NCBI GenBank assembly: GCA_019634955.1 | Contig: JAHCAK010000017.1 | Coordinates: forward strand, 1-64,000 | Length of the DNA stretch: 64,000 bases | Direction: 5' to 3' | Source: Burkholderiales bacterium | GTDB taxonomy: Bacteria > Pseudomonadota > Gammaproteobacteria > Burkholderiales > Usitatibacteraceae | In this document: positions 1 through 64,000 of the stretch, piece by piece | Numbering within the stretch: the stretch's first letter is position 1 | Layout of the letters: the number at the start of each line of letters is the position of its first letter | The notes under the pieces: model-generated | Seen by the model: only the letters and a program-made list of their open reading frames with translations | Databases searched by the model: none | Told to the model about the DNA's origin: nothing | Made by a program: the position numbers and the translations under genes

Positions 1-1
1 G

Positions 2-817
2 ATCCAGGGCGGCAATCTCGAGAGCGCGATCCAGGGGGCGTTCAGCGCATCGCTGTTCTTCGGAGTGGGGGAGCTTACCCAAGGCGTCGCGATGGCGGGC
101 AAGGTCGCGGCGCACGCGGCGGCGGGGTGTGCCTCGGGCGCGGCCGCCGGGGGCAGTTGCCGGTCAGGGGCGCTGTCGGCAGGATTCGCGGAGCTGGCGG
201 GGCCGCTGGCGCAGGAGGTGGCGGGGCAGAACGTTCCCGCCAATATCGCAAGCAGGGCCGTGGTCGGGGGGGCCGCCTCGCGGCTCGGCGGCGGCGGCTT
301 CGAGAACGGCGCGGTCACCGCGGCGTTCGGGTATCTCTTCAATTGCCTCGCACACGAATGCTTCGCGCAAGGGCGAGATGCCGAGAGGACGTTCACCAAT
401 TACCTTCGAGCGAACATCGACCCATCGCTTCAACTCGGCTTCAATACGTGGTACGACAGTAGCGACAACTTCTTTTGGGGACGCCCAGACATCTTCTCGG
501 AAAGCCTGAGAATGGTTTGGGATATCAAGCCAGACTCATACTACGGCTGGGGAAGTGGGGCGGCGCGAATCGGCTTGTATACCGCAAATGGCGTCTACTC
601 CCCTGGAGTAGGGGCGCCACTATTCGGGGCGCGGGAATCCATCACGCTGGCGGGTTCAATGAATCGTTACGAGTATCGATTTGGAGGTGGAGGTCTGGTT
701 ATCTATAGAGCCCTCGACCCGAGCCCGATGGAGCGAAGCTTGGGACGCGCATTCCAGAATCAAGCCGCTCCGACGTTGTTCAGGCCGCCGGTGCAGCGTG
801 GCCGCTTCTTCGAATAG
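2..817 (+). CDS. C-terminal part of a large polymorphic toxin (Rhs or CdiA/haemagglutinin type) with a nuclease-like tip; 5' end outside window
   Basis: The frame is open from the left edge, so the gene starts upstream. The first ~115 residues visible are Gly/Ala-rich pre-toxin sequence of the kind found near the ends of Rhs and CdiA-type proteins, ending in a GAVTAAFGYLFN-type boundary. The remaining ~155 residues differ in composition and have a PD (Asp codon at 488), a 10-residue gap, then D-I-K (521-529). This fits the PD-(D/E)XK restriction-endonuclease fold of many toxin tips; a helix with a following RIGLYT segment and a beta-rich end also suit it. Known for the families: a constant trunk is exported and the variable tip is the toxin. 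Inferred: the tip is a DNase. G+C falls sharply across the tip, suggesting transfer. A GTG at 65 could be mistaken for the start, but the reading frame upstream continues the same protein. Confidence 0.65.
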   Translation: MQGGNLESAIQGAFSASLFFGVGELTQGVAMAGKVAAHAAAGCASGAAAGGSCRSGALSAGFAELAGPLAQEVAGQNVPANIASRAVVGGAASRLGGGGFENGAVTAAFGYLFNCLAHECFAQGRDAERTFTNYLRANIDPSLQLGFNTWYDSSDNFFWGRPDIFSESLRMVWDIKPDSYYGWGSGAARIGLYTANGVYSPGVGAPLFGARESITLAGSMNRYEYRFGGGGLVIYRALDPSPMERSLGRAFQNQAAPTLFRPPVQRGRFFE

Positions 818-838
818 GCGCGTTCTTCAGCTAATTCA

Positions 839-1744
839 ATGACGAGACATGCCGTGCCATTGACGCTCGAAGAGGCGAGATTGCTTTCCGAGCGGCTGTA
901 TCCGCTTGGAGACGATTGTCCTCGAATCTGGGACGAGTTGGATGACAGCGGACTCGGCGAACCTGCTCGCGTGGTTCGAGAGGCACATCGCGAGCTTGCG
1001 GGGACAAACGAACGATATGAGCAAGTTGAGCGCTATTGGGTCGAATTCGCCAAGGAGCGTCTCGCGGGCCTCGTTGGCCCGATGGACATCCTTCGAGGAC
1101 AGCTGACTGAGGCCTCGGCTTATCGATCTCCGCTTCTTGACAATCTTCGAGCCGAAGCGAAGGCGGGGCGACTTAAGAGCGAAGGCCCAATCTATTCGCC
1201 CCAGATTGAACCGACCATTAAGCGCTATGTCGAGCTGATGCCGGATGATCCAATGAGGATCTCCGTGAAGGAGCGCATTCGCGGTGCTCAGAAGAAAGCG
1301 GCCACGTCCGCGCGACTTCCTGAACTGCCTGGGTTCGCGAAGATGGACAAGAGCCGGAAATATGCGCTGCTCATCGAGCGCTATCTAGCGGGTCTGAAGC
1401 CCGCCGGTTTCGCGCTCGATTCGCAACCAAAGCAGGGGGCGGTCTTCAGAAGAATCGTAGGAGGCGGGCGATGGGCGTTCGTGCTCGTCGACGAATCGTG
1501 GGACGGAATCGATGGCGGTCAACTTGTTCCTCGCATGGCGATCACCGCGCCTGCGAGGGCGGTCGTCCCCGGCTACTTGCCATCGAGTGCGGCAGCGACG
1601 TTTTCACCTGGAGACCTGGTTCCCGGATTTGGCGCGATTTGCTGGTATGAAGCGAGTTCCTACGCTCAACTCTGCCTTGCGTGCGACGCCGTTTCGTTTC
1701 TGGCCGAAAAGTTGGCCTCGCGCATCGACAAGCTGCTTGCGTAG
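839..1744 (+). CDS. Unknown 301-aa protein, candidate immunity protein for the upstream toxin
   Basis: The gene begins 21 bp after the toxin stop and has the same lower G+C, so the two probably arrived and are transcribed together. No good Shine-Dalgarno precedes the ATG. The N-terminal half is charged and helical with no signal peptide. From about residue 175 a segment with an LKPAGF core, then a beta-rich VFRRIV...WAFVLVDES stretch, is reminiscent of DUF4304-like proteins, some of which act as toxin immunity proteins; that resemblance is from memory and weak. Position directly behind a polymorphic toxin tip is the main argument for an immunity role. It ends 55 bp before the convergent end of htpG. 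Confidence 0.45.
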   Translation: MTRHAVPLTLEEARLLSERLYPLGDDCPRIWDELDDSGLGEPARVVREAHRELAGTNERYEQVERYWVEFAKERLAGLVGPMDILRGQLTEASAYRSPLLDNLRAEAKAGRLKSEGPIYSPQIEPTIKRYVELMPDDPMRISVKERIRGAQKKAATSARLPELPGFAKMDKSRKYALLIERYLAGLKPAGFALDSQPKQGAVFRRIVGGGRWAFVLVDESWDGIDGGQLVPRMAITAPARAVVPGYLPSSAAATFSPGDLVPGFGAICWYEASSYAQLCLACDAVSFLAEKLASRIDKLLA

Positions 1745-1799
1745 CAACTCCACGGCAGCGTACGCGGCGTGGCGTTCCAGTCGACCAGGCGCCCTCGAA

Positions 1800-3734
<1,935 letters not shown>

Positions 3735-3775
3735 GGTGGGTTCCCCTTCTTTCGGGCAAGCTCGGAATTGGGGCG

Positions 3776-3804
3776 AAATGGGGGTGGCCCCGGGCGGTTT
3801 CAAG
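3776..3804 (-). promoter_or_regulatory. Sigma-32 (RpoH) heat-shock promoter of htpG
   Basis: On the minus strand the sequence reads CTTGAAA (3804-3798), a 14-nt spacer, then CCCCATTT (3783-3776). This matches the proteobacterial RpoH consensus CTTGAAA-N11-16-CCCCATnT essentially base for base, and htpG is a classical RpoH target. The predicted transcript begins near 3769 and gives a leader of roughly 35 nt. The -35 element occupies the same bases as the likely -35 of metH on the other strand. Confidence 0.85.
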
Positions 3805-3827
3805 CCCCCCGGCCGCTGGTGTAAAAT
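3798..3827 (+). promoter_or_regulatory. Housekeeping promoter of metH
   Basis: TTTCAA (3798-3803), an 18-nt spacer and TAAAAT (3822-3827) form a fair sigma-70 promoter. The predicted start, about 3834, falls right at the 5' edge of the SAM-II-like aptamer, which supports both calls. The -35 hexamer is shared, on the opposite strand, with the htpG RpoH promoter. Confidence 0.55.
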
Positions 3828-3831
3828 GCCG

Positions 3832-3893
3832 GCTCCAGCGCCGATTTGATCCCTCAGCTTGCGGGCGCTCAACAAATCCAGCTAAAGCGACCG
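3832..3893 (+). promoter_or_regulatory. SAM-II-like (SAM_alpha) riboswitch aptamer in the metH leader
   Basis: Compared from memory with the SAM-II consensus, the leader shows the same ordered blocks: a P1 strand AGCGCC (3837-3842), GATTTG (3843-3848), a pyrimidine-rich loop ending CTTGC, the P1 partner GGCGCT (3864-3869), then CAAATC (3873-3878) and the hallmark AGCTAAA (3880-3886). AGCGCC/GGCGCT and GATTTG/CAAATC are each perfect 6-bp complements in H-type pseudoknot order. It sits between the metH promoter and a terminator, and controls a methionine-synthesis gene, as expected for an S-adenosylmethionine sensor. A covariance-model search was not possible here; SAM-V, which shares the core, is the alternative. 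Confidence 0.75.
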
Positions 3894-3899
3894 GCCCCG

Positions 3900-3931
3900 A
3901 AAACCCGTCGCCAGAAGCTGACGGGTTTTTT
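3900..3931 (+). terminator. Intrinsic terminator/attenuator ahead of metH
   Basis: AAAACCCGTC (3900-3909) pairs perfectly with GACGGGTTTT (3920-3929) across a 10-nt loop, and the T-run continues to 3931. It lies 7 nt after the aptamer and 20 nt before the metH start, so it can only serve to stop metH transcription. It is the natural expression platform of the riboswitch: SAM bound, transcription stops. Confidence 0.8.
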
Positions 3932-3951
3932 GCTTTCGAGAGACGCCGACC

Positions 3952-7656
<3,705 letters not shown>

Positions 7657-7736
7657 AGAAGGGACCGGAGCCTCCTTTTTCGCCCTGCATGCCGGGGCGG
7701 CTCGCTCCGGGCGAGCCGAGCCGCTATCCTTGCGAA

Positions 7737-8255
7737 ATGAACCTTGCCACCCTCGAGTCCATCCTGCGAGCCCTGGACGCTGCGCGCGTGCGATATCTCG
7801 TGGCGGGTGGGGTCGCCGTGCTCGCCCACGGCTACGCCCGTTTCACCGCGGATGTGGACCTGGTCGTGGCGCTGCAGCGCGAGAATATCCTCGCGGCGCT
7901 CGGCGCGCTGCGCGGGCTCGGCTATCGGGCTGCCGTGCCCATCACGGACGAGCAGTTCGCGGACGAGCGCGAACGAGAGAGGATCCGCGCCGAGAAGGGC
8001 ATGATGGTCCTCAATCTCTTCAGCGACGCGCATCGCGACACCGCGATCGACATCTTCGTCACGGAGCCGTTCGATTTCGACGCGGAGTATGCCGCTGCGC
8101 CGCTGCAGGAGGTCGGCCCGGGAGCGCGCGCGCGATTCGTCACGATCCGGACGCTCATCGACATGAAATCGCGCGTTGGCAGGCCTCGCGACCTCGACGA
8201 CGTGGAGCACCTGCGCATGATCCTGGAGGAAGGGTCGGGAGGACGGAATGGCTGA
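7737..8255 (+). CDS. Nucleotidyltransferase-fold protein (MNT/AbiEii-like)
   Basis: A 172-aa protein with the nucleotidyltransferase signature GG at 24-25 (VAGGVAVLAHG) followed by the paired acidic residues D39 and D41 (TADVDLVV), plus a third acidic strand (AIDIF). The family includes minimal nucleotidyltransferase antitoxins and AbiEii-type toxins that modify tRNA or proteins. It overlaps a 64-aa gene by 8 bp, so the pair is a unit. A TATCCT -10-like hexamer ends only 6 nt before the ATG and no Shine-Dalgarno is visible, so the message may be leaderless. Substrate unknown. Confidence 0.7.
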   Translation: MNLATLESILRALDAARVRYLVAGGVAVLAHGYARFTADVDLVVALQRENILAALGALRGLGYRAAVPITDEQFADERERERIRAEKGMMVLNLFSDAHRDTAIDIFVTEPFDFDAEYAAAPLQEVGPGARARFVTIRTLIDMKSRVGRPRDLDDVEHLRMILEEGSGGRNG

Positions 8256-8442
8256 CGATTTCGACTGGAGCGTCGCGAGCTGGGAGGGCAGCCGCCGTGC
8301 CCAGATCCGGCGCTGGATGTCGATGACCCTGCGGGAGCGCCTCGAGATGCTGGAGGAAATGGCGCGCCTCGCACGGCACATGGAAGAGATCCGCCGGAGG
8401 CGGCCGGCGGGCGAGGCGGTCGACGGCGGTCAGGCCCGTTGA
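8248..8442 (+). CDS. Small partner protein of the nucleotidyltransferase
   Basis: 64 aa, strongly charged and helical, with a core R-Q/I-R-R-W...LRERLEMLEEMARLARH. A GGGAGGA lies 4-5 nt before the ATG, and the gene overlaps the end of the nucleotidyltransferase by 8 bp, implying translational coupling. Similar small proteins accompany nucleotidyltransferases of this kind in other proteobacteria (recalled, not searched). It could be the second half of a toxin-antitoxin pair or a substrate-recognition partner; which of the two would be the toxin cannot be told. Confidence 0.55.
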   Translation: MADDFDWSVASWEGSRRAQIRRWMSMTLRERLEMLEEMARLARHMEEIRRRRPAGEAVDGGQAR

Positions 8443-8452
8443 GGCGGGGTCG

Positions 8453-9427
8453 ATGAGCGCCGTCCTGCGCAGGGCGCTGGCCGGCATGATCGCCTGCGTC
8501 GTGGCACTCTCCGCCACGGCCGACTGGCAACCCGCGAAGCCCGTGAAGCTCGTCGTGCCCTTCGCCCCCGGCGGCCAGCCCGACGTGGTGGCGCGCACCC
8601 TCGCCGAGCCGCTCGGCAGGGCGCTCGGGCAGCCCGTGGTGGTCGAGAACCGCCCCGGCGCGGGCGGCAACATCGCCGCCGACCTCGTGGCGAAGAGCGC
8701 GCCCGACGGCCACACGCTGCTCATGGGCACCAACGGCCCGCTCGCGCTGAGCGTCGTGATCTACAAGTCGGTGCCCTTCGACCCGCTGCGCGACTTCGCG
8801 CCGGTGACGCTCGTGGGCACGGCGCCCAACCTCATCGCCGTGCAGCCCGCGCTCGGCGTGGCCACCATCGGCGAGCTGGTCGCCATGGCGCGTGCGGAAC
8901 CCGGGAAGCTCAACTACGCTTCCGTCGGCAAGGGCAGCATCTCGCAGCTTTCGATGGAGATGCTCAACGCCATGGCCGGCATCCGCGTCGAGCACATTCC
9001 CTACAACGGCGGCGCGCCGGCGATGGCCGCACTCCTCGCGGGCGACGTGCAGGTGCTCTCGCTCAACCCCACGGCGCTGCTGCCGCAGGTGAAGGCGGGC
9101 AAGGCGCGGCTCCTCGCTCAGACGGGCGCTCGCCGCTCCGCGCACCTGCCCGACGTGCCGACCGTCGCCGAATCCGGCTACCTGGGCTTCGAGGCCGGCG
9201 TGTGGATGGCGGTCGTGGCCCCCGCGAAGACGCCGCCGGAGGCCCTCGCGCGGCTCAATGCCGAGCTCGTGCGCATCATCCGCGACCCCGCGCTCAAGGC
9301 GACGCTGTGGGACAGGCAGGGCATCGATGCGGTAGGCTCCCCGCCCGTGGAAGTCACCCGCACGATGCGCGCGGAGATCGACAAGTGGCGAGGCGTCGCA
9401 AGCAAGGCCAACCTGGCGGTGGACTGA
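8453..9427 (+). CDS. Tripartite tricarboxylate transporter substrate-binding protein (Bug/TctC family)
   Basis: A 324-aa periplasmic solute-binding protein. An N-terminal signal peptide (about residues 1-24, ending SATA-DW) precedes the family motifs KLVVPFAPGGQPDVVART, VENRPGAGGNIAAD, a KLNYAS segment and VPTVAESG. Members bind carboxylates or related small organic compounds for TctAB permeases, but no tctA or tctB is near, as is usual for the very numerous orphan Bug proteins of betaproteobacteria. Ligand unknown. The start ATG is 10 bp after the small nucleotidyltransferase partner. Confidence 0.9.
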   Translation: MSAVLRRALAGMIACVVALSATADWQPAKPVKLVVPFAPGGQPDVVARTLAEPLGRALGQPVVVENRPGAGGNIAADLVAKSAPDGHTLLMGTNGPLALSVVIYKSVPFDPLRDFAPVTLVGTAPNLIAVQPALGVATIGELVAMARAEPGKLNYASVGKGSISQLSMEMLNAMAGIRVEHIPYNGGAPAMAALLAGDVQVLSLNPTALLPQVKAGKARLLAQTGARRSAHLPDVPTVAESGYLGFEAGVWMAVVAPAKTPPEALARLNAELVRIIRDPALKATLWDRQGIDAVGSPPVEVTRTMRAEIDKWRGVASKANLAVD

Positions 9428-9495
9428 AGGCGCAGGCGCCCGCGCAGCCGGCGCCCGATGTCGCGCCGCCCACGCGCAAGGCCGCGGTCGCCGAG

Positions 9496-10908
9496 GTGCT
9501 GCGCGCGGTCGTCACCGGCCGCCTCGTGGGGCTCACCATCGGCTGGGGCGTTCGGCTCATGGCCGCCTTCGTCCTCGGCTTCGGCGCGATCTTCCTTTTC
9601 ATCGGCTGGCAGCTCGGCGTGAAGCCCGTGGTGGAGGCGTGGGAGTTCCGGCCGTACACGGGCCGCGCCGAGGGCCGCATCGTGGAAAGTTGGGTCGCGC
9701 TCGAGCTGGACCCCACGCGCATCGGGCCCGCGGGCTTCTGGCGCGCGACCGCGAAGGCCTCCCCTTGCGCGGTGGTGGAGTACGCGGGCGACTGGGGCGA
9801 GGCCACGCGGCGCGCCTTCTGCGGCAACCGGCTTCGCTTCAGCGAGTCCTACACGCTGCACGACCTGGAGAGCATGGCGCCCGGCATCCCGTTCGCGTGG
9901 GTGCGGGATGCCGCCGGCATCGCGGTGCCGGAGGTCCGCCTTTCGCCCGCGGCGCACGCGTGGCTCGCGAAGGCGAAGCCCGACGGGTGGCTTCGCGCGG
10001 GCAGCCCGCCGCCGACGATGCTCGCGCAGCTCATGGTGGAGTCCGACCAGCCCGTGGACCTCGCGGTGCGAAGCTGGGCCGCGCCGTCGCCCGTGTTCCC
10101 GCTGGCGCTGGACCCGGCCTCGCCCGCGGGGGCGATGCCCGAGGCTTACGTGCGCGAGCGCCGCACGGTCGGCGGCATCGGGCTCATGGGCCTCGTGTTC
10201 ATCGCCGTGGGCTTCGGCGTGTGGTTCGCGGGCACCGCCGTGCTGCTGCCGGCGCTGCCGCTGCCGTTGCATCTCGTCCTCGCCGCGCTTCCGCTCGCGG
10301 CCCTGCCCGCGTGGGGCGACGAGCTGCCGCGATATCTCCGGCACCTGAACCCCGACATGGCCGAAGTCGTCGGCGATGTCCTGGGCGACATCGACATCAC
10401 CGGGCGGTTGGTCGCGAGCGAGCCCGGCGCGGCGATGCTGGCCGACGGCGAAGTGCTGCGCTGGCCGGCCGGCGGCGGCGCGCACGCCGGGACCTTCGGG
10501 CGCCTGCGCCTCGCGAAGCCCGACCCCGCGCCGCGCGACGGCGACGAGGCGCTGGCGAAACTCACGGCGCTCGCGGGCGCGCAGGTCGCCGCGATGCCCG
10601 CCGCGGAACGCGAGGCGCTCTTCGCGCGGCTCGAGGCGGACAAGGGCGCCGGCCGCCCCGATGCGGGCCTCGCCTTCGTGCCGGCGGCGCGCGCGGCCGT
10701 CCTCGACCCGCAGGCGCCGGAAGCGGTGAGGAAGGCGGCCGGCAGCTTCCTCTGGGCCTGGGTCACGCAGCCGGTGGAGGAGCCGTGGCCGCGCGACGCC
10801 GGCTTTCGCGAGCGCGTGCGCATTTTCCGGTCGCTCGCGGATGTCCCCGTGACGGGCGTGCCCGTGATGTCCAAATCCGTCGCCGACCGGGCGGCGCAGC
10901 GCCGCTAG
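9496..10908 (+). CDS. Unknown membrane protein
   Basis: About 470 aa if the GTG at 9496 is used; the frame is open further upstream and overlaps the previous gene, and no start has a convincing ribosome site, so the 5' end is uncertain. A hydrophobic segment lies near the N-terminus (LMAAFVLGFGAIFLFIGW). A soluble, probably extracytoplasmic domain of about 190 residues follows, then a second hydrophobic cluster of two or three helices (GLVFIAVGFGVWFAG and onward), then a cytoplasmic tail rich in Ala and charged residues. The middle domain contains two cysteines. The architecture recalls DUF3592-like membrane proteins but I do not recognise the family. It converges with the lipase gene, the stops being 4 bp apart. 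Confidence 0.6.
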   Translation: MLRAVVTGRLVGLTIGWGVRLMAAFVLGFGAIFLFIGWQLGVKPVVEAWEFRPYTGRAEGRIVESWVALELDPTRIGPAGFWRATAKASPCAVVEYAGDWGEATRRAFCGNRLRFSESYTLHDLESMAPGIPFAWVRDAAGIAVPEVRLSPAAHAWLAKAKPDGWLRAGSPPPTMLAQLMVESDQPVDLAVRSWAAPSPVFPLALDPASPAGAMPEAYVRERRTVGGIGLMGLVFIAVGFGVWFAGTAVLLPALPLPLHLVLAALPLAALPAWGDELPRYLRHLNPDMAEVVGDVLGDIDITGRLVASEPGAAMLADGEVLRWPAGGGAHAGTFGRLRLAKPDPAPRDGDEALAKLTALAGAQVAAMPAAEREALFARLEADKGAGRPDAGLAFVPAARAAVLDPQAPEAVRKAAGSFLWAWVTQPVEEPWPRDAGFRERVRIFRSLADVPVTGVPVMSKSVADRAAQRR

Positions 10909-10912
10909 GCGC

Positions 10913-12025
10913 TCACAGCGGCAGCACGCGCGAGAGGTCCGGCCGCTCGGCGAAGGCGAGGAACTCGTCGCCCAGCCGCTCGCTCTCGGCCACCGCCTTC
11001 TTCCAGTACGCGAGCCGGCCCTCGTAGTCGCTCTCGAAGCGCTTGAAGTCGTTGCGGTCGGGGAGCTTGCCGAAGGGAAGCCGCGCCAGGTACTCGCGCG
11101 ATGGCGACACGAGCACCACGTTGTCCAGCCACTCGCCGCGCGCGCGCCGCCATGGCAGCGCCTTGTCGAGCCACCCGGGGATGATGCGGTCGGTGAAGTG
11201 CGGGTAGAGCACGAGCCCCTCGCTTCGCGAGTAGGGCAGGTGCAGGTGGTAGTCGATGAGCCCGCCGTCCCAGTAGACCCCGGCCGGCGCGCGCGGGATG
11301 TCGGGCACGGCCTCGATCACCATCGGGATCGCTGCGGAGGCGACCAGCGCCTCGCGCAGGTTGTCGCGGTCGAGCGCCACGGCGTGCGTGTGGAAGGCGT
11401 CGAAGCGGATGGGCGCCGGGCCGCCCGCGGGCAGGAGGTTGCCGGCGACACCCGCGTCGTCGAGGAAGGGCGGCCGCTCGCGGGCGTCGTGGAAGACGGT
11501 GCGTTCGAGGAAGTGGCGCAGGTGGCGGCGGCCGGCGAGGTTCGCGAACGCGGCGGCGCCGAAGCCCAGCGTGCGGCGCACGCCCGCGTCGCGCGTGAGC
11601 AGGCCCCGCCCGCGCACGGCGAGGATGTGCAGGCGCAGGCCGGGGCTGGCGAGGATTTCCTCCTCGTGGCCGTCGAAGAGCGCGCAGAGCATCTCGCGCA
11701 CCTTGCGCGTGACGAGCGCGGCGCCGGGGCGGGGCGGGTAGCGCTGCTCGGCGTAGAGGCGCGCGAGCTCTCCCAGCCCCGTGGCGGGATCGCTCCGGCA
11801 GGCGGCGGCGAAGCGCCACGCGCCGATCGAGGCGCCGATCAGGTGGCGCACGCGAGGGCTCTTCGGCAGCCAGTCGCCGAAGAGCGCGAGGTCGAGGCCG
11901 TTGAGGCCCAGCGCCTTCGGCCCGCCGGCGGCGCCGGGGATGATCGCCACGTCCTCGGCGCGAAGGCCGCGCTCGCGCAGGCGCCCGAGCGCGCGCGGCC
12001 CGGCGCGCACGACGATCGCGCTCAT
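10913..12025 (-). CDS. Patatin-like phospholipase/esterase
   Basis: 370 aa with the patatin catalytic pair: the nucleophile elbow GASIG (S66) and the DGG motif (D253 in WDGGLIDYH). An oxyanion-type glycine run (GAAGGPKALG) lies near residue 31. Patatin proteins hydrolyse acyl chains of membrane lipids. There is no signal peptide, so it is probably cytoplasmic. GGAAGGGG lies just ahead of the ATG, and a TAGAAT hexamer on this strand at 12078-12073 may be its -10. It stands alone, divergent from the flavin reductase gene. Confidence 0.85.
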   Translation of the reverse strand: MSAIVVRAGPRALGRLRERGLRAEDVAIIPGAAGGPKALGLNGLDLALFGDWLPKSPRVRHLIGASIGAWRFAAACRSDPATGLGELARLYAEQRYPPRPGAALVTRKVREMLCALFDGHEEEILASPGLRLHILAVRGRGLLTRDAGVRRTLGFGAAAFANLAGRRHLRHFLERTVFHDARERPPFLDDAGVAGNLLPAGGPAPIRFDAFHTHAVALDRDNLREALVASAAIPMVIEAVPDIPRAPAGVYWDGGLIDYHLHLPYSRSEGLVLYPHFTDRIIPGWLDKALPWRRARGEWLDNVVLVSPSREYLARLPFGKLPDRNDFKRFESDYEGRLAYWKKAVAESERLGDEFLAFAERPDLSRVLPL

Positions 12026-12072
12026 GGCCCCTTCCGTGGACGCATCCTGGATCCTCCCGCGGCGACGACCCG

Positions 12073-12119
12073 ATTCTATCCGAGCCGCCGCGATGCCCCG
12101 CCGCCGGCCGTGCTAGATT
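12073..12119. promoter_or_regulatory. Divergent -10 elements for the patatin and flavin-reductase genes
   Basis: TAGAAT on the minus strand (12078-12073) lies 48 nt before the patatin start, and TAGATT on the plus strand (12114-12119) lies 34 nt before the reductase start. Similar TAnnnT hexamers occur at about this distance ahead of several other genes in the window. No clear -35 hexamers are visible. Confidence 0.35.
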
Positions 12120-12152
12120 GGGGGCCTTCCGAATCGCCCCGGCCGCGCCCCC

Positions 12153-13214
12153 ATGCCGATCCTCTTCAGCCCCGTGACGCTGCGCTCCGTCACGATCCCG
12201 AACCGCGTCTTCGTCTCGCCCATGTGCCAGTACTCGGCCGACGACGGCATCCCCAACGAGTGGCACATGGTCCACCTCGGCAGCCGCGCGGTGGGCGGCG
12301 CCGGGCTGGTGATCACGGAGGCGAGCGCCGTTTCTCCCGCCGGGCGCATCACGCCGTGGGACACGGGGATCTGGTCGCCGCAGCAGGTGGAGGCGTGGAA
12401 GCCCATCGTGGCCTTCATTCGCGCGCAGGGCTCGGTGCCGGGCATCCAGCTCGCGCACGCGGGGCGCAAGGCCGCGTGCGACAAGCCGTGGAACGGCGGC
12501 AAGCCGCTCGCGCGCGACGCCGGCGGCTGGCGCACCTGGGGCCCGAGCGAGGCGGCCTTCGGCGACTACCCCGCGCCGCGCGCCATGTCGGTCGCGGACC
12601 TCGAGGCGTGCATGGCGGATTTCCGGCTCGCCGCCGACCGCGCGCTGCAGGCCGGGTTCGAGGTGGCCGAGGTGCACGCGGCCCACGGCTACCTGCTGCA
12701 CGAGTTCCTCTCGCCGCTCTCCAACCTGCGCGAGGACGAGTTCGGCGGCTCGCTCTCCAACCGCATGCGCTTCCCGCTGGCGGTGGTGCGCGCGGTGCGC
12801 GACGCGTGGCCGGCGGAGAAGCCCGTGATGGTGCGCATCTCGGCCTCCGACTGGAAGGAGGGCGGCTGGGACATCGAGCAGTCCATCGCGTTCTGCCGCG
12901 AGCTGAAGGCGCTGGGCGTGGACATGGTCGACGTCTCCAGCGGCGGCAACGCGGCCGACCAGAAGATCACGCTGGGGCCGGGCTACCAGGTGCCCTTCGC
13001 CGCGGCCATCCGCCGCGATGCCGGCATCCCGACCGCCGCCGTGGGGCTCATCACCGAGCCGGTGCAGGCCGAGCACATCCTGCACACGGGGCAGGCCGAC
13101 GCGGTGTGCCTCGCGCGCGCGATGCTGCGCGACCCCTACTGGCCGCGGCACGCCGCCAAGGCGCTCGGCGTCGCCATGCCCTGGCCCGCCCAGTACAAGC
13201 GCTGCGAAACCTAG
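12153..13214 (+). CDS. Old-yellow-enzyme family NADH:flavin oxidoreductase (YqjM/NamA class)
   Basis: 353 aa FMN-dependent ene-reductase. The class-specific cysteine is present at C25 in SPMCQYSA, the position of the redox-modulating Cys of YqjM, as are the substrate-binding HAAH motif (EVHAAHGYL), the HAGRK loop and the C-terminal flavin phosphate site (LARAMLRDPYW). Family enzymes reduce activated C=C bonds of enones, nitroesters and similar electrophiles with NADPH or NADH; the physiological substrate is unknown. The next gene, a YfcG-type glutathione transferase, lies beyond a palindromic repeat and may share an electrophile-stress role. Confidence 0.9.
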   Translation: MPILFSPVTLRSVTIPNRVFVSPMCQYSADDGIPNEWHMVHLGSRAVGGAGLVITEASAVSPAGRITPWDTGIWSPQQVEAWKPIVAFIRAQGSVPGIQLAHAGRKAACDKPWNGGKPLARDAGGWRTWGPSEAAFGDYPAPRAMSVADLEACMADFRLAADRALQAGFEVAEVHAAHGYLLHEFLSPLSNLREDEFGGSLSNRMRFPLAVVRAVRDAWPAEKPVMVRISASDWKEGGWDIEQSIAFCRELKALGVDMVDVSSGGNAADQKITLGPGYQVPFAAAIRRDAGIPTAAVGLITEPVQAEHILHTGQADAVCLARAMLRDPYWPRHAAKALGVAMPWPAQYKRCET

Positions 13215-13215
13215 C

Positions 13216-13292
13216 GGGTACGTCCCCGGGGTCTGTCCCCGGGGTCTGTCCCCGGGGTCTGTCCCCGGGGTACGTCCCCGGGGTACGTCCCC
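13216..13292. repeat. Six tandem 13-bp palindromic units (GGGGTmyGTCCCC)
   Basis: The first unit is GGGTACGTCCCC, lacking one G. It is followed by three copies of GGGGTCTGTCCCC and two of GGGGTACGTCCCC, head to tail with no spacer. Each unit is nearly self-complementary (GGGG...CCCC), so the transcript would fold into alternative hairpins. The block begins two bases after the reductase stop and ends 21 bp before the GST start. Similar 'GGGGTCTGTCCCC' strings are interspersed in many G+C-rich genomes. It may act as a weak terminator or mRNA-stabilising element. Confidence 0.9.
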
Positions 13293-13313
13293 GAATTCCT
13301 GGAGGAACTCACG

Positions 13314-14015
13314 ATGATCGACCTTTACTACTGGACCACGCCCAACGGCCACAAGATCACGCTGTACCTGGAGGAGGCGAAGCTCCCCTACCGGCTGCAC
13401 GGGATCAACATCTCGAAGGGCGAGCAGTTCGCGCCCGATTTCCTGAAGATCTCGCCCAACAACAAGATCCCGGCCATCGTCGACCACGCGCCGGCCGACG
13501 GCGGCAAGCCCCTGAGCGTCTTCGAGTCCGGCGCGATCCTGCTCTACCTCGCGGGCAAGACCGGCCAGTTCATCCCGAAGGACCTCCGCGGCCAGGTGGA
13601 GGCGCTCGAGTGGCTCATGTGGCAGATGGGCGGGCTCGGGCCGATGCTCGGCCAGAACCACCACTTCCAGCACTACGCGCCGGAGAAGATCCCCTACGCC
13701 ATCGACCGCTACGTGAAGGAGACGAACCGGCTCTACGGCGTGCTCGACAAGCGCCTCGCGGGCCGCGCCTTCATCCTCGGCAAGCAGTACTCCATCGCCG
13801 ACATGGCGGCCTACCCGTGGATCATTCCCGAGCGCCAGGGCCAGGACCTCGCCGACTTCCCCAACCTCGCGCGCTGGCACGCCGCCATCAAGGCGCGGCC
13901 GGCGACCGTGCGCGCCTACGCCCGCGCGAAGGACATCAACCCGGGCCCGCGCCCGCCGGTGACCGACGCCGAGCGGAAAATTCTCTTCGGGCAGGACCGA
14001 AGCGTGCTGAAATAG
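13314..14015 (+). CDS. Glutathione S-transferase, YfcG/YghU (Nu) class disulfide-bond oxidoreductase
   Basis: 233 aa. The thioredoxin-like N-terminal domain opens YYWTTPNGHKITLYLEE and contains the NKIPAIVD cis-proline loop and SVFESGAILLYLA, the hallmarks of the Nu class (YfcG, YghU), whose members have disulfide reductase activity using bound GSH or GSSG. The all-helical C-terminal domain carries the IADMAAYPWI motif. GGAGGA lies about 10 nt before the ATG. It sits between the palindromic repeat and the AAA+ regulator gene, both on the same strand. Confidence 0.9.
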   Translation: MIDLYYWTTPNGHKITLYLEEAKLPYRLHGINISKGEQFAPDFLKISPNNKIPAIVDHAPADGGKPLSVFESGAILLYLAGKTGQFIPKDLRGQVEALEWLMWQMGGLGPMLGQNHHFQHYAPEKIPYAIDRYVKETNRLYGVLDKRLAGRAFILGKQYSIADMAAYPWIIPERQGQDLADFPNLARWHAAIKARPATVRAYARAKDINPGPRPPVTDAERKILFGQDRSVLK

Positions 14016-14071
14016 CGACCCCGGCGCCGCCAGGAGCGCCGGCCGGGCGGTAACGCGGCGGGAGGAGACCC

Positions 14072-15421
14072 ATGCCACGGCTCAAGGACCACGACGCCAT
14101 CCGGCGCATCGCGAAGAAGACCCTCTTCGAGGGGCTGGACGCCCTCTGCGAGGGCGCCATCATCGTCGACCGCGAGGCGCGCATCGTCTGGATCAGCGAC
14201 AAGTACGCCGCCCGCCTGGGGCTCGCCTCGGCGGCGGCGGCCGGGGGGCGCGTGGTCGAGGACGTGATCCCCAACAGCCTCATGCGCGAGGTGGTGCGCA
14301 CCGGCGAGCCCAACCTCCTCGACATCATGCAGTTCGGCGACGAGTCCTTCGTCGTGATGCGCGTGCCGCTCAAGGACGAGCGCGGCCGCATCATCGGCGC
14401 GGCGGGCTTCATGCTCTTCGACCGGCTCGCGTCGCTCCAGCCGCTGGTGAGCCGCTTCCGGCAACTGGAGACCGAGCTCGCGAGCACCCGCCGGTCGCTG
14501 GCCGAGGAGCGGCGCGCGCGCTACACCTTCTCCAGTTTCGTGGGCACCGCGCCCGCCGTGATGGAGGTGAAGCGCCAGGCGCGCCGCGCCGCGCAGGCCG
14601 ACTCGACCGTCCTGCTGCTGGGCGAGACGGGCACCGGCAAGGAGCTCCTCGCGCGCGCCATCCATGCCGCGAGCGCCCGCGCCCACGGCCCGTTCGTCGA
14701 GGTCGACGTGGCCGACATGGCCGACACCTCGCAGATCGCGCTCGCCCACGGCGGCACGCTCTTCCTGGACGAGGTGGGCGACCTCTCGCCGGACATGCAG
14801 GCGAAGCTGGTGGGCGTGCTGCAGGCCAAGGAGATCGAGGCGGGCGCGGCCGCCACGGGCCGCAAGGCCGACGTGCGCGTGATCGCGGCGAGCAGCGTGG
14901 AGCTGCGCCAGCTCGTGGGCATGGGGCGCTTCCGCTCGGACCTCTTCTACCGGCTCTCGGTGCTGCCGATCGAGCTGCCGGCGCTGCGCGAGCGCATCGC
15001 CGACCTCGAGGTCCTGTGCGAGCACATCCTCGAGGACATCGCGCGCCGGACCGGCCGGCCGCAGCGCGAGCTCGCGCCCACCGCGATCGCCGTGCTCTCC
15101 TCCTACGGGTGGCCCGGGAACATCCGCGAGCTGCGCAACGTGCTGGAGCAGGTGTCCCTGCGCTCGGACGCGCCGCGGCTCTCCGCGGAGGAGTTCAGCC
15201 TCGTGCTGCCGCGGTTGCCGGGGGCGCGCACGGCCGGGGGGCGGGCGACGCTCAAGCTCGCCGACGTGGTGGCGGATGCGGAACGCAACGCCATCCGCTC
15301 GGCGCTCGCCGCGGCCGACGGCAAGAAGATCCTCGCCGCCGAGCTGCTGGGGATCTCGCGGGCGACGCTCTACGAGAAGCTCTCGGCGCTCGCGCCGCGG
15401 CCGGAGGAGCCGCGGCACTGA
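14072..15421 (+). CDS. PAS-AAA+-Fis regulator related to sigma-54 activators but lacking the GAFTGA loop
   Basis: 449 aa. An N-terminal PAS-like sensor (about 15-130, [12 protein letters not shown]) leads through a coiled coil to an AAA+ domain with Walker A GETGTGKE at 184, Walker B GGTLFLDE near 227, an arginine-finger segment FRSDLFYRL and the [12 protein letters not shown] sensor-II helix. A Fis-type helix-turn-helix ends the protein ([16 protein letters not shown]). Between Walker A and Walker B there are only 43 residues against about 65 in typical bEBPs: the segment that carries ESELFGHEKGAFTGA is missing. Since GAFTGA contacts sigma-54, this protein probably does not open sigma-54 promoters and may act like TyrR on sigma-70 promoters. 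Targets unknown. Confidence 0.88.
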
Positions 15422-15436
15422 GCGCGGGTCACCGCG

Positions 15437-15775
15437 CTACTTGCCTTCCTGCTCCTTGCGGGCGGCGTCCTGCTCCTCGCGGATCTTGGTCATGACCGCG
15501 TTGTGCTCCTCCACCGCCGTGCGGATGGCGGCGTTGGACGCCTCGATGTAGGCCTTGCGCTCGGCCACGTAGTTCTTCACGCAGTCCTGGTAGGCCTTCA
15601 GCTCCTTCTGGAACTGCTCGCGCTTCATGTCGTGCTGGATGGCCTTCGCGCCGGGATAGGCGGGCTTGGGCTCGCACTTGGCCGGCGGGACGGTGGCGGC
15701 CGGGGCGGCGGGCGCCTGCGCGAGGGCGGTGGTGGCGCCAAGGGCGAGCCCGAGGGCGAGAGCGAAGCGGTTCAT
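15437..15775 (-). CDS. Small periplasmic protein of unknown function
   Basis: 112 aa. A clear signal peptide (MNRFALALGLALGATTALA, cleavage near residue 19) and an Ala/Pro linker precede a highly charged helical domain with two cysteines (one in CEPKPAYPGA, one in YQDCVKNYV) that could form a disulfide. The C-terminal half looks like one long amphipathic helix. AAGGAA precedes the ATG. It converges on the AAA+ regulator gene. Proteins of this type occur in many betaproteobacteria without an assigned role (recalled). Confidence 0.75.
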   Translation of the reverse strand: MNRFALALGLALGATTALAQAPAAPAATVPPAKCEPKPAYPGAKAIQHDMKREQFQKELKAYQDCVKNYVAERKAYIEASNAAIRTAVEEHNAVMTKIREEQDAARKEQEGK

Positions 15776-15821
15776 CGGCGTTCCTTTCGGTTTCGAAGCC
15801 GTGGATTTTACAGGGGACCGG

Positions 15822-16601
15822 CTAGCGGCGGACCGGCACGGTGTAGTTGAGCGCGAGCCGGCCGCCGTCGGGATAGAGGGCCTGCCCGGTGAAATACGAG
15901 GCCTCGTCGCTCGCGAGGAAGAGCGCGGCCTGCGCCACCTCCGACGGCTCGCCCATGCGGCCCATCGGCGTGCGCGAGAGGATCTTCGCCTCGGCCTCCG
16001 CGTTGCCCAGCACGGCGCCCTTGGCGAGCTCGGTGAGGATCGTGCCCGGGCCCACCGCGTTCACGCGGATGCCGTGGGGCGCGAGCGAGACCGCCATCAC
16101 CTTCGTGAGCTGGTTGATGCCGCCCTTGGAGACGACGTAGGGCACCTGGTTCGGGATGGCGAGGACGGCGTTCACGCTCGACATGTTGACGATCGCGCCG
16201 CCGCCACCCTGCTTCACCATCTGGCGCGCGGCCGCCTGCCCGGCGAGGAAGACGCCCTTCAGGTTCACGGCCAGCACGCGGTCGAAGTCGGCTTCGGCGA
16301 GGTCGAGGAAGTCGGCCGCGTGCACGATGCCGGCGTTGGCCACGAGGATGTCGAGGCGGCCGAACGCGGTGACCGCGGCCTGCACGGCCGCATCGACATC
16401 GGCCTTGCACGAGACGTCGCACCGGGCGAAATCGGCCTCGAGGCCCTCCCCGCGCAGGCGGCCCGCCTCGGCCTCGCCGCGGGCGGCGTCCACGTCGGCG
16501 AGCACGACCTTGGCGCCCTCGCGCGCGAAGAGCTCCGCGCACGCGAGCCCGATGCCCTGCGCGGCGCCCGTGACGAGCGCCACGCGCCCGGCGAGCCTCA
16601 C
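15822..16601 (-). CDS. SDR-family NAD(P)-dependent oxidoreductase
   Basis: 259 aa classical short-chain dehydrogenase: cofactor motif TGAAQGIG at 11-18, NAG at 89-91, and the catalytic set S142, Y155, K159. D36 after the second beta strand (VVLADVD) favours NAD over NADP. The substrate cannot be predicted. The start is a GTG that overlaps the stop of the upstream periplasmic-protein gene by 4 bp (GTGA), so it is translated from the same message and may be the last gene of the xseB-ispA-dxs operon. Confidence 0.9.
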   Translation of the reverse strand: MRLAGRVALVTGAAQGIGLACAELFAREGAKVVLADVDAARGEAEAGRLRGEGLEADFARCDVSCKADVDAAVQAAVTAFGRLDILVANAGIVHAADFLDLAEADFDRVLAVNLKGVFLAGQAAARQMVKQGGGGAIVNMSSVNAVLAIPNQVPYVVSKGGINQLTKVMAVSLAPHGIRVNAVGPGTILTELAKGAVLGNAEAEAKILSRTPMGRMGEPSEVAQAALFLASDEASYFTGQALYPDGGRLALNYTVPVRR

Positions 16602-17089
16602 GGCTTCTTCGCCGGCGCCGTCGTCGTGGGCGGCAGCGCCATCAGGTCCGGCGCGGAGATCGCACGGCCCATCTCGACGGCCGAGAGGATCTCCGAGCAG
16701 ACCTTGTCCTGCCCCTTCGGGCAGCTCGCCTTGGCGAGATCGCGGATCTCGGCGGTGTCGCGCGTGTCGAGGTCGGGGCTGGAGAGCCGGCGGTTGAGCC
16801 AGCTCTTGAACGCGGCATCCTTATCGAGGATGGGCCCGGCCTCGGCGATCTTGGGCCAGCCGCTGATGATCACGCGCAGCAGCGCCTCGGTGACCACGTC
16901 GGCCGTCGGGCCCTTGTCGCAGTGGCCGTAGTCGGCCACGGCCTTCTGCAGCGCGGCCCAGGAGGTCACGCCGTCGAAGGCCTTGTCGGCCCCGGTGCAC
17001 GGTTTGTCGGCGGCAGCCGCGGGAAATGCCGCGGCCGCCAGGAGGATCGCGGCGGCGCTAAGCCGCCTTGCCCGGTCGCTGGGACGCAT
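16598..17089 (-). CDS. Periplasmic protein of unknown function
   Basis: 163 aa from the ATG at 17089. A signal peptide ([20 protein letters not shown]) is followed by a mostly helical domain with four cysteines ([24 protein letters not shown]), probably two disulfides. The tail is Pro/Thr-rich. Its start lies 32 bp inside the end of dxs in another frame and its stop overlaps the SDR start, so it is embedded in the operon. I do not recognise the family. Confidence 0.7.
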
Positions 17090-18956
17090 CGTCTTGCGAA
17101 AGCCTTTCACGGATGGCACGCGAGATGCCGGCGGCATCGAGGCCGCAGTCGGCCAGGAGAAGCGCCGGGTCCCCGTGCTCGACGAAGTGGTCGGGAAGGC
17201 CCAGTTGCAGCACCGGCACCTCGACGCCCTGGGCCGCGAGCGACTCGAGGACCGCGGAGCCCGCGCCGCCCTCGAGGGCATTCTCCTCGACGGTGACGAC
17301 CAGCTCGTGGGTGGTGGCGAGCCGCAGGACGAGGGCCTCGTCCAGCGGCTTCACGAAACGCATGTTGGCGACGGTGGCGTTCAGCTCCGCGGCGACATCC
17401 AGCGCGGGCTTCACCATCGAGCCGAACGCGAGAATGGCCACGCGCCGGCCCTCCCGCCGCACTTCGCCGCGACCCACGGGCAGCGCCTTCATCTGCGCGA
17501 GGATTTCCGCGCCGGTGCCGGTGCCGCGCGGGTAGCGCACGGCCGAGGGGCCGTCGAGCGTGAAGCCGGTGTAGAGCATCTGCCGGCACTCGTTCTCGTC
17601 GGCGGGCGCCATCACCGTCATGTTGGGGATGCAGCGCAGGTAGGAGAGGTCGAAGGCGCCGTGGTGCGTGGGGCCGTCGGCGCCGACGAGCCCGCCGCGG
17701 TCGAGGGCGAAGACGACCGGCAGCTTCTGCAGCGCCACGTCGTGGATCAGCTGGTCGTAGGCGCGCTGCAGGAAGGTGGAGTAGATCGCCACCACCGGCT
17801 TCATGCCGTCGCAGGCGAGGCCGGCGGCGAAGGTGACGGCGTGCTGCTCGGCGATGCCCACGTCGAAGTAGCGGTCGGGGAATTCCTTCGAGAAGCGCAC
17901 CAGGCCCGAGCCCTCGCGCATGGCGGGCGTGATGCCCACGAGGCGCTTGTCGAGCTGGGCCATGTCGCACAGCCAGTCGCCGAAGACCTGCGTGTAGGTG
18001 GGCCGCGGCTTCGCGTCCGCGGCGGGCGCGGGCTTGGCGAGGCCCACGCTCGGGTCGAACCGGCCGGGGCCGTGGTAGGCGATGGGGTCGTCCTCGGCGT
18101 AGGCGTAGCCCTGCCCCTTCTTCGTGACCACGTGCAGGAACTGCGGGCCGTCGAGGCGCTTCACGTTGTTGAGCGTGTCGACGAGGACGTCGATGTTGTG
18201 GCCGTCGACGGGGCCGGTGTAGTTGAGGCCGAACTCCTCGAAGAGGGTCGAGGGCGTGAGCATGCCCTTGGCGTGGCCCTCGAAGCGCTTGGCGAGCTCC
18301 TTCATCGGCGGCGACACCGAGAGGATCTTGTCGGCGGTCTTCTTGGTGGCGGCGTAGAAGCGCCCGGACATGAGGCGGGCGAGGTAGTTGTTCAGCGCTC
18401 CCACGTTCTCCGAGATCGACATGTCGTTGTCGTTCAGGACCACGATCACGTTGGCGCCGGACTGCTTCACGTTGTTCAGGGCCTCGAAGGCCATGCCGCC
18501 GGTCATGGCGCCGTCGCCGATCACGGCGATGGCGCGGTTCGTCCTGCCGAGGGCGCGGGCGGCCACCGCCATGCCCAGCGCCGCCGAGATCGAGGTCGAC
18601 GAGTGCGCGGTGCCGAAGGCGTCGTAGGGCGACTCCTCGCGCCGCGGGAAGCCGGCGACGCCGCCCTTCTGCCGCAGCCTCGCCATGCCGGCGCGGCGGC
18701 CGGTGAGGATCTTGTGGCCGTAGGTCTGGTGGCCCACGTCCCAGATGATCCGGTCCTCGGGGGTCGAGAAGACGTAGTGCAGGGCGATGGTGAGCTCCAC
18801 CGTGCCCAGGTTGGACGACAGGTGGCCGCCCGTCTTCGAGACGGATTCGACGATGAAGGCGCGAAGCTCCCCGGCCAGCGCGGCGAGCTGCTTGCGGTCC
18901 AGGCGGCGCAGCTCCGACGGGTCGTTGAGGGTCTCGAGAAGTGGGTAAGCGCTCAT
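17058..18956 (-). CDS. dxs: 1-Deoxy-D-xylulose-5-phosphate synthase
   Basis: Thiamine-diphosphate enzyme condensing pyruvate and glyceraldehyde 3-phosphate, the first step of the MEP isoprenoid route. 632 aa (family about 620-640). Motifs: GGHLSSNLG with the active-site His, the ThDP-binding [15 protein letters not shown]...NDN, and the transketolase-type pyrimidine domain and C-terminal domain. The ATG at 18956 ([11 protein letters not shown]) is chosen where homology begins; the frame is open for 15 codons more. It follows ispA after a palindromic repeat, giving a compact supply of farnesyl diphosphate. Confidence 0.97.
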
Positions 18957-19031
18957 TGTCAGGGTTCGGCCGGGGGGCCTTGAACGGGCATTTTGCCGCA
19001 ACTTGCCCCACCCCGTATGCGCTGCCTCAAC

Positions 19032-19082
19032 AGACCGGTTCCGCGGAACCGGTCTACGGAACCGGTCTGCGGACCGGTTCCG
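19032..19082. repeat. Double palindrome built on ACCGGT between ispA and dxs
   Basis: A perfect 24-bp palindrome (19032-19055, 12-bp arms) is followed at once by a second inverted repeat with 11-bp arms (19057-19067 and 19072-19082, loop 4 nt). Both are made of the same GGAACCGGTC element in alternating orientation, four copies in 51 bp. It ends exactly at the ispA stop codon. Lacking a T-run it is not a normal terminator; it could be a REP-type element or an mRNA processing/stability hairpin inside the operon. Confidence 0.85.
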
Positions 19083-19979
19083 TCAGCGGTCGCGGCGGAC
19101 GACGAAGTCGGCGAGCTGGCGCAAGCGGTCGGCGCGGGCGTCGAAGCTGGCCAGGGCCTCGTGGGCATCGCCGAGGAGGCGGTCGGCGAACTTCCGGGCC
19201 TCCGGGAGCCCGAGGAGGCTGGTGTAGGTGGGCTTGCCGGCTTCCCGGTCCTTGCCGGCCGTCTTGCCCAGGGTGGCGGAATCGGCCGCCTCGTCGAGGA
19301 TGTCGTCGACCACCTGGAAGGCGAGCCCCACGCACTTGGCGTAGCGGTCCAGGCCGCCCAGCTCCGCGGCGCCCAGCGGCCGCCCGCAGCGCGCCCCCAG
19401 CAGGACCGAGGCCCGGATGAGCGCGCCGGTCTTGTGGATGTGCATGTTCTCCAGTTCGGGCAGGGTGATCGCCTGGCCGACGGCGTCGAGGTCGATGGCC
19501 TGCCCGCCCGCCATCCCGCGCGAGCCGCAGGCCACCGCGAAGAGCTGGATCATCTGCAGCTGCACCACCGGATCGTCCGCGAGCCGGTGCTCGGCCAGCA
19601 GCTGGAACGCGAGGCTCTGCATCGCGTCGCCGGCGAGCAGGGCGGTCGCCTCGTCGAACTCCACGTGGCACGTGGGCTTGCCGCGGCGCATCACGTCGTC
19701 GTCCATGCACGGCAGGTCGTCGTGCACGAGCGAATAGGCGTGGATCAGCTCGACGGCAGCGGCGGCCACCTCCAGCCGCGCAGCCTCGGCCCCGGCCACC
19801 TCGCCCGCCGCGAAGACGAGCATCGGCCGCACGCGCTTGCCGCCGCCGAGCGTGGCGTAGCGCATCGCGTCGTGCAGCCGCGAGGGCGTGATGCGGGGGG
19901 AGGGCAGGAGGCCGGCGAGGACCGTCTCCATGCGCCCGGCCACGTCGCGCGACCAGGCCGGGAAGTCGGTGGCGCTCAC
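19083..19979 (-). CDS. ispA: Farnesyl diphosphate synthase (polyprenyl synthetase)
   Basis: 298 aa, makes C15 farnesyl diphosphate from IPP and DMAPP. The first aspartate-rich motif is DDLPCMDDD after HAYSLVH, the second is DDILDEAAD after FQVV; GGGKRVRP and the KTGALI helix are also present. It starts with GTG, overlapping the xseB stop by 4 bp, which indicates coupled translation; the frame is open upstream only as a shadow of xseB. A palindromic repeat separates it from dxs. Confidence 0.96.
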   Translation of the reverse strand: MSATDFPAWSRDVAGRMETVLAGLLPSPRITPSRLHDAMRYATLGGGKRVRPMLVFAAGEVAGAEAARLEVAAAAVELIHAYSLVHDDLPCMDDDVMRRGKPTCHVEFDEATALLAGDAMQSLAFQLLAEHRLADDPVVQLQMIQLFAVACGSRGMAGGQAIDLDAVGQAITLPELENMHIHKTGALIRASVLLGARCGRPLGAAELGGLDRYAKCVGLAFQVVDDILDEAADSATLGKTAGKDREAGKPTYTSLLGLPEARKFADRLLGDAHEALASFDARADRLRQLADFVVRRDR

Positions 19980-20212
19980 GATTCGGCCGCGGGGAGGTCC
20001 TTCAGGACGTCGCCCTCCAGGACGCTGATCCGCGCCTGGGCGGCGGAAAGCTTGCCCTCGCAGTGCCGCAGCAGCTCGGCGCCGCGCTGGTAGGCGGCCA
20101 GCGACTCCTCCAGCGGGAGCTTGCCTTCCTCCATGCGGGCCACGATGGCCTCGAGCTCCTCGAGGGCCTTCTCGAACGGGATGTCTTCGGCGGGGGGCGG
20201 GGTCTTCGGCAT
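19976..20212 (-). CDS. xseB: Exodeoxyribonuclease VII small subunit
   Basis: 78 aa, the regulatory small subunit that multimerises on XseA. Family signature: FEKALEELEAIVARMEEGKLPLEESLAAYQRG..LL..CE. The ATG at 20212 is chosen over one ten codons upstream because AAGGTG lies 8 nt ahead and homology fits. It is the first gene of the xseB-ispA-dxs operon, a common arrangement in proteobacteria. The 257 bp between it and the divergent Rieske gene contain the promoters but no other gene I can support. Confidence 0.93.
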   Translation of the reverse strand: MPKTPPPAEDIPFEKALEELEAIVARMEEGKLPLEESLAAYQRGAELLRHCEGKLSAAQARISVLEGDVLKDLPAAES

Positions 20213-20469
20213 GGGTCGGCACCTTAGCGCAATTTGGCGCACCGCGTCATTTTGCGCCCCGGGCGGCGGCCCCGCGAGGCCCCGTGGCGCGCCGCTTGAT
20301 TCTCCTCAACTATCAGGACCTTACTGCTTGCCCGGCCGGGGAACTTTGGGCACACTAGCCCCTCGAATCTCGTAGTTGCCACGGGACGGAGCTGCAGAGT
20401 TAAAAGCTAGCTGACTCGATGAGCCCGGTACTGCTTTCGTCGTCTTCGGAACCCTCGGAGGAACGGATC

Positions 20470-21585
20470 ATGTCGGACTTGGCGAGCCAACTGGCGCTCA
20501 CCCGGACGCCCACTCACCTGCCGCTTTCGTGGTATTTCGACCCGAAAGTCGCGGAAATCGAGAAGAAGCTCCTGTTCGACCGCGGCCCCGGCTACGTCGG
20601 CCACGCGGCCATGGCGCCCGAGCCCGGCAGCTACCGGGTGCTCGACTGGCGCGAATCCGGCCCCGGCTGGGTGCTCGTGAACAACGACGGCCGCCACGAC
20701 ATGGTCTCCAACGTCTGCCGCCACCGGCAGGCGGTGATGCTCAAGGGCGCGGGCCAGCTGCCGGGCGGCACCATCACCTGCCCCGTGCACCGCTGGGCCT
20801 ACGACGGCGAGGGCCGCCACATCGGCGCGCCGCACTTCCCCGACCACCCCTGCCTGGACCTGCCGCGGCAGGGCCTGCAGCAGTGGCACGGCATGCTCTT
20901 CAACGGCCCGCGCGACATCGCCCGCGACCTCGCCTCCATGGGCGCGGCGAAGGACCTCGATTTCGAGGGCTACGTCCTCGACCGCGTCGACGTCGTCGAC
21001 TACGACTTCAACTGGAAGACCTTCATCGAGGTCTACCTCGAGGACTACCACGTCGCCCCCTTCCACCCGGGCCTGGGCCACTTCGTCTCCTGCGACGACC
21101 TCAAGTGGGAATACGGCGACTGGTGGAGCGTGCAGACCGTGGGCATCAACAACGGCCTCGCGAAGCCCGGCAGCGCCGTCTACGCGAAGTGGCACGAGCA
21201 GGTGCTCAAGTACCGCAACGGCGAGCCGCCCCCGCACGGCGCGATCTGGCTCACCTACTACCCCAACATCATGGTGGAGTGGTACCCGCACGTGCTCGTG
21301 ATCTCCACGCTCTGGCCGCGCGGGCCGGAGAAGTGCGTGAACGTGGTCGAGTTCTACTACCCCGAGGAGATCGCCCTCTTCGAGCGCGGGTTCGTGGAGG
21401 CCGAGCAGAAGGCCTACGACGAGACCGCCGTCGAGGACAAGGAGATCTGCGACCGCATGACGCAGGGCCGGCGCGCCCTCTGGCTCGAGGGCCGCGAGGA
21501 GCACGGGCCCTACCAGTCGCCCATGGAGGACGGCATGGTGCACTTCCACGAGTTCATCCGGCGGGAGCTCGCGCAGCACCTCTAG
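20470..21585 (+). CDS. Rieske non-haem iron oxygenase, alpha-subunit type
   Basis: 371 aa from the ATG at 20470, which has GGAGGA 7 nt upstream; an ATG 17 codons earlier has none. The Rieske centre ligands are C83, H85, C104 and H107, and the mononuclear iron site is H194 and H199 in DYHVAPFH. The catalytic domain resembles the demethylase/hydroxylase alpha subunits of the GbcA/CntA type. No reductase or ferredoxin gene is adjacent, so electrons must come from elsewhere. TTGCCA (20376) and TTAAAA (20400) form a possible promoter. Substrate unknown; quaternary-amine or aromatic compounds are both open. Confidence 0.85.
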   Translation: MSDLASQLALTRTPTHLPLSWYFDPKVAEIEKKLLFDRGPGYVGHAAMAPEPGSYRVLDWRESGPGWVLVNNDGRHDMVSNVCRHRQAVMLKGAGQLPGGTITCPVHRWAYDGEGRHIGAPHFPDHPCLDLPRQGLQQWHGMLFNGPRDIARDLASMGAAKDLDFEGYVLDRVDVVDYDFNWKTFIEVYLEDYHVAPFHPGLGHFVSCDDLKWEYGDWWSVQTVGINNGLAKPGSAVYAKWHEQVLKYRNGEPPPHGAIWLTYYPNIMVEWYPHVLVISTLWPRGPEKCVNVVEFYYPEEIALFERGFVEAEQKAYDETAVEDKEICDRMTQGRRALWLEGREEHGPYQSPMEDGMVHFHEFIRRELAQHL

Positions 21586-21600
21586 GGCGGAAGCTCCCCG

Positions 21601-22158
21601 CTACTTGTCGAACTCGTGCACCACGGCCCACAGGGTCGCGTAGGTGCAGGCGGGGTAGTCCGCGTGCAGGGCCTCGTAGTCCTCGGGGCGCACCGGTTCG
21701 CGCTCCTTGCCCTTGCGGATCTCCCACCAGCGCTTCTGGATCGCCTCGCGCACGGCCGGCGCCGGCATCGCGGGCCGGCGCAGCTTCTCGTGGGTGCCGG
21801 AGAAGAGGCGGCGCTTGAGCGTCACGTCCGTGGACGAGATGCGGAAGAGCTTGGAGAGCATCGCGGAGGTCGCGCCGTTGCGGATGAAGTGCTCGACCTG
21901 CCGCGACCGCTTGCCGATGTAGTCCACCTGCCGCAGCCCGTGCTCGAAGGAGCCGGCGTCGATCTGCACCGCCACGCGCGGCTCGGGCATCTCCGAGAGG
22001 CGCACCAGGTCGTCGGTGGAGAGCGAGCGCAGTTCCGAGAGCTGCGTCTCGTCCAGCCCCGTGGGCGCGGGGCGGTTCTCCGCGGCGCTTCGCTGCAGCT
22101 CCCGGACGAGGTGGGTGAGGAAGAGCAGGCGCAGCTGCTGGTCGCGGATCTCGAGCAT
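21601..22158 (-). CDS. Unknown 185-aa protein, possibly DUF2857-like
   Basis: The ATG at 22158 is preceded by AAGGGGGA; upstream codons in frame are not convincing. The protein is helical and basic, with an L-S-x-x-D-L-V-R-L-S-E-M segment, a V-x-I-D turn, then FIRNGA...LFRISSTDVTLKRRL, which looks like a recognition-helix arrangement. The pattern of motifs and length recalls DUF2857-type proteins, often found on integrative elements, and more distantly FlhC-like regulators; this is from memory only. No mobile-element genes are visible nearby. A DNA-binding regulatory role is a guess. Confidence 0.55.
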   Translation of the reverse strand: MLEIRDQQLRLLFLTHLVRELQRSAAENRPAPTGLDETQLSELRSLSTDDLVRLSEMPEPRVAVQIDAGSFEHGLRQVDYIGKRSRQVEHFIRNGATSAMLSKLFRISSTDVTLKRRLFSGTHEKLRRPAMPAPAVREAIQKRWWEIRKGKEREPVRPEDYEALHADYPACTYATLWAVVHEFDK

Positions 22159-22370
22159 GGCGAATCCCCCCTTGTCGTAGGCGCTGCCGCCGCGGCGCAC
22201 CGCGGGTGTGGTCGAGGGATCGAAACTGCCAACGCGCGTTAGCGCTGTCAACGGGAAATCGTGAAAAATTCGCAATGCGCCGCAACATTCGCGTACGCCG
22301 ACTTCAGGCAAGCTGCGAACTGCCGCGCCGAAGTGCCTGATTTCCCGCCGAGACCCCCGGAGGACCGCCC

Positions 22371-23156
22371 ATGACCGACCGCCGCACCCTGATCCGCGCC
22401 CTCGCGCTGGCCGCCCTGGCCTTCCCCGCCCTCGCGGCCGCCCAGCCTGCCGCGCCGCGCGTGGCCGCGCTTTCGCTCATCGGCGACCGGCTCCTCGTCG
22501 TGGGAAGCCAGATGTCCACCGGCAGCCGGCTGGACCGCAACGCGCGCGAGGTGGTGGCGCTGCCCGACGACGGCCTCGACATCGCCGCCGCGCGGGAGGC
22601 GGAGCGCGCCGCGAAGGCCATTCGCCCGGGCCTGGACATCGTGCCCATCCGCTCGCGCGACCCTGCCGTGCGCAGCCTCCACGACGAGGTGGTCGCGGGC
22701 AACCGCAGCCTCCGGGATCTCGCCGAGCGCGTGGCACCCACCCTCGCCCCGCAGGGCATCACGCACCTCCTCGTGCTGACGCGCCACCGGGGCGAGGCGC
22801 GCATCCGCGTCACCGACGGCGCGATCGGCATCGGGCGCCTGGAGGGGCTGGGTTTCTACGTGGACCGCTGGTCGCGCCTGCGGACGGCGGACGCCGGCGG
22901 CTCGAGCGGCCTCGGCTTCCTCGCGCCCTTCGCCTACTTCCGCGCGAGCCTCGTGGACCTGCGCACGCTCGCCGTGCTGGGCGAGGAGGTGAGCGCGCTC
23001 GCGGAAGCGCTCCTCACCGTGGAGACCGGCCAGGGCGTGCACCCCTGGGACACGCTCACGGCCGCGGAGAAATCCGCGGCGCTGGAACGCTACACGGCGC
23101 GGGGGCTGGAGGCGGCGCTGCCCGCGCTCCTCGCGAAGCTGCCCCCGGGGAAGTAG
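22371..23156 (+). CDS. Exported protein of unknown function
   Basis: 261 aa. A signal peptide with an Arg-rich n-region (MTDRRTLIRALALAALAFPALAAA) leads to a soluble periplasmic domain with no cysteines. It contains a strand-rich VAALSLIGDRLLVV start and a central GITHLLVLTRHRGEARI segment, and ends in an amphipathic helix. CGGAGG precedes the ATG by 9 nt. Its stop abuts the stop of the convergent EF-G-like gene. The family is not recognised. The 212 bp upstream, shared with the divergent 185-aa gene, hold no other gene. Confidence 0.7.
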   Translation: MTDRRTLIRALALAALAFPALAAAQPAAPRVAALSLIGDRLLVVGSQMSTGSRLDRNAREVVALPDDGLDIAAAREAERAAKAIRPGLDIVPIRSRDPAVRSLHDEVVAGNRSLRDLAERVAPTLAPQGITHLLVLTRHRGEARIRVTDGAIGIGRLEGLGFYVDRWSRLRTADAGGSSGLGFLAPFAYFRASLVDLRTLAVLGEEVSALAEALLTVETGQGVHPWDTLTAAEKSAALERYTARGLEAALPALLAKLPPGK

Positions 23157-25202
23157 TCAGTCCTCCTCGCGCGCGAGCTTGAACTGCGAGGTGAGCGCCG
23201 CCTGCGTCTGCGGCGGCACCATCGCGTAGTGGCTGTACTCGATCTGGTAGGAGCCCTGCCCGCCCGTCACGCTGCGCAGGCGCGACTGGTACTCCGACAC
23301 CTCCGACAGCGGCACCTGCCCCGAGATCGACATCAGGTCGCCGCCCGAGGACTCCGTGCCCGTGATCTGCCCGCGGCGCGACGAGATGTCGCTCGTCATG
23401 TCGCCCACGAAGCGGTCCGGCGCGGTGATGGTGATGTTCACGATGGGCTCGAGGATGATGGCGCCCGCCTTGAGGATCGCGTCGATCACGGCCTTCTTGC
23501 CGGCGGTGACGAAGGCGATCTCCTTGGAATCCACGGGGTGGCTCTTGCCGTCGTAGACGATCACGCGGATGTCCTCGACGGGGTAGCCGGCGATGACGCC
23601 CTGGTCGAGCGCCATCTTCACGCCCTTCTCCACCGCCGGGATGAACACGGTGGGGATCACGCCGCCCTTCACCTGGTCCACGAACTCGAAGCCCGAGCCG
23701 CGCGAGAGCGGCTCGACCTTGAGGAACACCTCGCCGAACTGGCCGGCGCCGCCCGTCTGCTTCTTGTGGCGGCAGTGGCCCTCGGCCTTCTTCGTGATGG
23801 TCTCGCGGTAGGGGATCTTGGGCGGCTTCGTGGCGAGGTCGAGCTTGTACTGCGCGGCCATCTTCTCCAGCTTCACCCTCATGTGCAGCTCGCCCAGGCC
23901 GCGCACGACCGTCTCGTGCGTGGTGGGGTGGCGCTCGATCCACAGGCACGGGTCCTCGACCTCGAGCTTGTGCAGCACGTCGAAGAGGCGCTGCTCGTCG
24001 CCCTTCTTCTTCGTCTCCACGGCGATGGCGTGCATCGGCGTGGGGAAGTCCAGCGAGCGAAGCCGGATGTTGTCCTCGTCGTGGGAATCGTGCAGCACGG
24101 CGTTGAACTCGATCTCGTCGACCTTGGCGATGGCGCCGAGGTCGCCGGGGAAGAGGGCCTCCACCTCGACGTACTCCTTGCCCTGCACCTGGTAGAGGTG
24201 GCCCACCTTGAAGGCGCGCTTGCCCTCGCCGATGTAGAGCTGGGAATCCTTCGTGATGGTGCCCTGGTGCACGCGGAAGAAGGCGACCTTGCCCACGTAC
24301 GGGTCCATCACGATCTTGAACACGTGCGCGAGCACGTGCTTGGTGCGGTCGGGCACGGCGTGGAACTCCTCGCCCTCGGTGGAGTCGCTCTTCACGAAGG
24401 GCGGGGGGTTGCCCTCGGTCGCGTTGGGCGCGAGGCGCGAGAGGATCTCCAGGAACTGCGGGATGCCCGCGCCCGTCCTCGCGCTGGTGAAGCACACGGG
24501 CACCAGGTGCCCCTCGCGAAGCGCCTTCTCGAAAGGCGCGTGCAGCTGCTCGGGCTTCAGGTCCTCGCCCTGCTCCAGGTACAGGTTCATGAGGTCGTCG
24601 TCGACCTCCACCACCTGCTCGATGATGGCCTTGTGCGCCTCCTTCACGCCGACGAAGTCGGAGTCGCCGTCGGGGTTGAAGAAGCAGTCGACCACGTCGG
24701 CGCGGTCGTGCGCCGGCAGGTTGATGGGCAGGCACTCCTTGCCGAAGTGGTCCTGGAGCTTGCGCAGCAGCCCCGGGAGGTCCACGTTGTCCGCGTCGAT
24801 CTTGTTCACCACGATCATGCGGCACAGGCCCCGGTTCTTCGCCCACTTCATCATGCGGGTGGTGTTGAGCTCGATGCCGTTCTGGGCGTTGATCACGACC
24901 ACGGCCGTCTCCACGGCCGCGAGCGCCGCGATCGACTGGCCGGCGAAGTCGGGCATGCCGGGCGTGTCGATGAGGTGGATGCGCATGTCCTCCCACGCGA
25001 AGTTCACGAGGGACGAGCCGAGCGAGTGCCCGTACTCCTTCTCCATGGGGTCGAAGTCGCAGACCGTCGTGCCCTTCTCGACGCTGCCCGGGGCCGCGAT
25101 GGCGCCGGACTTGTGCAGCAGCGCCTCGGCGAGCGTGGTCTTGCCGGCGCCGCCGTGGCCGACGAGGGCGAGGGTGTGGATGGATTCGGTGTACTTCGGC
25201 AC
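23157..25202 (-). CDS. Elongation factor G paralogue (EF-G-like translational GTPase)
   Basis: 681 aa with EF-G domain order: GTPase (G1 GHGGAGKT at 15-22, G3 DTPG at 79-82, G4 NKID), beta-barrel, and domains III-V. It differs from canonical EF-G in G1 (usually AHVDAGKT) and in G3, where the catalytic-site His of DTPGH is replaced by M83. Such divergent 'FusA2/EF-G-like' proteins are additional copies in many bacteria. Their roles proposed elsewhere include ribosome recycling or stress; function here is unproven. GTG start with GAGGAA 7 nt ahead. It stands alone, away from the str operon. Confidence 0.92.
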   Translation of the reverse strand: MPKYTESIHTLALVGHGGAGKTTLAEALLHKSGAIAAPGSVEKGTTVCDFDPMEKEYGHSLGSSLVNFAWEDMRIHLIDTPGMPDFAGQSIAALAAVETAVVVINAQNGIELNTTRMMKWAKNRGLCRMIVVNKIDADNVDLPGLLRKLQDHFGKECLPINLPAHDRADVVDCFFNPDGDSDFVGVKEAHKAIIEQVVEVDDDLMNLYLEQGEDLKPEQLHAPFEKALREGHLVPVCFTSARTGAGIPQFLEILSRLAPNATEGNPPPFVKSDSTEGEEFHAVPDRTKHVLAHVFKIVMDPYVGKVAFFRVHQGTITKDSQLYIGEGKRAFKVGHLYQVQGKEYVEVEALFPGDLGAIAKVDEIEFNAVLHDSHDEDNIRLRSLDFPTPMHAIAVETKKKGDEQRLFDVLHKLEVEDPCLWIERHPTTHETVVRGLGELHMRVKLEKMAAQYKLDLATKPPKIPYRETITKKAEGHCRHKKQTGGAGQFGEVFLKVEPLSRGSGFEFVDQVKGGVIPTVFIPAVEKGVKMALDQGVIAGYPVEDIRVIVYDGKSHPVDSKEIAFVTAGKKAVIDAILKAGAIILEPIVNITITAPDRFVGDMTSDISSRRGQITGTESSGGDLMSISGQVPLSEVSEYQSRLRSVTGGQGSYQIEYSHYAMVPPQTQAALTSQFKLAREED

Positions 25203-25284
25203 GGTGCGTTCCTCTTCGATGGGCCGGGGATGTGCGGGGAGGGAGGGATGCGGATCGGGTCTCGTGACCTTCTGGCCCCCGAAT

Positions 25285-26511
25285 TTACCCTTTTCCGGGC
25301 CGTTCCGGTTTGAGCGGGATCGTGTCGCGGGCGGGCGCGGGCAGGAAGAGGCCCAACAGGTCGTTGAGGAAGCGCCGGCCGCGCAGGGTGGGCCGGACCG
25401 TGAAGGCGTCGCGCTCGAGGAGCCCCATCGCCTCGGCCCGGGCGAGCGGGTCCTCCACCACGGAGATCGGCAGGCCCGTCCGCTCGGCGAAGAGCGCTGT
25501 TGGGAAGCCCTCCGCGAGCCGCAACGCGTTCATCATGAACTCGAGGCCCAGCTCCGCGGCAGGCACTTCCTGCTCTGCCTCCACCGCCCCCCCGGAGAGC
25601 GCCCGGTCCTGGTAGGCCTTCGGCTGGCGGAACCGCGATTCCCGCACGATGCGGTCGGGATAGGAGAGCTTTCCGTGCGCCCCGGCCCCCACGCCGAGGT
25701 AGTCGCCGAAGGTCCAGTAGTTGAGGTTGTGGCGGCAGCGGTGCCCGGGCTTCGCGAAGGCCGAGGTCTCGTAGTTCCCGTAGCCGGCCGCGGCGAGTTC
25801 CCCCTCGATCGCCTCCTGCATGGCCGCGGCCGCGTCGTCGTCGGGAAGCTGCGGGGGATAGCGGTGGAAGAGCGTGTTGGGCTCCAGCGTGAGGTGGTAG
25901 GCCGAGAGGTGCGGCGGCCCGTAGCCGGCGGCGGCGCGGACGTCTTCGAGCGCCTCCGCGAGCGACTGCCCCGGCAGCGCGTACATGAGGTCGAGGTTCA
26001 CGTTGGCGAAGGTCGCCATCGCGATCTCGGCCGCGCGCCGGGCTTCCTTCGCGTCGTGCACGCGGCCGATGGCCTTCAGGAGCCGCGCGTCGAAGCTCTG
26101 GATGCCCACCGAGAGGCGGTTCACGCCCGCGCCGCGGAATTCGCTGAACTTCGCCTGCTCGAAGGTGCCGGGGTTGGCCTCCAGCGTCACCTCGGCGTCG
26201 GGCTCCACCGGCAGGAGCGTGCGCGCGGCGGTGAGCAGGCGGTCGATCGCGCGCGGCGAGAACAGGCTGGGCGTGCCGCCGCCGAGGAAGATCGCGTGCA
26301 CGCGCCGGCCCCACACCTTCGGCACGCTCGCCTCGAGGTCGGCGACCACGGCATCGACATAGCGCGCTTCCGGCACTTCTCCCTTGGCCTCGTGCGAGTT
26401 GAAGTCGCAGTACGGGCACTTCTTCAGGCACCATGGGATGTGCACGTAGAGCGCGAGCGGCGGCAGCGCCGCGAGGCGCACGCGGCCCGGCAGGGCGATG
26501 GCGGCCGCCAT
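25285..26511 (-). CDS. hemW: Radical SAM haem chaperone HemW (HemN-like)
   Basis: 408 aa. The radical-SAM cluster motif CxxxCxxC is C28, C32, C35 in HIPWCLKKCPYCDF, followed by the GGGTPS SAM motif. HemW proteins carry haem and insert it into respiratory enzymes; they were long annotated as coproporphyrinogen oxidase. True HemN has an extra N-terminal segment with further residues needed for the oxidase, which is absent here. The frame is open upstream through rdgB as a shadow; the ATG at 26511, 8 bp after the rdgB stop, fits the family start. Last gene of the kinase-phosphatase-rph-rdgB-hemW run. Confidence 0.93.
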   Translation of the reverse strand: MAAAIALPGRVRLAALPPLALYVHIPWCLKKCPYCDFNSHEAKGEVPEARYVDAVVADLEASVPKVWGRRVHAIFLGGGTPSLFSPRAIDRLLTAARTLLPVEPDAEVTLEANPGTFEQAKFSEFRGAGVNRLSVGIQSFDARLLKAIGRVHDAKEARRAAEIAMATFANVNLDLMYALPGQSLAEALEDVRAAAGYGPPHLSAYHLTLEPNTLFHRYPPQLPDDDAAAAMQEAIEGELAAAGYGNYETSAFAKPGHRCRHNLNYWTFGDYLGVGAGAHGKLSYPDRIVRESRFRQPKAYQDRALSGGAVEAEQEVPAAELGLEFMMNALRLAEGFPTALFAERTGLPISVVEDPLARAEAMGLLERDAFTVRPTLRGRRFLNDLLGLFLPAPARDTIPLKPERPGKG

Positions 26512-26519
26512 GGGGCGGC

Positions 26520-27122
26520 TCAGGCGCCCCCGCGCAGCTTCGCGGCCAGCAGCGAGGCCGCGATGGCGCGGTGGCTCAGGCGGTTCTTCTCCTCGGCCGT
26601 GAGCTCGGCGGCGGTGCGGCCCAGCGCGGGCAGGAGGAAGTACGGGTCGTAGCCGAAGCCGCCCTTGCCGCGCCCGATGTCGGTGATCTCGCCGTGCCAG
26701 TGGCCCTCGGCGATCAGGGGCTCGGGATCGTCGGCGCCGCGCACCAGCACGATCACGCACGCGTAGTGCGCGCGGCGGTCGGCCACGCCCTCCAGCTTCT
26801 CGAGCAGGAGCGCGTTGTTGGCGCGGTCGCGCTCGGCGCGCGTGCCGAGGCGCCCCGCGAAGTAGGCCGAGTGCACGCCCGGGGCGCCGCCGAGCGCCTC
26901 CACGCACAGGCCCGAGTCGTCGGCCAGCGCCGCGAGCCCCGTGTGGCGCGCGCAGTTGCGCGCCTTGGCGAGCGCGTTCTCGACGAAAGTGTGGTGCGGC
27001 TCCTCGGCCTCCGGCACCCCCAGCGCGCCCTGCGGCACCGTCTCGAAGCCCAGGGGTGCCAGGATCGCGGAGAGCTCGCGCAGCTTTCCCTCGTTGTTGG
27101 AGGCGATGACGACCCGCTTCAC
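26520..27122 (-). CDS. rdgB: dITP/XTP pyrophosphatase (RdgB/HAM1)
   Basis: 200 aa. Removes non-canonical purine nucleoside triphosphates (dITP, XTP) by cleaving pyrophosphate. Signature motifs [10 protein letters not shown] at the N-terminus, [11 protein letters not shown] in the middle and [11 protein letters not shown] toward the end. GTG start, overlapping the rph stop by 4 bp; rph-rdgB is a widespread pair. Confidence 0.96.
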
Positions 27123-27835
27123 GCGAGCGCCGCCCTCTGCATCGCGACGATCCCGCTGATACCCTTGGCGGCCAGCGCGAGGAGCGCGTCCATCTCGGCG
27201 CGGGTGAACGGCGCGCCCTCGGCCGTCCCCTGCACCTCGACGAAGCCGCCGCTGCCCGTCATCACCACGTTCATGTCGGTGTCGCAGGCGCTGTCCTCGG
27301 CGTAGTCGAGGTCGAGGCAGGGAACGCCCCCGACGATCCCCACGGAGACGGCGGCAACGAAGTCGCGAATCGGCTCGCGCGTGACGAGCCCCTTCGCCTT
27401 GAGGAAGGCGACGGCGTCGGCGAGCGCGACCATGGCGCCCGTGATCGCGGCGCAGCGCGTGCCGCCGTCGGCCTGCAGCACGTCGCAGTCGAGCGTGACC
27501 TGCCGCTCGCCCAGCGCCCCGAGATCCGTGACGGCCCTGAGCGACCGGCCCACGAGGCGCTGGATCTCCTGCGTGCGCCCCGACTGCTTGCCGGTGGCGG
27601 CCTCGCGCGAGCCGCGCGTGTGGGTCGCGCGCGGCAGCATCCCGTACTCGGCGGTGACCCACCCCGAGCCCTTGCCCTTGAGGAAGGCGGGCACCTTCTC
27701 CTCGACGCTCGCGGTGCAGAGCACGCGCGTCTCGCCGAACTCCACGAGCACGGAGCCCTCGGCGTGGCGGGTGAAGCCGCGCGTGATGCGCACGGGGCGG
27801 AGCGCGTCCGCGGGGCGGTCCTGGAATCGGGGCAT
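27119..27835 (-). CDS. rph: Ribonuclease PH
   Basis: 238 aa, phosphorolytic 3'-5' exoribonuclease that trims tRNA 3' ends. Conserved features: the phosphate-binding [16 protein letters not shown], the [12 protein letters not shown] core and the C-terminal catalytic [19 protein letters not shown]. Full length, so probably active, unlike the frameshifted gene of E. coli K-12. It lies 20 bp downstream of the PP2C phosphatase gene and overlaps rdgB. Confidence 0.97.
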
Positions 27836-27855
27836 GGCGGGGCCTTCGGGGGAAG

Positions 27856-28761
27856 CTAGCGGGGAACCTTCTTGATGGCGTTCTGGATCTCGGCGATGGC
27901 GCGCTCGATCTCCTCGTCGGTCACGTCCTCGGCGGCCACGGGGCGGTCGAGCTCCATGGTGTTGGAGGAGGTCGTGAACTGCTCGTTGTCCATGAGCTCG
28001 GTGTCGGCGTGGCGCGGGTCGTCCTGCGCTTCCCACGTCATCGCCACCACGGAGAGGTTGTCGCTCTCGCCCTTGGCGCGCTTGTGCGCCTCGGTGAGGA
28101 GCCCCGGGAGCAGCCCCATGATGTCCTGCTTCCTCAGCAGGTTCGCGATGAGCGCGGCCGGGATCTGGCTCCAGAACCCGTCGGTGGAGAGCACGATCGT
28201 GTCGCCCGTCTGCAGGCGGAACTCGCTGCCCACCGCGATCACCGGCGGCACCACGCCGCCGAGGCAGCTGTAGATCTTGTTGCGCTCCGGGTGCAGCGCC
28301 GCGGCCTCGGGCGTGATGACGCCGGAGTCGACCATCTGCTGCACGCGCGAGTGGTCCTGGGTGGCGGCGGCGAGCTTGCCCCCGCGCAGCACGTACAGGC
28401 GCGAGTCGCCGGCGTGCGCCCACCACGCGCTGCCCTCCTGCACGATGCAGACGACGCAAGTCGTGCGCGGGGATTCGAGCAGGTTCTCGGCCACGGCGTG
28501 CGAGACGATGGCGCGGTGCGCGGCGTTGATCACGCTCACGAGGAAGTCCGAGGGCCGGCGCAGCTTGTTGCGCGCCTCCTGCTGGAAGAGGCGCGTGATC
28601 TCCGTCACCGCGATCTCGGCGGCCACCTCGCCCTGCGCGTGCCCGCCCATGCCGTCGGCGGCCACCATCAGCAGCACGTCGCGGCTGTAGGAGTAGCCGA
28701 CGCGGTCCTCGTTGCCCTCGCGGTCGCCCTGCCGGCTGTCCTGGAAGATGGTGAAGCGCAT
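27856..28761 (-). CDS. PP2C-family Ser/Thr protein phosphatase
   Basis: 301 aa. Metal-binding motifs of bacterial PP2C/Stp enzymes: a conserved N-terminal GxxxxNEDR-like segment ([11 protein letters not shown]), [20 protein letters not shown] and the final DNLSVVAM. There is no transmembrane segment. A 55-residue C-terminal extension rich in Asp/Glu/Thr follows the catalytic domain. It lies 11 bp downstream of a Ser/Thr kinase gene, the standard pairing for reversible phosphorylation. Confidence 0.93.
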
Positions 28762-28772
28762 GCGCGCGGGGG

Positions 28773-29717
28773 CTATTTCGTGAAGAGCTTAGAGATGGGC
28801 TTGTTCAGCGTGTCGAGGAAGCCCTTGCGGCCGGCCTCCTGCGGCTCCGCCATGAGGAGCTTCTGCAGCTCGAAGGCGGTCTGCGGCCGCGCGAGGTGGT
28901 CCAGCCGCAGGCAGGCCTCGACGATGTCGTAGAGCTCGTCGGAGTACTGCTGCCGCGCGAGCGTGCGCAGCGGGATGAGCCGGTCCTTCTCCAGGCGCGC
29001 GTCGGCCGCCTGCGGGGGCGTGCCGGCGATGCAGGTGTAGAGCGTGGCCCCCACCGAGTAGATGTCGCTCCAGGGTCCGAGCTGCGCGGGCTCGAACTTG
29101 TACTGCTCGGGGGCGGCGAAGCCCGCGGTGTACATGGGCTTCAGCTTCATCGGCTCGTCGGAGAGCGTGATCCGCGCCGCGCCGAAGTCGAGCAGCACGG
29201 GCCGCCCGTCCATCGCGATGTAGACGTTGGCGGGCTTGATGTCCAGGTGCAGCAGCTTGTTGGCGTGCACCTCGCGCAGCCCGTTCATCAGGTGGATGAA
29301 GATGCGGCGCATGAAGGCCTCGGTGAACTCCGCGCGGTTCCTCTGGATGTGGAACTGCAGCGTGCGGCCGCGCACGTACTGCATCACCATGTAGCAGGTC
29401 TCGTTGGCGCGGAAGAAGTTCTCCACGCGCACGACGTTGGGGTGCGAGATGAGGGCGAGCGCGCGGCCCTCCTCGAAGAAGCACTTCAGGCCGTGCCGGA
29501 ACACCGACAGGTTGGCCGGGTCGTCGATGCGCACCTCCGTGCCCTCGGCGCGCAGCGCGAGGGAAGCGGGCAGGTACTCCTTGATCGCGAACGGCGTCTG
29601 GTTCTCGTCGTAGGCGAGATAGACGATGCTGAAACCGCCGGAGGAAAGGGGCTTGTCGATGCGATAGCCGTTGAGCACGTAGCCACCGGGCAACGGCTGG
29701 TTCACCTGCGAAGGCAT
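28773..29717 (-). CDS. Ser/Thr protein kinase (Hanks type, non-RD)
   Basis: 314 aa from the ATG at 29717; the frame allows 14 more codons upstream. A compact kinase domain without sensor or membrane segment: Gly-rich loop [10 protein letters not shown] at 24-33, ATP lysine K46, catalytic loop HLDIKPANV (H157, D159) and DFG at 177-179. The usual Arg before the catalytic Asp is Leu, so it is a non-RD kinase, likely active without activation-loop phosphorylation. Activation segment [10 protein letters not shown] and an APE-like motif are intact. Forms a kinase-phosphatase unit with the next gene. Substrates unknown. Confidence 0.92.
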
Positions 29718-29735
29718 GGGATGCGGGGGTTCCGC

Positions 29736-29806
29736 TATAATTCGCTGCATTGTCGGCAATCGAAAACGGGTTGTAAAGCCGCGAACGCAAAGGTTTTTTT
29801 GCCGAC
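29736..29806 (+). promoter_or_regulatory. Putative yicC promoter and structured leader
   Basis: TATAAT at 29736-29741 is a perfect -10 hexamer, 113 nt before yicC; no good -35 is seen. The transcript would begin with GTCGGCAA (29752-29759), which pairs perfectly with TTGCCGAC (29799-29806) after a seven-T run, enclosing 39 nt. The structure is not a normal terminator because the T-run lies inside the closing stem. It could be a leader hairpin or a small RNA. Confidence 0.35.
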
Positions 29807-29854
29807 CGGCCGCCTCCCGCCCGCCGATCCCCCCAACATGACACCGAGGGCGCC

Positions 29855-30721
29855 ATGATCGCCAGCATGACCGGCTTCGCCGCCGCCACCCGCGAGGTCG
29901 CCGGCGGCCAGCTGGCGGTGGAGCTGAAGAGCGTCAACCACCGCTACCTGGAGTTCCAGTGCCGCATGGCCGAGGACCTGCGCGCCCTCGAGCCCGTGCT
30001 GCGCGAGGCGGTGGCCGGCGGGCTCACGCGCGGCAAGGTCGACTGCCGCCTCACCTTCACGCCCGCGGCTGCCGGCGAGCGCTCGCTCTCCCCGGACGCC
30101 AAGGCGATGGCCGCTCTCGCCGAGGCGAGCGCCGTCGTGGCCGCGGCCTTCCCGCAGGCGCGGCCTCTCTCCGTTTCCGAGGTGCTGCACTGGCCCGGCG
30201 TGCTCGCCAACGCCGAGATCGCCCCGGACCAGATCCGCGAGGATGTCGCACGGCTGGCCGCGCAGGCCGTGGCGGAGCTCTCCCAGACGCGCAAGCGCGA
30301 GGGCGAGAAGCTCGCGCAGGTGCTGGGCGAGCGGCTGGAATCCATGGCCGCGCTGGTGGCCCAGGCCCAGCCCCTCATGCCGGAGGTGATGAAGGCCTAC
30401 CGCGAGAAGCTCGCGGCGCGCCTGGCGGAGGCCGCGGCCGCGCCCACCGATGAACGCATCCAGCAGGAGGTCGTGTTCTACGCCGCGCGCATCGACGTCG
30501 ACGAGGAGCTCGAGCGCCTCGCCGCGCACGTGGCCGAGTTCCGCCGCGTGCTGGGCAAGGGCGGCGCCTGCGGCAAGCGGCTGGACTTCCTCTGCCAGGA
30601 ACTCAACCGCGAGGCCAACACGCTGGGCTCGAAGTCCGTCTCCTCGGACATGACGCGCATCTCGGTGGAGCTCAAGGTCCTCATCGAGCAGATGCGCGAG
30701 CAGGTCCAGAACATCGAGTAG
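29855..30721 (+). CDS. yicC: YicC-family endoribonuclease
   Basis: 288 aa. N-terminal YicC domain begins MIASMTGFAAATRE and contains SVNHRYLEFQCRM; the C-terminal DUF1732 domain includes RIDVDEELERL, KRLDFLCQELNREANTLGSKS and a final IEQMREQVQNIE. E. coli YicC is an endoribonuclease linked to small-RNA turnover. It lies directly upstream of gmk, the usual order in betaproteobacteria, with a 113-nt leader. Confidence 0.94.
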   Translation: MIASMTGFAAATREVAGGQLAVELKSVNHRYLEFQCRMAEDLRALEPVLREAVAGGLTRGKVDCRLTFTPAAAGERSLSPDAKAMAALAEASAVVAAAFPQARPLSVSEVLHWPGVLANAEIAPDQIREDVARLAAQAVAELSQTRKREGEKLAQVLGERLESMAALVAQAQPLMPEVMKAYREKLAARLAEAAAAPTDERIQQEVVFYAARIDVDEELERLAAHVAEFRRVLGKGGACGKRLDFLCQELNREANTLGSKSVSSDMTRISVELKVLIEQMREQVQNIE

Positions 30722-30729
30722 GCGCTCTC

Positions 30730-31338
30730 ATGCCGGGCGATCTCTTCGTCGTCGTGGCGCCCTCGGGCGCCGGCAAGACGAGCCTCGTGAACCGCCTGCT
30801 CGAGGCCGAGCGCGGCATCCGGCTCTCCGTCTCCCACACCACGCGCGCGCCGCGGGCGGGCGAGGTGGACGGCCGCGAGTACCACTTCGTCGCGCGGGCG
30901 GCCTTCGAGGCCATGATCGCCGCGGGCGATTTCCTCGAGCACGCCGACGTCTACGGCAACTACTACGGCACCTCGCGCCGCTGGATCGAGCAGGAGCTCG
31001 CGGGCGAGCACGACGTGCTCCTCGAGATCGACTGGCAGGGCGCGCGGCAGGTGCGAGAGCTCTTCCCGCGCATGGTCGGGATCTTCATCCTGCCGCCCTC
31101 GCTCGCGGAGCTGCGCCGCCGCCTCACGGACCGCGGCAAGGACTCGCCGGAGGTGATCGAGCGCCGCATGGCGAGCGCGCGCGAGGAGATCTCGCATGTT
31201 CTTGAATTTGAATATATAATTGTCAACGAACAGTTCGACGTGGCCCTGGCGGACCTGCAGGCGGTGGTCCGGGCGGCCCGTCTTTCGCGCGAGCGGGGCG
31301 CCAGCCGCCTCTCGCGCCTCCTCGACGAATTCAGGTGA
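30730..31338 (+). CDS. gmk: Guanylate kinase
   Basis: 202 aa, phosphorylates GMP to GDP. P-loop [10 protein letters not shown] at 9-18, GMP-binding [19 protein letters not shown] and the lid region are intact. It lies 9 bp after yicC. Near the 3' end the codons for [11 protein letters not shown] (31200-31233) are strikingly A+T-rich, including a rare ATA, and create TATAAT; this may be an internal promoter for rpoZ. Confidence 0.97.
31215..31220 (+). promoter_or_regulatory. Possible internal -10 (TATAAT) for rpoZ within gmk
   Basis: TATAAT at 31215-31220 sits in a 30-bp A+T-rich island within otherwise very G+C-rich coding sequence, 130 bp before rpoZ. No matching -35 hexamer is visible at 17 bp, so the promoter would be weak or activator-dependent. 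Confidence 0.35.
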
Positions 31339-31349
31339 AGGGGCATCCC

Positions 31350-31571
31350 ATGGCACGCATCACGGTCGACGACTGCATCAAGTTCTTCCCCAACCGCTTC
31401 GAGCTCACGCTCGCCGCGACCAACCGCGCGCGCCAGATCGCGCTGGGCGCCTCGCCCCTCGTGGAAGCCAACCGCGACAAGCCCACGGTCGTGGCGCTGC
31501 GCGAGATCGCGCACGGCAAGGTGGGCAAGGAGCTGCTGAATCCCCCGGCCCCGACGCCGCCCGTGCTCTGA
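31350..31571 (+). CDS. rpoZ: RNA polymerase omega subunit
   Basis: 73 aa. [21 protein letters not shown] matches the omega N-terminus, and ATNRARQIA and the [11 protein letters not shown] helix follow. Omega helps assemble beta' and forms part of a ppGpp site; the ppGpp synthetase/hydrolase gene is next. The ATG at 31350 has AAGGGG 8 nt ahead and is preferred over an ATG five codons earlier. Confidence 0.95.
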
Positions 31572-31579
31572 CCTGATCC

Positions 31580-33763
31580 ATGCCCCTCCCCGGCGTCCAG
31601 GCGGTCGGCGGGGGCCTCACCGGCTCCGGCGCGTCGCCGCCCGGGCCGGACGCATCGGAGCTTTCCGCGAGCCTCGGCTACCTCAAGCCCGAGGACGTCG
31701 CGCAGATCGAGCGCGCCTACGACACGGCGCGCGCCGCCCACGCCGGGCAGTTCCGCAAGAGCGGCGAGCCCTACATCACGCACCCGCTCGCGGTCGCGAA
31801 GATCCTCGCGGAGTGGCACCTGGACCCGCAGGCGCTCATGGCGGCGCTGCTGCACGACGTGGTCGAGGACACGCACACCACCAAGAGCGAGATCGCGCGC
31901 CACTACGGCAAGGCGGTGGCGGAGCTGGTCGACGGCGTCTCCAAGATCGACCGCATCGAGTTCGCCACGCTCCAGCACGCGCAGGCCGAGAACTTCCGCA
32001 AGATGCTGCTCGCGATGGCGCGCGACGTGCGGGTCATCCTCATCAAGCTTGCCGACCGCCTGCACAACATGCGCACGCTGGACGCCGTGCACGCGGAGAA
32101 GCAGGAACGCATCGCCCGCGAGACGCTCGAGATCTACGCGCCCATCGCCAACCGCCTCGGGCTCAATGCCATCTACTACGAGCTGGAGGACCTGGGCTTC
32201 CGCTACCTGTACCCGACGCGCTTCCGCGTGCTGGAGAAGGCGCTCAAGCGAGCCCGCGGCAACCGGCGCGACGCCGTGGGCAAGCTCACGGACGCGATCC
32301 AGGCGCGGCTGAAGGAGTTCAAGGTCGACGCGCAGGTGCACGGGCGCGAGAAGCACATCTCCTCCATCTACAAGAAGATGCAGGAGAAGAACATCTCGTT
32401 CTCCGAGGTGTTCGACATCTACGGCTTCCGCATCCTCGTGCCGGACGTGGCCGCCTGCTACCTCGCGCTCGGGGCGCTGCACACGCTCTACAAGCCCATC
32501 CCCGGCAAGTTCAAGGACTACATCGCCATCCCCAAGGCGAACGGCTACCAGTCGCTGCACACGACGCTCTTCGGGCCCTTCGGGATGCCCGTGGAGGTGC
32601 AGATCCGCACGCCCGAGATGCACAAGGTGGCCGAGGCCGGCGTGGCCTCGCACTGGCTCTACAAGAGCGCCGAGGAGCCGTCGAAGGACGTGCACATGAA
32701 GACGCACCAGTGGCTGCAGTCGCTGCTGGAGATCCAGAGCGAGTCGGGGGATGCGCTCGAGTTCCTGGAGCACATCAAGGTCGACCTCTTCCCCGAGGAG
32801 GTCTACGTCTTCTCGCCCAAGGGCAAGATCTTCTCGCTGCCGCGCGGGGCCACGCCGATCGACTTCGCCTACGCCGTGCACACGGACGTGGGCAACCGCT
32901 GCGTGGCCGCGCGCGTGAACGGCGAGACCGTGCCGCTGGGCACGCAGCTCCGCAACGGCGACCGCGTCGAGATCGTGACCGACCCCGAGTCGCGCCCCAA
33001 CCCGGTGTGGCTCTCGTACGTGGCCACCGGCAAGGCGCGCTCGCACATCCGCCACTACCTCAAGACCATGCAGTCGGCCGAGAGCGCGGAGGTGGGCGAG
33101 CTCCTGCTGGTGCAGGCGCTGCGCTCGCTCAAGGCCAACCCCGAGGAGGTGGGCGAGGAGCACTGGAAGCGCTTCTTCAAGGGCGACGCCGCCAAGACCC
33201 GCGAGGAGGTGCTGGCCGACATCGGGCTGGGCAAGCGGCTCGCCGTGGTGGTGGCCAAGCGCCTGCTCGCCACGCCCGAGGCCGTCTCCGAGGGCACGCA
33301 CCGGCTGGAGTCCGTCACCATCCGCGGCACCGAGGGCCTCGCGGTGCAGTTCGCGCCGTGCTGCCGGCCCATCCCGGGCGACCCGATCATCGCGCAGATC
33401 AAGAAGGGCCAGGGCCTCGTGGTGCACACCCACGACTGCCCCGCCATCCACCCCTTCCACTTCGACCCCGAGAAGTGGGTCGACGTGCAGTGGGACGTGG
33501 CGCACGGCCGGCTCTTCGACGTGAACGTGCGCCTCACCGCGGCCAACCAGCGCGGCGTCCTCGCGCGGCTCGCGGCCGAGATCTCGGAAGCGGACTCCAA
33601 CATCGACCACATCGAGACCGAGGAGCGCGCGAGCAGCGCCTACACCACCATCGTCTTCACCATCCAGGTGAAGAACCGCATGCACCTCGCCAACGTGTTC
33701 CGGAAGCTCCGGCGCATCCCCGAGGTGGTCCGCCTCCAGCGACTCAAGAAGAAGCCCGCATGA
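31580..33763 (+). CDS. spoT: Bifunctional (p)ppGpp synthetase/hydrolase
   Basis: 727 aa Rel/SpoT long form. The HD hydrolase domain is intact (HDVVEDT, H92-D93), so it can degrade (p)ppGpp. The synthetase domain has the K-F-K-D motif at 310-313 before [15 protein letters not shown], the charge pattern of bifunctional enzymes, not the ExDD of RelA. TGS (about 400-460), a zinc-finger/helical region with CCRPIPGD and a C-terminal ACT domain (about 655-727) follow. It lies 8 bp after rpoZ and overlaps ridA by 4 bp. A separate relA may exist elsewhere. Confidence 0.96.
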
Positions 33764-34161
33764 ACAGGAAGCAACCCGTCGCCACCCCCGGCGCCCCCGC
33801 CGCCATCGGCCCGTACTCGCAGGCGATCCGCGCCGGCGACACGGTCTACCTCTCCGGCCAGATCCCGCTCGACCCGGCCACGATGCAGCTCGTGGAGGGG
33901 TTCGACGCGCAGGTGCGGCGCGTCTTCGACAACCTGCAGGCCGTCTGCCGCGAGGCGGGCGCCGGCTTCGACGACGTGGTGCGCGTGACCATCTACCTCA
34001 CCGACCTCGCGAAGTTCCCGGTGGTGAACGAGATCATGGCGTCGTACTTCCGCGAGCCGTACCCGGCGCGCGTGACGGTCGGCGTGGCGTCGCTGCCGCG
34101 CGGGGCCGCCGTCGAGATCGACGCCATCGCCCACCTGCCGGGCCCGGAAGACCGGGGCTAG
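33760..34161 (+). CDS. ridA: RidA family enamine/imine deaminase
   Basis: 133 aa, trimeric YjgF/RidA fold that hydrolyses reactive 2-aminoacrylate released by PLP enzymes. Motifs [23 protein letters not shown], and the catalytic-site Arg in [11 protein letters not shown]. The ATG overlaps the spoT stop (ATGA), and the spoT-ridA-recG order is common in betaproteobacteria. Confidence 0.94.
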
Positions 34162-34169
34162 CCCGACCC

Positions 34170-36254
34170 GTGGCCGTCCCGCGCTCCCCTCGCGTGGCGG
34201 TGGACACGGAGAGCGCCTCTCCCCCGCCCCGCGACGACCTCGTCGCCGGCCCGGCGGTGCGCGAGAAGCTCGCGAAGCTGGGCATCCACTCGCGCCTCGA
34301 CCTCGTGCTGCACCTGCCGCTGCGCTACGAGGACGAGACGCGCCTCACGCCGCTCGCGGAGGCGCGCCCCGGCGAGCCGGTGCTGGTGGAGGCGGAGGTG
34401 GTCGAAAGCGAGGTCAAGTTCCGCCCGCGCCGCACCCTCGTGGTGAAGTGCACGGACGGGAGAAGCGAGCTGTGGCTGCGCTTCCTCAACTTCTACCCCA
34501 GCCAGGTGAAGCAGATGGCGCCGGGGCGAAGGCTGCGCCTCTTCGGCGAGGTGCGCCCCGGCTTCTTCGGCGCGGAGATGGTGCACCCGAAGGTGCGCGT
34601 CGTGGACGAGACGACGCCTCTGCCCGCTTCCCTCACGCCCGTGTATCCCACCACGGCCGGGATGTCGCAGGCGAACCTGCGCGGCTTCATCGAGCACGCG
34701 CTGGACACGCTGCTGCTGGACGATACGCTCGAACCCGCGCTGCTGGAGCGCCTCGCCCTGCAGGGCTTCCGCGAGAGCGTGCTGCTGCTGCACCGCCCGC
34801 CGCCGGACGTGCCCGCGGCGAGCCTCGCGGACCGCACGCACCCCGCGTGGCGCCGGCTCAAGTTCGACGAGCTCCTCGCGCAGCAGCTCGCCATGCGCAT
34901 CGCCTACCGCGAGCGGCGCGGCAAGAGCGCCCCGCGCATGCCGGACAAGCACACGCTCACGAACCTGCTGGTGAAGTCGCTGCCCTTCGCCCTCACGCGC
35001 GCGCAGAAGAAGGCCTGGGCCACCATCGCCCACGACCTCGCGCAGCCGCACCCGATGCGCCGGCTGCTGCAGGGCGACGTGGGCAGCGGCAAGACGCTGG
35101 TCGCGGCGCTCGCGGCCCTGCAGGCCATCGAGAACGACTGGCAGGTGGCGCTCATGGCGCCCACCGAGATCCTGGCGGAGCAGCACTACCTCAAGCTCGC
35201 CCACTGGCTGGAGCCGCTGGGCGTGAAGGTGAGCTGGCTCGCCGGCAGCCTCAAGGCGCGCGCCAAGAAGGCGGCGGCGGAGGCCATCGCCCGCGGCGAG
35301 ACGCAGCTCGCCATCGGCACGCACGCGCTCTTCCAGGAAGGCGTCGAATTCCAGCGGCTGGGCCTCGCCATCGTCGACGAGCAGCACCGCTTCGGCGTCG
35401 CGCAGCGCCTGGCGCTGACGGGGAAGGGCACGGAGCCGCACCAGCTCATGATGAGCGCGACTCCCATCCCGCGCACGCTCTCCATGAGCTACTACGCCGA
35501 CCTCGACGTGAGCGTGATCGACGAGCTGCCGCCGGGGCGGACGCCGGTCGTGACCAAGCTCGTGGACGAGTCGCGCCGCGACGAGGTGATCCAGCGCATC
35601 CGCGCGAGCTGCGCCGAGGGTGCGCAGGCCTACTGGGTGTGCCCGCTCATCGAGGAGAGCGAGACGCTGCAGCTGAAGACGGCGCTCGAGACCTTCGAGA
35701 CGCTGAAGGCCACCTTCCCCGACCTCGCCGTGGGGCTCGTGCACGGGCGCATGAAGCCCGGCGAGAAGGCGCAGGTGATGGCCGACTTCAAGGCGAAGCG
35801 CGTGCAGCTCCTCGTGGCCACCACCGTCATCGAGGTGGGCGTGGACGTCCCCAACGCGACGCTCATGGTGATCGAGCACGCCGAGCGCATGGGGCTCGCG
35901 CAGCTGCACCAGCTGCGCGGGCGCGTGGGGCGCGGCACGGGCAGGAGCCTCGCGATCCTCCTGTATCATCAACCGTTGTCGGAGATGGCGCGCGCGAGGC
36001 TCAAGGTCATCTACGAAACGACCGACGGCTTCGAGATCGCGCGCCAGGACCTCCTGCAGCGCGGGCCCGGCGAGTACCTCGGGGCGCGCCAGAGCGGGGC
36101 GCCGCTGCTGCGCTTCGCGGACCTGGAGCGCGACACCGACCTCATCGAGCTCGCGCGGGAAGTCGCCGACACGATGCTCTCCGAACGCTCGCACGCGGTG
36201 GAAAGGCACCTGGACCGCTGGCTCGGCCACCGGCAGTTCTACCTCAAGGCATGA
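34170..36254 (+). CDS. recG: ATP-dependent DNA helicase RecG
   Basis: 694 aa, reverses stalled forks and processes Holliday junctions. N-terminal wedge/OB domain (about 40-170), then Walker A GDVGSGKT from residue 302, DEQH box from 403, the MSATPIPRTL motif III, and the motif V-VI segment VGVDVPNATLM...QLRGRVGRG. GTG start 8 bp after ridA; an internal ATG would truncate the wedge domain. Confidence 0.97.
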   Translation: MAVPRSPRVAVDTESASPPPRDDLVAGPAVREKLAKLGIHSRLDLVLHLPLRYEDETRLTPLAEARPGEPVLVEAEVVESEVKFRPRRTLVVKCTDGRSELWLRFLNFYPSQVKQMAPGRRLRLFGEVRPGFFGAEMVHPKVRVVDETTPLPASLTPVYPTTAGMSQANLRGFIEHALDTLLLDDTLEPALLERLALQGFRESVLLLHRPPPDVPAASLADRTHPAWRRLKFDELLAQQLAMRIAYRERRGKSAPRMPDKHTLTNLLVKSLPFALTRAQKKAWATIAHDLAQPHPMRRLLQGDVGSGKTLVAALAALQAIENDWQVALMAPTEILAEQHYLKLAHWLEPLGVKVSWLAGSLKARAKKAAAEAIARGETQLAIGTHALFQEGVEFQRLGLAIVDEQHRFGVAQRLALTGKGTEPHQLMMSATPIPRTLSMSYYADLDVSVIDELPPGRTPVVTKLVDESRRDEVIQRIRASCAEGAQAYWVCPLIEESETLQLKTALETFETLKATFPDLAVGLVHGRMKPGEKAQVMADFKAKRVQLLVATTVIEVGVDVPNATLMVIEHAERMGLAQLHQLRGRVGRGTGRSLAILLYHQPLSEMARARLKVIYETTDGFEIARQDLLQRGPGEYLGARQSGAPLLRFADLERDTDLIELAREVADTMLSERSHAVERHLDRWLGHRQFYLKA

Positions 36255-36775
36255 ATCGATGGAAACGGCTCGCGCCGCCGCACGCGGATCCCTGGCGCCC
36301 CTGGCTCGCCTGGCGCGGGTCGCTCACCTGGCGCATCACGGCGCGCGCGCGGGATTTCCGCGTGGAGGTCGTCCGCCAGGGCCTGCACATCCCCAACGAG
36401 GACGAGTACCGGCAGCTCGGGCAGCCGACGCACCGGCGCGCGCTCGTGCGAGAGGTGGTGCTGCACGCGGCCGGCCGGCCGGTGGTGCTCGCGCACTCCA
36501 TCGCCGCGTGGCGGGACCTCTCCGGCACCTGGCGCGGCCTGCGCGGCCTGGGCACGCGCCCGCTCGCGGAGGCGCTCTTCACCGACCCGCTCGTCTCGCG
36601 CGGGCCGCTGGAGTTCGTGCGCATCGACGCGCGCCACCCGCTGGGCCGGCGCGCGCGGCAGGTGTTCGGGCGCGACTTCCCCGTGCTGTGGGCGCGCCGC
36701 TCGCGCTTCGTGAAGCGCGGCCGGCCGCTCCTCGTGACGGAGGTGTTCCTGCCCGCGCTGCTCGACCTGCGCTGA
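36251..36775 (+). CDS. ubiC: Chorismate lyase (chorismate-pyruvate lyase)
   Basis: 174 aa. Converts chorismate to 4-hydroxybenzoate, the ring precursor of ubiquinone. Family pattern: LTWRITAR...FRVEVVRQG with EDEYRQLG, then REVVLHAAGRPVVLAHSI, LGTRPLAEALF and the C-terminal WARRSRF...LLVTEVFLPAL. Its ATG overlaps the recG stop by 4 bp and it is followed 10 bp later by ubiA, the next enzyme in the pathway. Confidence 0.93.
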   Translation: MNRWKRLAPPHADPWRPWLAWRGSLTWRITARARDFRVEVVRQGLHIPNEDEYRQLGQPTHRRALVREVVLHAAGRPVVLAHSIAAWRDLSGTWRGLRGLGTRPLAEALFTDPLVSRGPLEFVRIDARHPLGRRARQVFGRDFPVLWARRSRFVKRGRPLLVTEVFLPALLDLR

Positions 36776-36785
36776 TGGGCCGGCC

Positions 36786-37676
36786 GTGAAGCTCGCCGCG
36801 GTCGCCGCGCGCCTGGACGCCTACGAGAAGCTCGTCCGCCTCGACAAGCCCGTCGGCATCCTGCTGCTGCTGTGGCCCACGCTGTGGGGGCTGTGGCTCG
36901 CCGTGCGGGAGGTCCCCGACTGGCGCTTCCTGTGGGTGTTCGTGATGGGCACGGTGCTCATGCGCTCGGCGGGCTGCGCCATCAACGACTTCGCGGACCG
37001 GCGCTTCGACCCGCACGTGGAGCGCACGCGCACGCGCCCGCTCGCCGCCGGGGCGATCCACCCGGAGGAGGCGGTGCTCGTGGCCGCTTCCCTCGCGCTC
37101 GCCGCCTTCCTCATCGTCGTGTGGACGATGAACGCGCTCACCATCGGGCTCGCGGTGGTGGCGGGCGTGATCGCGGCGATCTACCCCTTCACCAAGCGCT
37201 TCCTGTCGCTGCCGCAGGCGTGGCTGGGCATGTGCTTCGGCTTCGGCATCCCCATGGCCTACGGCGCGCAGCTGGGGGACGTGCCGGCGGTCGCGTGGTG
37301 GCTGTGGGTCGCCAACATCTTCTGGACGCTCGCCTACGACACCGAGTACGCGATGGTGGACCGTGACGACGACCTGAAGATCGGCATCAAGACCTCCGCG
37401 ATCCTCTTCGGCCGCCTCGACGTGCTCGCGGTGGCGCTCTGCTACGGCGCGTTCTTCGCGGGCATGGCGGCCATCGGGGGGTGGCAGGGCTGGGGGCCGT
37501 TCTACTTCACGGGCCTGCTCTTCGGCGGCATCCTCGCCGGCTACCACCTGCTGTGGATCAAGGACCGCTCGCGCGAGGGCTGCTTCCGCGCCTTCCGCCA
37601 CAACCACTGGATCGGGCTCGCGGTGTTCGCGGGCGTGGTCCTCGACGTGCAGTTCCCGTTGGCCCTTCCGGGCTAG
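36786..37676 (+). CDS. ubiA: 4-Hydroxybenzoate octaprenyltransferase
   Basis: 296 aa integral membrane prenyltransferase with about eight to nine helices. The first Asp-rich motif is NDFADRRFDPHVERTRTRPLA and the second DTEYAMVDRDDDLKIGIKT, both Mg-diphosphate sites. It attaches the polyprenyl chain to the 4-hydroxybenzoate made by UbiC. GTG start, 10 bp after ubiC. End of the yicC-to-ubiA run. Confidence 0.96.
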   Translation: MKLAAVAARLDAYEKLVRLDKPVGILLLLWPTLWGLWLAVREVPDWRFLWVFVMGTVLMRSAGCAINDFADRRFDPHVERTRTRPLAAGAIHPEEAVLVAASLALAAFLIVVWTMNALTIGLAVVAGVIAAIYPFTKRFLSLPQAWLGMCFGFGIPMAYGAQLGDVPAVAWWLWVANIFWTLAYDTEYAMVDRDDDLKIGIKTSAILFGRLDVLAVALCYGAFFAGMAAIGGWQGWGPFYFTGLLFGGILAGYHLLWIKDRSREGCFRAFRHNHWIGLAVFAGVVLDVQFPLALPG

Positions 37677-37685
37677 GAGCAAGCG

Positions 37686-38969
37686 ATGGCAGCGAACATG
37701 GTCTCCCCCCGCCCCGTGTGGCTGGTCCCCGGCGTGCGCACGCCGTTCGCGAAGGTCGACGGCGGCCTGCGCTCGCTCGACGCCGTCGCGCTCTCCGTGC
37801 CCGTGGCGAAGGCCATGGGCGCGCAGCTCGCGCCCGGCACGCGCCCCGACCTCCTCGCGTGGGGCACGGTGGCCTCCAACCTCGGCTGGAGCAACCTCGC
37901 GCGCGAGGTGCTGGTGGACGCGGGCCTCGACGGCCGCACGCCCGCCTTTTCCACCGTGCTCGCGTGCTCGACCAGCATGGTCGCGGCCTTCGAGTGCGCG
38001 GGGATGCTGGGCGGCGACCTGCATCTCGCGATGGCAGGCGGCGTGGAGAGCATGAGCCGCGTGCAGATCGCGCTCTCGCAGGGGCTCTCGGACTGGCTGC
38101 GCCGCCTCACGCAGGCGCGCACCCTGGGCGAGCGCATCGACCGCCTGCTCGCCATCCGCCTCGCCGACGTGAAGCTGCACGTGCCGGGGGTCAAGAACCG
38201 CGCCACGGGCAAGAGCATGGGCGAGCACTGCGAGGAGATGGTGAAGGCGTGGAAGATCGAGCGCGAGGCCCAGGACAGGATCGCGCTCGCCTCCCACGAG
38301 CGCGCCGTGAAGGCGCTCGCGACCGGCTTCTTCGACGACCTCGTGATCCCCGCGGGGGAAGCCGCGCGAGACGGCATCCCGCGCGCCGACACGACGCCGG
38401 AGAAGCTCGCGCGGCTCAGGCCCGCCTTCGACCGCGACGCCGGCACCATCACGGCCGGCAACGCCTCGCCCCTGAGCGACGGCGCCGCCGCGGTGTGGGT
38501 TGCGACGGACGAGGGCCTCGCGCGGCTTCCCGCCGGCCGGCCCCGCGCGCGGCTCGTGGACTGGGAGATCGCGGCGGTCGACATCTTCCAGGAGGGCCTG
38601 CTCATGGCGCCGGCCTATGCGATCCCGCGGTTGCTCGCGCGGCAGGGATTGGCGCTCGCCGACATCGACCTGTGGGAGATCCACGAGGCCTTCGCGGCGC
38701 AGGTGCTGTGCAACGTGGCCGCGATCGAGGACGAGGCTTTCGTGCGCGAGAAGGCGGGCGTTGCCGCCTCCCTCGGCAAGTTCCCGTGGGAGCGCTTCAA
38801 CCCCAACGGCGGGAGCGTCGCCATCGGCCACCCCTTCGGCGCGACCGGCGCGAGGATCCTCTCGCAGGCGGTGAAGGAGCTCGCGGCGCTGGGGCCGGGC
38901 AAGCGCGCCGTGGTTTCGATCTGCGCGGACGGCGGCCTCGGCACCGTCGCGCTCCTCGAGTCCGCCTGA
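37686..38969 (+). CDS. Thiolase-family acetyl-CoA acyltransferase (FadI-like)
   Basis: 427 aa. Nucleophilic cysteine C94 in LACSTSM, the EIHEAFAAQ motif, the GHPFGATGAR histidine and the second catalytic cysteine in SICADGG are all present, so it should be active in beta-ketoacyl-CoA cleavage or formation. Length and motifs suit the FadI/trifunctional-protein beta-subunit type. No fadJ-like partner is adjacent; instead a dienoyl-CoA-isomerase-like crotonase follows 38 bp later, pointing to unsaturated fatty-acid oxidation. Confidence 0.88.
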   Translation: MAANMVSPRPVWLVPGVRTPFAKVDGGLRSLDAVALSVPVAKAMGAQLAPGTRPDLLAWGTVASNLGWSNLAREVLVDAGLDGRTPAFSTVLACSTSMVAAFECAGMLGGDLHLAMAGGVESMSRVQIALSQGLSDWLRRLTQARTLGERIDRLLAIRLADVKLHVPGVKNRATGKSMGEHCEEMVKAWKIEREAQDRIALASHERAVKALATGFFDDLVIPAGEAARDGIPRADTTPEKLARLRPAFDRDAGTITAGNASPLSDGAAAVWVATDEGLARLPAGRPRARLVDWEIAAVDIFQEGLLMAPAYAIPRLLARQGLALADIDLWEIHEAFAAQVLCNVAAIEDEAFVREKAGVAASLGKFPWERFNPNGGSVAIGHPFGATGARILSQAVKELAALGPGKRAVVSICADGGLGTVALLESA

Positions 38970-39007
38970 CCGTCCTTCCTTCCCCTTCCTTCGCAGCGGA
39001 GCGCCCC

Positions 39008-39820
39008 ATGACCTACCAGACCCTCGCCGTCGAGCAGCGCGGCGCCGTGGCCCTCGTGACCCTCGACCGGCCGGACAAGGCCAACGCGATGGAGGAGGCC
39101 ATGTGGCACGAGATCCGGGAGGCCATGCGGTGGGCGGACGCGACCGACGCCGTGCGCGTTGTCGTGCTGCGCGGCGCCGGCAGGCACTTCACTGCCGGCA
39201 TCGATCTCGCCATGCTGCAGGGCATCGCCGCGCGCATCCGCCACGCCGACCCGGCCCGCGCGAGCGAAAGGCTGCGCCGCCTGATCCTCGACATGCAGGA
39301 CACGCTCACCGCCGTGGAGCGGTGCCGCAAGCCCGTGATCGCCGCGATCCACGGCGCCTGCTACGGCGGCGGCGTCGACCTCGCGACCGCGTGCGACCTG
39401 CGCTACTGCTCGGCGGACGCGCGCTTCTCGGTGAAGGAGATCGACGTCGGCATGACGGCGGACGTGGGCACGCTGCAGCGGCTTCCGAAGCTCGTGGGCG
39501 AGGGCATCGCGCGCGAGCTGGCCTACACCGGCCGCGTGGTCGACGGCGCCGAGGCGCAGGCCATCCGCCTCGTGAACCGCGTGTTCGAGACGCCCGAGGC
39601 GCTGGCCGAAGGCGTGCTCGCCATCGCGGAAGCCATCGCCGCGAAGAGCCCGCTCGCGATCCGGGGCATCAAGGAGATGATCACCTACGCGCGCGACCAC
39701 ACGGTGGCGGACGGGCTCAACTACGTGGCCACGTGGAATGCCGCGATGCTGCTTTCGCGCGACCTGCAGGAGGCCGGCGCGGCCGCGCGGGAGAAGCGCC
39801 CCCCCGCATTCGACGACTGA
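39008..39820 (+). CDS. Crotonase-fold protein, delta(3,5)-delta(2,4)-dienoyl-CoA isomerase-like
   Basis: 270 aa enoyl-CoA hydratase/isomerase superfamily. The oxyanion-hole segments are HFTAGIDL and CYGGGVDLA. The segment KEIDVGMTADVGTLQRLPK (E144, D152) closely follows the ECH1 dienoyl-CoA isomerase signature, where the equivalent Glu and Asp shift the diene protons; ordinary hydratases have Glu-Glu. It would help degrade unsaturated acyl-CoAs with odd-position double bonds. It lies between the thiolase and frmA on one strand. Confidence 0.88.
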   Translation: MTYQTLAVEQRGAVALVTLDRPDKANAMEEAMWHEIREAMRWADATDAVRVVVLRGAGRHFTAGIDLAMLQGIAARIRHADPARASERLRRLILDMQDTLTAVERCRKPVIAAIHGACYGGGVDLATACDLRYCSADARFSVKEIDVGMTADVGTLQRLPKLVGEGIARELAYTGRVVDGAEAQAIRLVNRVFETPEALAEGVLAIAEAIAAKSPLAIRGIKEMITYARDHTVADGLNYVATWNAAMLLSRDLQEAGAAAREKRPPAFDD

Positions 39821-39836
39821 GAGAGGAGAACCGCCC

Positions 39837-40942
<1,106 letters not shown>

Positions 40943-40943
<1 letters not shown>

Positions 40944-41794
40944 TGGAGCTCCTTTCCGCGCACGCCTCCTTCGGCGGGGAGCAGCGGTTCTGCCGGCACC
41001 CCTCGCGGGAGATCGGGCTGCCGATGCGGTTCTCGATCTACCTGCCGCCCGCCGCGCTCGGCGGCACGGGCGCGAAGGTGCCGCTCGTGGTGTACCTCGC
41101 CGGCCTCACCTGCACCGAGGAGACGTTTCCCGCGAAGGCGGGGGCGCAGCGTTTCGCGGCGGAGCTGGGGCTCGCGATCCTCTGCCCCGACACGAGCCCC
41201 CGCGGCGCGGGCGTCCCGGGGGAGGCCGATGACTGGGACTTCGGGGTCGGCGCGGGGTTCTTCCTCGACGCCACGCGCGAGCCGTGGCAGCGGCACTGGC
41301 GCATGGAGAGCTATCTCCTCGAGGAACTGCTGCCGCTCGCGGGCGAGGCGTTTCCCGTCGATGCGGGCCGGGTGGGCCTCCTCGGCCACTCGATGGGCGG
41401 GCACGGCGCGCTCACCCTCGCCTTGCGCCACCCGGGCCGGTTCCGCTCGGTCTCCGCCCTGGCGCCGATCTGCGCGCCCTCGGAGGTGCCGTGGGGCGTG
41501 AAGGCGTTCTCCGGCTACCTCGGGGAAGACCGCGCGGCGTGGTCGCGGCACGATGCGAGCGCGCTCATCGCCGCCTGCGCGGCGCCGCCCTTTCCCGGCG
41601 GGATCCTGGTGGACCAGGGCCTCGCGGACAGATTCCTCGCCGGGCAGTTGCGGCCCGAGCGCCTGGAGGAAGCTTGCGCGAAGGCGGGCCAGCCCCTGCG
41701 GCTGCGGCGGCACGCCGGGTACGACCACTCGTATTACTTCGTCGCCACTTTCGTCGCCGACCACCTGCGCCACCACGCGGGCTCCCTCGCGTAG
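40943..41794 (+). CDS. fghA: S-formylglutathione hydrolase
   Basis: 283 aa alpha/beta-hydrolase of the esterase D family, releasing formate and glutathione from S-formylglutathione. The nucleophile elbow is GHSMGGHG, the conserved LAGLTCTEETF loop lies near residue 55, and the catalytic His is in GYDHSYYF. The TGATG overlap with frmA completes a two-gene glutathione-dependent formaldehyde detoxification operon. No methanol or methylamine oxidation genes are nearby. Confidence 0.95.
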
Positions 41795-41813
41795 CGGCCG
41801 GCGCGCCCGCGCG

Positions 41814-42458
41814 TCAGCGGGGGCGGGCGACCTGCCGCAGCGCCTGCTCGAACGCTTCCGGCGGCTGGGCGCCCTCGATCACGTAACGCCCGTCCACGAC
41901 CACGGTCGGCACGGCCGAGACGCCCTGCTCGCGCCAGTGGCGTTCGCGCTCGCGCACCTCGGCGGCGAACTCGTCGCTTTCGGCGATCGCCTTCGCGCGG
42001 GCCGAATCCAGACCCGCGGCCGCGGCCAGCTCGACGAGCACGTCCGCCGCACCCGGGTTGCGGCCCTCGGCGTGATAGGCGCGCAGCAAGGCGCGCTTCA
42101 GCGCCAGCCCGCGGCCCTCGATGCCGGCCCAATGGAGCATGCGGTGGGCGTCGAAGGTATTCCACACGTGCCTGCGCTCGCCGAAGGCGAAGCCCACGGC
42201 CGCGCCGCGCTCGCGGATGCGCGCCTGGGTCTCCCGCACCTGCTCGGCCGTGCGGCCGTACTTGCGCATGAGGTAGGGGATGGTCTCCACGCCCTCGGGT
42301 CCCATGTCGGGGTTCAGCTCGAAGGGCTCGAAGTGCAGTTTCACGCTTACCTCGCCCTCCAGGCGTGCCAGGGCCCGCTCGAAGGAGGCGAGGCCGATGG
42401 CGCACCAGGGGCAGGCGACGTCGGAGACGAAGGCGATGTCGAGGGGCGGGCGGTCCAT
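41814..42458 (-). CDS. DsbA-family oxidoreductase, FrnE type
   Basis: 214 aa cytoplasmic thioredoxin-fold protein with a helical insertion. Active-site CPWC at 16-19 in SDVACPWCAIG, EPFELNPDM, the cis-Pro region SAVPTVVVDG. FrnE-like proteins are disulfide isomerases or polyketide-associated oxidoreductases; the partner is unknown. No signal peptide. It converges with fghA (19 bp between stops). Confidence 0.9.
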   Translation of the reverse strand: MDRPPLDIAFVSDVACPWCAIGLASFERALARLEGEVSVKLHFEPFELNPDMGPEGVETIPYLMRKYGRTAEQVRETQARIRERGAAVGFAFGERRHVWNTFDAHRMLHWAGIEGRGLALKRALLRAYHAEGRNPGAADVLVELAAAAGLDSARAKAIAESDEFAAEVRERERHWREQGVSAVPTVVVDGRYVIEGAQPPEAFEQALRQVARPR

Positions 42459-42524
42459 GGCGGCGAAAGGGGGGCGAAAGCCGGGATAATAGCCGGGCAC
42501 GCCCGCGCGACCACGGAGAAGCCC

Positions 42525-43127
42525 TTGCAAATCGTCTGCCTCGACCTCGAAGGGGTCCTCGTCCCCGAGATCTGGATCGAATTCTCGAAGCGCACCGGCA
42601 TCCCGGAGCTCTCCCGCACCACGCGCGACGAGCCCGACTACGACAAGCTCATGCGCTTCCGGCTGGGCCTCCTCGAGGAGCGCCGGCTCGGCCTGCCGGA
42701 CATCCAGGCCGTGATCGCCGGGATGGGCCCGATGCCCGGCGCGCGCGAATTCCTGGACGCGCTGCGCGAGCGCTTCCAGGTGGTGATCCTCTCCGACACC
42801 TTCTACGAGTTCGCGCGGCCCCTCATGGAGCAGCTCGGGATGCCCACGCTCTTCTGCCACCGGCTGGAGGTGGACGAGGCCGGGTTCGTGCGCGGCTATC
42901 GCCTGCGCCTGCCGGACCAGAAGCGCGCCGCCGTGAATGCCTTCCGCGCGCTCAACTTCCGGGTGATCGCCGCCGGGGACTCGTACAACGACACCGCGAT
43001 GCTGGGCGCCGCGCACGCGGGCATCTTCTTCCGGCCGCCCGCGGGCATCACGGCGCAGTTCCCGCAGTTCCCCGTGACGCGGGACTATGCGGAGCTGATG
43101 GCCGCCATCGAGGCGGCCGCGTGCTGA
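42525..43127 (+). CDS. thrH: ThrH: phosphoserine phosphatase / homoserine phosphotransferase
   Basis: 200 aa HAD-superfamily enzyme. The N-terminal CLDLEGVLVPEIWIEF matches Pseudomonas ThrH, with the nucleophile motif DLEG in place of DxDG; SDTFYEF and GDSYNDTAML supply the other HAD motifs. ThrH moves phosphate from phosphoserine to homoserine, or hydrolyses phosphoserine. The start is a TTG at 42525 with GGAGAA ahead; no ATG in frame fits the conserved N-terminus. A GATAAT at 42485-42490 may be its -10. It overlaps the next gene by 7 bp. Confidence 0.92.
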   Translation: MQIVCLDLEGVLVPEIWIEFSKRTGIPELSRTTRDEPDYDKLMRFRLGLLEERRLGLPDIQAVIAGMGPMPGAREFLDALRERFQVVILSDTFYEFARPLMEQLGMPTLFCHRLEVDEAGFVRGYRLRLPDQKRAAVNAFRALNFRVIAAGDSYNDTAMLGAAHAGIFFRPPAGITAQFPQFPVTRDYAELMAAIEAAAC

Positions 43128-43810
43128 CCGTCCACCACCTCGAGGCCTCGCGCTCGCACCGCATCCTCTGGCTGCTCGAGGAACTGGGCGTCGCCTACAC
43201 GCTGAAGACCTGGCGGCGCGACAAGGCGACCCGCCTCGCGCCGCCCGCGCTCAAGAAGATCCACCCGCTGGGCAAGTCGCCGGTGATCGACGACGACGGC
43301 GAGGTGGTCGCCGAGTCCGGCGCGATCATCGAGTACCTGGCGGAGAAGTACGGGAAGGAGGCGACCGGCGAGCTCGCGAACCTCCAGCCGCGCGCCGGGA
43401 CGGCTGCCCACCGGCAGTGCCGCTTCTGGATGCACTACGCCGAGGGCTCGCTCATGAACTGGCTGCTGATGAAGCTGGTCTTCCAGTCGATCCCGAAGCA
43501 GAAGATGCCGTTCTTCGCGCGCCCCGTCGCCCGCGCGATCTGCGCCGGCGTGCAGGAGAAGCTCGTCGACCCCAATCTCGAGACGGCGCGGCGGTTCATC
43601 GAGGATCACCTGGGGCGCAACGCGTGGTTCGCCGGGAAGTCGCTCACGATCGCGGACTTCCAGATGTGCTTCGCGGTCGAGGCGCTCCTCTCGCGCGGCG
43701 CGGATGCGGCGGCGAGCCCGAACCTCGCAGCCTGGCGGGAGCGGGTCGCGGCCCGCCCCGCTTACCGGCGCGCGCTGGAAAAGGGCGGGCCGGTCATCCT
43801 CGCGGCCTGA
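43121..43810 (+). CDS. Glutathione S-transferase family protein
   Basis: 229 aa. Thioredoxin-like N-terminal domain with HHLEASRSHRILWLLEEL (catalytic Ser position), GKSPVIDDDG and VVAESGAIIEYL, followed by a helical domain with the LTIADFQMCF motif. Starts with GTG, overlapping the thrH end by 7 bp, so co-translated with it. Specific substrate unknown. Its stop lies 11 bp from the convergent end of the Ehr complex operon. Confidence 0.88.
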   Translation: MLTVHHLEASRSHRILWLLEELGVAYTLKTWRRDKATRLAPPALKKIHPLGKSPVIDDDGEVVAESGAIIEYLAEKYGKEATGELANLQPRAGTAAHRQCRFWMHYAEGSLMNWLLMKLVFQSIPKQKMPFFARPVARAICAGVQEKLVDPNLETARRFIEDHLGRNAWFAGKSLTIADFQMCFAVEALLSRGADAAASPNLAAWRERVAARPAYRRALEKGGPVILAA

Positions 43811-43820
43811 GCGCCTCGCG

Positions 43821-44342
43821 TCATCCCCCGGCCGCGCGGGCGGTCACGGCGGTGAGGATGCCCTGCAGGATCGCGAGCGGCGTCGGCGGGCACCCCGGCA
43901 CCGTCACGTCCACCGGGATCACGTTCGCCACCTTGCCGCAGCTCGCGTAGCTCTCGCCGAAGATGCCGCCCGTGCAGCCGCAGTCGCCCACGGCCACCAC
44001 CAGCTTCGGGTCCGGCGTGGCCTCCCAGGCGATCCTGAGGGCCGGCTCCATGTTCTTCGCGACCGGGCCGGTGACGAGCAGCATGTCGGCGTGCCGCGGG
44101 CTCGCCACGAAGCGGATCCCCAGCCCCTCGAGGTTGTAGTAAGGGTTGTTGAGCGCGTGGATCTCCAGCTCGCAGCCGTTGCAGGAGCCCGCGTCCACCT
44201 GGCGGATGGCGAGCGCGCGGCCGAGGAGCGCGAGGATCTCCGCCTGGATCTCCGGGGCGCGGGCGCGAAGCGCCTCGTCGGGCGGGGGCGCGGCCTCGCT
44301 CACGAGGCCGGTGCGGGCGATCTGGCGCAGGATGCGGATCAT
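43821..44342 (-). CDS. Hydrogenase-4-like / NuoB-like iron-sulfur subunit (HyfI type) of an Ehr complex
   Basis: 173 aa. All four ligands of the proximal [4Fe-4S] cluster are present: SCNGCE (two), VAVGDCGC and VPGCPPTP. HyfI/HycG/NuoB subunits pass electrons to the site where NiFe or quinone is bound. It is the last gene of the cluster, its ATG overlapping the stop of the large-subunit gene by one base. Because the partner large subunit lacks the NiFe site, this cluster more likely faces a quinone-like site, as in complex I; that is inference. Confidence 0.88.
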   Translation of the reverse strand: MIRILRQIARTGLVSEAAPPPDEALRARAPEIQAEILALLGRALAIRQVDAGSCNGCELEIHALNNPYYNLEGLGIRFVASPRHADMLLVTGPVAKNMEPALRIAWEATPDPKLVVAVGDCGCTGGIFGESYASCGKVANVIPVDVTVPGCPPTPLAILQGILTAVTARAAGG

Positions 44343-45898
44343 CAGCCGTCCTGCCCCGAGTAGCTCAGGTTGAAGCTCTTGTTGATGAGCGGGAAGTCGG
44401 GAACGATGTTGCCGATCACGGCGTGCTCGATCACCGGCCAGTTCTGCCACGAGGGGTCGTGCGCGTGGCAGCGGCGGATCATGCCGCCTTCGCCCGCTTC
44501 CAGCGCCACGAAGGCCTCGCCCCGCCAGCCTTCCACCCAGCCCACGCCGAAGGCCTGCGGGCGCGGCGCGGGCAGCTCCTCCGCGAGCTCCCCGTCGGGC
44601 GCGGCGAGCGCGATGGCGCGCACGAGCCGGAGCGACTCCAGCAGCTCGTCGAAGCGCACCGCCACGCGCGCGGCCACGTCGCCGGCGGCCGAGCCCGCCT
44701 TGCGCACGGCGAGCTCGCCGTAGGGCACGGCGGGAAAGTCCACGCGCAGGTCGCAGGCCTGCCCGCTCGCGCGCCCCGCGAGGCCGGTGAGCCCGAGGGC
44801 GCGCGCGAGCTCCGGCGTGGCGCGGCCCGTGGTGAGGAAGCGGTCCTGCAGCCCCGCGTGCTCGTCGAAGATGGCGCGAAGCTCGCGCGCCTCGCGCTCG
44901 ACCGCGTGCGAGGTCGCGATCATCGCCTCGGCCTGCGCGGCGTCGAAGGCGCGGGCGACGCCGCCGGGAACCACGAGGTCCATGAGCATCCGGTGGCCGA
45001 AGACGGCCGCGTTCTCGCGCAGCCAGTCCTCCTTGATGCGCATGAACTGCGCCAGCGCGAAGCCGAAGGCGGCGTCGTTGCCCAGCGCCCCGAGGTCGCC
45101 CAGGTGGTTGGCCACGCGCTCGCGCTCCAGGAACATCGCCCGCAGCCACCGCGCGCGCGGCGGCGGCACGACGCCCAGCAGCGATTCGGCCGCCTGCGCG
45201 TAGGCCCAGGCGAAGGCGACCGTGGAATCGCCGGAGACGCGCCCCGCGAGCCGGAACCCCTCCGCCACCGTGAACGCCTCGAAGCGCTTGTCGATGCCCT
45301 TGTGCACGTAACCCAGCCGCGCCTCCAGCCGCAGCACCTTCTCGCCCACGATGGAGAAGCGGAAGTGGCCGGGCTCGATGGTGCCGGCGTGGATGGGGCC
45401 CACGGGGATCTCGTGCACGCCGTCGCCCTCCACGCGCACGAACGGGTAGTCGGTGAAGGCATTGGGCGGGAGCTTCGCCGCGTCGAAGTCGCGCCGCAGC
45501 GGGAAGGCGCCCTCCGGCCACGCGCCGTGCCGCAGCCACGGGCGCGTGTCGGCGGCGCCCGCCGCGCCGATGCCCAGCAGGTCGAAGAGCGCGCGCTGCA
45601 TGCGGCCCGCCGCCGGGAAAAGGCCGGAGAGGTCCGGGAAGGCCGGCGCGGAATCCGGCACGAGCAGCTCCACCACGGCGAGCCCGTCCTTCACCGCGTA
45701 GGCGGCGTAGACGGAATACTCGTCCTCGTCCTCCGCGAGGTCGCGGTGGTCCGCGCCCCACAGCGCCACCAGGCGCCCGCCGCCCTCGCGCACGAGCCGC
45801 GCGGCCTCCGTCCACTGCCACTCGCCTACGGCCGCGATCGCCGCCGGCGCCTCGCCCGGCAGGGCCTTCCACTGGAGATTGAGTCCCGGTATCCGCAT
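44342..45898 (-). CDS. HyfG/NuoCD-like large subunit without the NiFe-binding cysteines (Ehr complex)
   Basis: 518 aa. The N-terminal ~165 residues correspond to the NuoC-like part and the rest to the 49-kDa/hydrogenase large subunit (GPIHAGTIEPGHFRF, LGYVHKGIDKRFE). In [NiFe] hydrogenases of this group an RVCGICG motif comes next; here it is R220-V-S-G-D-S with no cysteine. At the C-terminus the DPCxxC motif is replaced by DPSWQNW. With neither cysteine pair it cannot bind NiFe. No C-terminal His-type processing tail is seen. It therefore belongs to the energy-converting hydrogenase-related (Ehr) group, whose electron acceptor is unknown. Confidence 0.9.
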   Translation of the reverse strand: MRIPGLNLQWKALPGEAPAAIAAVGEWQWTEAARLVREGGGRLVALWGADHRDLAEDEDEYSVYAAYAVKDGLAVVELLVPDSAPAFPDLSGLFPAAGRMQRALFDLLGIGAAGAADTRPWLRHGAWPEGAFPLRRDFDAAKLPPNAFTDYPFVRVEGDGVHEIPVGPIHAGTIEPGHFRFSIVGEKVLRLEARLGYVHKGIDKRFEAFTVAEGFRLAGRVSGDSTVAFAWAYAQAAESLLGVVPPPRARWLRAMFLERERVANHLGDLGALGNDAAFGFALAQFMRIKEDWLRENAAVFGHRMLMDLVVPGGVARAFDAAQAEAMIATSHAVEREARELRAIFDEHAGLQDRFLTTGRATPELARALGLTGLAGRASGQACDLRVDFPAVPYGELAVRKAGSAAGDVAARVAVRFDELLESLRLVRAIALAAPDGELAEELPAPRPQAFGVGWVEGWRGEAFVALEAGEGGMIRRCHAHDPSWQNWPVIEHAVIGNIVPDFPLINKSFNLSYSGQDG

Positions 45899-45911
45899 GT
45901 GCCCTTGCTTT

Positions 45912-45947
45912 CCTCCGTGCCCTCTGCGCCCTCTGCGCCCTCTGTGT
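45912..45947. repeat. Four tandem 9-bp units (CCTCTGCGC type) between the HyfF- and HyfG-like genes
   Basis: CCTCCGTGC, CCTCTGCGC, CCTCTGCGC, CCTCTGTGT, head to tail in the 58-bp gap. On the coding (minus) strand it reads GCGCAGAGG repeats, a string common in intergenic DNA of many proteobacteria. It lies just upstream of the HyfG-like start and could affect translation or mRNA processing within the operon. Confidence 0.85.
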
Positions 45948-45956
45948 TGAAAGACC

Positions 45957-47408
45957 CTATCCCAGCAATCGCGCGGCTTCCTGGTACCACGCGGCGAGAT
46001 ACGGCGGGATGTAGAGCCCCAGCAGCAACCCCAGCCCCAGGTGCACGAACACCGGCACCAGCGCCGGCTGGTGGGCCAACGGCTTCATGTGCGTGTCGCC
46101 GAACACCATCGGCTGCACGCGCGAGAAGACGGCCGCGAAGGCCACGCCGAGGGCGAGCAGCAGGAAGGGTGTCGCCCACGGGTGCTCGCGCATGGCGGTG
46201 GTGAGGATGAGGAACTCGCTCGCGAAGACGCCGAACGGCGGCATGCCCAGGATCGCGAGCGTGCCGATCATGAGGCCCCAGCCCACGGTGGGGCTCACCT
46301 TGACCAGCCCGCGGATGTCCTCCATCACCTGCGTGCCGGCCTTCTGCGCGGCGTGGCCCACGGCGAAGAAGATGGCGCTCTTCACGAGGGAGTGCACCGT
46401 CATGTGCAGCAGCCCCGCGAAGTTGGCGATGGGGCCGGCCATGCCGAAGGCGAAGGTGACGAGGCCCATGTGCTCGATGGAGGAGTAGGCGAACATGCGC
46501 TTCACGTCGCGCTGGCGCGACAGGAAGAAGGCCGCCACCACCACCGAGAGCAGGCCGAAGCCCATCATCATGTTGCCGGCGAAGCGCGATTCCAGCGCCC
46601 CGTCGGCGAGCACCTTGCAGCGGATCACGCTGTAGAGGGCCACGTTCAGCAGCAGCCCCGAGAGCACGGCGGAGATGGGCGTGGGGCCCTCGGCGTGCGC
46701 GTCCGGCAGCCAGTTGTGCAGCGGCACCAGGCCGATCTTCGTGCCGTAGCCCACCAGCAGGAAGACGAAGGCGAGCGACATGATGGCGGGCTCGAGGTCC
46801 GCCTTCACCAGGTTCAGGTGCGTCCAGAGGAGCGCGTTGCCCTCCGCCCCCAGCACGCGCTCGGCGGCGAAGTAGAGCAGGATCGTGCCGAAGAGCGCCT
46901 GCGCGATGCCCACGCCGCAGAGGATGAAGTACTTCCACGCCGCCTCGAGCGACGCGGCCGTCCGGTACACCGACACCAGGAGCACGGTCGCGAGCGTGGC
47001 CGCCTCCATCGCCACCCACAGGATCCCGAGGTTGTTGGTGGTGAGCGCGAGCAGCATCGTCGCCATGAACGCCTGGTACATGCTGTGGTACAGGCGCAGC
47101 CGCGGGCCGGTCATCTTGCCCTTGTCGCGCTCGATGCGCATGTAGGGCCGCGAGAAGAGCGAGGTGGTGAAGCCCACGAAGGCGGTGAGCGCCACGAGGA
47201 AGACGTTCAGCGCGTCGATGAAGAACTGCTCGCCGAAGGCGGTGATGGGCCCGCCGGAGATCACCTCCGCCGTGAGCCAGGCCGAGGCCGCGAAGGTGGC
47301 GAGGCTGAAGCCCGCGTTCACCTCGGGCGCGGACGGGCGGTCGCCCCACAGCCACAGGAAGGGGCCGCCGAAGAGCGGGATGGCGAGGAGGGCGATGAAC
47401 GCTTCCAT
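45957..47408 (-). CDS. Hydrogenase-4 component F-like antiporter subunit (Ehr complex)
   Basis: 483 aa membrane protein of the NuoL/M/N-Mrp family with about 13-14 helices. The proton-channel glutamate is in LWVAMEAATLA and the HNWLPDAHAEGPTPISAVLSG broken-helix motif is present. RQRDVKRMFAYSSIEHMG is the conserved lysine/histidine segment. It should pump or conduct protons when the complex turns over. It is seven bp downstream of the HyfE-like gene. Confidence 0.92.
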   Translation of the reverse strand: MEAFIALLAIPLFGGPFLWLWGDRPSAPEVNAGFSLATFAASAWLTAEVISGGPITAFGEQFFIDALNVFLVALTAFVGFTTSLFSRPYMRIERDKGKMTGPRLRLYHSMYQAFMATMLLALTTNNLGILWVAMEAATLATVLLVSVYRTAASLEAAWKYFILCGVGIAQALFGTILLYFAAERVLGAEGNALLWTHLNLVKADLEPAIMSLAFVFLLVGYGTKIGLVPLHNWLPDAHAEGPTPISAVLSGLLLNVALYSVIRCKVLADGALESRFAGNMMMGFGLLSVVVAAFFLSRQRDVKRMFAYSSIEHMGLVTFAFGMAGPIANFAGLLHMTVHSLVKSAIFFAVGHAAQKAGTQVMEDIRGLVKVSPTVGWGLMIGTLAILGMPPFGVFASEFLILTTAMREHPWATPFLLLALGVAFAAVFSRVQPMVFGDTHMKPLAHQPALVPVFVHLGLGLLLGLYIPPYLAAWYQEAARLLG

Positions 47409-47415
47409 CTGGCGC

Positions 47416-48075
47416 TCAGTCCTCCTTCAGTTTCTCGAGATGGTGGATGTCCAGCGAGTCGAACTGCTCGCGGATCTGGAACATGAACACCCCGAGGATG
47501 ATCATGCCCACCAGCACGTCCAGCGCGATGCCCAGCTCCACCACCATCGGCATGCCGTAGGTGGCGCTGGTCGCCGCGAAGAAGAGCCCGTTCTCCATGG
47601 CGAGGAAGCCGATCACCTGCGGCACGGCCTTGGAGCGCGTGATCATCATGAGGAAGGACATGAGCACGCAGGCGAGCGCGATGCCGAGCGTGCCGCGCGC
47701 GATCGACTGCGAGAACTCCGAGATCGGCAGCGCCAGGTTGAAGGCGAAGACCACCAGCACGATTCCCACCAGCATCATCGTCGGGATGTTGATGAGGGTC
47801 TCGATGTCCCACTTCACGTTGAGGCGCCGGATGAGGCGGTGCAGGATCAGCGGCAGCGCCACCACCTTGAGCACGAAGGTGATCCCCGCCGACCAGTAGA
47901 GGTGGTGCTGGCCCGTGGCCCAGGCGACGGTGACGGTGGAGCCCACGAGGGCGAGCCCCTGCACGGCGAAGAGGTTGATGAGCGTGACGATGCGCCGCTG
48001 CGCGAGCATCGCGAAGGCGATGAGCAGCAGCACCGACGCGAAGAGGTTGATGACCTGGCTGGTGAAGGGCGTCAT
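47416..48075 (-). CDS. Hydrogenase-4 component E-like subunit (Ehr complex)
   Basis: 219 aa, about seven transmembrane helices. HyfE combines a NuoK-like portion (GFLAMENGLFFAA with the conserved membrane Glu) with further N-terminal helices. The C-terminus is short and charged (HHLEKLKED). It lies between the HyfC- and HyfF-like genes with 7-9 bp gaps, the order found in hyf operons. Confidence 0.9.
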   Translation of the reverse strand: MTPFTSQVINLFASVLLLIAFAMLAQRRIVTLINLFAVQGLALVGSTVTVAWATGQHHLYWSAGITFVLKVVALPLILHRLIRRLNVKWDIETLINIPTMMLVGIVLVVFAFNLALPISEFSQSIARGTLGIALACVLMSFLMMITRSKAVPQVIGFLAMENGLFFAATSATYGMPMVVELGIALDVLVGMIILGVFMFQIREQFDSLDIHHLEKLKED

Positions 48076-48084
48076 GGCCGGGTC

Positions 48085-49032
48085 TCAGGCTCCCAGGAGC
48101 AGGTGCACGAGGAGCGCCAGCACGCCGAGCAGGAAGGCGGTCGCGAGGAACTCGGGCACGCGGAAGATGCGCATCTTGGCGAGCGTGGTCTCGATGAGGG
48201 CCAGCAGGAACCCGCCGATGGCGAGCTTCGCGGCGAGCGCCGGCAGCGCCCACAGCAGCGCCACGTGGTCGTTGGCCTCGGCGATGCCCCAGGGGAAGAA
48301 GATCGCCAGCCCCGCGCAGGAATAGGCGAAGAGCTTGAGGGAGGCCGCCCACTCCATGAGCGCGAGGTGCCGCCCCGAGTACTCGAGGATGAGCGCCTCG
48401 TGGATCATCGTGAGCTCGAGGTGCGTCGTGGGGTTGTCCACCGGCACGCGCGCGTTCTCGGCGAGGGAGACCATGGTGAAGGCGATGCCCGCGAAGGCGA
48501 GGCTGGGCAGGATCGTGAACTCGCGGTGCGCCAGCGCCGAGACGGTGGTCGCGAGCGAGGTGGAGCTGGAGATGAGGGAGGCCGTGAACACCACCATCAG
48601 GAAGGCGGGCTCGGCGAGGAACCCCACCAGCATCTCGCGGCGCGCGCCCAGCGTGCCGAAGGAGGTGCCGATGTCCATGGCGGCGAGCGAGATGAAGAGC
48701 CGCGCCAGCCCGAAGAGCCCCACGAGCGCGATGGCGTCGGCGGCGGTCGCCATCGGCAGGTTCGTGGAGAGCGTCGGGATGATGAGGGCGGCGAGCAGCA
48801 TGCAGCCGAACACGAGGTACGGCGTGATGCGGAAGACGGGCGAGGCGTCGTGGGCGACGACGGATTCCTTCCAGAAGAGCTTGTGCAGCGTGCGGAAGGG
48901 CATCAGCAGCGGCGGCGCGCGCCGGTTCTGCAGCCAGGCCCGGCACTGGTTCACCCACCCCGTGACGAGCGGTGCGCCCACGAGGGCGACCGCGGCGGCG
49001 AGGAGCTGGGCGAGGAGGCCTTCGAGGTTCAT
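48085..49032 (-). CDS. HyfC/NuoH-like membrane subunit (Ehr complex)
   Basis: 315 aa, about eight helices, the membrane anchor that couples the hydrophilic arm to the antiporter subunits. The signature loop VSLAENARVPVDNPTTHLELTMIHEA with its acidic residues, followed by YSGRHLALMEWAASLKL, is intact. The ATG at 49032 overlaps the stop of the HyfB-like gene by 4 bp; upstream in-frame codons belong to a shadow. Confidence 0.92.
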   Translation of the reverse strand: MNLEGLLAQLLAAAVALVGAPLVTGWVNQCRAWLQNRRAPPLLMPFRTLHKLFWKESVVAHDASPVFRITPYLVFGCMLLAALIIPTLSTNLPMATAADAIALVGLFGLARLFISLAAMDIGTSFGTLGARREMLVGFLAEPAFLMVVFTASLISSSTSLATTVSALAHREFTILPSLAFAGIAFTMVSLAENARVPVDNPTTHLELTMIHEALILEYSGRHLALMEWAASLKLFAYSCAGLAIFFPWGIAEANDHVALLWALPALAAKLAIGGFLLALIETTLAKMRIFRVPEFLATAFLLGVLALLVHLLLGA

Positions 49033-51047
49033 GCCTGCGTGAGGAAGAGCAGCGCCACGAGCGTGAGGAAGCTGTAGAGGAGGTAGATCGAGATGCGCCC
49101 GCGCTGCAGCATCCCGACCCAGCGCGACACGGCCTCGGTGGCCGCGGCGATGCGCAGGTACACCCAGCCCCACAGCGGGTCCTCGACGGTCACCTTGTAG
49201 CGCGGCGCGGCGTCGAAGGGCGTGGGCAGCTCGCGGTGCATGCGGTAGAACGGCTCGAAGATCTGCCGGATGGGCTGGCCGAAGCCCTCGGCGGTGTCCT
49301 GCATGCGCGCCGTCTGCGCCGGGAAGCCGCAATCCCACGGCGCCGCCCGGCGCACGCGGCCGTGGTAGAAGCGGCGCACCAGGACGATCGTCGCGAACAC
49401 GACGGCGGCGGTGACCAGCAGGAAGAGGATCGGGCTGTAGGAAGCCCGCTCCGCGCTCATGGGGGCGAGGAGCAGCCAGTCGCCGGCGCGGCCGCTCAGC
49501 GCGAGCCCGCGGCCCACCAGCGCCGTCGTGATCGGGTCCATCACCTCGATCACCGCGACGGGGAAGAGCCCCAGCAGCACGCAGCCGGCCGTGAGCCAGG
49601 CGAGCCCGAGGCGCTCGAGCCCCCCGGCGTCGTGGGCCTGCGCGAGCTTCTCCTCGCGCGGCCGGCCGAGGAAGATCACGCCGAAGAACTTCACCATCAC
49701 GTAGCCCGCGAGCGCCGCGACGAGCACGACGCCGGCGGCGAAGACCGGCACGAGCATGCGCAGGTAGGGGTTCGGGAGGTCCCCGGTGAAGAGGAAGCCC
49801 TGCAGCAGCAGCCACTCCGAGACGAAGCCGTTAGAGGGGGGCAGCCCCGCGCTCGCGACCACGCCCACGAGCGTGGTCCACGCCACCCAGGGCATGAAGC
49901 GCATGAGGCCGCCGAGCTTGCCGAGGTTCCTCTCCTGCGTCGCGTGCAGCACCGAGCCCGTGCCGAGGAAGAGCAGGCTCTTGAACATCGCGTGGTTGAG
50001 GCAGTGGTAGAGCGAGGCCACCAGCGCCAGCGCCGCGAGCGACCCCATGCGGTAAGCGGCGAAGACGATGGCGAGCCCCAGCCCCACGACGATGAGGCCC
50101 ACGTTCTCGATGGATGAATAGGCGAGGAGGCGCTTCATGTCCACCTGCGCCGCGGCGAACACCACGCCGAAGAGGGCGGTGGCGAGCCCCACGACGAGCG
50201 CCACGACTCCCCACCACCAGAGGGGCGAGCCCAGCAGGTCGAAGTTCACGCGCACCAGCCCGTAGATCGCGGTCTTGAGCATCACGCCGCTCATGAGCGC
50301 GGACACGGGGGAGGGCGCGGCCGGGTGCGCCTCCGGCAGCCACACGTGCAGCGGCAGGAGCCCCGCCTTGGCGCCGAACCCGAAGAGCGCGAGGCCGAAC
50401 GCGCACGAGGCCCAGAAGGGCGGCAGCGACTGCGCGCGCATGTTGGCGAAGGTGTAGTCGCCGGTGTTGGCCTGAAGCACCCCGAAGCAGAGCAGGATGG
50501 AGATGGCGCCCACGTGGGCGACCAGCAGGTACAGGAACCCGGCGCGGCGGATCTCGGCGATGCGGTGGTTGGTGGTGACGAGGAAGAAGGAGGAGAGCGC
50601 CATCACCTCCCAGGTCACCATGAAGGCGTAGGCGTCGTCGGCCAGCAGCACCATCGCCATGCTGGCGAGGAAGAGGTGGTAGTGCAGGCACAGCAGCCCC
50701 GGCGCCGTGCCCTCGCCCTGGCGGAAGTAGCCGCCGGCGAAGACGGAGATGCCGGCGCTCGCGAGACCCAGCAGCGCGAGGAAGAAGGCCGAGAGCGCGT
50801 CCAGGCGCAGGTGGAAGGGCAGGTCCGGCAGGCCGATGGCGAGGACGGCGACCTGCGGCGCGCCGGGCAGGGCCGGGAGCGCGAAGCCCGCCAGCGCGAG
50901 GCTCAGCGAGGCGGAGAGCGGGAAGAGGACGCGCGCGACGAAGGCGAGGTTGTGCAGCGCCGCGATCCCTGCGAGGCCGATCGCGAACCACGCGACGACG
51001 ACGAGCATGACGCCGTCGATCGCGAGGAGTTCCGGCAGGGAGCCCAT
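49029..51047 (-). CDS. Hydrogenase-4 component B-like antiporter subunit (Ehr complex)
   Basis: 672 aa with about 16 helices, NuoL-like core plus C-terminal extension with a conserved CGF segment (WDCGFPAQTARMQDT). MVTWEVMALSSFFLV carries the channel glutamate; HVWLPEAHPAAPSPVSALMSG and DMKRLLAYSSIENVG are family motifs. It is the first structural gene of the complex, 32 bp after the response-regulator gene on the same strand. Two antiporter subunits (B and F) suggest substantial ion pumping. Confidence 0.92.
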   Translation of the reverse strand: MGSLPELLAIDGVMLVVVAWFAIGLAGIAALHNLAFVARVLFPLSASLSLALAGFALPALPGAPQVAVLAIGLPDLPFHLRLDALSAFFLALLGLASAGISVFAGGYFRQGEGTAPGLLCLHYHLFLASMAMVLLADDAYAFMVTWEVMALSSFFLVTTNHRIAEIRRAGFLYLLVAHVGAISILLCFGVLQANTGDYTFANMRAQSLPPFWASCAFGLALFGFGAKAGLLPLHVWLPEAHPAAPSPVSALMSGVMLKTAIYGLVRVNFDLLGSPLWWWGVVALVVGLATALFGVVFAAAQVDMKRLLAYSSIENVGLIVVGLGLAIVFAAYRMGSLAALALVASLYHCLNHAMFKSLLFLGTGSVLHATQERNLGKLGGLMRFMPWVAWTTLVGVVASAGLPPSNGFVSEWLLLQGFLFTGDLPNPYLRMLVPVFAAGVVLVAALAGYVMVKFFGVIFLGRPREEKLAQAHDAGGLERLGLAWLTAGCVLLGLFPVAVIEVMDPITTALVGRGLALSGRAGDWLLLAPMSAERASYSPILFLLVTAAVVFATIVLVRRFYHGRVRRAAPWDCGFPAQTARMQDTAEGFGQPIRQIFEPFYRMHRELPTPFDAAPRYKVTVEDPLWGWVYLRIAAATEAVSRWVGMLQRGRISIYLLYSFLTLVALLFLTQA

Positions 51048-51079
51048 CGCGAGCCGCTAGCGGCGTGTCGGCCGGGCGC

Positions 51080-51796
51080 TCACACGGTCTCCACGGTTGC
51101 GTCGAGGAAGTAGCCGGCGCCGCGCTCGGTGCGGATCAGCTTCGGCTCGTTGGCCTTCTCCTCGACCTTGCGGCGAAGGCGCAGGATCTGCACGTCGATC
51201 GAGCGGTCGTAGATGTCGTCGTGCAGGCGGCTCGATTCCAGCAGCTGGTCGCGCGAGAGCACGCGCTTGGGCGAGCGCAGGAAGGCGACCAGCAGCGCGT
51301 ACTCGCTGTTGGTGAGCTCGACCGCGCGCCCATCGGGCGACTTCAGGCGCCTGAGGCCCGTGTTGAGCTCCCAGCCCGCGAAGCGGTAGGCCCGCGCCGT
51401 CTCCACGCGGCGGGCGGCGCGCTTGACCTCCGTGCGGCGCAGCACCGCCTTGATGCGCGCCAGCAGCTCGCGCTGGCTGAAGGGCTTGGTGACGTAGTCG
51501 TCCGCGCCCAGCTCCAGGCCCATCACGCGGTCCACCTCCTCCTTGCGGCCGGTGAGGATGATGATGGGGATGTCGAGCTTCTCGCGCAGCCGCCGGGCGA
51601 TGGCGAGGCCGTCCTCGTCCGGGAGCTTCAGGTCGAGGATCACCAGGTCGACCACCTCCGCGCCGAGGACCTTGTCCATCTGCGCGCCGCAGTCGGCCGT
51701 CGACACCTTGAGGTCGTGCTCGACGAGGTAGTCGCTCACCAGGTCCCTGATGGCGGGGTCGTCGTCGACGACGAGGATATGCGCTTCCAAGGGCAT
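51080..51796 (-). CDS. OmpR-family response regulator
   Basis: 238 aa. Receiver domain with acidic pocket D11-D13, phospho-acceptor D55 (VILDLKLP), the TGR and K of VTKPFSQRELLARI, then a winged-helix DNA-binding domain (LTNSEYALLVAFL...RSIDVQILRLRRKVE). It lies 32 bp upstream of the Ehr operon on the same strand and is divergent from a hybrid kinase, its probable partner; a role in controlling the Ehr genes is inferred from position. The ATG at 51796 has AAGGG nearby; the frame is open further upstream. Confidence 0.93.
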   Translation of the reverse strand: MPLEAHILVVDDDPAIRDLVSDYLVEHDLKVSTADCGAQMDKVLGAEVVDLVILDLKLPDEDGLAIARRLREKLDIPIIILTGRKEEVDRVMGLELGADDYVTKPFSQRELLARIKAVLRRTEVKRAARRVETARAYRFAGWELNTGLRRLKSPDGRAVELTNSEYALLVAFLRSPKRVLSRDQLLESSRLHDDIYDRSIDVQILRLRRKVEEKANEPKLIRTERGAGYFLDATVETV

Positions 51797-51831
51797 GTCC
51801 GTCCGGGGGTTGATCGGGTGTCCGAGGGGGC

Positions 51832-51856
51832 ATTTTACGCCGGGAGACCGTAGAAT
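51832..51856. promoter_or_regulatory. Divergent -10 elements of the two-component system
   Basis: TAAAAT on the minus strand (51837-51832) lies 36 nt before the regulator start; TAGAAT on the plus strand (51851-51856) lies 23 nt before the kinase start. They face away from each other within 25 bp, so the two genes can be regulated together. Confidence 0.4.
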
Positions 51857-51878
51857 CGCTCGGGTCCGGCCAAAAACC

Positions 51879-54371
51879 ATGAAATCGACGACCGACTGGC
51901 TGCCCGGCCAAGGCGACCGGCCGCCCCTGCCGGGGCGCGCCGCGATGGCGATCGCCGCCTTCGCGGTCGCCTATTACGCGCTTGCCGTGTTCGGCGTGGG
52001 CCTGCCCCTGCAAGCGCGTTTCCCGCTCTTCGTATGGCCGGCCGACGGGCTCGCGCTGGGCGCGTTCCTCGTCGCGCCGCGCGCGCTCTGGATCCCGTTC
52101 TCGGGCATCGCCTTCGCGGCCTCGCTCGCCACCGGGATGCAGGCCGGCATGGGCATGGAGGCCTCGACGGCCACGGCCCTCGTGAACGCGCTGGAGCCCG
52201 CGGTCATCGCCACGGTGCTGCTGCGGCTCTCGGAGCGGCGCACCGACATCGCCTCGCTGCAGGGCCTCACCGCCTTCCTCGTGAACCTGGTGCCGCTCTC
52301 CGCCGTGGTGTCCTTGGGCGATGCGTCCGTCACCTGGTGGCGGTTCGGGACCGACTTCCGCTCGCAGTGGACGGTCACCTTCGTCTCCGACTTCCTCAAC
52401 ATGGTGGTCGCGGCCCCGCTCGTGATCGCGTGGTTCCGCGGCGGCCTCGAGTCGGCGCTCGCCCCGTTCCGGGGGCGGCTCGCGGAGGTGGCGGTCCTCT
52501 ACGCGGGCCTCGTCCTCACCACGCACTTCGTCTTCCGCGCGCCGCCGGGCGGCCCCGGCTTCGCGGCGCCGCTCGCCTATCTCTGCTCGCCCTTCCTCAT
52601 CTGGGCGGCGCTGCGCTTCGGGGTGCGCGCGGCCACGCTCGGCATCGTCGCCTTCGCCCTCATCGCCGACTGGCACACCGCGCACGGGCTGGGGCCCTAC
52701 GCGATCCCCGGCTTCGCGGAGTGGACGGCGCTGCTGCAGCTGCACGGCTTCGTGGCGGCCACCACCGTCACGACGCTCTTCGCCGCGGCGCTGCTCGCGG
52801 AGCGCGAGACGGCGGCGGCGGCCACCGAGGCGTGGCGGCGCCGCTACGAGGCCGCCATCCGCGCGAGCGGCAACCTGCTCTACGAGCTGGACCCGGCCTC
52901 CGGCACGATCCTGTGGGATGGCGATACGCGCGCCGTGCTGGGCGCCCCGGCCGAGGAGATCGCAACGGTGGGCCAGTGGGGCGAGCGCGTGCACCCCGAC
53001 GACCTGCCGCGCCTGCGCACCGTGCGCGACCGCCTGTTCGCGGGCGAAGTGACGCACATCGCGCTGGAGCACCGGCTGCGGCGCGGCGAGGGCGAGTGGA
53101 TCACCGTGGGCGTGAACGGCTACGCGATCGTGGACCCCACGCGGCGCAAGGCCGGCCGGCGCATCATCATCGGCTTCGTGAGCGACGTCTCGGAGCGCGT
53201 GCGCGCCGAGGCCGAGCGCCAGGCGCTCGCCGCGCAGCTGCGGCAGGCGGAGAAGATGGAGGCCGTGGGGCGCCTCGCGGGCGGCATCGCCCACGACTTC
53301 AACAACATCCTCGGCGCGATCCTCGGCTACGGCGAGCTCGCGCAGGCGAAGGCGCAGGCCGACCCGCAGCTCAAGCGCTACGTGGACACGATCGTGAACG
53401 CCGGCAACCGCGCCAAGGCGCTGGTCGCGCAGATCCTCGCCTACAGCCGCGCCGAGAGCGGCATCCGCGAGCCGGTGTTCCTCGGGCCCGTGCTCACGGA
53501 GGTGGCGGAGCTCCTGCGCGGCTCCTCGTCGGGGGCGGTGGAGGTGCGCCTCGCCGTGCCGCCCGAGCAGCTCGCGGTGACGGGCGACCCCACGCGCCTG
53601 CACCAGCTGGTGATGAACCTGGCCTCCAACGCCATTCACGCCATGCCCGGCGGCGGCGTGCTCGAGATCTCGCTCGAGGCGCGCACGCTCGCCTCGCCCG
53701 TGCGGACGCGCCTTTCGGAGGTGGCGCCCGGCGAGTGGTCGGTGGTGCGCGTGAAGGACAGCGGGGAGGGCATCCCTGCCGCCGTGATCGACCGCATCTT
53801 CGAGCCGTTCTTCACCACCAAGCCCGCGGGCCGCGGCACCGGCCTGGGCCTCGCCCTCGTGCACTCGATCGTGAAGGAGCATGGCGGCGCGATCGACGTG
53901 GAGAGCGAGGTGGGCAAGGGCACGACCTTCACCGTGTGGCTGCCGCGCCTCGAGGAAGCGGGCCTCGGCGAGGCGGGGGAGGAGGCGCCGCTCGCCGGCC
54001 GCGGGCAGGTGATCCTCGCCGTGGACGACGAGCCGGAGGTGCTCGCCGCGCTCGAGGAGATGCTCGCGACCCTGGGCTACGAGCCCGCCGGCTACACCGA
54101 CAGCCGCGCCGCGCTGGAGGCGTTCCGCGCCGGGCCCGGCCGCTTCGAGGCGGTGATCAGCGACGAGGTGATGCCGGGCCTGCACGGCACGCAGCTCGCC
54201 GTGGAGCTGCGCAAGGCGAACCCCGCCATCCCCATCGTGATCGCCACCGGCTTCGGCGGCGCGGGTTTCGAGACGCGGGCCCACTCGGCCGGCGTGAACC
54301 GCATCCTGCGCAAGCCCTACCGCATGCAGGACATCGGCGAGGCGCTGCGCGGGATCTTCGGGTCGGCTTGA
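51879..54371 (+). CDS. MASE1-PAS hybrid histidine kinase
   Basis: 830 aa. A MASE1-type membrane sensor of about eight helices (residues ~20-300, with WPADGLALGAFL), a PAS domain (~320-445), HisKA with H472 in GGIAHDFNNILG, HATPase with N, G1 (DSGEGIP) and G2 (GRGTGLGLALV) boxes, then a receiver domain with D762. The GGIAHDFNN H-box is that of the HPK4 class. The ATG at 51879 is the likely start, 23 nt after a TAGAAT element. Ligand unknown. Divergent from the OmpR-type regulator. Confidence 0.92.
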   Translation: MKSTTDWLPGQGDRPPLPGRAAMAIAAFAVAYYALAVFGVGLPLQARFPLFVWPADGLALGAFLVAPRALWIPFSGIAFAASLATGMQAGMGMEASTATALVNALEPAVIATVLLRLSERRTDIASLQGLTAFLVNLVPLSAVVSLGDASVTWWRFGTDFRSQWTVTFVSDFLNMVVAAPLVIAWFRGGLESALAPFRGRLAEVAVLYAGLVLTTHFVFRAPPGGPGFAAPLAYLCSPFLIWAALRFGVRAATLGIVAFALIADWHTAHGLGPYAIPGFAEWTALLQLHGFVAATTVTTLFAAALLAERETAAAATEAWRRRYEAAIRASGNLLYELDPASGTILWDGDTRAVLGAPAEEIATVGQWGERVHPDDLPRLRTVRDRLFAGEVTHIALEHRLRRGEGEWITVGVNGYAIVDPTRRKAGRRIIIGFVSDVSERVRAEAERQALAAQLRQAEKMEAVGRLAGGIAHDFNNILGAILGYGELAQAKAQADPQLKRYVDTIVNAGNRAKALVAQILAYSRAESGIREPVFLGPVLTEVAELLRGSSSGAVEVRLAVPPEQLAVTGDPTRLHQLVMNLASNAIHAMPGGGVLEISLEARTLASPVRTRLSEVAPGEWSVVRVKDSGEGIPAAVIDRIFEPFFTTKPAGRGTGLGLALVHSIVKEHGGAIDVESEVGKGTTFTVWLPRLEEAGLGEAGEEAPLAGRGQVILAVDDEPEVLAALEEMLATLGYEPAGYTDSRAALEAFRAGPGRFEAVISDEVMPGLHGTQLAVELRKANPAIPIVIATGFGGAGFETRAHSAGVNRILRKPYRMQDIGEALRGIFGSA

Positions 54372-54493
54372 GGGCCGCCCGGCTACGGCTGTAACCTGCC
54401 CGCTGACCGTCGTAACGGCCCGGTAGCCCGCGCGCGCCAGAATGGCGGCGTGCCGGGAACTCCTCCCGGCGATCGGACCGGGGAGCGGGAATC

Positions 54494-55381
54494 ATGATCG
54501 ACGGGGGGCGCGCGCCGGCGGGCGCGCCGGGGATGGGCGGGGTGCCGCCCGCGTTTCGCATGGCGACGAGCTTCCAGCCTCTCTACTCGGTCCACTCGGC
54601 GTCCCTCGCGGGATACGAGGCGCTGGCGCGCCCGGTCACCGCCGCGGGAGAGCCCATCGGGCCGGCCGCCTACTTCGCCGCCCACGCCGGCTTCGAGCTG
54701 CCGCGCATCGACCGCGAGTGCCGGCGCGCGCACCTGTCGCGCTTCGTGACGCTCGACGATGGCGCCGGGTTCCTCTACCTCAACATCCACCCGCGGGCGC
54801 TGCTCGCCGACGCCATCGCCGACCTCCGGTCGGAGCTCGCGCTGCACGGCCTCGCGCCCGCGCGCGTCTGCATCGAGGTGCTGGAGGAGGACAGCGGCGA
54901 CGAGGGGCTCCTCGCCGAGGCCGTCTCGGCCTGCCGCCAGGCCGGCATCCGCGTGGCCATGGACGACTTCGGCATCGCGCGCTCCAATTTCGACCGCGTG
55001 GCCGCCCTCGCGCCGGACTTCGTGAAGATCGACCGCTCGCTGCTCAACGAGGCCGTGGGCTGCGCCAAGGCGAGGCGGCTGCTGCCCTCCGTCGTGCGGC
55101 TGCTGCACGAGGCGGGCACGCAGGTGGTGGTGGAAGGCATCGAGGAGGCGCCCGAGGCCCTGTGCGCCATCGAGGCCGGCGCGGATTTCGTGCAGGGCTA
55201 CTACTTCGGCGTGCCGCGGCCCTCGCTGGTGCAGGACCCGATGGCCGTCGACCTCATCTGCCGGCTGAAGCGCCTGCGCACCGTGTGCGAGGCGGAGCCC
55301 GCCGACTGCAGCCCCGAGACCGTCGCCGGCTGCATCGGGAAGCTGCTCGCCGCGGGGCGGGCGATGGGGACGGCGGGGTAG
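54494..55381 (+). CDS. EAL-domain protein (c-di-GMP phosphodiesterase)
   Basis: 295 aa. A stand-alone EAL domain from about residue 25 to 265: the EAL triplet at 42-44 (YEALARP), metal/substrate residues in YLNIHPRAL, CIEVLEE, MDDFG, VKIDRSLL, VEGIEE and QGYYFG are largely present, so it is probably active on c-di-GMP. No GGDEF domain and no membrane segment. GGGAGCGGGA precedes the ATG. It sits next to pilU-pilT, whose twitching motility is a typical c-di-GMP output. Confidence 0.9.
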   Translation: MIDGGRAPAGAPGMGGVPPAFRMATSFQPLYSVHSASLAGYEALARPVTAAGEPIGPAAYFAAHAGFELPRIDRECRRAHLSRFVTLDDGAGFLYLNIHPRALLADAIADLRSELALHGLAPARVCIEVLEEDSGDEGLLAEAVSACRQAGIRVAMDDFGIARSNFDRVAALAPDFVKIDRSLLNEAVGCAKARRLLPSVVRLLHEAGTQVVVEGIEEAPEALCAIEAGADFVQGYYFGVPRPSLVQDPMAVDLICRLKRLRTVCEAEPADCSPETVAGCIGKLLAAGRAMGTAG

Positions 55382-55385
55382 CTTG

Positions 55386-55425
55386 CCCTCATCCCCGGCC
55401 CCTCTCCCGGAAGGAGAAGGGAGGG
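55386..55425. repeat. Interspersed hairpin repeat between the EAL gene and pilU
   Basis: The sequence CCTCATCCCCGGCCCC followed by an imperfect hairpin (55399-55407 against 55413-55421, one mismatch) is a well-known intergenic string in G+C-rich proteobacteria. It fills the space between two convergent genes and probably serves as a bidirectional hairpin terminator or is a REP-type element. Confidence 0.6.
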
Positions 55426-55433
55426 AAGCGCCG

Positions 55434-56573
55434 CTATTTCACGATTTCCAGGTGGTCGAGGCCCGACCCCAGGTCGCGGTTCTTGGCGTTCTTGCTCTCG
55501 AGCTTGATCTTCAGGCGCAGGTCGTTCACCGAGTCGGCGTTCCGGAGCGCGTCCTCGTAGCTGATGAGGTCCTGCTCGAAGAGGTCGAAGAGCGCCTGGT
55601 CGAAGGTCTGCATGCCGAGCTCGCGCGAGCGGCTCATCAGCTCCTTCATCTCGTGCACCTCGCCCTTGAAGATGAGGTCCGACATGAGCGGCGAGTTGAG
55701 CATGATCTCGATGGCGGCCACGCGGCCCTTGGTGCCCTTCTTCGGGATGAGGCGCTGCGAGATGATGGCCTTCAGGTTGAGCGAGAGGTCCATGAGGAGC
55801 TGCGCGCGGCGCTCCTCGGGGAAGAAGTTGATGATGCGGTCCAGCGCCTGGTTGGTCGAGTTCGCGTGCAGGGTCGACATGCAAAGGTGGCCGGTCTCGG
55901 CGAAGGCGATGCCGTACTCCATCGTCTCGCGCTCGCGGATCTCGCCGATGAGGATCACGTCGGGGGCCTGGCGCAGCGTGTTCTTGAGGGCGTTGAACCA
56001 GTTGTCGGTGTCCACGCCCACCTCGCGCTGGCTCACGATGCAGTTCCGGTGCTCGTGGACGTACTCGACCGGGTCCTCGATCGTGATGATGTGGCCGTAG
56101 CTGTTCTCGTTGCGGTGCCCGATCATGGCCGCGAGCGAGGTCGACTTCCCCGAGCCCGTGCCGCCCACGAAGATCACGAGGCCGCGCTTGGTCATCGCCA
56201 CGTCCTTGAGCACGGGGGGCAGCCCCAGCTCGTCGAACTTGGGGATGGTCGTGGTGATGGTGCGAAGCACCAGCCCCACGCGCCCCTGCTGCACGAAGGC
56301 GTTCACGCGGAAGCGCCCGACGCCCGAGGGCGAGATGGCGAAGTTGCACTCGTTGGTCGCCTCGAACTCGGCCGCCTGCTTGTCCGTCATGATCGAGCGG
56401 GCGAGCTCCTGCGTGTGGATGGGCGACAGGCTCTGCTGCGACACGGGCGTGACCTTGCCGTCCACCTTCATGGCCGGCGGGAAGCCGGCGGTGATGAAGA
56501 GGTCCGAGCCCTTGCGCGCGATGAGCGCGCGCAGCAGGTCGTGCATGAACTTGAGTGACTGTTCGCGTTCCAT
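55434..56573 (-). CDS. pilU: Type IV pilus retraction ATPase PilU
   Basis: 379 aa, PilT-dependent accessory retraction motor. Walker A GGTGSGKSTSLAA, Asp box and Walker B VILIGEIRERETMEY, His box GHLCMSTLHANS. The AIRNLIRE motif required for PilT function is replaced by LMSDLIFKGEV, the difference that marks PilU. It follows pilT by 19 bp on the same strand. Confidence 0.95.
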   Translation of the reverse strand: MEREQSLKFMHDLLRALIARKGSDLFITAGFPPAMKVDGKVTPVSQQSLSPIHTQELARSIMTDKQAAEFEATNECNFAISPSGVGRFRVNAFVQQGRVGLVLRTITTTIPKFDELGLPPVLKDVAMTKRGLVIFVGGTGSGKSTSLAAMIGHRNENSYGHIITIEDPVEYVHEHRNCIVSQREVGVDTDNWFNALKNTLRQAPDVILIGEIRERETMEYGIAFAETGHLCMSTLHANSTNQALDRIINFFPEERRAQLLMDLSLNLKAIISQRLIPKKGTKGRVAAIEIMLNSPLMSDLIFKGEVHEMKELMSRSRELGMQTFDQALFDLFEQDLISYEDALRNADSVNDLRLKIKLESKNAKNRDLGSGLDHLEIVK

Positions 56574-56592
56574 GGGGTGCCCTTCCCGGCGG

Positions 56593-57639
56593 TCAGCCGC
56601 CGACGAATGCGTCCTTGTTGGCGGCCTTGGAGCGCGCCTCGGGGATCGAGATGAGGTTCCTCTTCACGAGGTCCTGCAGGTTCTGGTCCAGCGTCTGCAT
56701 GCCGAGCGCCTGGCCGGTCTGGATGGACGAGTACATCTGCGCGACCTTCGCCTCGCGGATGAGGTTGCGGATGGCGGGGGTGCCGATCATGATCTCGTGC
56801 GCCGCCACGCGGCCGCTGCCGTCCTTGGTCTTGCAGAGCGTCTGCGAGATCACGGCGCGAAGCGACTCCGAGAGCATCGCGCGGATCATCTCCTTCTCCG
56901 CCGCCGGGAACACGTCGATGATCCGGTCGACCGTCTTCGCGGCGGACGACGTGTGCAGCGTCCCGAACACGAGGTGGCCCGTCTCGGCCGCGGTCATCGC
57001 GAGGCGGATGGTCTCGAGGTCGCGCATCTCGCCCACGAGGATGATGTCCGGGTCCTCGCGAAGGGCGCTGCGCAGCGCGTTGGAGAACGACAGCGTGTGC
57101 GGCCCCACCTCGCGCTGGTTGATGAGGCACTTCTTGGCCTCGTGCACGAACTCGATCGGGTCCTCCACCGTGAGGATGTGGCCGTACTCGTTCTCGTTCA
57201 CGTCGTTGATCATCGCCGCGAGCGTGGTCGACTTGCCCGAGCCCGTCGGGCCCGTCACGAGCACGAGGCCCCGCGGGTACTTGGCGATCTCGGCGAAGAT
57301 CTTGGGCGCGTGCAGGTCCTCCAGCGTGAGCACCTTCGAGGGAATCGTCCGGAACACGGCACCGGCGCCGCGGTTCTGGTTGAAGGCGTTGACGCGGAAG
57401 CGCGCGAGGTTGGGGATCTCGAAGGAGAAGTCGACCTCCAGCGTCTCCTCGTACACCTTGCGCTGGGAGTCGTTCATGATGTCGTAGACCATCCCGTGCA
57501 CGTCCTTGTGCTCGAGCGGCGGCACGTTGATGCGGCGCACGTCGCCGTGCACGCGGATCATGGGCGGCAGGCCCGCGGACAGGTGCAGGTCGCTGGCCTT
57601 GTTCTTCACGGAGAATGCGAGGAGCTCGGCGATGTCCAT
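56593..57639 (-). CDS. pilT: Type IV pilus retraction ATPase PilT
   Basis: 348 aa hexameric motor for pilus retraction and twitching. Walker A GPTGSGKSTTLAA, Walker B DIILVGEMRD, GHLVFGTLHTSSA and an exact AIRNLIRE motif near residue 290. The ATG at 57639 with AGAAGAG upstream matches the conserved MDIAELLAFSVKNKASDLHLS start. Divergent from yggS, with which it is neighbour in most beta- and gammaproteobacteria. Confidence 0.97.
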   Translation of the reverse strand: MDIAELLAFSVKNKASDLHLSAGLPPMIRVHGDVRRINVPPLEHKDVHGMVYDIMNDSQRKVYEETLEVDFSFEIPNLARFRVNAFNQNRGAGAVFRTIPSKVLTLEDLHAPKIFAEIAKYPRGLVLVTGPTGSGKSTTLAAMINDVNENEYGHILTVEDPIEFVHEAKKCLINQREVGPHTLSFSNALRSALREDPDIILVGEMRDLETIRLAMTAAETGHLVFGTLHTSSAAKTVDRIIDVFPAAEKEMIRAMLSESLRAVISQTLCKTKDGSGRVAAHEIMIGTPAIRNLIREAKVAQMYSSIQTGQALGMQTLDQNLQDLVKRNLISIPEARSKAANKDAFVGG

Positions 57640-57702
57640 CTCTTCTTTCTCGCGGGCGGTGGAAGGGAACGGCGCTCGGGCGGGAGAGGCTCGGGGCCAG
57701 AG

Positions 57703-57708
57703 TAGAAT
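57703..57708 (+). promoter_or_regulatory. -10 element (TAGAAT) of yggS
   Basis: TAGAAT ends 22 nt before the yggS ATG, in the intergenic region divergent from pilT. No obvious -35 is present. Confidence 0.4.
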
Positions 57709-57730
57709 GCGCCAGTTGAGCGAGCCGATT

Positions 57731-58426
57731 ATGTCTCCAATCGCCGAAAACCTGCAAGAAGCCAGAAGGCGCATTTCCGAGGCGTTACAAGGGGATAGCC
57801 GCGTCGTCACGCTGGTGGCCGTCTCCAAGACCCATCCGCCGGAAATGGTGCGCGAGGCCTGGGCGGCCGGGCAGCGCGACTTCGGCGAGAACTACGTGCA
57901 GGAAGGCGTGGCCAAGATCGCGGCGCTCGCGGACCTCGCGGCGACCTGGCACTTCATCGGCGCGCTGCAGAGCAACAAGGCGCGAGAGGTCGCCGAGCGC
58001 TTCGACTGGGTGCACGGCGTGGACCGCGCGAAGATCGCCGACCTCCTGTCGCGCCACCGGCCGGCCGGGCGCGCGCCGCTGCAGGTGTGCGTGGAGGTGA
58101 ACATCAGCGAGGAGGCGACCAAGTCCGGCGTGAAGCCCGGCGAGGCGCTGGCGCTCGCCCGGCACGTGGCCTCGCTCCCCGGGCTGCGCTTGCGCGGCCT
58201 CATGGGCATGGCGAGCCCCTCGGGCGACGAGGCGAAGGCCCGCGGCGAGTTCGCCGTGCTGCGCCGCGAGCTGGAGGCGATCCGCGCCGCCGGCATCGCG
58301 TGCGACACGCTTTCCATGGGCATGAGCCAGGACTGGCGCGCGGCGCTGGCCGAGGGCGCAACGATGCTTCGCATCGGCACGGCGATCTTCGGCGCCCGCG
58401 AGGCGCACGCGTGGAGGGCGGCATGA
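57731..58426 (+). CDS. yggS: PLP homeostasis protein YggS (PLPBP)
   Basis: 231 aa fold-type III PLP-binding protein that buffers pyridoxal phosphate. PLP lysine in VAVSKTHP, then FGENYVQE, WHFIGALQSNK, SMGMSQDW and the phosphate-binding LRIGTAIFG. Start ATG at 57731; the longer upstream frame is the antisense of pilT. Overlaps proC by 4 bp. Confidence 0.95.
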   Translation: MSPIAENLQEARRRISEALQGDSRVVTLVAVSKTHPPEMVREAWAAGQRDFGENYVQEGVAKIAALADLAATWHFIGALQSNKAREVAERFDWVHGVDRAKIADLLSRHRPAGRAPLQVCVEVNISEEATKSGVKPGEALALARHVASLPGLRLRGLMGMASPSGDEAKARGEFAVLRRELEAIRAAGIACDTLSMGMSQDWRAALAEGATMLRIGTAIFGAREAHAWRAA

Positions 58427-59232
58427 AGGTGGCCTTCATCGGCGGCGGCAACATGGGCGCGGCCATCATCGGGGGCCTCGTGGGCAAGGGCTTCGCGGGG
58501 GCCGGCATCACCGTGGTGGAGCCGGGCGCGGCGTCCCGGGAGTCGCTCGCTTCCCGCTTCGGCGTGGCCGTGCGCGAGTCGGCGGCGGGCCTGCCGGCGC
58601 AGGAGGCGATCGTGCTCGCGGTGAAGCCCCAGCAGATGCGCGAGGCCGTGCGTCCGCTGCTTCCGCTCGACCCGGCCACCGTCGTGGTCACCATCGCCGC
58701 CGGCATCCGCATCGCCGACCTCTCGCGCTGGCTCGGGGGGCACGCGGCGATCGTGCGCGCCATGCCCAACACGCCGGCGCTGGTGCACGCGGGCATCACC
58801 GGCCTCTTCGCGCCGCCGTCGGTCGACGCCTCCGGCCGCGCGCGCGCCGAGGCCCTGCTCGCCGCCGTGGGCGACACGGTGTGGCTGCCGCGCGAGGAGG
58901 ATCTCGACGCGGTGACCGCCGTCTCCGGCAGCGGCCCGGCCTATGTCTTCTACTTCATCGAGGCGCTGGAGCGCGCGGCCGTCGAGCTGGGCATCGCGCC
59001 CGGCCCGGCGCGGCAGCTCGCGCTCGCGACCTTCCTCGGCGCGGCGAAGCTCGCGCGGGCGCGGGGCGAGGACCCCGCGGTGCTGCGCGCGCAGGTGACC
59101 TCGAAGGGCGGGACGACGGAGCGCGCGCTGGGCGAGATGGAGGCCGCGGGCCTCAAGGCGCGCTTCGTGGAGGCGGTGAAGGCCGCGCGGGAGCGCTCGC
59201 GCGAGCTGGGCGAAGAGTTCGGGAAGGGCTAG
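58423..59232 (+). CDS. proC: Pyrroline-5-carboxylate reductase
   Basis: 269 aa, last step of proline synthesis. N-terminal Rossmann FIGGGNMGAAIIGGL, VRAMPNTPA, and the signature AVSGSGPAYVFYFIEAL...QVTSKGGTT. The ATG overlaps the yggS stop (ATGA). Followed 6 bp later by yggT. Confidence 0.96.
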   Translation: MKVAFIGGGNMGAAIIGGLVGKGFAGAGITVVEPGAASRESLASRFGVAVRESAAGLPAQEAIVLAVKPQQMREAVRPLLPLDPATVVVTIAAGIRIADLSRWLGGHAAIVRAMPNTPALVHAGITGLFAPPSVDASGRARAEALLAAVGDTVWLPREEDLDAVTAVSGSGPAYVFYFIEALERAAVELGIAPGPARQLALATFLGAAKLARARGEDPAVLRAQVTSKGGTTERALGEMEAAGLKARFVEAVKAARERSRELGEEFGKG

Positions 59233-59238
59233 CCGCGC

Positions 59239-59823
59239 ATGCTCACCCAGGCCCTCGCCTTCGTCATCGAGACGATCTTCAACATCTTCATCCTCACGGC
59301 GCTGGTGCGCTTCTGGATGCAGGTGCTGCGCGCGCCGGCGAGGAACCCGCTCGCGCAGTTCACGATGGCGCTCACCGACTTCGCCGTGAAGCCGATGCGC
59401 CGCCTGCTGCCGGGCTTCTTCAAGCTGGACGTGGCCTCGCTTGCCGTGGCCTGGATCGCGGAAGTGATCCTGCTCGCGATCGTGTCGCTGCTGCAGGGCG
59501 TGGAGATCGTGAACGGGACGGCGCTCTCCGTGCTCCTCTTCCTCGCGCTGGTGAAGCTGCTGCGCCTCACCGTCTACATCATCATGGGCGCGGTGTTCCT
59601 GCAGGCGATCCTCTCCTGGGTGAACCCCTACCACCCGGTGGCGCCGTTCTTCGAGGCGATGACCCGCCCCTTCCTCAAGCCCTTCCAGCGCGCCATCCCG
59701 CCCATCGGCGGGGTGGACATCACCCCGGTGCTCGTCCTCATCGCCTGCCAGCTGGTGCTCATGCTGCCGGTGGCCTGGCTGGAGGGCGAGGCGCTGCGCA
59801 TGATCGCCCGCTTCGCCCTCTAG
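59239..59823 (+). CDS. yggT: YggT family membrane protein
   Basis: 194 aa with two YggT repeats, each a pair of helices; the second contains ILSWVNPYHPVAPFFEAMTRPFLKPFQRAIPP, the first the equivalent FWMQVLRAPARNPLAQF. Function poorly known; linked to osmotic or K+ tolerance and, in plants and cyanobacteria, to membrane complex assembly. Third gene of the yggS-proC-yggT operon. Confidence 0.92.
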   Translation: MLTQALAFVIETIFNIFILTALVRFWMQVLRAPARNPLAQFTMALTDFAVKPMRRLLPGFFKLDVASLAVAWIAEVILLAIVSLLQGVEIVNGTALSVLLFLALVKLLRLTVYIIMGAVFLQAILSWVNPYHPVAPFFEAMTRPFLKPFQRAIPPIGGVDITPVLVLIACQLVLMLPVAWLEGEALRMIARFAL

Positions 59824-59927
59824 GGCGCCTTCTCCCCGGGGCGGGTGTGCGAAACCGCACCGCCCCGCGCGGAATATTCCATCCGTAACCATCGCATTCC
59901 TCCGGCGAGCGAGGCGGCGGGGATGCG

Positions 59928-59951
59928 TAGTCTGGGCACCAACGCGAAACG
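59928..59951 (+). promoter_or_regulatory. Putative -10 and leader start of the first small membrane protein gene
   Basis: TAGTCT at 59928 begins a 24-bp block that matches 17 of 24 positions with the block starting TAGATT at 60502, and both lie about 90 nt before a start codon. The 193-bp gap here also contains the perfect 10-bp palindrome GGAATATTCC (59871-59880). No -35 hexamer is clear, so another sigma factor is possible. Confidence 0.35.
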
Positions 59952-60016
59952 CCAGTTCGCGCCGCCCGGAGCCGGCAGCTTCCTGCCGGGGGCAGAAGGA
60001 CAGGAAAGGAAATGCC

Positions 60017-60226
60017 ATGGAACTCATCGCCGCCGCCGTCGCCGCCTACGCCGTCTTCATCCCGGTCTTCCTCGCGCTCGAGGTCGCCACGCCGCACCCC
60101 GGCGCCGCCCGCTACCCGGTCGCGATGCCGTCCGCCGAGGAGGCCGCGGCCGCCTGGCTGGCCGCCCACCCCCTGAAGGCCCCGGCCGCCGCCGCCAACG
60201 ACGCCTTCGAGCGCATCGCCGCCTGA
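60017..60226 (+). CDS. Small single-helix membrane or exported protein
   Basis: 69 aa. A strong ribosome site (GGAAAGGAAA) precedes the ATG. An N-terminal hydrophobic stretch (about 3-24) is followed by an Ala/Pro-rich tail that ends AANDAFERIAA. The tail resembles the end of the third small protein here (APANDPDFRRAA). I do not recognise the family. The high Ala content and good ribosome site argue for a real gene. Confidence 0.55.
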   Translation: MELIAAAVAAYAVFIPVFLALEVATPHPGAARYPVAMPSAEEAAAAWLAAHPLKAPAAAANDAFERIAA

Positions 60227-60240
60227 GCCCGGAGCGCGCC

Positions 60241-60414
60241 ATGGATCTCTCCCCCTTCGCGATCGCCCTGGTGGTCGTCTCCCTGCCCATCGTCGGGTTC
60301 GTGGCCGTGGCCGCCTGGCTGGCCGAGCGCCGGATCGGGCGGGTGCGGCTGGTCGACCGAACCGGCAAGACGGTGGCCGAGGTGGTCCTGGGCCACCCCG
60401 ACGAGCGCGGCTGA
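60241..60414 (+). CDS. Small single-helix membrane protein
   Basis: 57 aa. Residues 6-28 form one transmembrane helix (IALVVVSLPIVGFVAVAAWLA), then a basic and beta-prone C-terminus (RIGRVRLVDRTGKTVAEVVLG). No good ribosome site is seen beyond GAGCG; it starts 14 bp after the previous stop and so could be translated from the same message. A longer frame through it is a shadow of the first small gene. Function unknown. Confidence 0.45.
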   Translation: MDLSPFAIALVVVSLPIVGFVAVAAWLAERRIGRVRLVDRTGKTVAEVVLGHPDERG

Positions 60415-60501
60415 CCCGCCCATACCCCCCGCCCGGACGCGTTTCGGACCCGGATTTCGCCAGTTCGTCGCATCGCGCTGGCGGCACGGGGGGGCGGGGC
60501 C

Positions 60502-60525
60502 TAGATTGCGGTCCAACGCGGGACG
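60502..60525 (+). promoter_or_regulatory. Putative -10 and leader start of the third small protein gene
   Basis: TAGATT at 60502-60507 starts a block similar to that at 59928 and lies 93 nt before the ATG at 60595. The leader is purine-rich near its end (GGAAAGGGGCCGGAAACG). Similarity of leader and spacing suggests a duplicated control region. Confidence 0.35.
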
Positions 60526-60594
60526 AAACCCGCGGCGCCCCCCGGAAAGGGGCCGGAAACGAACCCGACAACGACACAGCCCAGGAGACCGAAA

Positions 60595-60828
60595 ATGTTC
60601 ATGCTCACCGAAAACGCCGCCCTGCTCCTCGCCGTCGCCGCGCCCGTCCTCACGCTCGCCGCGATGAACCTCGCCCTCGCCCTCGGTGGCGAGCGTGGCA
60701 CCCTGCTCCTGCCGGGCCTGGGCCCGCTCGAGGTGACGCGCCGCGCCGCCAACGCGCTGCCCGCCGCCTCGGCCCCCGCCGGCCGCGAAGCGCCCGCCAA
60801 CGACCCGGATTTCCGCCGCGCCGCCTGA
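60595..60828 (+). CDS. Small membrane-associated protein
   Basis: 77 aa. CAGGAGA lies 7 nt before the ATG. An N-terminal hydrophobic helix (NAALLLAVAAPVLTLAAMNLALAL) is followed by an Ala/Pro-rich tail ending APANDPDFRRAA, similar to the end of the 69-aa protein upstream. A strong terminator 66 bp downstream ends the transcript, supporting a real, separately expressed gene. Function unknown. Confidence 0.55.
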   Translation: MFMLTENAALLLAVAAPVLTLAAMNLALALGGERGTLLLPGLGPLEVTRRAANALPAASAPAGREAPANDPDFRRAA

Positions 60829-60893
60829 ACCGGGCAGCGCCCCGAGCCGCCCCCGAGGCGGCCGTCTCCCGGGCCAACCGTTTCCTCCCCCCT

Positions 60894-60923
60894 GGCCGGA
60901 CACCGCGTCCGGCCGTTTTTTTT
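60894..60923 (+). terminator. Strong intrinsic terminator
   Basis: GGCCGGAC (60894-60901) pairs perfectly with GTCCGGCC (60907-60914) across a 5-nt loop, followed by G and eight T. It ends the small-protein transcript and isolates the GTPase gene, which has its own promoter. Confidence 0.9.
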
Positions 60924-60940
60924 CCTGTGACGGGAAGCAC

Positions 60941-60969
60941 TTAAGGCCGCCGGGCCTCTCGGGTACACT
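60941..60969 (+). promoter_or_regulatory. Putative promoter of the dynamin-like GTPase gene
   Basis: TTAAGG (60941-60946), 17 nt, TACACT (60964-60969), 24 nt before the GTG start and just after the terminator. Spacing is ideal, hexamers are moderate. Confidence 0.4.
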
Positions 60970-60993
60970 GGCACCTCCCGACCAAGGCCGCCC

Positions 60994-63531
60994 GTGACCC
61001 CCGCCACTCCCGTCGACGCCCGCTTCGAAGGCGAGATCGCCCGCTACAACCGCTGGCGGGAGGACCTCACGCGGTCCGTCACGGCCTACCACGACTGGCT
61101 GGAGTCCAACGGCCAGCTCGACGTCCAGCAGTCCATCCGCTTCTACGACCTGCTGGAGAACCTGAACAAGGGCCGGCTCATGCTCGCCTTCCTCGCGGAG
61201 TTCTCGCGCGGGAAGTCCGAGCTCATCAACGCGCTCTTCTTCTCCAGCTTCAAGGAGCGGCTCCTGCCCTCCGACGTCGGCCGCACCACGATGTGCCCGA
61301 CCGAGATCTTCCACGACCCCAGCGAGGAGCCGTACCTGAAGCTCCTGTCGGTGGAGACGCGCTACCGCGACGAGTCGATCACGCAGCTCAAGAACAACCC
61401 CGTGGAGTGGAGCAAGGTGCGCCTCAACACGGGCTCGGCCGCGGAGATGAAGAAGGCGCTCGCGGCGCTGGCGGACACGAAGAAGGTCTACGCGCTGGAG
61501 GCCCGCATGCTCGGCCTCGCGCCGATGGTGAACGAGAACGGCGAGCTCCCCGGCGAGGAGGAGCTGGTCGAGGTGCCGGCATGGCGATACGCCATGATCA
61601 ACTACCCGCACCCGCTGCTCTCCAACGGGCTGTCGATCCTGGACACGCCGGGGCTCAACGCCCTGGGGATGGAGCCGGAGCTCACCGTCTCCACGCTCCC
61701 CGGCGCGCACGCGATCCTCTTCCTGCTCTCCATCGACACGGGCGTCACCAAGAGCGACCTGGAGATCTGGGACCGCTACGTGAAGCCGGGCCTGCCGCAG
61801 AAGATCGCGGTGCTCAACAAGATCGACCTCATGTGGGACGAGCTGAAGACCCCGCAGGAGATCGACCGCGCCGTGCAGCGCATGGTGGAGACGACCGCCA
61901 AGGCGCTCACGCTGGACGCCGCCCGCATCTTCCCGCTCTCGGCGCAGAAGGCGCTGCTGGGCAAGATCCGCGAGGACGCGGGCCTGGTGAGGAAGAGCGG
62001 CATCGAGGCGCTGGAGAAGTACCTCGCGCAGGAGATCGTGCCGATGCGCCGGCAGATCCTGTGCAAGGCGGTGATGAACGAGATCGGCGCGATGATGGTC
62101 TCCTCGCGCACGGCGGTGGCCAACAAGCAGCAGGCGAACCAGGCCGCGATGGCGGAGCTGCAGGGCCTCGTCGGCAAGAGCCGCGAGGTGGTCACGAAGC
62201 TCTGGCAGAAGATCACGGCGGAGAAGGCGGCCTACAACGCCGCGCTCGCCGAGTACAAGGTGAACCACGCCAACTTCTCGGCCAAGCGCGCGGCGCTGAT
62301 GGACATGCTCAACTCCGCGAAGATGGACGCAATGCTCGCGCAGAGCGCGCAGGCGATGGAGGATTCCTGGACGACCGTGGGCCTGCAGCGGGCGATGCGC
62401 GAGCTCTCGCGGCTCATGAGCGCGGATTTCGAGCGGGTCTTCGCCGCCTCCGAGGACATCAAGAAGCTCATGCAGGGCGTCTACAACACCTTCGTGGAGA
62501 AGTTCGGCTTCCAGAGGATGACGCTCCCCTCGCTGGACCTCGAGCTGCACGCGACCAAGCTCAAGCTCCTCGTGGCCGAGACCGAGGAGTTCAGCCGCGA
62601 CCCGATCAACGTGGCCAACTACAAGAGCTTCTTCGTGAAGAAGTTCCACGCCTCGCTGGTGGCCCAGGCGCGCTCGCTCTTCAGCGACGCGCGCGCCCAG
62701 AGCGAGCGCTGGGTGCAGGCGGTGACGCTGCCGCTCGAGATCCAGATGAAGGACCACAAGCAGCAGCTGCAGTCGCGCCTGGACAACCTCTCGAAGATCA
62801 ACGAGAAGTCCACGGGCATCAACGAGCAGCTCGCGGAGCTGAAGGCCGTGGGCGAGGGGCTTCGCAAGCAGCGCGAGATGATCGACGGGCTGCTGCAGCG
62901 CGTCTCGCGCGAGGAGGCGGTGGCGGCCGCCGCCCCCGCGCCGGGGCCGGCCGAGGCGACCGCGCCCATGATGCCGCCGGAGCTCATGGAGACCACCAGG
63001 CTCTCCGTGTTCGAGGCGCCGCTCACCATCACGCGCCGCGCCGCGCGCGCGCAGGAAGTCTTCCGCGAGGTGGCGCACGTGAAGGAGGAGGCGCCCAAGC
63101 CCGTGGCGCCGAAGCCCGCCGCGCCGGCCAAGCCCGCCGCGGCCCCGATGATCTCCGACGACATGCTGGCCGCGCTGGCCAGGCGCGACGCCGACTCGAC
63201 GCTGAACGAGCGCGCGGCCGCCGCGGACACGACGATCAACCAGCGCGGCGCGGACGGGGAGAAGACCCAGCGCCTGCCCGCCTTCGACCCGCGGCTCTAC
63301 AACCCGGACGGCTCGCGAAAGTCCGCGGAGCCGGGCGCGCAGCCCCCCGGCGCCGACCGCACGCAGAAGATGAACCCCGGCGACACGCAGAAGCTCGATT
63401 TCACGGGCACCCAGAAGCTGGACCCGGGCCAGACCCAGAAGCTCGCGCCGGAAACGACGCAGAAGCTCGACCTCTCCATCGAGAAGCTGAAGGAGGCGCG
63501 GCGCCTCCTGCAGGCGACCCAGAAGACCTGA
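60994..63531 (+). CDS. Dynamin-like GTPase with C-terminal TQKL octad repeats
   Basis: 845 aa. GTPase domain: G1 EFSRGKSE with K74, G3 DTPG from D217, G4 NKID from N275. Long helical stalk-like regions with coiled coils fill about 330-640, as in bacterial dynamin-like proteins that remodel membranes. No transmembrane helices are visible. From ~640 the protein is Ala/Pro-rich and disordered-looking. Five octads start at T790, T798, T806, T814 and T822, each T-Q-K-(L/M) plus four variable residues, with an outlying TQRL at T758. These could be phosphothreonine (T-x-x-L) sites for FHA domains; that is inference. GTG start. Confidence 0.82.
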   Translation: MTPATPVDARFEGEIARYNRWREDLTRSVTAYHDWLESNGQLDVQQSIRFYDLLENLNKGRLMLAFLAEFSRGKSELINALFFSSFKERLLPSDVGRTTMCPTEIFHDPSEEPYLKLLSVETRYRDESITQLKNNPVEWSKVRLNTGSAAEMKKALAALADTKKVYALEARMLGLAPMVNENGELPGEEELVEVPAWRYAMINYPHPLLSNGLSILDTPGLNALGMEPELTVSTLPGAHAILFLLSIDTGVTKSDLEIWDRYVKPGLPQKIAVLNKIDLMWDELKTPQEIDRAVQRMVETTAKALTLDAARIFPLSAQKALLGKIREDAGLVRKSGIEALEKYLAQEIVPMRRQILCKAVMNEIGAMMVSSRTAVANKQQANQAAMAELQGLVGKSREVVTKLWQKITAEKAAYNAALAEYKVNHANFSAKRAALMDMLNSAKMDAMLAQSAQAMEDSWTTVGLQRAMRELSRLMSADFERVFAASEDIKKLMQGVYNTFVEKFGFQRMTLPSLDLELHATKLKLLVAETEEFSRDPINVANYKSFFVKKFHASLVAQARSLFSDARAQSERWVQAVTLPLEIQMKDHKQQLQSRLDNLSKINEKSTGINEQLAELKAVGEGLRKQREMIDGLLQRVSREEAVAAAAPAPGPAEATAPMMPPELMETTRLSVFEAPLTITRRAARAQEVFREVAHVKEEAPKPVAPKPAAPAKPAAAPMISDDMLAALARRDADSTLNERAAAADTTINQRGADGEKTQRLPAFDPRLYNPDGSRKSAEPGAQPPGADRTQKMNPGDTQKLDFTGTQKLDPGQTQKLAPETTQKLDLSIEKLKEARRLLQATQKT

Positions 63532-63546
63532 GCCCCTCCCCGGCGC

Positions 63547-64000
63547 TCAGGCGAGGATCACGTCGTACTGCTCCTGGGTGTAGGCGGTCTCCACCTGCAT
63601 CGAGATCGGCTTGGCGATGAAGTCGCCCAGCATGGTGAGGGCGTTGGCCTCCTCGTCGAGGAACATGTCGATCACGACCTGGGAGGCGAGGATGCGGTAC
63701 TCGCGCGCGCCGAACTGGCGCTCCGCCCGCAGGATCTCGCGCAGGATCTCGTAGCAGATGGTCTGCGCGGTCTTCAACTCCCCGCGCCCCGCGCACACCG
63801 GGCAGGGCTCGCAGAGCACGTGGGCGAGCGACTCGCGCGTGCGCTTCCTCGTCATCTCCACCAGCCCCAGCTGCGAGAAGCCGTTCACGGTGACGCGCGT
63901 GCGGTCGCGCGAGAGGGTCTTCCTGAACTCCGCCAGCACCGCGTCGCGGTGCTCCTGCGTGTCCATGTCGATGAAGTCGACGATGATGATGCCGCCGAGG
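63547..64000 (-). CDS. rng: Ribonuclease G (CafA), C-terminal part; gene continues past the right edge
   Basis: About 150 C-terminal residues are visible. The edge-proximal sequence (GGIIIVDFIDM) and QLGLVEMTRKRTRESL are from the DNase I-like catalytic domain; CEPCPVCAGRG is the zinc-link that joins dimers; and the small domain follows to the end. The short C-terminus, with no long disordered scaffold, indicates RNase G and not RNase E. The frame is open at 64000, so the start lies outside. Confidence 0.93.
   Translation of the reverse strand, partial: LGGIIIVDFIDMDTQEHRDAVLAEFRKTLSRDRTRVTVNGFSQLGLVEMTRKRTRESLAHVLCEPCPVCAGRGELKTAQTICYEILREILRAERQFGAREYRILASQVVIDMFLDEEANALTMLGDFIAKPISMQVETAYTQEQYDVILA

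Follow-up and report, generated by a model that had tools for sequence, protein, structure and literature searches.

SAM-II riboswitches with terminators in beta-proteobacteria are already in print (PMC2258182). Corbino 2005 described SAM-II as an element with P1, P2 and, in many cases, putative intrinsic terminators, and with a likely start site just before P1, which is also the layout proposed for the metH leader considered here; a few examples lay outside the alpha group, Bordetella being named in a legend (PMC1273637). According to Meyer 2009, the commonest hosts of SAM-II are Alpha-, Beta- and Gammaproteobacteria (PMC2704228), and a review places SAM in P2, where it contacts the ribosome site. 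A SAM-dependent terminator has been predicted for metZ of S. meliloti (Scheuer 2022, PMC9373788), and the mechanism of SAM-II-driven termination was called not yet experimentally established by Barrick & Breaker 2007. The sensor type, the bacterial group and the terminator were all known before, and the copy in the window (the whole stretch of 64,000 nucleotides that was analysed) is new as a member. An earlier note on this DNA had regarded the added terminator and the beta lineage as an extension of the range of SAM-II, a view at odds both with the published record (PMC2258182) and with an order-wide RF00521 search, in which, of 399 genomes, 178 reach E<=0.001 and 69 score over the cut-off. 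The less expected parts are metH as the controlled gene and the sharing of strands between sensor and terminator.

The aptamer ahead of metH

Sequence analysis confirms that positions 3837-3887 of the window hold a SAM-II (SAM_alpha, RF00521) aptamer ahead of metH; the SAM-II-type features were read from the sequence and their letters re-checked at the coordinates (Table 1). A P1 stem whose loop carries the conserved core, a P2 pseudoknot joining this loop to the stretch 3' of P1, and the GCUAAAG tail are all present, and the gene downstream, metH, belongs to the methionine/SAM pathway, as for SAM-II. The reading of the earlier note held up in its details: the perfect complements AGCGCC/GGCGCT and GATTTG/CAAATC stand in pseudoknot order at 3837-3878, and the AGCTAAA tail is followed by a 10-bp terminator hairpin whose T run ends 20 nt before the ATG of metH (at 3952, 64 nt past the aptamer tail), the gene being assigned by Pfam and NCBIfam. 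We take the SAM-contacting strands of the solved SAM-II structure to be the core and the tail, with counterparts here at 3854-3862 and 3880-3887. The -10-like hexamer occupies the same place in the genus leaders, as TAAAAT or TAGAAT in six of seven and as TAAGAT in L004. A simple promoter/terminator scan of the metH leader region found no sigma-70 consensus promoter, and its list did not contain this terminator, the loop limit of the scan being 8 nt against a loop of 10 nt here. An Hsp90 (htpG-like) ORF on the minus strand (window 1800-3875) diverges from metH; the start codon actually used by this ORF probably lies near 3735, which would place both divergent promoters within roughly 200 nt. 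The window is of betaproteobacterial lineage, its closest named MetH (93% identical) being that of Betaproteobacteria bacterium FeB_7, and the riboswitch has the same place in the FeB_7 genome as in G001 of the window's genus.

Table 1. Features of the metH leader and of metH in window coordinates (A1, aptamer alignment described in the text)
Feature	Position	Strand	Remarks
-10-like hexamer TAAAAT	3822..3827	+	read from sequence; start site inferred at ~3834, just 5' of P1
RF00521 SAM_alpha match	3828..3906	+	35.0 bits, E 9.7e-7 (181-nt stretch)
P1 5' strand AGCGCC	3837..3842	+	pairs with 3864-3869
P2 pseudoknot 5' strand GATTTG	3843..3848	+	pairs with 3873-3878
Conserved core TCAGCTTGC	3854..3862	+	columns mostly invariant or near-invariant in A1
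P1 3' strand GGCGCT	3864..3869	+	complement of 3837-3842
P2 pseudoknot 3' strand CAAATC	3873..3878	+	complement of 3843-3848, interleaved with P1
Conserved tail AGCTAAAG	3880..3887	+	3' end of the aptamer, also proposed antiterminator strand; GCTAA invariant in A1
Tail letters AGCTAAA	3880-3886	+	read from sequence
Proposed antiterminator hairpin	3879..3920	+	CAGCT 3879-3883/AGCTG 3916-3920, GCGAC 3887-3891/GTCGC 3907-3911, GG 3893-3894/CC 3904-3905
Intrinsic terminator	3900..3931	+	10-bp stem, 10-nt loop, T run 3926-3931 (six T)
Terminator arms AAAACCCGTC / GACGGGTTTT	3900-3909 / 3920-3929	+	read from sequence
AAGCTGA, second possible antiterminator contact	3915..3921	+	7 bp with core TCAGCTT 3854-3860
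metH, cobalamin-dependent methionine synthase, 1234 aa	3952..7656	+	Pfam; NCBIfam (TIGR02082, PRK09490)

The Rfam SAM_alpha model, proposed as a check in the earlier note, matches the leader (35.0 bits, E 9.7e-7 in the 181-nt stretch and 4.9e-6 genome-wide). This score lies below the curated cut-off of 36 bits, so that a whole-window gathering scan lists nothing. Among the seven other genomes of the genus, four have metH leaders over the cut-off (37.7-39.5 bits) and two have leaders below it (30.7 and 27 bits), and no RF00521 match was found in the seventh, G006. At E<=0.01, RF00521 matches 11 of the 28 genomes of the GTDB family, counting that of the window, and the four over the cut-off are all in the window's genus. 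None of 14 control genomes matches at E<=0.01; at looser limits, three match at E<=0.05 and all 14 at E<=10, none over the cut-off, and weak RF00521 matches alone therefore mean little. The window's genome has a second SAM-II, before metX (G000:C7:10202-10275), in which an additional G precedes the pseudoknot strand; this copy was accepted despite its low score (21.8 bits, E 0.0185) because its motif is complete and metX lies downstream (tblastn). The RNAfold energy of the metH leader is indistinct from that of shuffles (z -0.79), a measure that says little about a pseudoknot. P1 and the P2 pseudoknot cannot appear in one RNAfold structure; the fold of 3830-3935 has the terminator formed and the P2 strands paired, with P1 unpaired, and that of 3835-3931 has P1 formed.

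P1 covaries, mainly at its outermost pair. In alignment A1, comprising 49 of the 148 distinct aptamers, 90.5% of the P1/P2 cells are paired and 20 are changed on both sides, and the covariation score is 0.136 against a shuffled mean of 0.062; none of 500 shuffles reaches the observed paired fraction, number of both-sided cells or covariation score. By the same three measures the proposed register is the highest of seven when compared with six slid ones, and the register slid by +2 has three pairs with both-sided change against two in the proposed one. The number of pairs with both-sided change (2) and the number of pair types (9) are not above shuffles (279 and 278 of 500, respectively). Nineteen of the 20 both-sided changes fall at the outermost P1 pair. 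Across the 49 aptamers, 99.3% of P1 cells and 81.6% of P2 cells are paired. The covariation of both stems that the earlier note had suggested looking for among relatives is thus found for P1 and not for P2, which has one-sided changes only, with no both-sided change, and is nearly invariant, too conserved to tell on its own. Collectively, the RF00521 match, the assignment of metH, the genus leaders, the closest MetH and the P1 covariation support the central claim of that note, a SAM-II-type riboswitch with a terminator before metH in a beta lineage.

Target genes of SAM-II leaders across the order

The leader set consists of the best RF00521 matches and is not random, the next 100 by rank having been fetched from the order listing. 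From 173 candidate leaders, seven without a parsable core were dropped; inspection by eye suggests that three of these (L149, L201 and L208) are real variants and the other four (L124, L143, L145 and L263) noise. Removal of four duplicates left 162 distinct leaders. The gene downstream of these best-scoring leaders is metX in 71 cases, metZ in 46, metH in 23, metK in 5 and another gene in 17, the labels resting on tblastn with one MetX, MetZ, MetK and MetH reference each, so 'metZ' may include close relatives. Of the 23 metH leaders, seven were found in the window's genus and nine in five other families of the order (f11, f19, f23, f29 and f39); the remainder belong to two Methyloversatilis, Propionivibrio dicarboxylicus, Undibacterium hunanense and three MAGs (L061, L078 and L079).

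Starting from metH instead, the 500 nt upstream of the gene contain a SAM-II core pattern at 11 of 80 public-genome loci, including both Methyloversatilis, three Undibacterium and an Oxalobacteraceae MAG in which a hairpin is inserted into the SAM-II copy, and 69 are without a match; the RF00521 search among the public metH genomes covered 39 of the 80. Given these proportions (11/80 loci, 23/162 leaders), metH is a recurrent but minority target of SAM-II, and the 22 further metH leaders carrying SAM-II make the window copy no oddity. In the passages of open-access literature searched, we found no paper that places SAM-II before metH in beta-proteobacteria; one listed paper, PMC5069961, contains both 'SAM-II riboswitch' and 'metH'.

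Two further kinds of locus were met in the leader set. At L029 (1501-2994), SAM-II precedes metK and an SAH riboswitch (61.2 bits) follows 1.3 kb downstream, which sets a SAM synthetase beside what is presumably an SAH-controlled gene. Tandem leaders (L265-L269, in the first 2.8 kb of the leader strand, and L022, L184, L227 and L260) combine a canonical SAM-II with terminator and, behind it, a second aptamer of variant form, exemplified by GCGCCGATTTAATCGACAACTTGCGGGGCGC...GCTAAAGCG; the tandem arrangement of SAM-II is already known (PMC9481103). The gene behind these leaders encodes a small orphan protein of about 95-115 aa (MFDC.../MYDC...), and for two of its representatives no Pfam family and no NCBIfam family over the cut-off was found. 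In all five extended loci the long ORF after the orphan protein looks like a MATE transporter, confirmed by NCBIfam in two (L265 and L269) and judged by eye in the other three; in L227 the distance from the first aptamer to a downstream MatE ORF is 473 nt. A putative SAM-controlled MATE transporter is a good lead.

Terminator, tail pairing and the proposed switch

The window copy is best read as a genuine SAM-II riboswitch of the ordinary kind whose terminator is probably regulatory, and it very probably serves as an off-switch acting on metH when SAM is plentiful, SAM binding and termination both being predicted. The computed basis comprises the sequence and topology of the aptamer, the covariation of P1, the position ahead of metH, the sequence of the terminator and a complementarity between tail and terminator that exceeds controls. 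For the metH leader we infer the following scheme of SAM binding, folding order and termination. Transcription would start just 5' of P1. In the absence of SAM, the aptamer's 3' tail (CAGCUAAAGCGACCGG) would pair with the 5' arm of the terminator that follows and with its loop; the terminator would then close too late, and the polymerase would read into metH. With SAM, P2 and the binding pocket would hold the core and the AGCUAAAG tail, leaving the 5' arm of the terminator free; the terminator would close and transcription would stop ahead of metH.

A terminator-like hairpin follows 139 of the 162 distinct leaders, a detector count uncorrected for background, including 57 of 71 metX and 42 of 46 metZ leaders; four of the 23 metH leaders have none detected. 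By eye, several of the 23 leaders of any target that lack a detected terminator do have a hairpin, its T run being short or broken (e.g. L010, L034 and L126, the last being the metH leader of Methyloversatilis thermotolerans). The pairing tests covered the 139 leaders with a terminator, the 23 others being left out, and drew on 875 control terminators, obtained with the same detector from both strands of the metH loci L044-L123, which may include chance hairpins. For the tail, the folding energy of tail plus terminator, cut before the 3' arm is complete, was compared with that for 120 sampled controls. The leader's own terminator falls in the best 5% of controls in 72/139 leaders and in the best 1% in 40/139, with 67/139 outside the best 5%; by gene, the best 5% takes in 15/19 metH, 5/5 metK, 22/57 metX, 22/42 metZ and 8/16 other leaders. 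With shuffled tails as the control, 80/139 leaders lie at <=5%, again including 15/19 metH leaders, and the metH leaders L125, L130, L140 and L226 show no special tail pairing by control terminators or tail shuffles. In the window, a tail hairpin as strong is reached by 0.8% of the 120 control terminators and by 0/100 shuffled tails. Pairing of the tail with its own terminator better than with controls suggests that capture of the tail by SAM releases the terminator.

Ungapped Watson-Crick helices of at least 7 bp join the tail and the 5' half of the terminator in 19/139 leaders (0.5% of controls) and the core and the 3' half in 27/139 (0.7% of controls), the core-type contact thus being enriched across the wider leader set. 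The crossed combinations give such helices in 3 and 1 of 139 leaders against 1.1% and 0.4% of controls, with a milder excess for shorter ones. By duplex energy, the core contact ranks in the best 5% in 21/139 leaders and in 0/19 metH leaders. When terminators are swapped between leaders, core contacts of at least 7 bp with G-U are found in 31.9% against 33.8% for own terminators. Since the contact strands are nearly invariant and the swap hardly weakens the contact, the complementarity belongs to these terminators in common and does not reflect leader-by-leader covariation; the genus leaders are too alike to show any covariation of the antiterminator.

In folds of the window transcripts, which leave out pseudoknots, ligand and kinetics, the minimum-energy structure contains the tail hairpin for ends from 3919 to 3928 and, at 3931, the terminator in its place. 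At 3922 and 3925, CAGCU...GCGAC.GG pairs with CC.GUCGC...AGCUG, and the entire structure, P1 included, has -26.3 kcal/mol. The full leader to 3931 prefers the terminator at -28.9 kcal/mol, and has -27.0 kcal/mol with P1 forced, core and tail kept free and the terminator formed. Such a tail hairpin appears in five of six folded genus leaders, with L006 favouring a different register. In six of 19 metH leaders (L140, L167, L183, L192, L256 and L261) no more than 5 nt separate the tail from the start of the detected hairpin, and the two are thus not cleanly distinct. The contact TCAGCTT/AAGCTGA between core and terminator was considered as the main antiterminator of the genus and rejected: it has 7 bp in the window and a longest helix of 5 bp in L003-L007, and none of the 19 metH leaders with a terminator has its core contact in the best 5%. 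Forced at 3925, it gives -23.1 kcal/mol against -26.3 kcal/mol for the tail hairpin. Because the core contact is not kept in the genus and is weak in metH leaders, the tail hairpin is preferred as the antiterminator; the pairings of core with 3' half and of tail with 5' half are nested, and one leader can thus use both.

From these models, a shared-strand antiterminator, in which the aptamer tail pairs with its own terminator, appears moderately probable. We hold with similar, reserved confidence a broader proposal: a wider beta SAM-II regulon (metX, metZ, metH and metK) whose terminators would have evolved to pair with both SAM-contacting strands, the 5' arm mimicking the partner of the GCUAAAG tail and the 3' arm that of the CAGCUUGC core, so that ligand and antitermination would compete for the same nucleotides, and to which the metXZ element and Bp2_287 (see below) would belong as the same riboswitch, the latter on the wrong strand. 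It is unlikely that the aptamer has another output, the terminator being a fixed attenuator or the switch mainly translational. Both forms have parallels: the S. meliloti metA terminator is not predicted to be SAM-responsive (PMC9373788), and ten metX leaders (L031, L037, L127, L132, L136, L204, L205, L209, L221 and L225) have no detected terminator and a start codon 9-11 nt past GCTAA, which probably puts the ribosome site in the aptamer tail and suggests a translational version within the set. In the window, however, the start codon is 64 nt past the tail with the terminator in between, and the complementarity of terminator and tail is above control expectation.

Bp2_287, the metXZ element and other described systems

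The functional RNA might instead be a small RNA from the minus strand, as in Rfam Bp2_287 (RF02424), whose model matches 3931-3804 on that strand (27.8 bits, E 8.1e-5). The 'sRNA' Bp2_Cand287 was reported upstream of methionine genes in most genomes, with an RT-PCR signal in B. pseudomallei; its reverse transcription, however, was oligo(dT)-primed, and the strand is therefore not settled (PMC3521395). We consider a minus-strand RNA very improbable and rejected it, since the match is below the RF02424 cut-off of 70 bits and, at most of the RF02424 loci read, the SAM-II core lies on the opposite strand, as does metZ at the three places over the cut-off; here too the match runs opposite to metH, and in this orientation the RNA would begin with the A run of the terminator. 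Across the order, 80 of 399 genomes match RF02424 at E<=0.001. Three places exceed the cut-off (L154-L156), and at each metZ adjoins, on the strand opposite to RF02424. Among the matches listed, at least 43 of 87 RF02424 places overlap RF00521 places, all on the opposite strand and none on the same, and the other 44 have no RF00521 place among the matches listed. Nine of ten RF02424 loci that were read contain the SAM-II core pattern, each on the opposite strand, and L156 is without a pattern match. Bp2_287 thus looks like a SAM-II riboswitch on the wrong strand. A Burkholderia-type SAM-II before metZ (L154:1501-1673 and L155:1501-1677) carries an additional segment, GGG...CCC, that separates P1 from the tail; RF00521 does not match this form even at E 0.5, and its Rfam match is RF02424, on the other strand.

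Leyn 2014 reported SAM_alpha only in Rhizobiales and Rhodobacterales and described a new 'metXZ' element, with a terminator, in 35 beta genomes, with six conserved regions that include a pseudoknot of regions 1-4 and 2-6 and an unpartnered region 3; regions 3 and 4 were guessed to be the antiterminator (PMC4239095). The description fits the leaders before metX and metZ, the genes behind 71 and 46 of the 162 leaders of the wider set (metH in the case of the window copy), and by comparison with this published description the metXZ element is probably SAM-II. No paper equating metXZ or Bp2_287 with SAM-II was found in the passages of open-access literature searched.

Another SAM-family riboswitch (SAM-V, SAM/SAH or SAH) at the metH leader is very improbable. 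SAM-V resembles SAM-II in its overall pseudoknot and in many ligand-contacting bases (PMC2704228), and SAH riboswitches control metH in Comamonadaceae (PMC4239095). Within 3780-3960, however, RF00521 is the sole SAM or SAH family to match at E<=10, and the single SAH riboswitch found in the window's genome sits elsewhere (G000:C2:57952-58061). We take the SAM-V family to be RF01826. SAM-V, which the earlier note had wished to see run beside SAM_alpha, gave no match at E<=10 in 3780-3960, nor did RF01057 (SAH), and all three kinds were rejected for the metH leader on this ground. Chance or decayed sequence, in whose favour one could cite the score below the curated RF00521 cut-off, is scarcely conceivable in view of the genome-wide E of 4.9e-6, the conservation in the genus and the covariation of P1.

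If the switch is real, SAM would exert direct feedback on cobalamin-dependent methionine synthase in several beta-proteobacterial lineages, in contrast to Leyn 2014, where SAH riboswitches or transcription factors are named for metH (PMC4239095). The putative shared-strand antiterminator offers an account of SAM-II-driven termination that is open to experiment. Furthermore, RF02424 merits re-examination as SAM-II on the other strand, and metXZ merits comparison with RF00521. The points of general value are the shared-strand antiterminator, metH and metK as targets, and two seemingly mis-filed relatives, metXZ and Bp2_287.

Among the described systems, the SAH riboswitch (RF01057) resembles the window copy in having been reported before metH, in Comamonadaceae (PMC4239095), and differs in its ligand and in having no match at the metH leader. 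Bp2_287 (RF02424) covers the same DNA on the complementary strand, whereas it is filed as an sRNA gene and its over-cut-off places adjoin metZ. The SAM-II of Sinorhizobium meliloti metZ likewise has a predicted SAM-dependent terminator behind the aptamer (PMC9373788), although in an alpha-proteobacterium and before metZ. With the metXZ element the window copy has in common a beta lineage, a two-pair pseudoknot around a conserved unpaired region, a terminator and methionine genes, but metXZ was described as an element distinct from SAM_alpha and solely ahead of metX or metZ (PMC4239095), a comparison based on the text of that description. Closest is SAM-II itself (RF00521), with P1, the P2 pseudoknot, the conserved core, the GCUAAAG tail, the place in the leader of a met gene and the terminator downstream all common to both; the window copy departs from it in being 1 bit under the cut-off and in its target, which is metH and not metA, metX or metY/metZ.
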